Source: a virus
DNA length: 37,882 nt
Virus record (IMG/VR): IMGVR_UViG_3300030117_001138
Span: 1-37,882 of that record
Strand: one strand, 5' to 3'
The position numbers and the translations under genes were made by a program. The notes beneath the pieces were generated by a model. That model was not told the origin of the DNA, made no database searches, and saw nothing but the letters and a program-made list of their open reading frames with translations. Each line of letters opens with the position of its first letter. Positions within the stretch are counted from its first letter, which is position 1. Below, piece after piece: positions 1-37,882 of the stretch.

Positions 1-626
1 GAAATAATCTCAGAAAGCCCTGAGGAAGAAATAAATGTAGAAAAAGATAATGATAAAGCAGATCTTGAAGAAGCCATTGTTGATTCTGGTACAAGTCTTC
101 CGTTGAAACCAACGTAGAGAAGACCTGTGTTATTACCATCAACGGGAAGATCCCCTTCAAATCCAGTGCTAACTATAGTAATATATTCAACACCGTCCAG
201 AGTGAATGCTTCAACACAAAGTCCAACTACGTTTGATAAGTAATCATGATAAGTTTCAGTTAAGGGAAACCACCCATTTGTTCCTATGTTTGCTTTAAAA
301 CCAACAACATCTCCCCGCACAATTCCATGTCCGCTGCCAGGAGCAACTATCATTTTGTTGTTATCAATACCACCAGTACCGCCAGTACCGCCAAAAGCAG
401 CACCGCTTTCATAAAAAGTATTTCTAGCTTGGTTTCTTGAGGCTGGGTCTAAATAAGTATACGGTTTTGCAAAATCAGGAACACGACTCCATCCTTCTGT
501 AGTTTGTCCTTCTTCTCCAGTTACAGGATCAAACCAAAAGAAATTCATAGCATTAATGTATTCTCCGCCTAATGCTCTTCTGCCTATGTCGCTGTATGCG
601 TATGGATCGTATGTTGGTTCTGCCAT
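1..626 (-). CDS. Partial structural-type protein, 3' end beyond the left edge
   Basis: The frame opens with ATG at 626 (MAEPTYDPYAYSDIGRRALG...) and stays open for about 208 codons to position 1, so the C-terminus is missing. It starts 2 nt after the stop of the 628-861 gene, in the same minus-strand block as the lysis genes. The sequence is soluble-looking, with no signal peptide or membrane segment, and has a GGTGGTGG linker near residue 90 followed by a beta-rich region. I do not recognise a family. Its position between the lysis genes and, if the genome is circular, the glycine-rich protein at the right edge suggests a virion or host-contact protein. It could be the N-terminal part of that right-edge protein, but an exact end-to-end join puts the two frames out of register and gives a stop after a few codons. 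Confidence 0.7.
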   Translation of the reverse strand, partial: MAEPTYDPYAYSDIGRRALGGEYINAMNFFWFDPVTGEEGQTTEGWSRVPDFAKPYTYLDPASRNQARNTFYESGAAFGGTGGTGGIDNNKMIVAPGSGHGIVRGDVVGFKANIGTNGWFPLTETYHDYLSNVVGLCVEAFTLDGVEYITIVSTGFEGDLPVDGNNTGLLYVGFNGRLVPESTMASSRSALSLSFSTFISSSGLSEII

Positions 627-627
627 A

Positions 628-861
628 TTAATCTGTTATTAGTTTATCTATTTTAGCATCAAGTTTATCTATTTTATCTATTAATCGTTGAAACTCAACA
701 GTATGCTCACTTCTAGTTAGATATTCTCTAGCCACTTCTTCTCTTGTTCTATTAATCAAAATGTTCTGTCTTTGTAGTTCTGAAGCGTGAGTCTTTAATG
801 TATAAAAGATTGGTGCAAATACCAAACTAATTATTATGTTCCAAAACAACATTCCATCCAT
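628..861 (-). CDS. Small membrane-anchored coiled-coil protein
   Basis: A 77-residue protein with one N-terminal hydrophobic segment (residues about 4-22, MLFWNIIISLVFAPIFYTL) followed by a charged helix. The C-terminus carries a short heptad-like repeat (LIDKIDKLDAKIDKLITD). Such single-span plus coiled-coil proteins are common next to phage lysis genes and may be holin-related or spanin-like; this is inference from layout. It lies 2 nt downstream of the endolysin gene's start side (endolysin 864-1310) in one transcription unit. An internal Met at residue 4 is an alternative start. Confidence 0.65.
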   Translation of the reverse strand: MDGMLFWNIIISLVFAPIFYTLKTHASELQRQNILINRTREEVAREYLTRSEHTVEFQRLIDKIDKLDAKIDKLITD

Positions 862-863
862 GA

Positions 864-1310
864 TTAGCTCAGTTTATCCCACTCTTTTCCTTCAAACAAA
901 TTAGCTTCTGCTTCTCTGCGTTTAACTAAGCCACCTAAGATAACACCGCCAGCTTTGTTCCATCTTCTTATTTGTTCTGGAACTCCGTCATAGTTGCCTT
1001 CGTTCAACACCTTAAGTAACGTAGAGTTTTTAAGGTTTGTAGGGCCCAAGTTATACACCCAACATACCAAAGCATCAAACTGACATTGTTCTAGTGGCAC
1101 TTCTACAAGATCATTAATATAACCTTCATACTCAATCATTTCTTCTTGTAGCATATATTCAGCTTCGTCTTGATTAATTTTGTCGCCTTCTTTAACATCC
1201 TTTGTATGACCATAACCTATAGTCCAAACGTCTACAGAATCTTGATAGGCTTCTAAACGACAGCCTTCGTAAGACTTAATTAAAGATATACCTTCTTCAG
1301 ATATTTGCAT
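864..1310 (-). CDS. Endolysin, T4-type lysozyme (GH24)
   Basis: A 148-residue muramidase that cleaves the MurNAc-GlcNAc bond of peptidoglycan at the end of infection. The glycoside hydrolase 24 catalytic triad has the expected spacing: Glu15, Asp24 and Thr30 in the stretch SYEGCRLEAYQDS then VWTIGYGHT. Downstream motifs typical of the family follow (QCQFDALVCWVYNLG, then RRWNKAGG and LVKRREAE). There is no signal peptide or signal-anchor sequence, so release should depend on a holin, and a holin-like gene (1313-1789) lies directly upstream with 2 nt between them. Length is normal for the family. All catalytic residues are present. Confidence 0.95.
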   Translation of the reverse strand: MQISEEGISLIKSYEGCRLEAYQDSVDVWTIGYGHTKDVKEGDKINQDEAEYMLQEEMIEYEGYINDLVEVPLEQCQFDALVCWVYNLGPTNLKNSTLLKVLNEGNYDGVPEQIRRWNKAGGVILGGLVKRREAEANLFEGKEWDKLS

Positions 1311-1312
1311 TT

Positions 1313-1789
1313 TTACTTATCATCACCAGAGTGTGATGCGCCAAAGTAAAAACTAATAATAGCTGATGCTAAACCACCTAGATATCCGAGAACCAGGTTG
1401 ACCAAAGCCTCTGAGTTGGCTTCGGGGGGCTGCAAAGTTATGAGAAAGATATAACCTAAAAAACCACCTAATGTAGCAATACCTATAATTCTAGTAGTCC
1501 AATCTTTAGAAAAAGTTGATCTAGCGTTCTGTGTATCTTGTACTTCTAGTTTAAATACATCTACCTCTAGTTCTTTCATCTTAACCTCAAACTCAGCTTC
1601 AGCTTTTTTCAGCTCAAGCATTTGTTCAGGTGTAGCATTGTCTATAGCTTTTTGTATTTCTTTGGGTTCGTTCTTACAACCCAATACATCTGCAATCATG
1701 TTTGCAGCCATACCACCCATAGGCCCGCCTAATGCTGTGCCTAAGGTTGGTGCTACTGATCCAACTAAGTTTTTAAGTAGTGCTTTCAT
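1313..1789 (-). CDS. Holin, 3TM/GTA-type
   Basis: A 158-residue protein with an N-terminal Gly/Ala-rich hydrophobic stretch (residues about 8-37, containing GTALGGPMGGMAANMI), a long charged helix (about 50-90), then two strong C-terminal membrane segments (about 100-118 and 128-147) separated by a short polar loop. The DW-TTR junction before the first of these and the ASHSGDDK tail match the family of three-span phage and gene-transfer-agent holins as I remember it. It should form inner-membrane lesions that release the cytoplasmic endolysin encoded immediately downstream. Confidence 0.8.
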   Translation of the reverse strand: MKALLKNLVGSVAPTLGTALGGPMGGMAANMIADVLGCKNEPKEIQKAIDNATPEQMLELKKAEAEFEVKMKELEVDVFKLEVQDTQNARSTFSKDWTTRIIGIATLGGFLGYIFLITLQPPEANSEALVNLVLGYLGGLASAIISFYFGASHSGDDK

Positions 1790-1880
1790 CTTTTTTGCTT
1801 TTCCTTTGTTGTAAAATAAACTTCCAAAAGGCAGCGGTTTGTTTACGCTTATCCTCTTGCGTTGCCTTTTTCTTAGACAT
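1773..1880 (-). CDS. Tiny basic protein, 35 aa
   Basis: ATG at 1880 reads MSKKKATQEDKRKQTAAFWK... and ends at a TAA inside the start of the holin gene (17 nt overlap). The start codon overlaps the stop of the preceding 29-aa gene as TAATG, a usual sign of translational coupling. The protein is Lys-rich with one aromatic patch (FWKFIL). I do not recognise a family. It may be a nucleic-acid-binding or virion-associated small protein, or a regulator of holin translation; the sequence does not decide. Confidence 0.5.
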   Translation of the reverse strand: MSKKKATQEDKRKQTAAFWKFILQQRKSKKDESTT

Positions 1881-1969
1881 TACTTTTTCTTTTTATATAC
1901 GGTTTTTTTAACTTTTCTTTTTGGTGGTCTACCAACTTTACTTCCGTATGTTCCCTTACCTCTAGGCAT
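1880..1969 (-). CDS. Tiny very basic protein, 29 aa
   Basis: ATG at 1969 has a clear Shine-Dalgarno AAGGAGA about 4 nt upstream, overlapping the end of the cyclase gene. The peptide begins MPRGKGTYGSKVGRPPKRKV and ends in four lysines; the GRPPK segment resembles an AT-hook. Similar short basic peptides occur near head genes of many phages. The function is unknown; DNA binding is a plausible inference from the AT-hook-like GRP core and net charge. Confidence 0.6.
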   Translation of the reverse strand: MPRGKGTYGSKVGRPPKRKVKKTVYKKKK

Positions 1970-1978
1970 GATTTCTCC

Positions 1979-3742
1979 TTATATTGTATAAACTTGTAAG
2001 GGCTTTTCTTTACCCTTTACTTGTAATGGTTCTAATAATTTTAACTCATAATCTGATTTTATGGCAGTATTGTAGCCAATTAATAAATCTACTCCAGCCT
2101 CTTTAGTACCACTTTCCAGTCTAGCCCCTGTATTTACTGCATCTCCTATAGCTGTGTAATCAAACCTTTGTTCACTACCCATGTTACCGATAACCGCATA
2201 TCCAGTATTAATGCCAATACCAATAGCTACAGGTGGTAAGTTTTTTTCTGCCATCTCTATGTTTAAATCTTCCATATTTTTCTGTATATCTAAAGCACAG
2301 TCTATAGCTTTATTTTCATGGAATTCTTGATTTAGAGGTGCATTAAATATAGCCATCATTGCATCGCCTATATATTTATCTACCATACCGCCATGTTTCT
2401 GAACTGCGGATTGTTGTGCAGTCAGAGCCTTATTCATAATGTAAGTTACTTCTTCGGGTTCAAGGGTTTCTGACATTGAGGTGAATCCCCTAACGTCAGT
2501 AAATAAAAAGGTAGCATATCGTTTTTCTCCTCCTAGCTTTAATAAACTAGGATTGTTTTGTAATTGTTTAACTTGTCTAGGATCAAGATAATGTTCAAAT
2601 TGTTTTTTAATTTGCTGTCTTAACTTGTATTGCTCTCTAAATCTAAGATAGAAGGCTGTAGATGCAGTTATAAACTCTGCAATCAAAGACCATGTTACGT
2701 CTATCAAAATACCTTGTTGTGCTGTCCAGAAGCCATATATGCCCGTAGCGGTCATTATTACTATTGCACTAGATACTCCTAAGGTTATACCTAAAACATT
2801 TAATACAGTCCATATAAGCACCACAGAAATAGCCAATATTAATAGTTCTACAGAAAGAGCATAATCAGGTATATATGGACTGTCTTGTATTAGTATAGAT
2901 TCTGCTAATGCTGCTTGTATTTTGTGTGGTTCTAGTAAACCAACTGGTGTGGATAACTGTGGCATAACACCGTTAGCTGTCACTCCTACAATTACAAATT
3001 TATCTGCTACATCCATTTCTTGTAATGTTGTGGAAGGTGTATTAACCCAACTAATCCACTTACGACCTAGTGAATCTACAGAAACTGGTGGTAATCCTCT
3101 AACCCTTATTTCTTCTAGTCCATTGTCATTTGTTTTAATTACATAAGTATCTGCTTGTGCCAATACTTTTAATATTTGTATGCCAAAAGCGGGTGTCCAA
3201 CCATCAGGTGTGCGCATCAATAATGGAAGTCTTCTTGTTAAACCATCTACATCTATAGGTGCAGATGATATGCCTTGATAGGCTTTTTGTTTAAGTATAT
3301 CTATGTTTTGTGTAGCTCCTTGCAACATAACACCACCCACATCATCACCAAGAATGACTGTTCCTGTGGTTTGCGGATATTGTTGATTGTCTGTTTCAAA
3401 CATAGCCAAAACACTTGGGTGTAAACTTAATGAATGAGCAAATACTTCGTCACCACCAAAACGATCTGGTTCGCTAAATGCTATAACATAGCCAACACCC
3501 ATAGCTCCACGTTCCAATAACTCTAAGTGTATTTCTGCTAATTGATCTCTAGGAAAAGGCCATCCACCTTCTCGTTGTACGTCTTCTTCTGTAATGTCTA
3601 ATGTTACAAATAGATTAGATGTAGGTTGTTCTTTTACCCAAGCATCAAATACTTTTAATTTAAGTATTTCTAGTGGTGTAAGTTGGTATATAAAAGGTAG
3701 GGTAAGTAATGCCAATAAACCTAATAACTGTAACTTCTTCAT
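1979..3742 (-). CDS. CHASE2-domain adenylate cyclase (class III), membrane receptor type
   Basis: A 587-residue transmembrane signalling enzyme predicted to make cAMP from ATP in response to an extracytoplasmic cue. In order: an N-terminal membrane segment (about 4-20); a periplasmic CHASE2 sensor (about 25-285, hallmark GGWPFPR near 59-65 and a DRFGGDEVFA segment); three membrane helices (about 292-365); a linker helix; and a class III cyclase domain (about 407-587). Catalytic residues are intact: metal-binding Asp416 (FTDVRGFT) and Asp460 (YIGDAMMAIF), purine-specifying Lys456 and Asp528 (adenine type), and transition-state Asn537 and Arg541 (AIGDAVNTGARLE). Its start overlaps the FecR gene's stop (ATGA, 4 nt). 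FecR-CHASE2 cyclase pairs are known on bacterial chromosomes; in a phage late operon this is very unusual. The domain call is firm; the role in infection is inference. Confidence 0.95.
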   Translation of the reverse strand: MKKLQLLGLLALLTLPFIYQLTPLEILKLKVFDAWVKEQPTSNLFVTLDITEEDVQREGGWPFPRDQLAEIHLELLERGAMGVGYVIAFSEPDRFGGDEVFAHSLSLHPSVLAMFETDNQQYPQTTGTVILGDDVGGVMLQGATQNIDILKQKAYQGISSAPIDVDGLTRRLPLLMRTPDGWTPAFGIQILKVLAQADTYVIKTNDNGLEEIRVRGLPPVSVDSLGRKWISWVNTPSTTLQEMDVADKFVIVGVTANGVMPQLSTPVGLLEPHKIQAALAESILIQDSPYIPDYALSVELLILAISVVLIWTVLNVLGITLGVSSAIVIMTATGIYGFWTAQQGILIDVTWSLIAEFITASTAFYLRFREQYKLRQQIKKQFEHYLDPRQVKQLQNNPSLLKLGGEKRYATFLFTDVRGFTSMSETLEPEEVTYIMNKALTAQQSAVQKHGGMVDKYIGDAMMAIFNAPLNQEFHENKAIDCALDIQKNMEDLNIEMAEKNLPPVAIGIGINTGYAVIGNMGSEQRFDYTAIGDAVNTGARLESGTKEAGVDLLIGYNTAIKSDYELKLLEPLQVKGKEKPLQVYTI

Positions 3743-4854
3743 CCCGATCCTTGTTTAATTGTTATTGTTGTTGACGAACCACCATTAATTTTAACTGTAT
3801 TTGTTACACCGTCTTGTATCAGTATAACTGTATAACTGCCTGAACCGTCTAAATTTAACTTTGCACTTTGACTGACCGATCTGGTTAAACTAATGTTTTG
3901 ACCAGATACTATTGTTGTTATTTGTGTGTCTTTATCTTGTCCTATTTCTGTACCAACAATACGTATACCTACACCACCTTGTTTTAATTGGTCTTCTTCT
4001 TTTGATATGGCGAGTGCATCTATCACATTCAATAAATCTTCAAGAAAGTTTACATCTAAATAGTTTATGTCTAGTTCTGTAAACTCTAAATCTTTTTCTG
4101 CATCTAAGAAATCTTCGTTTAGATAATCTATATCTAAGTCGTTAAAATCTAAATAATCAGCTGATGCTTGTGTTTGTGTTTCTTCTATTTGTTGTTCTAC
4201 TTCTTGCGGTGGATTAACAATCAACATATTGTCTATAAGGTCTAGTGATATATCTAAAGTTACAGGCTTAGTTGGATTGTTTTCAAACACAGATACAGTA
4301 GTAGCTTGGTAGGGTTTATTTAAAGTCACACTACCCATAGCTGTAGCTACTATTATTTCACCACTAGATATACCGTTTTTATCTGGTAACAGTATGACGA
4401 GTGATCTGCCTAGTTCGTCCACAGTACAAGTAAAATCTGTACCACGAATAGCAATATTCGCTGTCGGTGTGCGTATAGCTATATTGCTTTTGTTATTAAA
4501 TTTACCAGTAATAAAACGTGCAGTACCACTAGCAAACTTAAGTGCCATCTTAGATTTAGATGGGTCAGGGTCATAGATATATTCATCTATAACTAACTTA
4601 GAATGTTCGGTTAGTTTTACTGTTGAACTGTCTTCAAATGTTATAGCGACTCTGCCCGCTTCTGTGCGGACATCATCCATTTGTTGTATGTTGAATTTAA
4701 GTTCAGCTCCGTAGGGTTTATCTCTTAGAACTTGTGCGTTGCCTCTAAGTTCAGATATAGAACCTATTTCAGCAAACGAATGAAGTAGTTGCGTCTGACT
4801 GAGTAACACAGACAGTACCGCTAGAGCCATCAGATGTAATTTTAAGCCAGTCAT
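3739..4854 (-). CDS. Secreted FecR-domain protein with acidic repeats
   Basis: A 371-residue exported protein: a signal peptide (about 1-28, MALAVLSVLLSQTQLLHSFA), then a FecR domain (about 30-200) with the typical pattern GSISELRGNAQVLR, VRTEAGRVAITFEDSS, FASGTARFITGKF and TPTANIAIRGTDFT. An acidic linker follows (about 235-285) with a repeated L-D-[IF]-[DN]-Y-L-x-x-[DN]-F-L pattern, then a beta-rich C-terminal domain ending TTITIKQGSG. The N-terminal cytoplasmic helix of classical FecR sigma regulators is absent, so it is probably a secreted ligand or surface protein rather than an anti-sigma factor. It sits between the curlin-like gene (86 nt overlap) and the CHASE2 cyclase (4 nt overlap), so a sensor-partner role for the cyclase is plausible but inferred. 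Met9 is an alternative start that still leaves a good signal peptide. Confidence 0.85.
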   Translation of the reverse strand: MTGLKLHLMALAVLSVLLSQTQLLHSFAEIGSISELRGNAQVLRDKPYGAELKFNIQQMDDVRTEAGRVAITFEDSSTVKLTEHSKLVIDEYIYDPDPSKSKMALKFASGTARFITGKFNNKSNIAIRTPTANIAIRGTDFTCTVDELGRSLVILLPDKNGISSGEIIVATAMGSVTLNKPYQATTVSVFENNPTKPVTLDISLDLIDNMLIVNPPQEVEQQIEETQTQASADYLDFNDLDIDYLNEDFLDAEKDLEFTELDINYLDVNFLEDLLNVIDALAISKEEDQLKQGGVGIRIVGTEIGQDKDTQITTIVSGQNISLTRSVSQSAKLNLDGSGSYTVILIQDGVTNTVKINGGSSTTITIKQGSG

Positions 4855-5479
4855 TATCAGATGTAGATTCCTGATCTATGTTAAATGTTCTTGATCCCCC
4901 TGTGTGCGTAAGGTGAAAGTAGCCTCCAGCGTAACCATCTCCATCATAAGTAACAACATTATCATCACCGTCAATATTCATATAGTTAGTAGCACCATCA
5001 ACATCTATAGCTGCGGTAATGTTGTTGGTATCACCTTGAATAGTCCAGTCTAAATCTAAGTTTGCTGCTAGTGCAGTCATGGCATGGTTTAATGTCATGG
5101 TGTTTGTATTACCTGTAACTTGCACGTTTACGTTAGAACCGTCAGCTCCAGTAGCGTTAGTTTCATCAGTAGACATATTAAATGTATTAGTATCACCTAT
5201 AAATGAAAAGTAACCTGTGTAGTTATCCGCCCAGATGTCTCCTAAGAATTTATTTGTAGAGCCTTTCTGCAAGATGTCTAGAGTCATAGTTCCGCCATCA
5301 ATATCTAATGCAGTCATAGAACCAGCTGTTGCGTCAGCACCACCGATAATGTTACCACTACCGCCCACTTGTTCTATATCTAAGTTAGATGTAGCACCTG
5401 ATTGATCTATAAATATCTCATTGTCCGCTGCATAAATATTAAGCGATATAAGTAACAGTAATAGCTTTAGTTTATTCAT
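4769..5479 (-). CDS. Secreted curlin-like repeat protein (candidate curli fibre subunit)
   Basis: A 236-residue protein with a signal peptide (about 1-17, cleavage near IYA-ADNEIF) followed by repeating beta-strand/turn units. Several units fit the curlin pattern of alternating hydrophobics with Gln and Asn at fixed spacing: IFIDQSGATSNLDIEQ, LDILQKGSTNKFLG, VNVQVTGNTNTMTL, WTIQGDTNNITA and FNIDQESTSDND. It is rich in Gly, Asn, Asp, Thr and Ser, as expected of a functional amyloid. Two Cys flank the last repeat (VCVTQSDATTSFVC). The gene directly follows csgG (8 nt overlap), the usual partner that exports such subunits. The repeats are more degenerate than E. coli CsgA, so it could also be another beta-solenoid surface protein. 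No separate CsgB nucleator is visible. Confidence 0.72.
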   Translation of the reverse strand: MNKLKLLLLLISLNIYAADNEIFIDQSGATSNLDIEQVGGSGNIIGGADATAGSMTALDIDGGTMTLDILQKGSTNKFLGDIWADNYTGYFSFIGDTNTFNMSTDETNATGADGSNVNVQVTGNTNTMTLNHAMTALAANLDLDWTIQGDTNNITAAIDVDGATNYMNIDGDDNVVTYDGDGYAGGYFHLTHTGGSRTFNIDQESTSDNDWLKITSDGSSGTVCVTQSDATTSFVC

Positions 5480-6272
5480 TTAGTTTCCAATATCCAGATT
5501 CTTGACCTTCGTTGATTGTTTGCAATACCGCAGTTTCAATCGCTGCTTGTAATGCAATGTTTATAGACTCATTTTCCACTATACCGTTTTCAATTTCAAC
5601 CAATTCTGTGTTGTTTGCATAAAATCTGAACACATCTGAAGAGATAGATGCGCTGAGAACAGTCTTTGTAACCAACACCTCTAATAATATTTTTCCTGTA
5701 CTAACTGAAACTGTGCGTAATGATATGGTAACTGAGTCTTGTCTGTATTCTTTTGACATACCAATACCTAAGTATCTAGCTCCCGCACCACCTGACTTTA
5801 TATTGGTTTCATAACCTATAACACCACCTTCCATTAATAAACCAGCAAACAATAAAGGTTTGAGTTTTTGTTTTTCTTCAAAACTTTCTCTAGTTGTTCG
5901 TATGATTTGTCTTTCTTTAGTTAGGTTATCTAGTCCTGTACGTTCTACCACGTCAAAGAAGTTAGAGTGTTTAAGTGCTCTAATTAAGTATGCGTCTGGT
6001 GATTGTGTAATAGCGGTACTAAAACTAGCGTACTGACTATTACTTCTGCGTTGGCCTGTATTGTCTTTAAAAGAGTTTGGATAAACTGCAACAACAGGTT
6101 TGCGTACAGGTGATTTAATCTCTTTTAATTGTGTTATTAACAAACCCACTTCTGCGGGTTCTATGTTTCTTATAGGGGGTACTCCGTTATCTAAGGGAGG
6201 TATTATTAGAGAGCAACTAGAAAGAAAAAGAACCGAGAGGTACAGTAATTTCTGTTGTATTGCCTTCTTCAT
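5472..6272 (-). CDS. csgG: CsgG-family curli secretion pore, outer-membrane lipoprotein
   Basis: A 266-residue homologue of the nonameric outer-membrane channel that exports curli subunits. The lipoprotein signal is clear: hydrophobic run then LSSC with lipidated Cys20. The body follows E. coli CsgG closely: VVAVYPNSFKDNTGQ, FSTAITQSPDAYLIRALKHS, FFDVVERTGLDNLTKERQII, GYETNIKSGGAGARYLGIG, ISLRTVSVSTGKILLEV and a C-terminal AIETAVLQTINEGQESGYWKL. The length is normal, so the pore should be complete. In the constriction loop the Phe is kept (SFST), while the E. coli Asn position appears to be Ser and the Tyr is displaced by about two residues. The gene overlaps csgF upstream by 56 nt and the curlin-like gene downstream. 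There is no csgE chaperone or csgD regulator nearby. Confidence 0.95.
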   Translation of the reverse strand: MKKAIQQKLLYLSVLFLSSCSLIIPPLDNGVPPIRNIEPAEVGLLITQLKEIKSPVRKPVVAVYPNSFKDNTGQRRSNSQYASFSTAITQSPDAYLIRALKHSNFFDVVERTGLDNLTKERQIIRTTRESFEEKQKLKPLLFAGLLMEGGVIGYETNIKSGGAGARYLGIGMSKEYRQDSVTISLRTVSVSTGKILLEVLVTKTVLSASISSDVFRFYANNTELVEIENGIVENESINIALQAAIETAVLQTINEGQESGYWKLNE

Positions 6273-6678
6273 CTGTGATTATAAGTGTTACCTTGTCGTC
6301 TTCTACTCTGTATTCTATGGTGTTGCCTTCTAGTTCTAAAATACCAAAATCAGATGCAGTCTCACCAAATAAATTATCAACCAACTGTCTGCTCAGTTGT
6401 GCGTATATTCTACTCTCTAGGTTGCGTATAAACCTAGCTAATGTTGTGTTATCTGCTTCTCTTTCTAGGTCTTCTACATAGGCTTTGATTTCTTCTCGTA
6501 TCGCTTCTTTTCTGTTGAACTCTTGATTCTCTATAGTTAGATAATGACTTGAGGTATTAATGCCTGAGAAACTGGGGTTCTTAAACTTGTGAGTCATTTC
6601 ATCAGCTTGCAATAATTGAAACAATAAAATAGCAAAAATAAAATTTATAAATATTAGTTTCATTTCTGTATTGCCCAT
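6217..6678 (-). CDS. csgF: CsgF-like curli assembly factor
   Basis: A secreted 153-residue protein (148 if translation starts at Met6, 6663, which gives the cleaner signal peptide MKLIFINFIFAILLFQLLQA). The mature N-terminus DEMTHKFKNPSFSG matches the CsgF hallmark (T-x-x-F-x-NP-x-F-x-G), the segment known from E. coli structures to plug into the CsgG channel. A middle helical region (about 50-105) and a C-terminal beta part (GNTIEYRVEDDKVTLIITDE, then TEITVPLGSFSF) correspond to the family's neck and head. It lies directly upstream of csgG with overlapping ends, the usual csgF-csgG order, which strengthens the call. It would couple subunit export to fibre nucleation at the cell surface. Confidence 0.9.
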   Translation of the reverse strand: MGNTEMKLIFINFIFAILLFQLLQADEMTHKFKNPSFSGINTSSHYLTIENQEFNRKEAIREEIKAYVEDLEREADNTTLARFIRNLESRIYAQLSRQLVDNLFGETASDFGILELEGNTIEYRVEDDKVTLIITDEEGNTTEITVPLGSFSF

Positions 6679-7029
6679 CTAATCTTTTCTCTGATCTTCT
6701 CTGTCTGCTTTAGCTATTTTATTCATATCTATTAAGTTACTTTGCCCTAATAAAATTTTAATCATTGTGTCTTGACGTATGATTTCGTTGTCTAGCGATC
6801 TAACTCTATCTATAAGGGCAACCAAGATACCATGCTGTGAGTCTAGCTTAGTACCTAGTCTTTCTTCCATGTGAGAGATTAACTCAGCTTGTTTATCATC
6901 AAGTGTATCAAGCTTAGTTTCCATACCATCAATGATACGGTTGATAAGTTTCCATATAAAGAAACCTAGACCGCCCGCAGCCGCTATGGGGAAGCCAACT
7001 TCGTTAATCAGTTGGACTGCCTGTTCCAT
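6679..7029 (-). CDS. Membrane-anchored coiled-coil protein (holin-like)
   Basis: A 116-residue protein: a hydrophobic N-terminal segment (about 10-32, GFPIAAAGGLGFFIWKLINR) followed by long amphipathic helices (about 35-100) with regular leucines and a charged tail. The topology resembles small phage holin-like proteins of the XhlA/UviB type, but I cannot assign a family. Its stop abuts the csgF start, so it heads the curli cassette. It may be a second holin, an anchor for lysis timing, or part of the cassette. Confidence 0.7.
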   Translation of the reverse strand: MEQAVQLINEVGFPIAAAGGLGFFIWKLINRIIDGMETKLDTLDDKQAELISHMEERLGTKLDSQHGILVALIDRVRSLDNEIIRQDTMIKILLGQSNLIDMNKIAKADREDQRKD

Positions 7030-7032
7030 AGA

Positions 7033-7185
7033 TTACTTTCTTTTCTTTGCGGTCTTAGCTGCCTTTCTAAAAGCTTTAGCAGTAGGAGCACCTTTCGTAC
7101 CAGGTTTCCTCATCTTTTCTTTAGAACCCGCTTTTATTCTTTTGCGTTTAGCGTGTATGTTTGCGTACAGTCCTTTCTTTGGCAT
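7033..7185 (-). CDS. Small basic phage protein, 50 aa
   Basis: ATG at 7185 starts MPKKGLYANIHAKRKRIKAG and the gene ends in TAA at 7033. The protein is almost wholly Lys/Arg/Ala/Gly, with the pattern GSKEKMRKPGTKGAPTAKAF. Peptides of this style (MPKKGLYANI...) recur near portal and head genes of marine phages in my memory, without known function. It follows the 37-aa membrane peptide by 1 nt and precedes the 116-aa gene by 3 nt, so it is part of the operon. Its very basic composition suggests DNA or virion association. Confidence 0.75.
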   Translation of the reverse strand: MPKKGLYANIHAKRKRIKAGSKEKMRKPGTKGAPTAKAFRKAAKTAKKRK

Positions 7186-7186
7186 C

Positions 7187-7300
7187 TTACTTCTTAAGCT
7201 TTAAAGATTCTTTGACTTTGTTGTAAATTTCAGGCTTTTTCTTTTTAACGTAGTAGCCAGCTATTACTGCTACAACTACGAGTGCGATTAATATATCCAT
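7187..7300 (-). CDS. Single-span membrane peptide, 37 aa
   Basis: ATG at 7300 gives MDILIALVVVAVIAGYYVKK... then a Lys-rich tail. Residues 3-18 form one membrane helix, with the positive tail on the cytoplasmic side. It is tightly packed between the 94-aa and 50-aa basic genes. The function is unknown; a role in lysis or membrane modification is possible. The gene is supported by its frame fit in the operon and its membrane-protein composition, not by recognised homology. Confidence 0.6.
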   Translation of the reverse strand: MDILIALVVVAVIAGYYVKKKKPEIYNKVKESLKLKK

Positions 7301-7323
7301 AAGAAGATTATACTTAGATTTTT

Positions 7324-7608
7324 TTAACACTTCCACCTTCTGCGTGCTTGTCTTATTCTAGAGTTAGGATCGTTTCTAGTCTTCGCAGAACTACGTTTTA
7401 GTTGTCCGAGTGATCTAGCACAATAAGACTTTCTTCTATTGGCTGCTTTGCTACCAGGTTTTACTTTACCCGTTACAGCAGTTTGTAAATTAGAACCAGG
7501 ATTAGCTCTATTATAACGCTCTACCCCTTTTTTAGTCATGCCAGCACCAGACTTGGTAGGTCTGTAATTACCGCCTTTACCTGTGGTTCTTCGTATTGCT
7601 TTAGCCAT
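7324..7608 (-). CDS. Conserved-type basic phage protein, 94 aa
   Basis: A Lys/Arg-rich protein with recognisable segments GAGMTKKGVERYNRANPGS, LQTAVTGKVKPGSKAANRR, KSYCARSLGQ and a C-terminal DPNSRIRQARRRWKC. This arrangement matches a widespread uncharacterised phage/metagenome family (I believe the DUF6321 type, from memory). Two Cys in the second half could bind metal. It lies between the portal-adjacent 70-aa gene (shares one nt) and the membrane peptide. Its function is unknown; high charge and head-gene context suggest a minor virion or DNA-associated protein. Confidence 0.8.
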   Translation of the reverse strand: MAKAIRRTTGKGGNYRPTKSGAGMTKKGVERYNRANPGSNLQTAVTGKVKPGSKAANRRKSYCARSLGQLKRSSAKTRNDPNSRIRQARRRWKC

Positions 7609-7820
7609 TAGTGCATTGTTTTTTCTTCACAAAGAATCACTTCTGAATCTTCGTCAATCTCGCCACCAAACATTAAAATCATCATCTCAAAAGCTTGTTG
7701 TTCGTCTTTGGCAAATACTTCCTTACCTACGTAAACCATGTCTCCTTCTAAGACTTCAATGTCATAGATTTTGTGCGGGGACATTGTTGTTAAAGAGTCC
7801 TTGAGCTTGTTGTTTTGCAT
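7608..7820 (-). CDS. Small acidic hypothetical protein next to portal
   Basis: A 70-residue acidic protein: IYDIEVLEGDMVYVGKEVFA then a helical DEQQAFEMMILMFGG and acidic end. The longest frame starts at 7820, inside the portal gene; Met13 at 7784 is an alternative, and either start overlaps the portal end (7762). Its stop overlaps the start of the 94-aa gene. I do not recognise the family. Confidence 0.65.
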   Translation of the reverse strand: MQNNKLKDSLTTMSPHKIYDIEVLEGDMVYVGKEVFAKDEQQAFEMMILMFGGEIDEDSEVILCEEKTMH

Positions 7821-9924
7821 TTTGTCTTATCGTTTCTCTATCTCGTTCCATGATAGAGTTTATCTCTGCAATATTAACTTGTGCTCCGTATTTTGCCAAC
7901 AACTCAGCTGCCTTTAATCGTATTTGTGCTTCTTCAATGTCACGACTTCTATCGTCATCCATAATAATCTTCATACGATCTGTTTCCGCATCAATCATAG
8001 CCTTCTGAGCACTTACTTGTGCTTTCATAGCCTCTGCTTGCGCTAACATTTCAGCTGCATCTGGCTTCGGTGGCTCTTGTGGAGCTGGTGGCATTGGCGG
8101 AACTTCGGTGTTTATGAACGATTCTGGGTCTTTAAATCCAGCCATTTCAATCATTCTGCTCAAAGTATTGGAATATTGCTGTAAAGACACAAGAGGATTT
8201 TCAGGGCCTAATTGAGCCAGTATTTGCTCTTGTTTTGTGGATAATTGCGCCAATATAGCAAACTTTTCTTCGTCTGAAGTCTTGCTAATAGCTACATTTA
8301 CGATGATATCCTTGTTGGTGTCCCAATATCTAGGGTCAACTGGTACGAATTTACCGTTCAATCTAAACATATCTTGAGCACTTTGGTGTTTAATTACTAG
8401 ATTGTTGACCAATCCGAAGAGGTCTTTCATACCACCTTCGGCAAAATGCCTACAAATTAGCTCTATTCTTCCTTGTGCTCCTGACATGGTAGCGGACACC
8501 GCTGCCTTGGTGCTTGATTGAAGAGCATCTGCGTTCAGACCAGCTGATGCTTTAGACACCCCTGTACGATTCTCTTTAGACTCATCGAGATAGCCCAGTA
8601 CAGGAAACGCTTCCTTGCCGACAAACGGTACGCTAAAAGGTTGTACCATACCAGGAGCACGCACTCTAATCGGCTGTCCAATATCAGTATTCAATACATC
8701 GTCTATATTGACCTGACCCTCTACGACAGCCATGCGAGGGAAAATAGAATGTCCTAATGAGTCTAGCGTGTCTCGCATAATCTGAGACTTTGCTGCTTGA
8801 ATCGGTTTTAAGTAGTCTGCTGGACATGAACCAATCGCTGTATGTGGTTCAGGATCAGGGCAGAACATGACAATCGGTAAATCATCCCACGCTTCTACGT
8901 TCAAAACGTGCAAGCCATCGCCAATCGTGCATACTCGTATTCTTTCATCTATACCGTCATCATCAAAATCGTAGAATAAATAGTGTTCTATGTATAAAAC
9001 GTCTTTACCACCCGCATCGTTCCTGTCGGGATATACCATGTTGTCAAAAGGATTACGAGCTTGTACTTCTTCGTAAGCTTCTGGGTCAACTGCACTACCG
9101 CCATAGCCAGCGTGTTGTTCAATCTCTTCAATGTCGTAACCCATAGCAACTAAATCAGATACAGATTTAATCATACGATGTGCAATATAAGATGCGCTGT
9201 TTAAATCTTTAGCGTGCCTAGATATTAATATTTCTTCTGGGGGTACAGACTCTAAACATACTTGGCTTCTTTCTTTAACTCTGCGTATGGTTAGATCGTA
9301 ACTGACGGGTAGTTCTTGTGTAACCTCTTCCTGTGTAAGTGGGTCAAGTGTTGTAATCGTTTCTTTTGTTATCTCTTCTTCGATAATCTCTACGTCAGGG
9401 TCAAGCACTAGGGCTTGGTAAGACTGGGGGTCTAGGTTGGAATACTCGTGCGTAGTTGCATCGAGTGAGTCATCCCAAAACACTTTAACAAACCCTGTCT
9501 TTCTAACGAGTGCATCTTTGAACGCATCGTATAACACTTGGAAGCCATTGTTCTTTTGTTGGATAACGTGGTTAATATAATCCGTTTGCTGTTCGGCAAG
9601 TGCAATGTCTTCAGGCCCTTTAGGTATAAACTCAACCACCTTTTTCGTACCAAAAAAAGTACGCATGATGGAAGGCAACATAAAGAGTACGGTGTCTCTA
9701 ACGTCAGTAGAGATAAACTCAGACTGTAATGTGCTTGTCGATTCTGGCTCATTGCCAAGATAGTATTCGGTGGACTCTGCTCTCTCTTCTCCAACTTGGT
9801 AGATAAAATCACGAGCATCATCCATCTCTGATTTGATGACTCCCGTTAGATTGATTAAGTCCGTTTCTTCATTCAGTTGCATTTCGATTTCTGCTTCGAT
9901 CTGCTTTGTGCTTTTCTTTGCCAT
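7762..9924 (-). CDS. Portal protein (P22-like podovirus type)
   Basis: A 720-residue dodecameric vertex protein through which DNA is packaged and ejected. It is directly downstream of the large terminase (3 nt gap). The N-terminal region (ESTEYYLGNEP, DTVLFMLPSIMRTF), the YDAFKDALVRKTGFVKVFWDD segment and the late coiled-coil tail (about 600-700, Ala/Gln/Glu-rich) are typical of long P22-type portals. The C-terminal helices would form the barrel. No truncation is seen. Translation probably starts at ATG 9924. Confidence 0.93.
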   Translation of the reverse strand: MAKKSTKQIEAEIEMQLNEETDLINLTGVIKSEMDDARDFIYQVGEERAESTEYYLGNEPESTSTLQSEFISTDVRDTVLFMLPSIMRTFFGTKKVVEFIPKGPEDIALAEQQTDYINHVIQQKNNGFQVLYDAFKDALVRKTGFVKVFWDDSLDATTHEYSNLDPQSYQALVLDPDVEIIEEEITKETITTLDPLTQEEVTQELPVSYDLTIRRVKERSQVCLESVPPEEILISRHAKDLNSASYIAHRMIKSVSDLVAMGYDIEEIEQHAGYGGSAVDPEAYEEVQARNPFDNMVYPDRNDAGGKDVLYIEHYLFYDFDDDGIDERIRVCTIGDGLHVLNVEAWDDLPIVMFCPDPEPHTAIGSCPADYLKPIQAAKSQIMRDTLDSLGHSIFPRMAVVEGQVNIDDVLNTDIGQPIRVRAPGMVQPFSVPFVGKEAFPVLGYLDESKENRTGVSKASAGLNADALQSSTKAAVSATMSGAQGRIELICRHFAEGGMKDLFGLVNNLVIKHQSAQDMFRLNGKFVPVDPRYWDTNKDIIVNVAISKTSDEEKFAILAQLSTKQEQILAQLGPENPLVSLQQYSNTLSRMIEMAGFKDPESFINTEVPPMPPAPQEPPKPDAAEMLAQAEAMKAQVSAQKAMIDAETDRMKIIMDDDRSRDIEEAQIRLKAAELLAKYGAQVNIAEINSIMERDRETIRQNAKQQAQGLFNNNVPAQNL

Positions 9925-9927
9925 AAA

Positions 9928-11460
9928 TTATCCCACTCTAAATATTCTTGACTTCAAGGGTTTCTTGAAATTATAACCCATAAACGCTTGACTGCCACCA
10001 AAGGATGCAGCCGAGCTTGCCATCGTCAGAGCTAATGCGTCTGCCTTGTCTGGAGATTTTATACCTCTTTTACGCATTTCGTCTTTACTTTCTATTTTAA
10101 TTTTTCCAGATGATGTATATTTGTATTGAGGCGCAGCGAGTTCCGAAGCAAGCTCGTCATTATTAGGAAGTCGGCAATCACGCTGCGCCAACCAATCCTT
10201 AACCGCAAACCAAAGCTCTGCTCGTAGGTTTAAATAATTCTTTTTCGTGCTCGGTGCTTCGGCTACATTCACACCCCGCACAGGTAAATTTTGTTCTGCT
10301 AATCTATCCACGACTCCGCTACCCAAACCAATTACGTCAACCAATATCTCTTGTGGTTGCTCTATCGCAGTTGAGTCGTCATAACGATTTTTTATTGCAC
10401 CGCATAACTGCATCAAGTCCATAGATTGAAAACTGATGATTTCTAAAACTGTATTTCCTTGTCGTATGCAAAGCGCAGAATTGTCGCCACCGAATCTAGC
10501 TACGTCTAATCCCCATACAATCGGTTCGCTTGCAGTCAGAGTTACATCTCTGTCTATCGCTCCGTTGATAAGTTCCATAGGAATAACAGTATCGTCATCT
10601 GCCTTTGGAAACTCACCCATAACTTCTACCCTAGATACAGTAGAGTCTTCTCCATACTGTTCTATCATTTTCTGGAACAAGTCTTTGTCTGTTCCTTCTA
10701 CGTCACGAGAGTCTATCTGCTCCGACTTCCAAAAGGCACGTTTGGAGTGGAAGCTGTCGTAGAAAGGCCCTGTGTTTCTTCTAGGGTTGGAGAAGGTAAA
10801 CCAGAAACGATTGGGGGTAGGTTCTGAGAAGAAACCTTCTGACACAGAGTAGATGGGTGCGGGTATACCTGAAGCCTCATCCATAATTAAACACACTCCG
10901 TAGCTGGAGTGAATACCAGCGAAAGCATCTGGGTTTTCTTCTGACCAGAGTTGCGCTTGTGCGTAGTAGTAGCCTGTGTCTATTTTTAAATCTCTTATAA
11001 GTGCTTCTTCAAACCAGGCTGCGGGTTTGATGGTCGTTGCTGTCTTTTGAAACCAATGAGAATGTATGGAGAGTGTGAGCCACTTACCGAGTTCCGCCCA
11101 TGTTCTTGAGCGTAGCTGTTGCTCGGTGTTGGCAGTTACGATAACCGTTGAGCCAAGTCGGGTGGATAGCATCCATAATATGATCCATGCGACTAAGGCG
11201 GACTTGCCGATTCCACGACCTGATGCAACTGCCAGTCTAAACATCTCTGGCATATCAATAGAGTTGTTGCGTTGTATGTGTATTGAAATATCCCTCAAAA
11301 TTTTTTCTTGCCACTTCCTTGGCCCGTCAAAGTGCTCAAGGGGGGTGTCCTTCTGTCCCCAAGGGAAGGCGAAGCGGACAAAGTTTAGAGGATCATCTTT
11401 TATGTTGATTGACCAGATGGAAGTCATTAGTTCTTTTTCTTCTTGAGGACTGTATTTCAT
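9928..11460 (-). CDS. Terminase large subunit
   Basis: A 510-residue packaging motor. ATPase domain: Walker A GRGIGKS at residues 81-87, Walker B LIMDEASG with Asp194/Glu195, and a coupling region near FSNPRRNTG (about 223-231). Nuclease domain: catalytic acids in VWGLDVARFGGD (Asp319), ILVDVIGLGSG (Asp375) and SPDKADALALT (Asp474), an RNase H-like set. It cuts concatemeric DNA and pumps it through the portal encoded next. The small subunit lies upstream after a 150-nt gap. All key residues are present. Confidence 0.96.
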   Translation of the reverse strand: MKYSPQEEKELMTSIWSINIKDDPLNFVRFAFPWGQKDTPLEHFDGPRKWQEKILRDISIHIQRNNSIDMPEMFRLAVASGRGIGKSALVAWIILWMLSTRLGSTVIVTANTEQQLRSRTWAELGKWLTLSIHSHWFQKTATTIKPAAWFEEALIRDLKIDTGYYYAQAQLWSEENPDAFAGIHSSYGVCLIMDEASGIPAPIYSVSEGFFSEPTPNRFWFTFSNPRRNTGPFYDSFHSKRAFWKSEQIDSRDVEGTDKDLFQKMIEQYGEDSTVSRVEVMGEFPKADDDTVIPMELINGAIDRDVTLTASEPIVWGLDVARFGGDNSALCIRQGNTVLEIISFQSMDLMQLCGAIKNRYDDSTAIEQPQEILVDVIGLGSGVVDRLAEQNLPVRGVNVAEAPSTKKNYLNLRAELWFAVKDWLAQRDCRLPNNDELASELAAPQYKYTSSGKIKIESKDEMRKRGIKSPDKADALALTMASSAASFGGSQAFMGYNFKKPLKSRIFRVG

Positions 11461-11502
11461 TTTTTTATAAAAATTTTATTTCATACTGTATATATATATC
11501 GC

Positions 11503-11527
11503 ACCCCCGAAGGGTTTGACGGGGGGT
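11503..11527. other. G/C hairpin and gap between the terminase genes
   Basis: The 150-nt gap 11461-11610 separates the two terminase genes. It holds an inverted repeat ACCCCC (11503-11508) / GGGGGT (11522-11527) with a 13-nt loop, next to a TA repeat at about 11489-11499. A 25-codon frame at 11527-11604 (minus, MAQLSNLPNLISLLTDASNL...) lacks a ribosome site and is doubtful. Structured DNA beside terS is where packaging (pac/cos) sites often lie, but nothing here proves that. Confidence 0.4.
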
Positions 11528-11610
11528 CAATCTCTGGAGAGTTCAAGATTGCTGGCATCCGTCAAAAGGCTTATCAGATTAGGGAGGTTAGATAGTTGAG
11601 CCATTACCAG

Positions 11611-12087
11611 TTATTTGTTTGTTTCTTTTATATTGTGCGGTTCTTTTATTAAGAACTGCTCCCTTTGTTCCCCTATGCGCTCACTCTTGCCCTCTATAAC
11701 TCTACCTTGCGCCTCTTGTAACACACTTGAGAGGTTTAATTGGTGATTTACTTCCTGACGATCTGCCCAGTTGTCCGAATCGGCATTTTTTAAATAGAAC
11801 TGGATGGCCTGGAACTCGCCATCGTCTATTTTATCCATAAGACGAGAAGTTGCTCTCTGCAATCCTTTCGCTTTTCCTCTCTGTAAAGCATCCGCAAATT
11901 CCGCTTTTCTTTTTTTGTTGCGGTCAAATGTATCCCATGAAATGCCGAGATTACGGCAGATGTCCATAGTTCCCATGTTCAAAGAGGCTAGATACTCTAA
12001 ACGATCATAGTCAATATTAATTGTCTTCCTTCCTCTCTTTTTAGGTGTTTTTTGTTCCATAATTGAATTGTTTTGTGTCCCTTGCAT
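11611..12087 (-). CDS. Terminase small subunit
   Basis: A 158-residue protein with an N-terminal basic arm (KKRGRKTINI), a helix-turn-helix (about 35-65, DICRNLGISWDTFDRNKKRK) and an oligomerisation helix with the pattern ALQRGKAKGLQRATSRLMDK, then QAIQFYLKNADSDNWADRQE. That Y-L-K-N...W-x-D-R-x-E element is typical of phage small terminases. It recognises phage DNA and loads the large subunit. Met10 (12060) is a possible shorter start. The gene heads the minus-strand late block and diverges from the early operon at 12204. Confidence 0.9.
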   Translation of the reverse strand: MQGTQNNSIMEQKTPKKRGRKTINIDYDRLEYLASLNMGTMDICRNLGISWDTFDRNKKRKAEFADALQRGKAKGLQRATSRLMDKIDDGEFQAIQFYLKNADSDNWADRQEVNHQLNLSSVLQEAQGRVIEGKSERIGEQREQFLIKEPHNIKETNK

Positions 12088-12141
12088 CCCTTTATTCTAA
12101 AGTATTTTTACAAGTTAAAGTGAATTTATATTAATAAAGGG

Positions 12142-12171
12142 TTGACGATATGTATAATTGTGTGCAATAAT
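12142..12171 (+). promoter_or_regulatory. Sigma70-like promoter of the plus-strand early operon
   Basis: TTGACG at 12142-12147 and AATAAT at 12166-12171 are separated by 18 nt, in an AT-rich divergent gap (12088-12203). A start near 12178 would give a leader of about 25 nt before the ATG at 12204. It implies use of host RNA polymerase; no phage RNA polymerase gene is visible. Confidence 0.65.
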
Positions 12172-12203
12172 GCATCTGTCATTAATTAATAGAGGAGAAA
12201 ACA

Positions 12204-12497
12204 ATGGCAAAATTAAATCATTACAGAGCTGGCGGAGTAGAAAAACATTCCGATGGTTCTTTTACATTATTTGGTTACATAGAAAACAAAGAGACTGGCG
12301 AAGATGTAGCTGGACATAAAATGCGCTATATGGGTTATTCTTTCAAAGAAGCTAAAGAAATGTTTCAAAGTAACCTTGAAGTTTTAACAGAAGACTTAGA
12401 AAGGCTAGAGATGTTTGACGCCGCTATCTTTAGTACCTATCTTCTTGAATACCCGAAAATATTCAACATTTCATCCAATAGTTTATTTGATGTTTAA
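12204..12497 (+). CDS. First gene of the early operon, unknown function
   Basis: A 97-residue soluble protein with a strong ribosome site (GAGGAG 8 nt before ATG). The N-terminal half looks beta-rich (GSFTLFGYIENKETGEDVAG), followed by helices (SFKEAKEMFQSNLEVLTEDL). I do not recognise the family. It is the first product of the early transcript, and its stop lies 3 nt before the hammerhead ribozyme, so its mRNA would be separated from the rest of the operon. Early first genes often take over host functions; this is only inference. Confidence 0.8.
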   Translation: MAKLNHYRAGGVEKHSDGSFTLFGYIENKETGEDVAGHKMRYMGYSFKEAKEMFQSNLEVLTEDLERLEMFDAAIFSTYLLEYPKIFNISSNSLFDV

Positions 12498-12499
12498 CA

Positions 12500-12551
12500 G
12501 GCTAACTGATGACGGGTAAATCCTAGAAACGCGCGCAAGCGCGTCTTAGTC
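12500..12551 (+). ncRNA. Hammerhead self-cleaving ribozyme (closed stem III)
   Basis: All core positions of the hammerhead are present in order. Stem I: GGCUAA (12500-12505) pairs with UUAGUC (12546-12551), 6 bp with one G-U. Core CUGAUGA is 12506-12512. Stem II is CGGG (12513-12516) / CCUA (12522-12525) with loop UAAAU. Core GAAA is 12526-12529. Stem III: A12529-U12544 plus CGCGC (12530-12534) / GCGCG (12539-12543), capped by a GCAA tetraloop. The cleavage residue is C12545, just before stem I. The one deviation is stem II, whose first pair is C-A instead of the usual G-C, with a G-U next to it. Cleavage would cut the early mRNA 28 nt before the ATG at 12574. Recognised by eye; fold and activity are untested. 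Confidence 0.82.
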
Positions 12552-12573
12552 ATAACAAACAGAGGAGAAAAAC

Positions 12574-12849
12574 ATGACAAAAGTAGAAAATATGAAAAGT
12601 AGCAACGGAAACAGGGTTGCCAATCAATTCATTATAACCACAGAAAACGCAACTACATTTCAAAGCTACGATACAGTTATTGCAGTCAAAGAACATGATA
12701 AAACCTATCTTGATTCTTATTATTGGGATTATTCTGTTACCACAGGAAAGTATAGGAATATGTTTCTTAATGAGAATATAGCCGAAACTAGAAAGAAAAT
12801 TGCTAGTGGTGAATATATTCTGACTGATCTTAATAAGGAGGCAGTTTAA
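12574..12849 (+). CDS. Conserved-type early phage protein, 91 aa
   Basis: A 91-residue protein with a strong ribosome site (GAGGAG). Its pattern NGNRVANQFIIT, FQSYDTVIAV, YWDYSVTTGKYRNMFL and a C-terminal helix ending GEYILTDLN is one I associate with an uncharacterised family common in marine and plant-associated phages and plasmids (probably DUF8033; from memory, not checked). The function is unknown. It is the first gene after the ribozyme cleavage site and its stop overlaps the next start (TAATG). Confidence 0.8.
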   Translation: MTKVENMKSSNGNRVANQFIITTENATTFQSYDTVIAVKEHDKTYLDSYYWDYSVTTGKYRNMFLNENIAETRKKIASGEYILTDLNKEAV

Positions 12850-12956
12850 TGATTAAAACCAAAACCAAAATATACAAAGCCTATGCGATACAGTTCTTTT
12901 ACTGTGTCGCCATGATTGGCTTTTTCTTTTTATTCTTTTATCAACTGGGAGCGTAA
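12849..12956 (+). CDS. Single-span membrane peptide, 35 aa
   Basis: ATG at 12849 overlaps the previous stop. The peptide MIKTKTKIYKAYAIQFFYCV... has a basic N-terminus and one long, very aromatic membrane helix (about 12-32, FFFLFFYQL). AAGGAG lies 8 nt upstream within the previous gene. The function is unknown. The coupling and ribosome site make a real gene likely. Confidence 0.6.
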   Translation: MIKTKTKIYKAYAIQFFYCVAMIGFFFLFFYQLGA

Positions 12957-12959
12957 CCA

Positions 12960-13133
12960 ATGAAAAACAGATACTTCAACATAAAAAAAGACTTTCAAGA
13001 GTTAAATAACTTTGAGAATGTAATTCTACCAATGATTAACAATGCAAAATTTGAAGATGTAGAACAAAAAGAAAAGGTTATTAGCTGGAGCAGAGATACA
13101 TTTTTTAATCAATGGAAAACAAGTAAAAACTAG
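12960..13133 (+). CDS. Small hypothetical protein, 57 aa
   Basis: ATG at 12960 follows GGGAGCG about 8 nt upstream. The protein (MKNRYFNIKKDFQELNNFEN...) is helical and charged, ending DTFFNQWKTSKN. I recognise no family. Its leader shares a perfect 17-bp repeat (12948-12964) with the leader of the next gene (13133-13149). Confidence 0.6.
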   Translation: MKNRYFNIKKDFQELNNFENVILPMINNAKFEDVEQKEKVISWSRDTFFNQWKTSKN

Positions 13134-13144
13134 GAGCGTAACCA

Positions 13145-13273
13145 ATGAACCACAGAATAATCCACATAGAAGCAGAACTTAGACAAGAACGCCACTTGTT
13201 AACGCAGTCTAAGATCATAGAACTAGAAACAGAACTTAAACAACTAAAACAGGGAGAAAATAATGATAATTAA
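13145..13273 (+). CDS. Small coiled-coil peptide, 42 aa
   Basis: ATG at 13145 gives MNHRIIHIEAELRQERHLLT..., a continuous amphipathic helix with leucine/isoleucine heptads (IIELETELKQLKQ). It overlaps the next gene by 11 nt. A dimerising regulator is conceivable, but no function can be assigned. Confidence 0.55.
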   Translation: MNHRIIHIEAELRQERHLLTQSKIIELETELKQLKQGENNDN

Positions 13274-13505
13274 ACATTTAAAAAATAAGACAACGATAGA
13301 GTTATCGTCAGAGGAGCTAGATAAATATATAGAGGCAGTAAATCAATTAGATAGTGCCGTAATGACTTTATTTGAGTGCCAAGATATGTACCTTAGTGAT
13401 CTAAGTAACCTTGAAACTTTACGCTTTAGATTAACTGAAGTATTTGGATTGGTCAGAAAAGACTATAAATATGTCAAAGCTAGTAACAAGGTTATTAACA
13501 ACTAA
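13263..13505 (+). CDS. Small hypothetical early protein, 80 aa
   Basis: The ribosome site GGGAGAAAATAATG is shared in near-identical form with the gene at 13517. The protein starts MIIKHLKNKTTIELSSEELD and is largely helical with an acidic middle. I recognise no family. It lies in the middle of the early operon. Confidence 0.7.
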   Translation: MIIKHLKNKTTIELSSEELDKYIEAVNQLDSAVMTLFECQDMYLSDLSNLETLRFRLTEVFGLVRKDYKYVKASNKVINN

Positions 13506-13516
13506 GGGAGAAAATA

Positions 13517-13903
13517 ATGAGTAAAATTATAACTTTAACCAATCATAAACCAGCCTTATTGAAGCTAACCAAAACAATGCTGGAAAAAGCAATTATTGAC
13601 GCAAATGCAAGCGTTAGAAACTTTTCCAAATTGTGCGGTGTAGATTTTGACGATATGCAATCGGGAGACAAACATTCTTTAGAGGCTGAGTTCTTAGATG
13701 GAACCCCAACTAAAATTAGTTTTTACAGAACTAAAAATGCGAGAGGTGACAGAAGATTATCTATAAAAGGAATAAAGCAACAAGCAAGCGAGAGCGATAC
13801 AGTTGCAATAACTTTTAAATTAGACGATCAAGGAAAGTCTATTTTAGTTATTAATATTTCCGATCATCAAGAATATCAACATCTAAGCGAGGCGAGCCAA
13901 TGA
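13517..13903 (+). CDS. Hypothetical early protein, 128 aa
   Basis: The largest gene of the early operon. It has a helical N-terminal half (LKLTKTMLEKAIIDANASVR) and a beta-rich C-terminal half (KISFYRTKNARGDRRLSIKG, then VAITFKLDDQGKSILVIN). It is soluble and mildly charged. I do not recognise the family. A good ribosome site (AAGGGAG) is present and its TGA overlaps the next ATG (ATGA). Confidence 0.75.
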   Translation: MSKIITLTNHKPALLKLTKTMLEKAIIDANASVRNFSKLCGVDFDDMQSGDKHSLEAEFLDGTPTKISFYRTKNARGDRRLSIKGIKQQASESDTVAITFKLDDQGKSILVINISDHQEYQHLSEASQ

Positions 13904-14103
13904 GTAAACAAGGCGAAACCATACACAAGCAACTAGAAGAGATACTTCAAGATATGCCAGTACAGGAAAGACTGGAGCGCACTCTAGCTAGAATAGAACA
14001 ATATCTAACACACGCTGACGAGGTAAAGAACCTAAACCACATTAATTTTATTAATGAGATCAAGTACCAGCTTGAAGATATAACCAACAGGGAGAAAAGC
14101 TAA
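13900..14103 (+). CDS. Small helical hypothetical protein, 67 aa
   Basis: Starts by ATGA coupling with the upstream gene. The protein MSKQGETIHKQLEEILQDMP... is helical and charged throughout. Its end overlaps the next start (TAATG). The function is unknown. Confidence 0.65.
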   Translation: MSKQGETIHKQLEEILQDMPVQERLERTLARIEQYLTHADEVKNLNHINFINEIKYQLEDITNREKS

Positions 14104-14225
14104 TGGATAACAAAGAACTTTGCTGTCTTTGTTTCAATAAATTTAATTTAGAAGATTTAACTATCATGTATGACGGCGGAAGCGGTGCTTGTTGTGAAAA
14201 ATGTAAGGAGAAAAATAATGGGTAG
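14103..14225 (+). CDS. Small zinc-ribbon-like protein, 40 aa
   Basis: ATG at 14103 overlaps the previous stop, with GGGAG upstream. Two cysteine pairs, CCLC near residue 7 and CCEKC near residue 30, are separated by about 20 residues, a layout that fits a small zinc ribbon. The end overlaps the next gene by 8 nt. Zinc or nucleic-acid binding is inferred from the cysteines only. Confidence 0.6.
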   Translation: MDNKELCCLCFNKFNLEDLTIMYDGGSGACCEKCKEKNNG

Positions 14226-14418
14226 ACCAAAAAAGAAGATCCAAAAGAGAGAAGTAGTGTTTAACAAAATAAGTGATGCAATAGATTACTTACAGTCTAG
14301 TTGGTTTAACTTAATCAAAGTGGTATTTATTACAGGCCTGGTTACATTCACGTTATGGCTCATTCTTGTATGGATGCCTACAGTAGAAAGAATAATCTTT
14401 GAAATTAGATATTACTAA
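14218..14418 (+). CDS. Small membrane protein, 66 aa
   Basis: The start was chosen at ATG 14218 because AAGGAG lies 7 nt upstream; an upstream ATG at 14170 lacks a ribosome site and lies inside the zinc-ribbon gene. The protein begins MGRPKKKIQKREVVFNK (basic) and has one long membrane helix (about 31-51, IKVVFITGLVTFTLWLILVW). The function is unknown. Confidence 0.65.
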   Translation: MGRPKKKIQKREVVFNKISDAIDYLQSSWFNLIKVVFITGLVTFTLWLILVWMPTVERIIFEIRYY

Positions 14419-14558
14419 TGAAAAATAGATTATTTAAAACTGTACTGATTGGCAGCTTGATTTTGTTTGTATTGTTTTCAATAACAATATTAATGATTCA
14501 TCAAATATTACTAGCCGATCAGCAAATACTAGATTTTATAAATATGGAGAAAAGCTAA
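14418..14558 (+). CDS. Small membrane protein, 46 aa
   Basis: ATG at 14418 overlaps the previous TAA. The protein MKNRLFKTVLIGSLILFVLF... has one N-terminal membrane helix (about 7-28) and a short polar tail. Tandem small membrane genes here could act together at the inner membrane; this is inference. Confidence 0.55.
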   Translation: MKNRLFKTVLIGSLILFVLFSITILMIHQILLADQQILDFINMEKS

Positions 14559-14716
14559 TGAATTTTAAAGAATTAGAAAAAGAGTGGAGGGAGACTTGTC
14601 CAGATGAAGCTAACGGATTAGTTAGCAAACGCAAGAAAGGCAATAAGTGGAACAGAATAATTAAATCCGCTAAAGCTAGAAAAAGACTTAAAGGTTTAAA
14701 AAATGAAACTAAGTGA
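14558..14716 (+). CDS. Small basic protein, 52 aa
   Basis: ATG at 14558 overlaps the previous stop (TAATG), with GGAG 9 nt upstream. The protein (MNFKELEKEWRETCPDEANG...) becomes strongly basic after residue 22 (KRKKGNKW, AKARKRLKGLK), suggesting nucleic-acid binding. It overlaps the next gene by 14 nt. No family recognised. Confidence 0.55.
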   Translation: MNFKELEKEWRETCPDEANGLVSKRKKGNKWNRIIKSAKARKRLKGLKNETK

Positions 14717-14936
14717 GATTGAATTTATAGCTAATCGCAGAATAAGAGCTATACAGGATTTAAAGCAAAAAATAGATAAAAGCATAGAACTGCTAACAAA
14801 TGCGGGATATAGCGAAGAGGAATCATACAAGATATTGTCAAGCAAAAAAGATTTTGATTATAGAACTCTTAAGAGATGGCATAAAGGTGATACAAAATAC
14901 GTAAATAAAAAACTTTTTAAATTGCTTGAAGAATAA
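14703..14936 (+). CDS. Small helical protein, possible HTH, 77 aa
   Basis: A 77-residue, all-helical, basic protein (MKLSEIEFIANRRIRAIQDL...). The segment NAGYSEEESYKILSSKKDFD then YRTLKRWHKGD could be a helix-turn-helix with recognition helix YRTLKRW. A DNA-binding regulator is plausible but unproven. It lies near the end of the early operon. Confidence 0.65.
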   Translation: MKLSEIEFIANRRIRAIQDLKQKIDKSIELLTNAGYSEEESYKILSSKKDFDYRTLKRWHKGDTKYVNKKLFKLLEE

Positions 14937-14950
14937 TCAAGGAGAAACAA

Positions 14951-15193
14951 ATGAAATTTAAAGAACGCTACATATTTGGTTTTAAATCAGAACTGCACCC
15001 AGCTACGATCTTATGGAGATACACAGACGAGGCGGAATATCAGGCCAATAACCATAAGACTTATAAACCTAAAGTCTCCGATCTAGTCATAATGAATCAG
15101 GATTTACCAAAACAGTTAAAAATAGACATCAGACACGAACTCTTATCAAGCATACTTCAAGACGAAGCAGAAATACCCCAAAAACGCCCTTAA
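14951..15193 (+). CDS. Last gene of the early operon, 80 aa, unknown
   Basis: A strong ribosome site (AAGGAG, 7 nt before ATG). The protein MKFKERYIFGFKSELHPATI... is mixed alpha/beta and charged, ending in a proline-basic tail (IPQKRP). I recognise no family. A hairpin at 15220-15239 lies just downstream, between this gene and the convergent minus-strand gene. Confidence 0.7.
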   Translation: MKFKERYIFGFKSELHPATILWRYTDEAEYQANNHKTYKPKVSDLVIMNQDLPKQLKIDIRHELLSSILQDEAEIPQKRP

Positions 15194-15219
15194 ACTCCTC
15201 ACACAGGGCGAAACAGAGC

Positions 15220-15239
15220 GAGGGGTACACCTACCCCTC
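15220..15239. terminator. Hairpin between convergent genes
   Basis: A perfect 7-bp inverted repeat GAGGGGT (15220-15226) / ACCCCTC (15233-15239) with a 6-nt loop. It includes the TAG stop of the minus-strand initiator-like gene. No long U-run follows on either strand, so it is a weak or factor-assisted terminator candidate. Confidence 0.5.
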
Positions 15240-15701
15240 ACTCAAATCATAACTTAGCCCTACGATCAGGAAATGCTTCTTAAAGAACCTTCTCGCCTCC
15301 AGCCCCCTGTGCCTCCTTCGCTCCGCTCCTTCCTCCACAATCCAAATAACCTCCTTGTCCGCTAGCTTCTGCACACTCTTCCCGACTGTCTTCCTCCCTA
15401 TCCCTGACATCTTCGCTAAATAATTAAGTGCATCCGTACTACTCATACTTTGCACACGGAAACGCTCGCAGAGACAATATAAAACTATCTTGTCTGAAGA
15501 CGATAAATCCTCTCTATCGAGATTCAGTCTGAAGATCCTCCATACTCCTTTCTTCACTTCCGAATATCTTAACTTCGTTAGACTGTAACGAATACATCCA
15601 GATTCTTTTTCATTATCGGGTACGCCTGTTTCTATCCACCAATATTGATTCAATTTCTTTTCCTTCTTCTTATGTGTGTGCGAACCACAGGTTCGCCACA
15701 C
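15231..15701 (-). CDS. Winged-helix protein, candidate replication initiator
   Basis: The frame from GTG at 15701 codes 156 residues. A TTG at 15653 with AAGGA 8 nt upstream is the likelier start, because the GTG lies in the promoter/palindrome region. That gives about 140 residues starting near LNQYWWIETGVPDNEK. A winged helix-turn-helix is visible at about 70-130 (SSSDKIVLYCLCERFRVQ, YLAKMSGIGRKTVGKSVQKL, KEVIWIVEEGAERR). This layout resembles N-terminal domains of plasmid and phage replication initiators. Immediately upstream lie two 22-bp iterons bounded by inverted repeats, as at plasmid origins with self-regulated Rep genes. A transcription regulator binding the same sites is the alternative. 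Confidence 0.7.
   Translation of the reverse strand: MWRTCGSHTHKKKEKKLNQYWWIETGVPDNEKESGCIRYSLTKLRYSEVKKGVWRIFRLNLDREDLSSSDKIVLYCLCERFRVQSMSSTDALNYLAKMSGIGRKTVGKSVQKLADKEVIWIVEEGAERRRHRGLEARRFFKKHFLIVGLSYDLSEG
15676..15701 (-). promoter_or_regulatory. Palindrome in the leader of the initiator-like gene
   Basis: GTGTG-CGAACC (15676-15686) and GGTTCG-C-CACAC (15690-15701) form an 11-bp palindrome with one bulged base and a 3-nt centre. It sits between the promoter and the TTG start, so it can act as an operator or as a hairpin at the 5' end of the mRNA. Confidence 0.55.
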
Positions 15702-15731
15702 TATATGTACTGGTTAGTCTGTATTAGTCAA
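15702..15731 (-). promoter_or_regulatory. Promoter of the initiator-like gene
   Basis: Read on the minus strand, TTGACT (15726-15731) and CATATA (15702-15707) are spaced 18 nt apart. The -35 box lies inside the left arm of the inverted repeat that bounds the iterons, so an initiator bound there would block transcription, as expected for autoregulation. Confidence 0.5.
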
Positions 15732-15784
15732 AACTACTAAGGAGTTGGGACATTTTTACTAAGGGGTTGGGACATTTTGACTAA
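15724..15784. repeat. Iteron cluster bounded by inverted repeats; candidate origin
   Basis: Two 22-bp direct repeats are in exact tandem at 15736-15757 and 15758-15779 (core GTTGGGACATTTT, 20 of 22 bases equal). They are framed by a perfect 10-bp inverted repeat, TTAGTCAAAA (15724-15733) and TTTTGACTAA (15775-15784). The 22-bp period is about two helical turns, placing bound protein on one face. With an initiator-like gene directly downstream, this looks like a compact plasmid-type origin or its autoregulatory site. The rest of the gap to 15889 is described under the possible frameshift gene. Confidence 0.65.
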
Positions 15785-15889
15785 CCCCCCTAATGTTTTT
15801 TCTCCTTCTCTTATAAAGTTCTTGAGTGTTCCATCCTATGTTGCCGTTATATATGTGGTCATAGTATGGCGGCCCTTTATGTTTTAGAT

Positions 15890-15997
15890 TCAATGCTTTT
15901 TCTCCTTCTCCTTGATCTTTTTTTTACCAAAAATACGATCATATTCTTGGTCAAATTTCTTTTTATTATATTTTCTTGGATTACTTCCTTTGCTCAT
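15890..15997 (-). CDS. Small basic protein with possible -1 frameshift extension
   Basis: ATG at 15997 overlaps the methyltransferase stop (ATGA). The zero frame codes 35 residues (MSKGSNPRKYNKKKFDQEYD... to a TGA at 15890). Eight A residues then G create the heptamer A-AAA-AAG in the zero frame, the dnaX-type slippery site. A -1 shift there opens a frame to a TAG at 15759 that reads convincingly as protein (KHKGPPYYDHIYNGNIGWNT, then QELYKRRRKNIRG), giving about 79 residues. So the gene either uses programmed frameshifting, is broken by an indel in the A-run, or contains an assembly error. Function unknown. Confidence 0.5.
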   Translation of the reverse strand: MSKGSNPRKYNKKKFDQEYDRIFGKKKIKEKEKKH

Positions 15998-16950
15998 AAT
16001 TTAAAAACAAATACGGGTTCGTATTTGAAACCTCCTTTTATACTACTTAATCTTAGTTTTAATGTTTCTTTCAAAACAAAACCTTCTTCTGCGCAAACTC
16101 TTAAAGTTTGTTCTTCTAAATCTTTAAATGTTCTTACATTAGCAATATTAATAATCATGTGTCCTTTATCAGACAAACATTCTTTACAGTTCCTAACAGT
16201 CTGTCTCAAGAAACCATTAATCCAGGATTCTTGATTAAAGTATTTTTTATAAGACTGAGTATCTTCATTAGAATATTCTTCTGTGTTGAAATAAGGCGGA
16301 GATGTAAAACACAAATCAATCTTTTCATTTGGAACAAAATTTTCTGAACCTAACTTGTGAAGTTCAATTTCTGTTGGCAAATGTTTGAAGTCTTTTTTTA
16401 TATTCTTTAATCCTTCATGCGTTAAAGAACAAGGATCAGTTCCTATATATTTATTAAGATCACAAGCTAAAGCACCAAATAACCTACCTCCATAACCAGA
16501 ACTCATATCCCAAACAACACCATTATTTGCGTATCTATGGTAAATAGTTGCACCAGCTACAGGTCTAAAATTGCTAACCGCCTGTACACCAGATGCAGTT
16601 CTAATTGCTTTTCTCAAGTTAGCATCTGTCATATAACCATTCTCTAAAACCTTTCCTCCCCATTTGATTCTTGATCTTATTGCCTTTTTAAGAAGTTCAT
16701 CATCATTGTAAATATCAATAGGTCTTTTCATTTTCATTACTTGCACCTCCCAATGATGCGGGAAATACGACCATGCCAAACCAATACCATGTAAAAGCTG
16801 TAGTATCTCCCCGTCTTGTATACCTTCTTTATATTTACTGTTTTGTATCTTTTTAAATTCAATTAGTTTTTCTTCATCTGTGTATGAGTAGTAAGGCATA
16901 CCACGTTCTCTAAAATATTTAAAAACAAGCTCTATCTGCTCTTCGCTCAT
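15994..16950 (-). CDS. Orphan DNA methyltransferase (N4-cytosine or N6-adenine)
   Basis: A 318-residue amino-methyltransferase. S-adenosylmethionine-binding motif I is VWDMSSGYGGRLFGA (about 146-160) and catalytic motif IV is DLCFTSPPYF (about 212-221); the SPPY form is typical of N4-cytosine and some N6-adenine enzymes. The N-terminal 130 residues are a helical extension likely involved in target recognition. Adjacent IANVRTFKD and YEPVFVFKL segments fit later motifs. No restriction enzyme is next to it, so it is probably a phage self-protection or regulatory enzyme. It starts by ATGA coupling to the helicase gene. Confidence 0.85.
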   Translation of the reverse strand: MSEEQIELVFKYFRERGMPYYSYTDEEKLIEFKKIQNSKYKEGIQDGEILQLLHGIGLAWSYFPHHWEVQVMKMKRPIDIYNDDELLKKAIRSRIKWGGKVLENGYMTDANLRKAIRTASGVQAVSNFRPVAGATIYHRYANNGVVWDMSSGYGGRLFGALACDLNKYIGTDPCSLTHEGLKNIKKDFKHLPTEIELHKLGSENFVPNEKIDLCFTSPPYFNTEEYSNEDTQSYKKYFNQESWINGFLRQTVRNCKECLSDKGHMIINIANVRTFKDLEEQTLRVCAEEGFVLKETLKLRLSSIKGGFKYEPVFVFKL

Positions 16951-18788
16951 ATCAACTTTATATCTTTATCTTTTTTCAACACATCCAATACGGGAGATTC
17001 ATCATTTCTAAACAACGTCATAACAGACGTATCAACATCTCCACTATTGGTCTTAACTACGCTCGCCCTAACCACTCTTGTGGGTTCAGGGTTCACTCCT
17101 TGCTCCATGCAAATCTGTTCAAAGTCATTGGCTAACCATAGTGCTAGTGCAAACCTCATTCCGTCAACGATACTGGATGCACCTCTAATAGACTGTCTTG
17201 CCTCCATACTGCTCTCTGTGCCAACTAAACCGCTTTTGTTCATGTGATGTATAGATAACGTAGTCGCTCCTAGTTGTGCCGATATGCTGGCGCAGAACGA
17301 ACACCATAACTGCGCTGACTCGTTACTACTGCTAATAGGGCTAGAAGCACTTACAAAGCTCTGTATTGGGTCAAAAACAACTAACTTTAAGTCTGGTATT
17401 GATTTAAGCTCTTCGACTAATTCTGTGGCCTGTGCGGTGATATTATCCTCTGTCAACAAGATCATAGGTTTACCATGATCTGCAATCGTATAAACAAAGA
17501 CATCATACAAAGCATTAAACCTTGCCCCATGTGGGTCTAAAGAGTTTATTCTCCTGTGTATCTCTTCTTGGTTATCTTCCGAACTAAGAACGACTGAGTT
17601 GCCCGACTGTAAAATATTCTTGCCTAAGAATGTTCCTCCCCCCTTTGCTAAGTTCAAGGCTAACTGCAAAGCTAAGAACGATTTACCAATACCACCTACG
17701 CTTGATAAAACTCCTGGTGCTTTGAGCGGAATAAAGCGATCCACTAACCATTCGATAGGAGGAGGACTACCGACAAGATTCTTTATAGCGTACCGCTTTA
17801 TCCCTAAACCAAAATCTTCAATCTCTTCTTTAACTTTATCTAACCCTTGTTGTTGGTGTAGATCGTTAAAGTCTCCAATGATTGAAGGTAATTTTACTAC
17901 AGAGTTATGCACAGCTTTTACACATTCGTCTGCTTTCTGCTGGCCTACTCCATTTTTATCATTATCAAAGGCAATAATGAACTTAGCTTGTGTTCGCTCC
18001 CGCATCCTGTTCATCGCCTCTAAACCAAAAGTCGCTGAAAAAACAACAACTACTGGCAAACTTGTTGCTAAATGTACGCTAACTCCTGTAGCGACTCCCT
18101 CAACAACGACTATCTTTTCTAAAGTGTGTATCTCTTTCAGATCAAAACCAATGGGAAAGACATTTCCTTTCACTTCACTAGCAGATACGAACCTTTTAGC
18201 GCCTTTTTTGTCTATATATTGGAGACTTCTTAGCTCACCTGTAATACAATGCGCAACGGGAATTATTAGGCTACCGTTTAATTCCTTTAACCCATAATCA
18301 TTAACTATATTTTTTGCACTTAAATAAGGATGCTCAACACAATTATTGCACTTTTCAAATCTCTCTCTAACCTCTTCTGCTACTTCATCTTGCCTCCGTT
18401 TCTTATGTTCTTCCCCTTGACGTATAGCTTCTTCGAGTTTGGTCTTTAGAACCTGTCTCTGAGTATCATTTAATTGGTTGGGGTCAACCGAAGACCACTT
18501 GCCTTGCAATCCTGTTCTCCAGTTACCCCATACGCAGTTCTGGTAATCTCCAGTTTCATTGAAGACATACCAACCAGACCGCTCCCCATGTTTATCAGGA
18601 CGAACACCAGCTCCCGCTCTAACGGGTACTCTGACTAATTCGCCTGTGGTATTAATGTAATCAATGAACAGACCATCGTCGGTCATTTCATTAATTAATG
18701 AATCTATGCTTTTCCTTTGTCCACGAAATTGAAAGTTCTCGTCAATGACGATTCCCTCTTCGCCTACATACTTTCTTAAATCAACCAT
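16947..18788 (-). CDS. TOPRIM primase fused to RepA-type hexameric helicase
   Basis: A 613-residue replication protein. An N-terminal region rich in W/G (about 72-95) is followed by a Cys pair (147, 150), then a TOPRIM fold with VVVEGVATG (Glu230) and IIAFDNDKNG (Asp275, Asp277). A RecA-like ATPase follows: Walker A GGIGKS (365-370), Walker B LKLVVFDPIQ, and an SIHHMNKSG segment, as in RepA-family (AAA_25) helicases. It combines primer synthesis or its remnant with strand opening. It overlaps the 131-aa gene upstream and the methyltransferase downstream. Whether the primase part is active cannot be judged from sequence alone. Confidence 0.88.
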   Translation of the reverse strand: MVDLRKYVGEEGIVIDENFQFRGQRKSIDSLINEMTDDGLFIDYINTTGELVRVPVRAGAGVRPDKHGERSGWYVFNETGDYQNCVWGNWRTGLQGKWSSVDPNQLNDTQRQVLKTKLEEAIRQGEEHKKRRQDEVAEEVRERFEKCNNCVEHPYLSAKNIVNDYGLKELNGSLIIPVAHCITGELRSLQYIDKKGAKRFVSASEVKGNVFPIGFDLKEIHTLEKIVVVEGVATGVSVHLATSLPVVVVFSATFGLEAMNRMRERTQAKFIIAFDNDKNGVGQQKADECVKAVHNSVVKLPSIIGDFNDLHQQQGLDKVKEEIEDFGLGIKRYAIKNLVGSPPPIEWLVDRFIPLKAPGVLSSVGGIGKSFLALQLALNLAKGGGTFLGKNILQSGNSVVLSSEDNQEEIHRRINSLDPHGARFNALYDVFVYTIADHGKPMILLTEDNITAQATELVEELKSIPDLKLVVFDPIQSFVSASSPISSSNESAQLWCSFCASISAQLGATTLSIHHMNKSGLVGTESSMEARQSIRGASSIVDGMRFALALWLANDFEQICMEQGVNPEPTRVVRASVVKTNSGDVDTSVMTLFRNDESPVLDVLKKDKDIKLI

Positions 18789-19176
18789 TTTCTCGTAATT
18801 CTTTTACGAGAAGTCCTTTATCAGCTAACTCCGAACAATAATTTAGATACTCTGCTATTGCTTTACCAAATAATTTTATTCTTTGATCTCTCTCCCACTC
18901 GTGCATTACAAAACTGTTTTCTTTCTTTGCTATGTCTAAGTAAGTATCTTTGGTTAAGGTCAAGGCATACTTAATACCTTCATAATTTAATTGTGCGACA
19001 TACGGTAAAGGTTCTCCTCTTTCTAATCTTTCCTTTATCTTCTTGGTGTGTTCCATACAACAACTTCCGTAGTAACGATCCTTGTATCGTAATAACAGAC
19101 CTCCGCTGGGTGATATGCAGTGACTACATAGCGAAGGCCTGTCATACTTTAAAGGTTCACTAGAACGGGACATCAT
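18781..19176 (-). CDS. Hypothetical protein with Cys motif in the replication operon
   Basis: A 131-residue protein. The N-terminal part has LCSHCISPSGGLLLRYKDR followed by GSCCMEH, a Cys/His set that could bind zinc. The rest is helical (ERLERGEPLPYVAQLNYEGI and later). Met1 and Met2 are both possible starts. It overlaps the SSB-like gene upstream by 17 nt and the primase-helicase downstream by 8 nt, so it probably works in replication. No family recognised. Confidence 0.7.
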   Translation of the reverse strand: MMSRSSEPLKYDRPSLCSHCISPSGGLLLRYKDRYYGSCCMEHTKKIKERLERGEPLPYVAQLNYEGIKYALTLTKDTYLDIAKKENSFVMHEWERDQRIKLFGKAIAEYLNYCSELADKGLLVKELRENG

Positions 19177-19636
19177 CTTTAGATGTCGCCTCCACTATTT
19201 TACTAGCTTCAGACGTTTTTGGCTCTTGTTTCATTACGGGTTGAAACGTATTACCAAAATCATCTTTTATTTCCATGTAACCCTTTTCACCTTCGACAAG
19301 TTCTGCTGACAGAGACTTGCCTAATAGTTGAACACTAGGATCAGTCAATGCACCTGTAACTCCACACGCTTTGCCGATCTTTCTCAAGGTTTCTATACCT
19401 ATACTAACTGCCTTATCGCTACTGTCGTGAGCCATAGTGCAAGCATAGTTCATGTTAATGGTGGTATCTTCTATCTCAAAATATAATTTTAGAGCTTCCC
19501 AACCATTAGCACCTGTAATGATTTCATCACCACAGAATGTCATGTTATACCTACCTGGTGTTAGCTTACTGCCTCCACCGCCTTCGCTTACGCTATCCAC
19601 GTCTAAGTCGTGGCCATACTTGGTTAAATCAACCAT
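19160..19636 (-). CDS. SSB-like protein (DUF669 type)
   Basis: A 158-residue protein. The start was set at ATG 19636 because AAGGAG lies 8 nt upstream; a longer frame to 19711 lacks one and overlaps the upstream gene. The N-terminal GRYNMTFCGDEIITGANG then LKLYFEIED suggests an OB-like beta-barrel. The C-terminus ends TSKDDVPF, closely matching the acidic tail (DDDIPF) by which single-stranded DNA-binding proteins recruit partners. Genes of the DUF669 kind usually sit next to Sak4-like ATPases, as here (10 nt downstream of one). Confidence 0.8.
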   Translation of the reverse strand: MVDLTKYGHDLDVDSVSEGGGGSKLTPGRYNMTFCGDEIITGANGWEALKLYFEIEDTTINMNYACTMAHDSSDKAVSIGIETLRKIGKACGVTGALTDPSVQLLGKSLSAELVEGEKGYMEIKDDFGNTFQPVMKQEPKTSEASKIVEATSKDDVPF

Positions 19637-19646
19637 TTTTTTCTCC

Positions 19647-20381
19647 TTAGTTTTTAATGATAGCCTCTCTGATTGAATCCCAATCAAAAGACATTTCTTC
19701 AGGTAAACCATATCTATTCTTAGCTAAGAACGCTGGTTTCGCCTGTGTGTAAATAACACGTTCTCCCTGAACTGCTTTAGTGTTTGTCTGCCCGCCTTTT
19801 CCCTGTGTCTTAACTGTACCAAGTTTAAAGTTAGCAAAGAAACAACAATCACTATGCTCAAGTATTAAGTCTCCAGCTTTCCTGTGCAACTTCAGCTCGT
19901 GTCTGTCGTATGCCTCAATCTCAGGCGACTCAAATCTTTTTATTTGGTTATGTGCAATCTGAATAATCGTCATGCTCTTTTCATCTCTAAGACGATTGAG
20001 TATGTCTATGTATTCTCTCCATTGTTTAAGAGCTTCCACATAGCCACGACCATAACCAAATTCTTCAATAGACTTCTTGCCATGCTCTTGACAGACCTTC
20101 TCCCATATCAGAGGTTCTAGCCAGTCCAAACTATCCACAGCTAAAGTCTTATACTCGTGATCTTCATCTAATAAAGTTTTTAGATTAGCTATAAACGTAT
20201 CGTAGTCTTTAGCTACAGGAAAGTGATCGCATTGAATTTTACCCATGCCATCTTCTGTTAAGGCAAAGATAGGTGAGTTCATACCAGATGCAAAAGATGT
20301 TTTACCAATCCCAGCACCTCCATATAACACAAGCTTGGGTGGCTTGAGCTTAGTCTTTTTTCTTATATCAGCTAGACTCAT
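19647..20381 (-). CDS. Sak4-like RecA-fold ATPase (AAA_24)
   Basis: A 244-residue phage recombination ATPase. Walker A is LYGGAGIGKTSFA (GGAGIGKT at 21-28) and Walker B is TLAVDSLDWLE (Asp83). Other family features: the short N-terminus LKPPKLVLY, IIQIAHNQIKRF and a C-terminal RYGLPEEMSFDW. Such proteins promote single-strand annealing or strand exchange together with an SSB-like partner, encoded next. The length is normal. Confidence 0.88.
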   Translation of the reverse strand: MSLADIRKKTKLKPPKLVLYGGAGIGKTSFASGMNSPIFALTEDGMGKIQCDHFPVAKDYDTFIANLKTLLDEDHEYKTLAVDSLDWLEPLIWEKVCQEHGKKSIEEFGYGRGYVEALKQWREYIDILNRLRDEKSMTIIQIAHNQIKRFESPEIEAYDRHELKLHRKAGDLILEHSDCCFFANFKLGTVKTQGKGGQTNTKAVQGERVIYTQAKPAFLAKNRYGLPEEMSFDWDSIREAIIKN

Positions 20382-20649
20382 CTTCCACCTCTATTACTTC
20401 TGCCTCAATCTCTGGCTCAGTTTCTAACAACTGCTTCATAGAAACCTCACAACCTATGATTGTAAAATCTATCTTACGCAGTTCAGTGTTAGCTTGTGCA
20501 ACAAAGTTTTCTTTGTTTTCAACCAACAACTTTCTTTCATTGAACATGAGTTTTGCCTCATCAGACATATCCGATACAAAGTGTTTCGGCCCATCTCCAA
20601 ATTGCACAAATTCTTCTTCTTGTGCTTTCTGATTTTTTTTATCAGTCAT
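20368..20649 (-). CDS. Small acidic helical protein
   Basis: A 93-residue charged protein: polar N-terminus (KKNQKAQEEEFVQFGDGPKH), a helical middle (LMFNERKLLVENKENFVAQA) and a very acidic tail (IEAEVIEVEDESS). It overlaps the nuclease gene upstream (8 nt) and the ATPase downstream (14 nt). Possibly an accessory to recombination; no family recognised. Confidence 0.7.
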   Translation of the reverse strand: MTDKKNQKAQEEEFVQFGDGPKHFVSDMSDEAKLMFNERKLLVENKENFVAQANTELRKIDFTIIGCEVSMKQLLETEPEIEAEVIEVEDESS

Positions 20650-21379
20650 TTTTTTCTCCTACATATTGTTTATAACTATCGCAAATACTCTTGGCATTGC
20701 AGAATCTACAATTCTGTTTGCTTGGGTTGTATTGCGGTTCTTCTTCGTCACAAGCATCTGCTGCTGGCTTCAAAGTCTCGTAACCCCATTCCACTAGATT
20801 AGCTGCGGACATGGAATAAGATCGTATAGCACCATCTTTGTGCCATGATCTAGGTTGTACTATTGTCATGGTAACTATTGTGTCTTCATTACCGTATCTT
20901 GATAAAGCTCCCAATGCGTAGATTAATAACTGTGTATTGTTCTCTACATCTACAGGAAACTTACCTGATTTCAAATCTATAATCTCTAATTCTTTCTCGC
21001 CTATTAGGATTGCATCTGCTGTTCCCCAAATATGTTCTGATATCTCTTCCATGCTGACTCTCTCTTCTATCAACATCTTTGCATCTAATTCTTCTTTTCT
21101 TTTATTGACGTAATCCACATAGACTTCAGCGCACTTAATCATGTCTTCGTCAACTTCTATCTCGTACTCTTCTACGGTTTCTTTTCTGCCTAACCAATAG
21201 TCTTGTAGTGTTACGTTTTCCAGACGATCTTTTAACAACATTTCTGTAATGCTGTGTACGAGCGTACCTGTAGCAGCTGGTAAACTTGTTGAGTAAGGCA
21301 CTTCCATAGCTAGGTTAGGCATACCAGGACAAGCCATCCATATCTTTGAACCACTAGGACTCAACTTAGCGTGCGCCAT
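20642..21379 (-). CDS. Cas4/RecB-like exonuclease (DUF2800 type)
   Basis: A 245-residue PD-(D/E)XK nuclease. N-terminal KLSPSGSKIWMACPGMPNLA and TGTLVHSITEMLL match the DUF2800 start. The catalytic core is WGTADAILIGEKELEIIDLK (metal Asp in the first strand, then D-x-K), with Q in NTQLLIYALG. Four cysteines (17, 224, 227 and 233, the last three in QNCRFCNAKSICDSY) suggest an AddB/Cas4-type iron-sulfur cluster. It would resect DNA ends to feed the Sak4/SSB-like pair. All catalytic residues are present. Confidence 0.88.
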   Translation of the reverse strand: MAHAKLSPSGSKIWMACPGMPNLAMEVPYSTSLPAATGTLVHSITEMLLKDRLENVTLQDYWLGRKETVEEYEIEVDEDMIKCAEVYVDYVNKRKEELDAKMLIEERVSMEEISEHIWGTADAILIGEKELEIIDLKSGKFPVDVENNTQLLIYALGALSRYGNEDTIVTMTIVQPRSWHKDGAIRSYSMSAANLVEWGYETLKPAADACDEEEPQYNPSKQNCRFCNAKSICDSYKQYVGEKND

Positions 21380-21572
21380 TGTGTACCAGTCTTCCCTTCT
21401 CGTACTCTTCTATATAATCTATATCGTAAAGCACCTTGCCACCGATCTTAAAGAACTCAGGCCCTTGTCCTTTACCCCTTTGATTCTCTAGGGTTCTAGG
21501 ACTTATCTTCCATCGTTGTGCTAGTTCTCTGGTGTCAAGAAATTTGCTGGTTTTATCTTCCATATTTTCCAT
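21366..21572 (-). CDS. Excisionase/MerR-like helix-turn-helix protein
   Basis: A 68-residue protein. The start is at ATG 21572, with AAGGGAG 7 nt upstream. The sequence FLDTRELAQRWKISPRTLEN then GKGQGPEFFKIGGKVLYDID is the winged HTH_17 fold used by excisionases and small regulators. It heads the leftward replication operon behind a promoter at 21604-21631, so it may regulate that operon; with an integrase in the genome, a recombination directionality factor is also possible. Confidence 0.85.
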   Translation of the reverse strand: MENMEDKTSKFLDTRELAQRWKISPRTLENQRGKGQGPEFFKIGGKVLYDIDYIEEYEKGRLVHNGAR

Positions 21573-21603
21573 TATTGCTCCCTTCTGTACTCTTTGATTG
21601 CTA

Positions 21604-21631
21604 ATAATACATTTTATAACTAAAATAGCAA
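21604..21631 (-). promoter_or_regulatory. Promoter of the leftward replication operon
   Basis: On the minus strand, TTGCTA (21626-21631) and TATTAT (21604-21609) are spaced 16 nt apart, giving a start about 25 nt before the ATG at 21572. On the plus strand, TTGATT (21594-21599) and TATAAC (21615-21620) form a weaker divergent candidate for the 21641 gene. Confidence 0.5.
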
Positions 21632-21640
21632 CTACAAGTA

Positions 21641-21898
21641 ATGAAAAAGTCAAAAAAAGATAACAAAGCCACTAATCGTCAGGTTGGAGGCGATCATTAC
21701 AGGAGTCTGAAGATCACTCCTACGCAGTATATATATGCTAATGATCTGTCTTGGAATCTAGGTAACTGTGTTAAATACATAACCAGAAACAAAGAAGACA
21801 AGGTAGAGGACTTATTAAAAGCCAAGCATTATATAGACTTGGAACTAGAGATGGTCTACGGATGCAATCCCGAAGGAATACGGGAGGAAAATAAATGA
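21641..21898 (+). CDS. DUF3310-type protein (nucleotide kinase-like)
   Basis: An 85-residue protein with the family pattern NRQVGGDHYRSLKITPTQYI, NDLSWNLGNCVKYITRNKED and DLLKAKHYIDLELEMV. The family is common in phages; it is sometimes labelled nucleotide kinase but its activity is not well established. It diverges from the replication operon. The ribosome site is weak. Confidence 0.85.
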   Translation: MKKSKKDNKATNRQVGGDHYRSLKITPTQYIYANDLSWNLGNCVKYITRNKEDKVEDLLKAKHYIDLELEMVYGCNPEGIREENK

Positions 21899-22197
21899 GC
21901 CAATATATAGATAAGGTAAAGATGGATGGCAAGACTACGAGCCTTAAAGACAATCCTTGCATATCAGTATGTAGCTTGACGTATGGAGCTGGAACTAAAT
22001 GTATTTGTGGTCGCAGTTTAAGTCAGGTTTCTAACTGGAATGGTTATGATGATGTCACTAAGAAGATAATCGTAATGAACGCTATAGAAGATAAGGAGTC
22101 TTTTCCAAGACAGAAACTTACCTTCTTAGCGGATGAATACGATATATCTATGGACTCTGCCAAACAAATCTTTGTCACAGACAGAAAGGAAACATAA
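21895..22197 (+). CDS. DUF1289-type cysteine-rich protein
   Basis: A 100-residue protein with the DUF1289 core NPCISVCSLTYGAGTKCICG then RSLSQVSNWNGYDDVTKKII: four cysteines in a short N-terminal motif followed by the conserved W. The family has no firmly known role. It overlaps the DUF3310-type gene (ATGA) and ends convergently against the integrase gene. Confidence 0.82.
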   Translation: MSQYIDKVKMDGKTTSLKDNPCISVCSLTYGAGTKCICGRSLSQVSNWNGYDDVTKKIIVMNAIEDKESFPRQKLTFLADEYDISMDSAKQIFVTDRKET

Positions 22198-22220
22198 CAT
22201 TATTCACCATCAATAATGTT
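22196..22220. terminator. Bidirectional terminator hairpin
   Basis: A perfect 9-bp inverted repeat AACATTATT (22196-22204) / AATAATGTT (22212-22220) with a 7-nt loop lies on the two stop codons of convergent genes (22197 and 22200). A short T-run follows on the plus strand. AT-rich, so moderately strong at best. Confidence 0.6.
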
Positions 22221-23045
22221 TTGTATGTGTTCTCCTACAAGGTTTGCATTGGCTATCGCTTTGTCTTGATGAATATGTGCGTACCTTTGGGTGGTTGCCT
22301 GATCTCGGTGGCCTAATAAGTTACCTACCTCTGATAGATTAATCTTTTGCAAACTCCAAGATGCGTAACTGTGTCTGATGTCATGCAGTCTTATATCTTC
22401 TAAACCAATAGCTTGTTTGATGGTTTCCCACGTTCTTCTTGGTGTTTTAATACCAATGATGTATTCAGAGGAACGATCTTGCTGGTTGATTATGTCTAGT
22501 GCCATAGGTGTTAGGTGGATAATACGATCCTCTCCGTACCTGTCTGTCTTATGATCCTTGATAATGAGTGTGTTACCTACCAGGTCAGTCCACTTAGCTT
22601 TAGCTATCTCCCCTTTCCTTGCACCTGTTAGGATTAACAACCAAATAAAGGCAACCGATTTCTGATACATTTGGTCATCTTTTAATTTATTCAGCTGATC
22701 TCTAACTGCTAACAGTTCTTCATTTGTCAGGTATCGCTTGCGTTTGTTCTCCCTGTTCTTAGGTATATTGGTGCTTGGGTTTATAACTACCAATGATAAT
22801 GTAATAGCTAGATTATAAATGGCTTTTATAATAGATAAACACTTATTAGCCAGAGAAGGTGCTCTGTCGCTAATATCAAAGTGTAACTGTGCTATGTCTC
22901 CACGAACAATTTCGTCTATCTTCTTATCGCCCAATACAGGACTGATATTCTTTTTATAGACTTGCTCTATCTTATCAACAGTCTTGATTTGTCTTCTTTT
23001 AAGGTCTTTGACATAGACCATAAACATTTCGTCTAAAGTTTTCAT
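22200..23045 (-). CDS. int: Tyrosine recombinase (phage integrase)
   Basis: A 281-residue site-specific recombinase. An N-terminal SAM-like core-binding domain (about 1-95) is followed by the catalytic domain with all expected residues: Arg143 (TGARKGEI), Lys166 (KDHKTDRYGED), His221 and Arg224 (HDIRHSYASW), His246 (LGHRDQATT) and nucleophile Tyr255 (QRYAHIHQ). It should integrate the genome at a host site, so the phage is probably temperate or descended from one. It lies between the nuclease gene (20 nt upstream) and a convergent hairpin. No attP or tRNA fragment is visible next to it. Confidence 0.95.
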   Translation of the reverse strand: MKTLDEMFMVYVKDLKRRQIKTVDKIEQVYKKNISPVLGDKKIDEIVRGDIAQLHFDISDRAPSLANKCLSIIKAIYNLAITLSLVVINPSTNIPKNRENKRKRYLTNEELLAVRDQLNKLKDDQMYQKSVAFIWLLILTGARKGEIAKAKWTDLVGNTLIIKDHKTDRYGEDRIIHLTPMALDIINQQDRSSEYIIGIKTPRRTWETIKQAIGLEDIRLHDIRHSYASWSLQKINLSEVGNLLGHRDQATTQRYAHIHQDKAIANANLVGEHIQNIIDGE

Positions 23046-23053
23046 AACATCTC

Positions 23054-23070
23054 CCTAATGCGTTATTAGG
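23054..23070. repeat. Inverted repeat before the integrase gene
   Basis: CCTAAT (23054-23059) / ATTAGG (23065-23070) with a 5-nt centre, on the stop codon of the nuclease gene and just upstream of the integrase ribosome site (GGGAG). It may be an operator or a weak attenuator for integrase expression. Confidence 0.4.
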
Positions 23071-23473
23071 CAGTATAGTGTACTTTATCCAGTATGTCTA
23101 ATACGTTGTCTATGGGGTTGTTGTTCTTCATCTCCTCGTCTTTAATCGTAACGCTGTTAGTATCATCTGCTTTACGAAACACTACGTTCATGTGTTGTAG
23201 GGAGACAAAAGCAAAGATGTCTATTGCACCATCTTCATAGTTACGGTTCTTAGTGTGCGATCCTCTACGCATATCAAACCGCCAGTTTACTCTGTGCTTT
23301 TCTATCTTGGTCTTGGTTTTAACTTGGACTCTGTAAAGTGTGTTGTTGTATTGAAACAGTACGTCAGCTTCCGCTGAGTGAGGAACTAAGAGAACTGTGT
23401 CAGAAATTTGAGAGAGAAGTGATGCTACGAAATACTCGCCAGAACGACCAACCCGTTCTGTGGTTCTTGACAT
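23066..23473 (-). CDS. PD-(D/E)XK nuclease-like protein
   Basis: A 135-residue protein with the fold's order of motifs: GRSGEYFVASLLSQ (helix with Glu), a strand with HSAEADVLFQYNNTLYRVQV (Asp, then Q-x-K in QVKTKT). This matches small PD-(D/E)XK enzymes of the resolvase/VSR/PDDEXK_5 type. A role in junction resolution or DNA cleavage is likely; the target is unknown. It lies between the last virion gene and the integrase. Confidence 0.75.
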   Translation of the reverse strand: MSRTTERVGRSGEYFVASLLSQISDTVLLVPHSAEADVLFQYNNTLYRVQVKTKTKIEKHRVNWRFDMRRGSHTKNRNYEDGAIDIFAFVSLQHMNVVFRKADDTNSVTIKDEEMKNNNPIDNVLDILDKVHYTA

Positions 23474-23476
23474 GGT

Positions 23477-25468
23477 TTATTCTTGAGCTGACATCCTTTC
23501 CAATAATGTTTGCATACTTGGTGATGGAGGTATTCTTTCTCCCCCCAAAAGGGTAGCAGATGCAGACAGCACTCTTGGAGAAATTGCTGCTCTTCCAACA
23601 TCTGATGCCTTTGGAATATATTTTTTTAATATTCCTTTAAAAGTTTTTTTGTCGTTAATTTCTTTTGCTATGTTTTTAAGAGCAGCTGGATTGGTTGTTG
23701 TTAAAATTCTGGCTAATTCTTTAGCAGCTGCTTGTGCAGCTTCATTTTGCATCGCTGGGTTGTCTGCTTTAAACAAAGAATAAATTAAACCTACAGGGCT
23801 AAGATTTTGAATATCTGAAGGTTGCATTAATTCTTTTATAGCTCCTACAGCTTCTTGTCTTCCAGCTGTGGCACTATTTCCCACTACAAGATTAGAAGTG
23901 TCTTTTAGTTGTATTTCATCTTCTAAATTAGATATAAATTTATTAAATTTTTTCTGACCAATCGGGCCTTTATCAAAGGTTAATCTAAGTAATCTTCTGC
24001 TTCTTGGTGTTTTAATTAAATTGTAAGCAACATTTGCTCCTCTACCATCTGTAGCCATTATTGTTTTTTCCATTTTCTCAACAATATTATTTAAAACTCC
24101 ATTTCTGAAAGCTTCTAATTCAGATTTTGACATGGTTGCTATTTCTTCGGCTAACTCTTCTATATTTTGATTAGAAGCGTCATATTTTCTACCTAATTGC
24201 AATTTATCTAAAACAGCTGTTTTACTTGACCACTCATCTCTTGCTTGTTTGTATATTGGATTATATTTATCCATATAATCTAAAAACTCTCCTCTGGTAG
24301 ATTTTTGCATACCTAATTGTGTTGATCCAATTCCGCTTGTAGGCGATCTTCCAGTATAAATTCCATCATCCAAACTCATTTTCATGTAATGTAAAAGCTT
24401 TGTATCTATAGCCTTAACTTCATCTCCTTCTGGAGTTAGCATTTTTCCATTTTTTAAATTAATTCTAGGAAGTTTTACCCCTTCTTCGGCTGCAAGTTCG
24501 TAAGCTTTTGTAAAAGCGTTTCTTGCACTAGGCTTTTCTAATATGGTTGTTAATTCTTCTGTTGCTGGTATTTTTCTTTCAAATGCCTTTTTATAAAGAA
24601 TATCTCCATTAGCTTTCCTAGCTGCTTCTATTGCTTTATATGTATCAAAATAAGAAGCTTGAGCACCATAAGCATCTTGTAAATCGCTTTTTAATCTTGT
24701 CAACATACCTTGATTTCTTAGTTTAAGAAAATCTTGTGCTTCTTTTTTACCTTTTCCTGGTAAAACATTAACCGCATCTAAATATGCTCTTGTGTTAGGC
24801 CCTATATCAGCTAAAGCATATTTTTTACCAGACCTTGCTGTTATGTATTGTATTGCGCTATTAATGTTAGTTTTATCATATTCAAGTGCTTCTTCTACTA
24901 ACTCTCTTGCTTTCTTTTGACCTACTTTTTCTGGTTTACGAAAAGCTTGTGCAATTTCAGAACCTATTTTTGCAATAGGCCTTGCTAAAACTTGCATACC
25001 AGCACCAAAAACACCAGAAGTTAAACCAGTTCCTATAGCTGGAAGAGTCCTTTCAAGCGGATCACCTTCGGCTGCACCAGCACCATAAGCAACACCAGCT
25101 GGAACAGCTCTTAATGCAGCAGCTCCTATACCTGTTGCAGATATTGGTGCAGAAGCTCCAAGGGTTACTACAGCTGGAGCAGCAGCACCAGCCAATTCTG
25201 CTGCAATAGCTGCTAATGGCTGTTCTTTCCCATATTTTTCAAAAGCTTCTCTTTCTAAGTCTATGGCTTGATCTATAGTCATTTCGCTGCTAAGACCGCC
25301 TCTTATAGCCCCAGTTAATTCGTCAGCAAACCTGAAAGTTAAACCTTGCATACCAGCGGCAGTTTTTTCAGTAAATACAGGAAATTTATAATTTTTTATA
25401 TCTGTAGTGTCCCCACCAAGATATAAGGCGGGGCCTTTTTTTGTATCTATAATATCGCCAGCTTTCAT
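23477..25468 (-). CDS. Large internal virion (ejection) protein
   Basis: A 663-residue protein. After a short N-terminus (LYLGGDTTDIKNYKFPVF, FRFADELTGAIRGGL) there is a long Ala/Gly-rich hydrophobic region (about 82-170), then mostly charged helices. A glycine-zipper-like hydrophobic stretch in a large helical virion protein is typical of ejection proteins that form a conduit through the cell envelope. It is last of three candidate ejection genes in a row (26578, 25468, 23477), as in P22-like phages. The exact family is not recognised. Confidence 0.7.
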   Translation of the reverse strand: MKAGDIIDTKKGPALYLGGDTTDIKNYKFPVFTEKTAAGMQGLTFRFADELTGAIRGGLSSEMTIDQAIDLEREAFEKYGKEQPLAAIAAELAGAAAPAVVTLGASAPISATGIGAAALRAVPAGVAYGAGAAEGDPLERTLPAIGTGLTSGVFGAGMQVLARPIAKIGSEIAQAFRKPEKVGQKKARELVEEALEYDKTNINSAIQYITARSGKKYALADIGPNTRAYLDAVNVLPGKGKKEAQDFLKLRNQGMLTRLKSDLQDAYGAQASYFDTYKAIEAARKANGDILYKKAFERKIPATEELTTILEKPSARNAFTKAYELAAEEGVKLPRINLKNGKMLTPEGDEVKAIDTKLLHYMKMSLDDGIYTGRSPTSGIGSTQLGMQKSTRGEFLDYMDKYNPIYKQARDEWSSKTAVLDKLQLGRKYDASNQNIEELAEEIATMSKSELEAFRNGVLNNIVEKMEKTIMATDGRGANVAYNLIKTPRSRRLLRLTFDKGPIGQKKFNKFISNLEDEIQLKDTSNLVVGNSATAGRQEAVGAIKELMQPSDIQNLSPVGLIYSLFKADNPAMQNEAAQAAAKELARILTTTNPAALKNIAKEINDKKTFKGILKKYIPKASDVGRAAISPRVLSASATLLGGERIPPSPSMQTLLERMSAQE

Positions 25469-26577
25469 TATAATCCTGGTGGTAAGTCTGCTCCTTGAGT
25501 GCTAGTAAAATCATCACCGTCTAAAGCTTTTTGTCCCTGTAATTCTAAAAAGTTATTATATTCTTGTATTAAAGGAGCAGCACTATATAAGTCTGGTCTT
25601 GTTTGTTTATACGCTTGAAATGCTATGTTTCTATCTACTTCTGTTTTTCCTCTATTTTCAGGTTTTCCATAAAATTCGTTGTCAAACCTGTGTTCGTCCT
25701 GTGCTCTTCGTGCTGACAATTCTACAGCTTTTAACATTAACCTATTTCCAACAACAGATTTCGAAAGTTCTGGCGACCCTTTAACAACAAAATCTAAATC
25801 CTTATCGGTAGGATTAACACCAAGCTGTTTTACTAACGGTAATATCATTTGAGTTGTGCCAGCAGCAAAAGCTTCTGCGGAAGCTACTTCTATTGGTTTA
25901 AAATCCTGTCCAAATGCAAATTGTCCAACTCTATTTAAAGCTAGTTTGCTTTGTTCACCAAAGCCAGTTTGTAGACCTTGATCTAAAATATTTGTTAAAT
26001 TTTCAACAGTTGTCAAAGAATTAGATGCTTGTTGAGATGCTTCGTATCTTTCATTATATTTTTTAGGGCCTAGCTCCTGAAAACCTTTCTGTCCATAATC
26101 TATTTTTGTAGCTCCCGCCTCTTCTTGACTTTGTAAAAATGCTGCATAACCTTGTGTTGTAGGGTTATCAGTAGTCAAGGCATATTCTTGATAACTTGTT
26201 GGTTTTTTTGTTGTAGGTTGTTCAGCCTTATACCTTTCTAATAATAGTTGATCTAGTTTTTCATACCCCATTGCTTGAGCTAAATCTTTAAAACTACCTT
26301 CAGGTAATTTTTTCATAAAATTATCGTATTTTTCTTTTTTAGCTTTCTCTTTCTTTTTGCCTTCTTGCACCTGTTGAAGTTGTAATGTTTTTACAACAAA
26401 GTCTTCATCACCCTTTAAAGCACCACCTAATGCATACAGCATCATAGCTAATTTTTGATTTCTGCCAGCTTTAGGGTCAACAGTGGGTGTGGGTGCAGAC
26501 GGTTGCGTAGGAGGAGTTACAGGATATTGTTGTTGAATACCTCCTAATATTTTTTGCATATCTAATAAATTTGCCAT
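25468..26577 (-). CDS. Internal virion protein candidate
   Basis: A 369-residue protein: N-terminal Gln/Pro-rich segment (about 12-38), a basic coiled region (QEGKKKEKAKKEKYDNFMKK), a long central helical domain (SQQASNSLTTVENLTNILDQ onward) and a polar tail. It shares one nt with the 663-aa gene and touches the 361-aa gene, so the three are co-translated. A structural or ejection role is inferred from position and composition. Confidence 0.65.
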   Translation of the reverse strand: MANLLDMQKILGGIQQQYPVTPPTQPSAPTPTVDPKAGRNQKLAMMLYALGGALKGDEDFVVKTLQLQQVQEGKKKEKAKKEKYDNFMKKLPEGSFKDLAQAMGYEKLDQLLLERYKAEQPTTKKPTSYQEYALTTDNPTTQGYAAFLQSQEEAGATKIDYGQKGFQELGPKKYNERYEASQQASNSLTTVENLTNILDQGLQTGFGEQSKLALNRVGQFAFGQDFKPIEVASAEAFAAGTTQMILPLVKQLGVNPTDKDLDFVVKGSPELSKSVVGNRLMLKAVELSARRAQDEHRFDNEFYGKPENRGKTEVDRNIAFQAYKQTRPDLYSAAPLIQEYNNFLELQGQKALDGDDFTSTQGADLPPGL

Positions 26578-27663
26578 TTATAAAACTCCGTAATTAACTC
26601 TGTAATATCCGTTCTCGTCTTCCATGACCGCTTCAGGCATATACTTCATTACTTCTTGAGCAAGAACACCGATTGTGGGGAATTTATCCCAACCCATTTG
26701 TTTGGCTTCATCTTTCCAATTCCATGTATAGATGTTGTGTCCTTTTTCTTTGCCAACAAACTTAATATCTTCTTTCATTCTTTCATCTGATCCAGGCATC
26801 ATCATATAAGTTCCTATAAGTTGTGCAGCGGTTCCTAATATATCTCCTGCGCCAGTTTCTCTTTGTGTAGTTTGACCAGCAGTAGTTGGAGACATTGCTT
26901 GACTCAACAAGCCAATTTGTTGAGGCCCGTAAGCCAATGCTCTTTGGAACTCTTGATACGGAACATCCAATCCTCTTTGTTGTAAAGCTTGTTGTTGTAA
27001 TCCCATTTGACCTAATAAACCAAGCCTACTGTATTGTTGACCCGCTATATCGCCAAGCAATCCAGCTCTTTGTGCTCTTGATCTTAGTTCTAATTCTGGT
27101 TGTGCAAACGCTCTGGCTTGCTGTCTTGCGATGTCTGATTGTGCAGCACCTAAAGCCTGACCAAATCCAGCTTCTCTTAAGCCAGCTGCGGTTCTTGCTG
27201 CTTGTTCCACATAAGGTCTAGTGGCTTCAGCTTCCATAATAGCTGAACGTGATCCACCAAATGCACCAGCACGAATCGCACCTTCCTGTGCTTTACGTTG
27301 TGCTATGTCTTGTTCTCTTCTTATATCGCCTAATGTAGTATCTATAACTTGTTGAGTGTAAGGTGATTGATAAGCAGATATGTCTGTTTCTAATAAAGAT
27401 GGTACTTGTCCGATTTGTGGTGTTTCAGCACCCGCAAGTCCAGCCAATCCAGCCATAGGATCATAACCCATACCTGACTCAAATAAACCACGAGTGGCTT
27501 GAAACTGCCTTAGTTGATCTGGATTAAAACCAGCTACTCTTGCACCTGTGTAGGGTACAAAAGGTTGATTGGCTACTGCTTGTGCAGCACCAAACAGACT
27601 ACGTTGCTGTTGTTTCTGATATTCTGGTATTGTAGCTTCTGCTGTTGTTGCGCCTTTACTCAT
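26578..27663 (-). CDS. Virion protein with C-terminal S74 chaperone domain
   Basis: A 361-residue protein. A Gln/Ala/Gly-rich helical part (about 1-270, with AGAFGGSRSAIMEAE) is followed by a short intramolecular chaperone of the endosialidase/S74 type (about 291-361): SDERMKEDIKFV with the Ser292/Lys297 dyad, then IYTWNWKDEAK, IGVLAQEVMKYMPEAV and a final YYRVNYGVL. In this fold the domain trimerises the upstream part and may cut itself off at Ser292. It lies among internal virion genes. Confidence 0.8.
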   Translation of the reverse strand: MSKGATTAEATIPEYQKQQQRSLFGAAQAVANQPFVPYTGARVAGFNPDQLRQFQATRGLFESGMGYDPMAGLAGLAGAETPQIGQVPSLLETDISAYQSPYTQQVIDTTLGDIRREQDIAQRKAQEGAIRAGAFGGSRSAIMEAEATRPYVEQAARTAAGLREAGFGQALGAAQSDIARQQARAFAQPELELRSRAQRAGLLGDIAGQQYSRLGLLGQMGLQQQALQQRGLDVPYQEFQRALAYGPQQIGLLSQAMSPTTAGQTTQRETGAGDILGTAAQLIGTYMMMPGSDERMKEDIKFVGKEKGHNIYTWNWKDEAKQMGWDKFPTIGVLAQEVMKYMPEAVMEDENGYYRVNYGVL

Positions 27664-28061
27664 AATTCTTTTCTTATCATGTGTTCTTCTTCAAAGCCTA
27701 AATGCTTTAACTTCCTTGACCATCCTTTTCTTCCGCCTCCGTAGAGCCTTTTACATTCAGCTGCTCTAGCGAAAGCTTCTATAGATGGTAGCATTTCTAC
27801 TAATTCATTGTAGTCTCCACCGCAAAAAAGTAAATTTAATACTTTATGCTTTGGAAATATTACAAATTCTGTTACCAATGCAGACTCCTTACCAGCCCAC
27901 AAATGGAACAATCCATTACTTATTTTATCTTCTACATGGTCTATTGTATAGGAGTCTTGATATCTCAAGGCCTCTTCTATGTAAGGTTTACAACGAATCC
28001 ATTGCATTTCCCATTCGGGTTTAAAGTCAACTACGTTATCAGTCACCTTTTGCATATTCAA
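27660..28061 (-). CDS. GNAT-fold-like protein of the tail region
   Basis: A 133-residue protein. The pattern SNGLFHLWAGKESALVTEFV, LNLLFCGGDYNELVEMLPSI and ECKRLYGGGRKGWSRKLKHL resembles acetyltransferase-fold proteins found beside tail genes of many podoviruses (T7 gp13-like position). The usual acetyl-CoA loop is not obvious. It overlaps both neighbours (ATGA at the 361-aa gene; 23 nt with the 121-aa gene). The role may be in assembly rather than catalysis. Confidence 0.7.
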   Translation of the reverse strand: MNMQKVTDNVVDFKPEWEMQWIRCKPYIEEALRYQDSYTIDHVEDKISNGLFHLWAGKESALVTEFVIFPKHKVLNLLFCGGDYNELVEMLPSIEAFARAAECKRLYGGGRKGWSRKLKHLGFEEEHMIRKEL

Positions 28062-28404
28062 TAATACTTAAATATAAGTCTATGTTTGCATGATTAACCT
28101 GTGCTTTAACAATCTCGCCTTGTTGCAAAACTATACCCGCATTGGTTTGTAATTCTTCTGTAGCGTATGCTGCTATATTTTTTTGTTTGTATATAAAAAA
28201 CTCATTAGAACTGGTATCGGTTACTGATACGTCTAAATTTGTTTGTTGATTACCATGATCGCAAGCTAAAAAACTTTTAATAATAGTAAAATCAAAATCA
28301 CCACCGCTAGGTGCTGTATATATAGTTTGTTGTGTAGTTGCTGCAAAAGAATATTTAATATTCGTTGCACGTTGTATGTACTGTCGTTGTGAGGATAAGT
28401 CCAT
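28039..28404 (-). CDS. Small tail/virion protein, 121 aa
   Basis: A beta-rich 121-residue protein (SSQRQYIQRATNIKYSFAAT, IYTAPSGGDFDFTIIKSFLA) with a sandwich-like pattern. It shares one nt with the upstream tail hub-like gene. Probably a minor tail or decoration protein by context; no family recognised. Confidence 0.65.
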   Translation of the reverse strand: MDLSSQRQYIQRATNIKYSFAATTQQTIYTAPSGGDFDFTIIKSFLACDHGNQQTNLDVSVTDTSSNEFFIYKQKNIAAYATEELQTNAGIVLQQGEIVKAQVNHANIDLYLSIIEYAKGD

Positions 28405-29918
28405 TATCTTCTGCCTCTGTTCCTGACATCTAACCTTATATTACCCACTTGGAAGTCTTGTGTTGTACTTCCTGTAACTGTCATTTGTACCTGTCGTGCT
28501 GAGAACCTTGCATCGGTATAACCATCACTTTCAAAGGTGAAACTGCCAAAGTCAGTCTCGCTTCCTAGAGGTGTAAATCTACCTTTGAAACTAAGAGTCA
28601 CACCAGGTAAGGTGTTTGCTTCTTCATCTGGGATAATTTGGTTGCATTGAACGTACCTGTCGCCATTGCCAATCTCTATAGGGCCACTTGTTGCAAAAGG
28701 TACAGATGTACCCAAGTTTGGAGAGTTGTTTAATAATTGAGATTCGTGTTCGTAAATAAACCCACTTGAATCGGCAGCTATAGGGTAATCAAATACACCT
28801 TGGTCAATCCAACAACCACGATCTAATGATCCTATAGACCATGTATTCTCTCTGTAGTTCCATATAACGTATTTGTTCGGTGTGTATTGTCCATCACCGC
28901 TTGGGAATCCCCACCATATCTCGTTGAAGTTAGAGTTGTGTCCACCCCAGCTAGAAGCTCTGCCCGATATGTTTAAATTATCAAACACGTAATCGTGTAC
29001 TTCACATGGTATTTCTCTAACTTGTCCATCGTAAACAAAGAATGAGTTCTCACCCATCCATGCCATAAATGATCCTGTAGATATAATAGCTCTTCTGCCT
29101 ACTGCTTTACAGTTAGAACCCGCATCAGCTATACCGTATATAAAAGGGTTTCCGACATAATACATTCTAGCTATGCCTGTATCACTAAATATAATAGTGT
29201 CAGTACCAAACTTAACTGAATATAACGCTCTACCGCTTGTAGGTATTTGTAAATCACCCGCTGAGTTAGTAGCTTTAGATGTCCAGTTGGTTCTGTCTTC
29301 TCTATCAGACCAAGCAATTCTTCTAGGATCATCCGCAGAACCAATAGCAACCAAATGCCTTTCGTTAGTAACCATGATAGCTTGATTTCCTGTAGGCGCA
29401 TTTGTAACTGTTGTAGCTATAGTATCAGCACTTCCTCCTGGTTGTGAATTAGGCGACCATTTGTATATTTTTCCATCGCCTGAAAAACAAAAAACTAAAT
29501 CTTCACCCCAATTATCAAAAGAAAAATGACCCATCCTTAATGGTAAACCTGATTGACTTCTAGCATCACCATAGTCTTCCTGACCGTATTGATAAGCACC
29601 AAAACCCAATGGGTCGTTGTTGGTATCATTAACAAAACCAGTAGGTGTTATGTCTGTCCAAGTGTTATTGTATAGAACATAGACTTTTTGTCTTGTTCCA
29701 ACCGCTAATACAGGATCACCGTCATTATCGGAATACGCATACATCCCGATAGGTGTTCCTGTTAAAGCTGTGTTTCTTAATTTGTTCCAGCCACCTATAG
29801 GTTTTAGGTAGCCATTTTCAAAGCGTACTAAATTCCCGTCTACCCAACGGCCTTTGTTTCCGTAATCAGTCCCGTTCTTGACGATTCCAGCTGGAGGAGT
29901 AATAGGAAGTAATGCCAT
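28404..29918 (-). CDS. Tail hub / packaged-DNA stabilisation-like protein
   Basis: A 504-residue beta-rich protein, likely a propeller. The N-terminus MALLPITPPAGIVKNGTDYG followed by GRWVDGNLVRFENGYLKPIG, then LAVGTRQKVYVLYN, HLVAIGSADDPRRIAWSDRE and WWGFPSGDGQ, are typical of the P22 gp10-like tail/DNA-stabilisation family seen in many podoviruses. It plugs the portal-tail channel. It lies downstream of the fibre gene, separated by the 100-aa gene. Length fits the family. Confidence 0.82.
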   Translation of the reverse strand: MALLPITPPAGIVKNGTDYGNKGRWVDGNLVRFENGYLKPIGGWNKLRNTALTGTPIGMYAYSDNDGDPVLAVGTRQKVYVLYNNTWTDITPTGFVNDTNNDPLGFGAYQYGQEDYGDARSQSGLPLRMGHFSFDNWGEDLVFCFSGDGKIYKWSPNSQPGGSADTIATTVTNAPTGNQAIMVTNERHLVAIGSADDPRRIAWSDREDRTNWTSKATNSAGDLQIPTSGRALYSVKFGTDTIIFSDTGIARMYYVGNPFIYGIADAGSNCKAVGRRAIISTGSFMAWMGENSFFVYDGQVREIPCEVHDYVFDNLNISGRASSWGGHNSNFNEIWWGFPSGDGQYTPNKYVIWNYRENTWSIGSLDRGCWIDQGVFDYPIAADSSGFIYEHESQLLNNSPNLGTSVPFATSGPIEIGNGDRYVQCNQIIPDEEANTLPGVTLSFKGRFTPLGSETDFGSFTFESDGYTDARFSARQVQMTVTGSTTQDFQVGNIRLDVRNRGRR

Positions 29919-29927
29919 TCACTTTTA

Positions 29928-30230
29928 TTAGTTTGCTGCTATATACGCTTTACCAGTTGTTACTGCACCAGTGTAAGATGATTTATCTTCACTAGAACCC
30001 GCAACATCTGGTGTATCATCATCTGAGTCTACAGGTTCGTAAGCTAGTATCGTTTCTAAGTGGTCTACGTTACGTTGTACTACTGCATTTATATCAGCTT
30101 GTGACATATCTGTATCAGCTTCTGCTGAACCACCAACATATACTGATTTCTTACCATTAGTATTAATGTCGTTGATAAGCGTTACGCTGTCTGTTGCTGC
30201 TGTTAAACATTCTGCTACTGTTTGAGCCAT
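29928..30230 (-). CDS. Small virion-region protein, 100 aa
   Basis: A 100-residue soluble protein (MAQTVAECLTAATDSVTLIN... with a helix NAVVQRNVDHLETILAYEPV and a Asp/Ser-rich tail). It stands between the fibre gene and the tail hub gene. I do not recognise it; a fibre-assembly or structural role is inferred from position. Confidence 0.6.
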   Translation of the reverse strand: MAQTVAECLTAATDSVTLINDINTNGKKSVYVGGSAEADTDMSQADINAVVQRNVDHLETILAYEPVDSDDDTPDVAGSSEDKSSYTGAVTTGKAYIAAN

Positions 30231-30246
30231 ATTATTCTCCGTTTAA

Positions 30247-32433
30247 TTAACTTTCTAATGCGGCAACTCTAGTAGTCAACGCATCTATTTTATTATCAGC
30301 TTCCTGCAAAGCCTTAACTAGAATTGGTATAAGTTCTCCTTCTGATAAACCTTGTGTGCTGTCATCCATTTCCATCCAAAGATTAAAAGATTTTGAATCT
30401 AAACTATTACTATCTAATAAAGCTTTTACTTCTTGTGCTATAAAACCATGTTTTAACTCTGCTGTTTCTGTGTCTTGATTTACACGCTTATTTGAACCTT
30501 CTTTGTAATATTCTAAAGAATTGTCTACATCTTTTTCTTTTTTCCAGTTATAAGTAACTGGTCTTAAAGCATTTACAAAATTTAATCCTAAAGTGTGGTC
30601 TGCAATGTTTTCTTTTAACCTTAAGTCTGATGTACCAGTCCATGATGAACCACCTGGTTGTATATATGTTCTATCAGCACCATACCCCAGTGTTATATAT
30701 ATACTTGAAGAAGAAGCAGAAGATACACTTCCCCCGATAGTTATCGAACCATCAATATTTTGTGAAGTAGTTTGATAACCTATAGCTACTTGTCGGTCTG
30801 CTGTAGTACAACCTTGTGCTCCGTTCTGCCCCACCACTACATTACCATAGCCTGTTGTTATAGATGCACCCGCACTATCTCCTACTCCTACGTGTAAGTA
30901 TCCTGTAGTAGCACCACCCAAAGCACCTTGACCGACTGCAACATTTTGATCGCCAGTTGTATTTATTCCTAAAGCATTTACACCCACAACTGTGTTGTAA
31001 CTACCTGTAGTAAGTGCATCTGCTGCACTCTTACCAACTGCTGTATTTTGTGTTCCTGTAGTGTTTGCTACTAAAGCTTCAAAACCAACTGCCGTATTAT
31101 TAAGTGCTGTAGTGTTTGCACCTAATGCTCCAACTCCAACAGCAGTATTAACAGCACCAGTAGTATTTGCATCTAACGCATTTAGACCAACTGCTGTATT
31201 ACTGTAGCCTGTAGTGTTAGAGCCTAAAGATTGATGTCCAACAGAAGTATTGTTAGCACCTGTTGTAGAATTTGATAAAGCAGCATACCCTATAGCTATA
31301 TTATAATCTGCTGTTGTGTTTGCGTCTAAAGCGTAAGGGCCTATAGCAACATTAGCTGTACCAGTAGTGTTTGTTACTAAACTATGATAGCCAACAGCAG
31401 TATTATCACCCGCTGTTGTATTATTATTTAAAGCAAAAGTACCTATAGCAACATTTGTTCCGCCTGTAGTACATTCCGTAAGAGCATCTTTACCTATAGC
31501 AGTATTTCTGATACCTGTCGTACAAGCATCTAGTGCTGCTTGCCCGATCGCTACGTTTGAGTGTCCTGTGGTATTAGAACCCATTGCTGCAACACCTACC
31601 GCAGTATTATTGTCTCCTGTAGTATTCGCAGTCATTGAAGATGTACCAACTGCTGTGTTATTAGCACCTGTAGTGTTAGCTAGTAAAGCAGATGCACCAA
31701 CTGCTGAATTTTGAGATGCTGTAGTATTGTTTTGTAAAGCACTTGCTCCAACAGCAACATTACTCCCACCTGTAGTGCTTTCATATAAAGAAGAATACCC
31801 TAAAGCTGTATTGTAGTTTCCTGTTGTATGATCAAGAAGTGCATCTTTACCAACTGCTGTGTTAGCTGATCCAGTAGTGTTGGCTGTTAAGGCATCTGCA
31901 CCGATAGCTACATTATTTGAACCTGTAGTATTGAAAACCAAAGCTCTATAGCCTGACGCAGTATTGTCTATTCCTGTTGTATTTGAATATAAAGCACTAG
32001 AGCCTACAGCAGTATTATACTCACCTGTAGTTAATGAATATCCCGCAGCCCAACCTATAACTGCGTTATGATCACCAGTAGTTAAAGCTGCAAAGACATC
32101 GACACCTAAACCAACATTATAGTTAGCAGCATCTATAGTTCCTGTGGTTGTGTCTCCAATCATTATGGAGCTTGTGCCAAAAGTCTTACTGCTTATACCA
32201 TTAACTGTAGTTGCTGTTAGCGTTGTAAACGATCCAGCAGCAGCAGTAGTGCCACCAATAACAGAACTGTCAATAACAGCTCCGTCTAAGTTGATTGCTA
32301 CTGATGTACCAGTAGAACTAAATATTGCGTCAACTGAATCCAGGTCAGCATTAATTTTTGTTCCCCAAGTATCTGTCGATGCTCCGACTTCTGGTTTAGT
32401 TAAGTTTAAATTAGTAGTAAATGTATCTGCCAT
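30247..32433 (-). CDS. Tail fibre with 17-residue beta repeats and S74 chaperone
   Basis: A 728-residue adhesin-like tail fibre. N-terminal attachment domain (about 1-118, [20 protein letters not shown]), then 25 uninterrupted 17-residue repeats (120-544, consensus GxxNTAVGxxALxxNTT) like YadA-head beta-solenoids, a short linker, and a C-terminal endosialidase-type intramolecular chaperone (about 602-728: [15 protein letters not shown] with the Ser602/Lys607 dyad, [19 protein letters not shown]). A coiled coil ends the protein ([17 protein letters not shown]). It should be trimeric and bind the host surface; the chaperone may be cleaved off after folding. Confidence 0.92.
30802..32076 (-). 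repeat. 25 tandem 51-bp units in the fibre gene
   Basis: The segment codes residues 120-544 as exact 17-residue units without indels. Conserved positions are N4, [TV]5, A6, V/I7, G8, A/S11, L12 and TT at 16-17. Third codon positions and variable sites differ between units, so the array is old or under diversifying selection rather than freshly amplified. Confidence 0.9.
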
Positions 32434-32445
32434 AATTCTTTTCCT

Positions 32446-33108
32446 TTAAGCTGCTTCATCTTTGCTTAATGTAGTCCAAGTTGTAGAAGGATTAGACTGG
32501 TTAGTCCATGTTGTCGTAACCGTCTGATCTGTCCATGTATCAGCCTGAACTGTTTGCTCAGACCATTTTAGCCCACCAATAGCAGAAAAACTACTGCTTT
32601 GTGCTATGGCAGAAGAACCTCTGTCTATTTGATGTCCAACCGCAGTAAATCCTGATACTCCAGCACTTGTAGCTGCACCAGATACCGTAAATCTACCTGT
32701 AGCAGTCATGTTGGAAATAGCGGGGCCTAACACCACACCACGATCTATTTGTGTTCCTGTGGCTGTCATTCCAGAGCTTGCCGATATTGTGGAAGCTCCT
32801 AAATCTATTTGTATACCAACAGCAGTCATGCTGCTAGTAGCAGCAATCGTAGCTACACCATCATGTATAAGTGAGCTTTCTGCGGTAAATCCTGAAGTTG
32901 CAGCGATTGTAGATGCGCCCGTAATGACGAACCTACCTGTTGCGGTGAATCCTGAAGTGCCAGCTGGTGTGGCAGCACCCGTAATAACAAAACGACCTAC
33001 AGCGGTTGCTGAAGACGTTTGTGCTATTGCAGCTACGCCAAAGTGATAAACGGGAGTGCCATAATCAGCCTTCCCGTATTTGCCATATCCGTAGCCTACT
33101 GAGGCCAT
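32446..33108 (-). CDS. Repeat-containing tail protein, 220 aa
   Basis: After a Gly/Tyr-rich start (MASVGYGYGKYGKADYG) come eight 20-residue units (about 18-177), e.g. GRFVITGASTIAATSGFTAE, GIQIDLGASTISASSGMTAT. Each has a beta-strand followed by a Ser/Thr/Ala turn, suggesting a beta-helix or fibrous stem. A Trp/Thr-rich end follows (TWTDQTVTTTWTNQSNPSTT). It lies just upstream of the fibre gene, so a fibre adaptor or second fibre is likely. No family recognised. Confidence 0.7.
   Translation of the reverse strand: MASVGYGYGKYGKADYGTPVYHFGVAAIAQTSSATAVGRFVITGAATPAGTSGFTATGRFVITGASTIAATSGFTAESSLIHDGVATIAATSSMTAVGIQIDLGASTISASSGMTATGTQIDRGVVLGPAISNMTATGRFTVSGAATSAGVSGFTAVGHQIDRGSSAIAQSSSFSAIGGLKWSEQTVQADTWTDQTVTTTWTNQSNPSTTWTTLSKDEAA
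32578..33057 (-). repeat. Eight 60-bp units in the 220-aa tail gene
   Basis: Coding units of exactly 20 residues; hydrophobic positions and the G-A-x-T-x-A core (unit position 7 onward) repeat. Units 2, 3 and 7 share the GRF start and are the most alike; others use GxQID. Confidence 0.75.
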
Positions 33109-33112
33109 GGTT

Positions 33113-33505
33113 TTATGCTAACGTAATATCTAAGTCGCCAGCATCAAATCTGAATACGTCACCTGAAGATACAGTCTTAGAAGCGGTTAAGTTTGCGTAT
33201 GCAAGTAAGTTACCGCTTGAAGAAGCATCTAAAATACCAACTGCAACTACAGTTCCATAGTTAGCTGTAGCTGTAGGATATTCAACAGCAGCAGCGTTTG
33301 TCGCAGTTGTTGGGTCAGTACCAGATACGTTAAAAGTAGCAGTTTGTCTTGCGTATGCACCACCACTTACTTCAGTACCACCACCAGTATCGGTAGGTGC
33401 TACTGTATACAAAGCAACATACAATGTTCCTGGTGCTGTATAAGAAGTTCCACCAAACACATGATCTAATACTTTGTCTTCTAAATAATCACTAAATCCA
33501 GCCAT
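33113..33505 (-). CDS. Tail protein, 130 aa (tail fibre-like Gp80 style)
   Basis: A beta-rich 130-residue protein: MAGFSDYLEDKVLDHVFGGT, TLYVALYTVAPTDTGGGTEV, GGAYARQTATFNV and a C-terminal SGDVFRFDAGDLDITLA. This is the pattern of a small phage tail protein family often found between adaptor and fibre genes. Probably part of the tail tip or fibre base. Confidence 0.8.
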   Translation of the reverse strand: MAGFSDYLEDKVLDHVFGGTSYTAPGTLYVALYTVAPTDTGGGTEVSGGAYARQTATFNVSGTDPTTATNAAAVEYPTATANYGTVVAVGILDASSSGNLLAYANLTASKTVSSGDVFRFDAGDLDITLA

Positions 33506-33513
33506 AATTACTC

Positions 33514-34164
33514 CTAATTATTATTCCAATAATAAATGTTTTTCTTAGCTTTGCCATAAGTTCTTCTTCTTTGTAACAAAGAACCTTTACCAAACTCAGC
33601 TCTTTCTTGTTCAAGTCGCATTTCTTCTAATGCTTTTTCAAACTGAGCAGTAAATAATGGCACTCGCTCATCTTCCATTAAAAAGATTGATGCGTGTTTT
33701 AAAGCTCCATATAAATAAACGTCTGGATGTCCTGTAGACACAAAGTTCGTTGTATTAGAATCGCTGAGTGCATCAATCGATCCATAGTATGTTAATTGTA
33801 ATGTATAACTTGTGTCTGGAGTAGGGGCAAGTTCAATAGAATCGTCAACGATTGCAAAATAAATTGGCTCTCCCGCTACGTTGTTATTTGCTTGTCTGTA
33901 AACATCTAGTGATTCAATAGACTGTTGGAATAAAGGTCTAAAGTTATTAGATGTTATTTCTACGTTTATAGCTTCCATCCAATCAGACGGTACAGCTAAG
34001 TATTGTGAGTCAGCAGTAGCAGTTGCTCTTTTAATCATATCTTTGGTTCTTAACCTACGATTAAGTTCTGCTTCTGTGTTATCTATAAACATATCTATAT
34101 CAGATGTTAAGTCTGATCTATTTAGATAACTTGCTATGTTTGTTTTTAATTCTGCATACGTCAT
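33514..34164 (-). CDS. Head-tail adaptor (P22 gp4/SU10-like)
   Basis: A 216-residue protein: helical start MTYAELKTNIASYLNRSDLT with the typical FIDNTEAELNRRLRTKDM, then a beta part (VPSDWMEAINVEITSN, IELAPTPDTSYTLQLTYYG) and a helical C-terminus. It attaches below the portal and prepares the tail site. It overlaps the upstream 96-aa gene (ATGA). Length and pattern fit the family. Confidence 0.85.
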   Translation of the reverse strand: MTYAELKTNIASYLNRSDLTSDIDMFIDNTEAELNRRLRTKDMIKRATATADSQYLAVPSDWMEAINVEITSNNFRPLFQQSIESLDVYRQANNNVAGEPIYFAIVDDSIELAPTPDTSYTLQLTYYGSIDALSDSNTTNFVSTGHPDVYLYGALKHASIFLMEDERVPLFTAQFEKALEEMRLEQERAEFGKGSLLQRRRTYGKAKKNIYYWNNN

Positions 34165-34451
34165 ACCTTACCGCCCCATGTTCTAAATAATTTGTTGTCT
34201 GGATTGTTGAGCCATTGTTTCCATTTCTTGTTGTCTTGTGCCCAACCTTCTCGTAAAGCCTTTTGGTATATTACCATAGGCACTTCTGCAACGTGGCGAA
34301 AATCTTTACCTGGTTTGTTTTCTGATAAAGCCTTGCAATGCTCTATAACAGGAGCGACATTTTGTGCAGTGTGATAAACAACCTTATTGTCTTCGGTTGC
34401 AAATTCGTGTGAATAATTAATCTTACTGTCAATTAGGGTTCTTTTAGCCAT
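34161..34451 (-). CDS. Small head-region protein, 96 aa
   Basis: A 96-residue basic protein (INYSHEFATEDNKVVYHTAQ, CKALSENKPGKDFRHVAEVP, WKQWLNNPDNKLFRTWGGKV). Similar proteins occur between capsid and adaptor genes of SU10-like podoviruses as I recall. It lies just after the capsid terminator, so it is expressed from read-through or an own promoter. Function unknown. Confidence 0.75.
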   Translation of the reverse strand: MAKRTLIDSKINYSHEFATEDNKVVYHTAQNVAPVIEHCKALSENKPGKDFRHVAEVPMVIYQKALREGWAQDNKKWKQWLNNPDNKLFRTWGGKV

Positions 34452-34477
34452 AGCTACTAAATTTTAACACTAATTAT

Positions 34478-34518
34478 AAAAAAAAGGAGGGGCTAAAACC
34501 AAAGTCCTAGCCCCTTCC
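34478..34518 (-). terminator. Intrinsic terminator after the capsid gene
   Basis: On the minus strand, GGAAGGGGCTA (34508-34518) pairs with TAGCCCCTCC (34486-34495), about 10 bp with one bulge and a 12-nt loop, followed by eight T (34478-34485). This is a textbook Rho-independent terminator placed 11 nt after the capsid stop. Confidence 0.9.
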
Positions 34519-34528
34519 ATTTAAGCTA

Positions 34529-35464
34529 TTAAGATGTGCTTAAGTCGGCAACTATACCGTGAGCAGCTTCATTGCTCACTTCTAGTCCGTACTCAACTAC
34601 AATCATCTTAGTATCAGCATCACCGATAGTTGCTATATCAACTGTCTCAAAGTTTCTTAAGTAAGAAACTTTAGCAAACTCAGGATCAACTAATAGAAGT
34701 GATCTATCTCTTGATCTGTTTGATGGAACGATTCTTAGTTCACCAAAGTCAGATGAGTAGATAGATACAGATGCTTCTACAGTATTAGCATCGATCATTT
34801 GCCTAGCTTGTGATCTTCCAGTAAAACCAGAAATCACTTGCTTGTTGTGAGGGCCAGCTATAGCTAGATTTGGTTCAGCACCACTAGCAAACATAAGCTC
34901 AAGAACGTCTTTCAGAAGTGTTTCTGTAAGTGCTCTTTGAGTTCCGTCTGTTGGAGCAGCTCCGCCACCAGTTGAAGCACCTGAAGTTCCTCTTGAATCG
35001 TTAGTTGTGATCCAAGATTCGAAACCACCAGTTACCCTAGCTGTTGAAGCGTTACCAGTTGTTTTAGCACCTTTTTGACATAGAGCTTCTTCCATGTCTC
35101 TTTTTAATGCTTTAGCCATAATAGCTAACTGGTGTGCCATTTCTGATCTCTTACCAGCTGCATCTGAAGCCTCTTGCGAGCCTGTTACAGTTGCATCTCT
35201 TTTTGAAATCATACATACGTTGCTTGCCCTTGTAGTAGCAGTTGATGCTGCCCTAGAAAGTTCAAACCCTTCTAATTCTCCACTAGCACTAGGTGTTGGT
35301 AGAGATTCAGTTTGCCAATCAAAAACTACGTTTTTTACGTTTCTTGTTCCGATTGAGGACATAAACGGAGTTTGCATCGGAGAGATGTTGTAAATGATAT
35401 TACTTAAATCTTCTCTATCAGCAGTGGCCGTATATGTGTCAAAAGCATTAGTTACTTTAGCCAT
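34529..35464 (-). CDS. Major capsid protein (SU10-like, HK97 fold)
   Basis: A 311-residue shell protein. MAKVTNAFDTYTATADREDL then NISPMQTPFMSSIGTRNVKN, ELEGFELSRAASTATTRASN and GPHNKQVISGFTGRSQARQM are hallmarks of the SU10-type major head protein family (DUF5309-like). The C-terminal EVSNEAAHGIVADLSTS fits. It follows the scaffold gene and has a good ribosome site (AAAGGAA). The terminator downstream suggests separate, high expression. Confidence 0.92.
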   Translation of the reverse strand: MAKVTNAFDTYTATADREDLSNIIYNISPMQTPFMSSIGTRNVKNVVFDWQTESLPTPSASGELEGFELSRAASTATTRASNVCMISKRDATVTGSQEASDAAGKRSEMAHQLAIMAKALKRDMEEALCQKGAKTTGNASTARVTGGFESWITTNDSRGTSGASTGGGAAPTDGTQRALTETLLKDVLELMFASGAEPNLAIAGPHNKQVISGFTGRSQARQMIDANTVEASVSIYSSDFGELRIVPSNRSRDRSLLLVDPEFAKVSYLRNFETVDIATIGDADTKMIVVEYGLEVSNEAAHGIVADLSTS

Positions 35465-35480
35465 AATATATTCCTTTAAA

Positions 35481-36485
35481 TTACTTTAACATTTGTTCAA
35501 AAACTTTGGCTGCATCTGTTGTTTTTCCAGTTTTAGCCAAGCGTTGTTTTGCTTTTTTGACAGGAGTTACTGATTTTGGTCGGTTCGTTGTACCAGGTCT
35601 TGCAACACGAGCTTTCGCTTTCTGCGTTGGTTTTTTCTTTACAGCCTCAACAGTTTTACTGTTAAGCCACGCATTTCTTAAACCAAGTAATGCTCGGTAG
35701 TCGTATACAGAGTCCATCTCTTGTGGTGAATACCCCAAGACGTTAATGCCATATTCACGAATTGCTAGCTTTTCCTGTTGCGCTGTCTCAGGATTTTGCC
35801 ATTCTGGTATGATCTCCAAGAGTCTTTGCTGACCTTCTTGCACCATCTGTGCGTATTGCTGTTGCTGTTTGTCAAATGCTTCTTGTTGAAGTCTTTGTTG
35901 TTCAGCTTGAGCAGCAGCTAGTTTCTCTTTTCTATCATCCCAGAGTTGCTTTTCACGAACATAACCCACGGGATCATCTTCATACAACTGTGTCCAATCT
36001 GGCTCGTTTGCCAATTCGCCCGATATTTGGGCTTCCATCTTCGGTAACAGCTGTGCATAAATAGCATCTCTTTCCGCTAACTCTTTCTGCTGTTGCTCAA
36101 TAGTTTTTCTTTGTTGAGACAGCTCTTGAGTTTTGCGAGTGTAATCTTGCTGACGTGAATATCCGTTTTGGAGTTCCTCAAGCGTGACCTCTACTTCTTC
36201 GCCATCAACTCGGATGGTGTATAAAGTGGGTTGCTCTTGTTCTTCTTCAACCTCTAATTGTTCTTCGTCATCAATTTCGTCATCGTATTCAAAGTCTTCT
36301 TCGTCTTCAGCTTCATCTAATTCAAGTTCAGCTTCTTCAGGGAGCGCTTCTTCTTCGATAACCTCTACTTCTGTTTCTTCTGCTTCTACAACTTTTTCCT
36401 CTTGAGGAGTTAAAAAACTCTCGAAAGCGGAAGTAGCTAATTCTCCATCTGTTTGTAAAGCAGTCGGTTTTCCGTTATTGCTCAT
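35481..36485 (-). CDS. Scaffolding protein
   Basis: A 334-residue assembly protein: a very acidic N-terminal third (about 30-90, runs of E and D), a Gln/Glu-rich coiled coil (about 115-230, QQRKTIEQQQKELAERDAIY) and a basic C-terminus (about 280-334, KKPTQKAKARVARPGTTNRP) that would bind the capsid protein. It lies 16 nt upstream of the major capsid gene, the usual place. The 64-nt gap to 36549 is AT-rich and may hold a promoter, but none is clear. Confidence 0.85.
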   Translation of the reverse strand: MSNNGKPTALQTDGELATSAFESFLTPQEEKVVEAEETEVEVIEEEALPEEAELELDEAEDEEDFEYDDEIDDEEQLEVEEEQEQPTLYTIRVDGEEVEVTLEELQNGYSRQQDYTRKTQELSQQRKTIEQQQKELAERDAIYAQLLPKMEAQISGELANEPDWTQLYEDDPVGYVREKQLWDDRKEKLAAAQAEQQRLQQEAFDKQQQQYAQMVQEGQQRLLEIIPEWQNPETAQQEKLAIREYGINVLGYSPQEMDSVYDYRALLGLRNAWLNSKTVEAVKKKPTQKAKARVARPGTTNRPKSVTPVKKAKQRLAKTGKTTDAAKVFEQMLK

Positions 36486-36549
36486 ATATAAATACTCCTT
36501 ATATGTATTTATAAGTATTTTATATGAATTTTCGGGAAAAAGGAAAGCC

Positions 36550-36813
36550 CTAACCGATGTTACGGACTTTATTTATATTTGCTCTAGTGAGTTTTCCTTT
36601 CTCTGCAATGATACGCAGATGCTTTTCTACTTCAGGTATTAGTAATATAGACCTGTGTAAACTTTCTCTTGTAGAAATATCATCTGGGTTTTTTGAGTTT
36701 AACCAAGCTTGCATATACTCATCTTTTAAAGATTGCATAGCTTCTTTAAAAACATCAGACTCAAGTATTCTTTCAGCTTCAGCTGCTTTTACGACTTCTT
36801 TATGTGTAGGCAT
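36550..36813 (-). CDS. Small helical protein, 87 aa
   Basis: An 87-residue, almost all-helical charged protein (HKEVVKAAEAERILESDVFK, LKDEYMQAWLNSKNPDDIST, LLIPEVEKHLRIIAEKGKLT). The pattern of residues about 10-75 is like small phage proteins found before scaffold genes. It shares one nt with the upstream Gly/Pro-rich gene. Function unknown. Confidence 0.7.
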   Translation of the reverse strand: MPTHKEVVKAAEAERILESDVFKEAMQSLKDEYMQAWLNSKNPDDISTRESLHRSILLIPEVEKHLRIIAEKGKLTRANINKVRNIG

Positions 36814-37882
36814 TAGAGTGTTCCTAGTAGTGCTCTTGGACTTCCTTGTCTTATGGGTGAAACAATGTTATCAATATTTAGAACTGGATTATTAGGAGTC
36901 ATTCCTAAATTAACCATAGGTTGTGGCGTTACAGTAGTATCGATTACAGGTAATATCGGTATTTCTTTTGTCTTCGGTATTTGAGGTAATACAAAAGGTA
37001 TTTCAGGAATTGTTGTTGAAGCCATGTCTTCAATCATCGGTAAGCCTAAATTTATTGGCACGTCTACTATGGGTGTAGGTGCTTCTAACACAGGAGGTGT
37101 TACAGGTATAGAAGGCATAACAGGTTGTGTTTCTGGAATAATCTCAGGCAATACTGGAGCTAATATTGGTTGTGTTTCTGGAATAATCTCAGGCAATACT
37201 GGAGCTAATATTGGTTGTGGTGCTGGTGTAGGTAAGTTTTCTATAACTTGCTCTACATCAATATCTTCTAACAACTTATCTACATCTACATCAACAGGCA
37301 ATGGACTTCCCATAACCGATGGTGCTGGTATTTGTCTTATAGATTCAGGATCAAAAGTAACCCCAGCTGGCATTGGTGTTCCTTCGCCCATTGGCAAACC
37401 CAAGTTTGCTCCCGTCATTCCAACAGAAGGGTCTTGTACGCTTGGGAAGAAAGCTGGTGATTCTGTTACTGGTTGGCTAATAATAGGTCTTGGTTGAAAA
37501 GGTGTAGCTCCTTCTGCAATATAACCCATAGGTTGATCTGGAGAGAAACTCATACCAGGTGCTACTACTTGTTCAAAAGGCATACCGCCCGCTATTTGTT
37601 GTGCGTAAGCTTGACCGCTTAGCAAGCCACCCATGCCACCACCAGTACCGCCAGTTCCTACATCATTACCTGGTATGCCATGACCTGCAGCAGCACCGCC
37701 GCCACCACCTCCAGCATATGCAACTGGTGAACCTGTGATGTGAGTTGTTGCACCTGCACCACCATCACCACCATTACCTGAACCTGAAGATGAAGCACCT
37801 GCTGCCGTAGCACCACCGCCACCACCTGAACCTGGTTGGTTGGAACCATATTGTCCTTGACCACCTGGGTTACCTTGAGGTG
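36813..37882 (-). CDS. Glycine- and proline-rich structural protein, 5' end beyond the right edge
   Basis: The minus-strand frame is open from the right edge (37882) to the stop at 36813, about 356 codons; an internal ATG at 37634 is probably not the true start, because the upstream 82 codons continue as a coherent Gly-rich domain (PQGNPGGQGQYGSNQPGSGG..., TTHITGSPVAYAGGGGGG). That motif is typical of glycine-rich C-terminal domains of phage fibre proteins. The rest is disordered and Pro-rich, with two identical 15-residue repeats (PILAPVLPEIIPETQ). A 68-codon frame at 37658-37864 in another register is a shadow. Function unknown; a virion or host-contact protein is likely. Confidence 0.7.
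   Translation of the reverse strand, partial: PQGNPGGQGQYGSNQPGSGGGGGATAAGASSSGSGNGGDGGAGATTHITGSPVAYAGGGGGGAAAGHGIPGNDVGTGGTGGGMGGLLSGQAYAQQIAGGMPFEQVVAPGMSFSPDQPMGYIAEGATPFQPRPIISQPVTESPAFFPSVQDPSVGMTGANLGLPMGEGTPMPAGVTFDPESIRQIPAPSVMGSPLPVDVDVDKLLEDIDVEQVIENLPTPAPQPILAPVLPEIIPETQPILAPVLPEIIPETQPVMPSIPVTPPVLEAPTPIVDVPINLGLPMIEDMASTTIPEIPFVLPQIPKTKEIPILPVIDTTVTPQPMVNLGMTPNNPVLNIDNIVSPIRQGSPRALLGTL
37123..37212. repeat. Two perfect 45-bp tandem repeats
   Basis: Units at 37123-37167 and 37168-37212 are identical and code the same 15 residues of the Pro-rich protein; a third copy breaks off after 7 bases. Perfect identity points to a recent duplication. Confidence 0.85.

Follow-up and report, generated by a model that had tools for sequence, protein, structure and literature searches.

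Curli-type export genes among the lysis genes of a marine tailed phage, and their association with a FecR-domain protein and a CHASE2-adenylate cyclase

Why would a tailed phage carry genes for curli secretion, and what would it export with them? This question is raised by a virus contig of 37,882 bases from IMG/VR, analyzed here over its whole length (hereafter the window), which encodes an SU10-type portal, an SU10-type major capsid protein, a tyrosine integrase, a lysozyme and an S74 tail protein. The integrase (PF00589, 8.9e-15) suggests a temperate phage. Its terminase is at most 51% identical to that of any deposited phage, and the pelagiphage HTVC106P has relatives for 7 of the 31 proteins tested. 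The record contains no tRNA or RNA genes, and these give no clue to the host.

Several other features of the window deserve mention. A gene for a 94-aa basic protein (7324-7608) shows 78% DNA identity to gp24 of the pelagiphage HTVC100P and is the sole DNA match to a deposited phage in the first 25 kb; despite this match, the tail genes of HTVC100P form a different, T7-like set. A 728-aa tail protein (30247-32433) carries many TTG-containing repeats like those of trimeric adhesins and a C-terminal S74 chaperone. A glycine-rich and proline-rich protein (36813-37880) has a reading frame that leaves the end of the record.

The genes of interest lie on the minus strand, as do all cassette, lysis and portal genes located below. 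They encode, head to tail, CsgF, CsgG, a predicted beta-solenoid protein, a FecR-domain protein and a CHASE2-adenylate cyclase. They overlap or abut and are located between the gene of the portal (7762..9924; PF23899 SU10_portal, 1.6e-189), a late gene upstream of the cassette, and that of the lysozyme. A previous sequence-only reading had recognized three adjacent, overlapping genes at 4769-6678 in this order and this place, which our analysis bears out. However, the span was drawn too short: fecR overlaps the curlin-like gene, the cyclase gene overlaps fecR, and both belong to the cassette.

The same reading had mentioned reports of such genes in marine phages, rightly so: three papers of 2020-2022 (PMC7029224, PMC9004378, PMC9599517) already describe the cassette, which is found in HTVC008M, Melnitz and HTVC023P-type podophages. 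On the other hand, its suggestion that joining a fibre subunit and signaling genes to these may be new is not supported. PMC9599517 gives the arrangement CsgF-CsgG-CsgA/B-FecR-(CsgA/B)-adenylate cyclase for HTVC023P-type podophages and pelagimyophages, and the annotated records of HTVC008M and Melnitz contain the cassette genes in the same order. The presence of the cassette in phages is already published, and the member described here adds another phage lineage. What is new, as far as the available parts of the literature on phage cassettes extend, are the cassette-free junctions and the rule connecting FecR-domain type with the cyclase.

The export genes and a degenerate curlin

The exported CsgF homologue (6217..6678) begins immediately after the stop of the upstream gene, p116. 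It matches PF10614 (2.7e-17) over residues 13-147 with 63.6 bits for a cut-off of 25.8, as well as phrog_35372 (3.5e-44), and displays the motif F-K-N-P-S-F-S-G close to its N-terminal start. CsgG, the outer-membrane lipoprotein pore (5472..6272), exceeds the cut-off of PF03783 (4.8e-53, residues 53-264). With phmmer it matches the solved E. coli CsgG (PDB 3x2r and others) at 4.2e-48, and its lipobox ends in C20, a residue invariant in an alignment reaching the myophage homologues. The profile searches thus uphold the earlier identification of CsgF and of a full-length CsgG lipoprotein pore. CsgE (PF10627), said to be absent, was indeed not found in the record under conditions where the E. coli control was detected. 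This absence is not diagnostic against a cassette of the phage type, because CsgE is also missing from the cassettes that PMC9599517 describes in phages and alphaproteobacteria. The order given in that paper, csgF-csgG-curlin-fecR-(curlin)-AC, is the one found in the window.

The third protein (4769..5479), the putative substrate of the pore, had been described as an exported protein with curlin-type Q/N repeats. It possesses a signal peptide-like N-terminal start, and tblastn connects it to a protein of HTVC008M annotated as "curlin-associated" (1e-6) and to Melnitz (8e-5). The repeat part of the description stands less well. The window copy matches no Pfam (Curlin_rpt included), PHROG or NCBIfam profile above the cut-off and contains a single QxGxxN motif (shuffles, P 0.084), whereas the HTVC008M and Melnitz copies contain two each (P of about 0.001). 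Curlin_rpt matches are observed in 4 of the 16 aligned family members (best, 1.1e-4), and the Melnitz copy reaches 8.6e-6. We propose that the window protein is a curlin degenerate by descent, because of its tblastn links to HTVC008M and Melnitz and the Curlin_rpt matches of its homologues; fibre formation is putative.

AlphaFold2 predicts a long-stranded beta-solenoid (mean pLDDT 83.2, pTM 0.82). With this model Foldseek gave no fold match at E <= 0.001; VIA-align returned beta-helix and solenoid proteins such as SufB/D (Z 16.8, rmsd 3.9, 199 aligned residues), and also a beta-helical antifreeze protein. These resemblances of the model would reflect a common solenoid shape only.

Some particularities of its relatives can be added. 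A C-terminal motif, C-x-x-Q-x-D-x(4-6)-C, occurs in 122 of 135 podophage curlin-like proteins, in which the pair of cysteines could perhaps form a disulphide cap; the HTVC008M and Melnitz copies are devoid of it. In one locus (L126, 4560-6101), csgG and the curlin-like gene share a single frame of 513 aa with no intervening stop, a possible fusion, either natural or made by the assembly. In HTVC008M, the second curlin gene (L083, 9558-10883) encodes Curlin_rpt repeats together with a PA14 domain, possibly the portion of the fibre that binds glycans.

An accessory block within the lysis module

Is the cassette a genuine part of phage genomes? A scan of IMG/VR with CsgG, a search for the cassette in other phage contigs that the earlier reading had called for, yielded 231 stretches encoding confirmed relatives, of which 80 loci were examined. 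Of those with enough sequence, nearly all preserve the order p116-csgF-csgG-curlin-fecR-(AC), and the substrate gene is retained in nearly all of the 80 cassettes. Five contigs (L003, L004, L009, L010 and L011) carry the terminase and the portal at 96-99% identity with the cassette alongside. Near-identical flanks together with the cassette in several contigs rule out a chimeric assembly, in agreement with the claim that the phage, rather than a host neighbour, carries these genes. Bacterial csgG loci from Rhizobium, Azospirillum and Afipia contain csgG, with csgF in several of them, and no homologue of fecR, the cyclase or p116 was found near csgG in these loci. The nearer matches, contigs from metagenome-assembled genomes (L152-L158 and L174) named Maricaulis, Neomarinimicrobiota, Pelagibacter, Rhodobacteraceae and Flavobacteriaceae, contain a cassette of the phage type and appear to be phage contigs that binning has placed in bacterial genomes.

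On both sides, the cassette is bordered by genes of the lysis module. Upstream, p116 (6679..7029) encodes a one-TM coiled-coil protein of 116 aa matching phrog_4898 (holin, 3.1e-4) and phrog_18771 (1.5e-14). The downstream border is the gene of a 158-aa protein (1313..1789), holin-like by its position and hydrophobicity (phrog_1544, function unassigned), and then come the phage lysozyme, or endolysin (864..1310; PF00959, 1.7e-47), and a 77-aa membrane protein, possibly spanin-like (628..861; phrog_462 "lipoprotein", 3.1e-5). Between the cyclase and the 158-aa gene (1790-1978) lie two tiny basic ORFs starting with MPRGKGTYGSKVGRPPKRK and MSKKKATQEDKRKQ.

p116 accompanies the cassette in 63 of the 68 loci with room for it. 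In five contigs, p116 is followed after a gap of 37-133 bp by the 158-aa gene and the lysozyme, and no CsgG was found in these five records. Because p116 is there joined directly to the 158-aa gene, the cassette is an accessory block within a lysis module able to exist without it. These contigs also rule out p116 as a cassette-specific gene; we assign it, with its weak holin-like matches, to the lysis module. PMC9599517 states that a histidine kinase gene always precedes csgF. No HATPase_c domain, the ATPase domain of kinases, was detected in our record, p116 included, in conditions where all 14 controls were found, and the gene just upstream of csgF here belongs to the lysis module and has no kinase domain.

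FecR-domain types and the CHASE2-adenylate cyclase

The FecR-domain protein (3739..4854; PF04773, 7.7e-13) consists of a signal-peptide-like start, the FecR domain (aa 60-151), an acidic linker and a C-terminal tail ending in QxGxxN and xIxIxQ motifs, which are found in 105 and 117 of 118 homologues, respectively. We considered the tail as a proven curlin repeat and rejected this assignment, since an HMM of the tail finds no bacterial curlin; the likeness would be one of motifs only. The predicted structure of the full protein was of low confidence (pLDDT 45) and was set aside. The next gene (1979..3742) encodes a class III adenylate cyclase with a CHASE2 domain (PF05226, 5.2e-29; PF00211, 4.8e-20). 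In class III cyclases, the residues corresponding to D416, D460, K456, N537 and R541 are the metal, base and transition-state residues. All five are present here and are invariant, or nearly so, in 60 sequences. An exported FecR-domain protein thus adjoins a CHASE2 enzyme, the arrangement of a FecR-CHASE2 pair.

The cyclase is optional. Of the distinct FecR proteins, 83 have both ends complete and no less than 380 bp of sequence beyond the gene; 59 of them come with the cyclase and 24 without it, and a search for a cyclase elsewhere in 16 cyclase-free records found none (positive control, 6/6). Over aa 31-205, the FecR domain occurs in distinct types, and in the 83 proteins these correspond with no exception to the presence or absence of the cyclase. 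In the first 47 loci, identity over aa 61-90 is 0.48 between types and 0.97-0.98 within them. On the tree of the FecR domain, cyclase status changes once (support 100/99, and 100% of bootstrap trees). The tree of the FecR tail requires eight changes; supported branches force at least five of these, and the AU test rejects a single cyclase-free clade (p 2e-6). The CsgG tree needs 13 changes, of which at least 11 are forced, barely better than shuffled labels, and the curlin tree needs seven, both being quick trees; the whole comparison is one of related sequences from fragmentary records.

Could the FecR domain and the cyclase simply travel as one linked block, with no functional coupling? Their coding regions are near each other, and cassettes often recombine. 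Yet the coding region of the tail separates that of the domain from the cyclase gene, and linkage alone predicts that the tail should track cyclase status no less closely than the domain does. Contrary to this prediction, the tail follows it worse: it has been exchanged at least five times relative to cyclase status, while domain and status never mismatch in 83 distinct proteins. We therefore hold mere linkage to be possible and on the doubtful side. One change on the domain tree against eight on the tail tree would point to a functional tie, and the pattern supports the view that the cyclase depends on FecR of one type.

We did not see any finer co-evolution of FecR and cyclase inside the cyclase-bearing cassettes, where divergence of the FecR domain tracks that of CsgG (r 0.95) more than that of the cyclase (r 0.53). 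Over the distance matrices, the divergence of the curlin-like protein runs in parallel with that of CsgF and CsgG (r 0.90-0.95), and that of the cyclase does not (r 0.44-0.61). The FecR protein is probably a periplasmic partner of CHASE2. FecR-CHASE2 neighbours in Campylobacterota (PMC9239204) and Burkholderia (PMC5192318) point the same way.

Possible roles and comparison with known systems

Observed directly are the genes with their order and homology, the wide distribution of the cassette, and phages that have its flanking lysis genes alone. Altogether, we consider it reasonably probable that the window contains a horizontally spread type VIII cassette, residing in the phage's lysis module and joined by an optional FecR-CHASE2 signaling unit. 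The core step would be the export of the putative solenoid substrate through CsgFG onto the surface of the infected cell. This would explain the core genes most economically, because the substrate is retained alongside CsgF and CsgG and all three diverge in parallel. The periplasmic FecR-domain protein and the CHASE2 cyclase would constitute a second, optional unit, in which FecR would provide the CHASE2 sensor with its input from the periplasm and the cyclase would convert a signal from the envelope or from export into cAMP; the presence of the cyclase goes with the type of FecR domain and not with that of the pore or fibre protein. A more tentative, though plausible, extension is that the FecR domain is a dedicated partner of CHASE2 and the tail, with its curlin-like motifs, couples it to the pore or fibre, so that fibre export (or the state of the envelope) would be read as cAMP; FecR types lacking this function would be those found where the cyclase is missing.

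Some points count against this export reading. Simple linkage may account for the parallel divergence of the curlin-like gene with csgF and csgG, the window's putative substrate offers one canonical motif and neither a Curlin_rpt nor a Foldseek fold match, and no clumping was seen in Melnitz cultures (PMC9004378). What the surface protein would do has drawn several proposals: PMC7029224 suggests aggregation of siblings, PMC9599517 suggests exclusion or uptake, and PMC9004378 the timing of lysis. Rather than aggregating cells, an exported coat could bring superinfection exclusion or receptor masking, as PMC9599517 proposes. This would be consistent with surface export; we find it unlikely, a late-gene position being late for exclusion unless the genes are expressed in a lysogen.

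The proposal made for Melnitz (PMC9004378), that the phage has turned the CsgG pore to another use, depolarising or permeabilising the envelope and timing lysis, fits a cassette lying between two lysis-module genes and close to the lysozyme. It is weakened by the phage's own lysozyme and holin-like genes and by phages having the same module and no cassette; moreover, an outer-membrane pore alone leaves CsgF, a conserved exported substrate, FecR and the cyclase unexplained, and we regard it as improbable. Very improbable, in our opinion, is that CsgG, ungated for want of CsgE, admits larger nutrients or siderophores to the periplasm of a streamlined host, with FecR as an iron-uptake regulator. 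The missing CsgE, the name of FecR and proposals in PMC7029224 and PMC9599517 speak for it. However, the FecR protein has a signal-peptide-like start and no apparent cytoplasmic anti-sigma part, no sigma-factor or receptor gene was seen beside fecR, and the substrate gene persists in nearly all of the cassettes examined. It is not necessary to take the FecR gene for a regulator of iron uptake.

The curli export genes form a large accessory block in ocean phages, with csgF, csgG, the solenoid gene and fecR as core and the cyclase as option. The tie between FecR-domain type and cyclase designates a concrete, testable pair of partners and, FecR-CHASE2 neighbours being found in several bacterial groups, the phages could be used as an exchange experiment made by nature.

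The E. coli system, csgBAC-csgDEFG, has the CsgG pore and CsgF in common with the window cassette, in which CsgE was not found and FecR and the cyclase are added. E. coli CsgA comprises five repeats, against one canonical repeat motif in the window substrate. In Campylobacterota and Burkholderia (PMC9239204, PMC5192318), a FecR-domain envelope protein stands beside a CHASE2 sensor enzyme, as here; in the available parts of these papers, curli export genes are not described with these clusters, and the CHASE2 protein of Burkholderia is a histidine kinase (PMC5192318) instead of an adenylate cyclase. Two myophages, the pelagimyophage HTVC008M (NC_020484) and the methylophage Melnitz (MZ577097), possess homologues of all five genes in the same order (PMC7029224, PMC9004378), with proteins about 31-47% identical to those of the window and, between fecR and the cyclase gene, a second curlin-repeat gene that the window cassette lacks. 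The window phage represents another lineage than the HTVC023P-type pelagipodophages of PMC9599517, because the latter are podophages of about 58.8 kb with PolA, while the former measures 37.9 kb with an SU10-type portal and capsid and an integrase. Its cassette contains one curlin gene only and is preceded by a gene without a kinase domain, and yet shares with theirs the same order csgF-csgG-csgA/B-fecR-adenylate cyclase.
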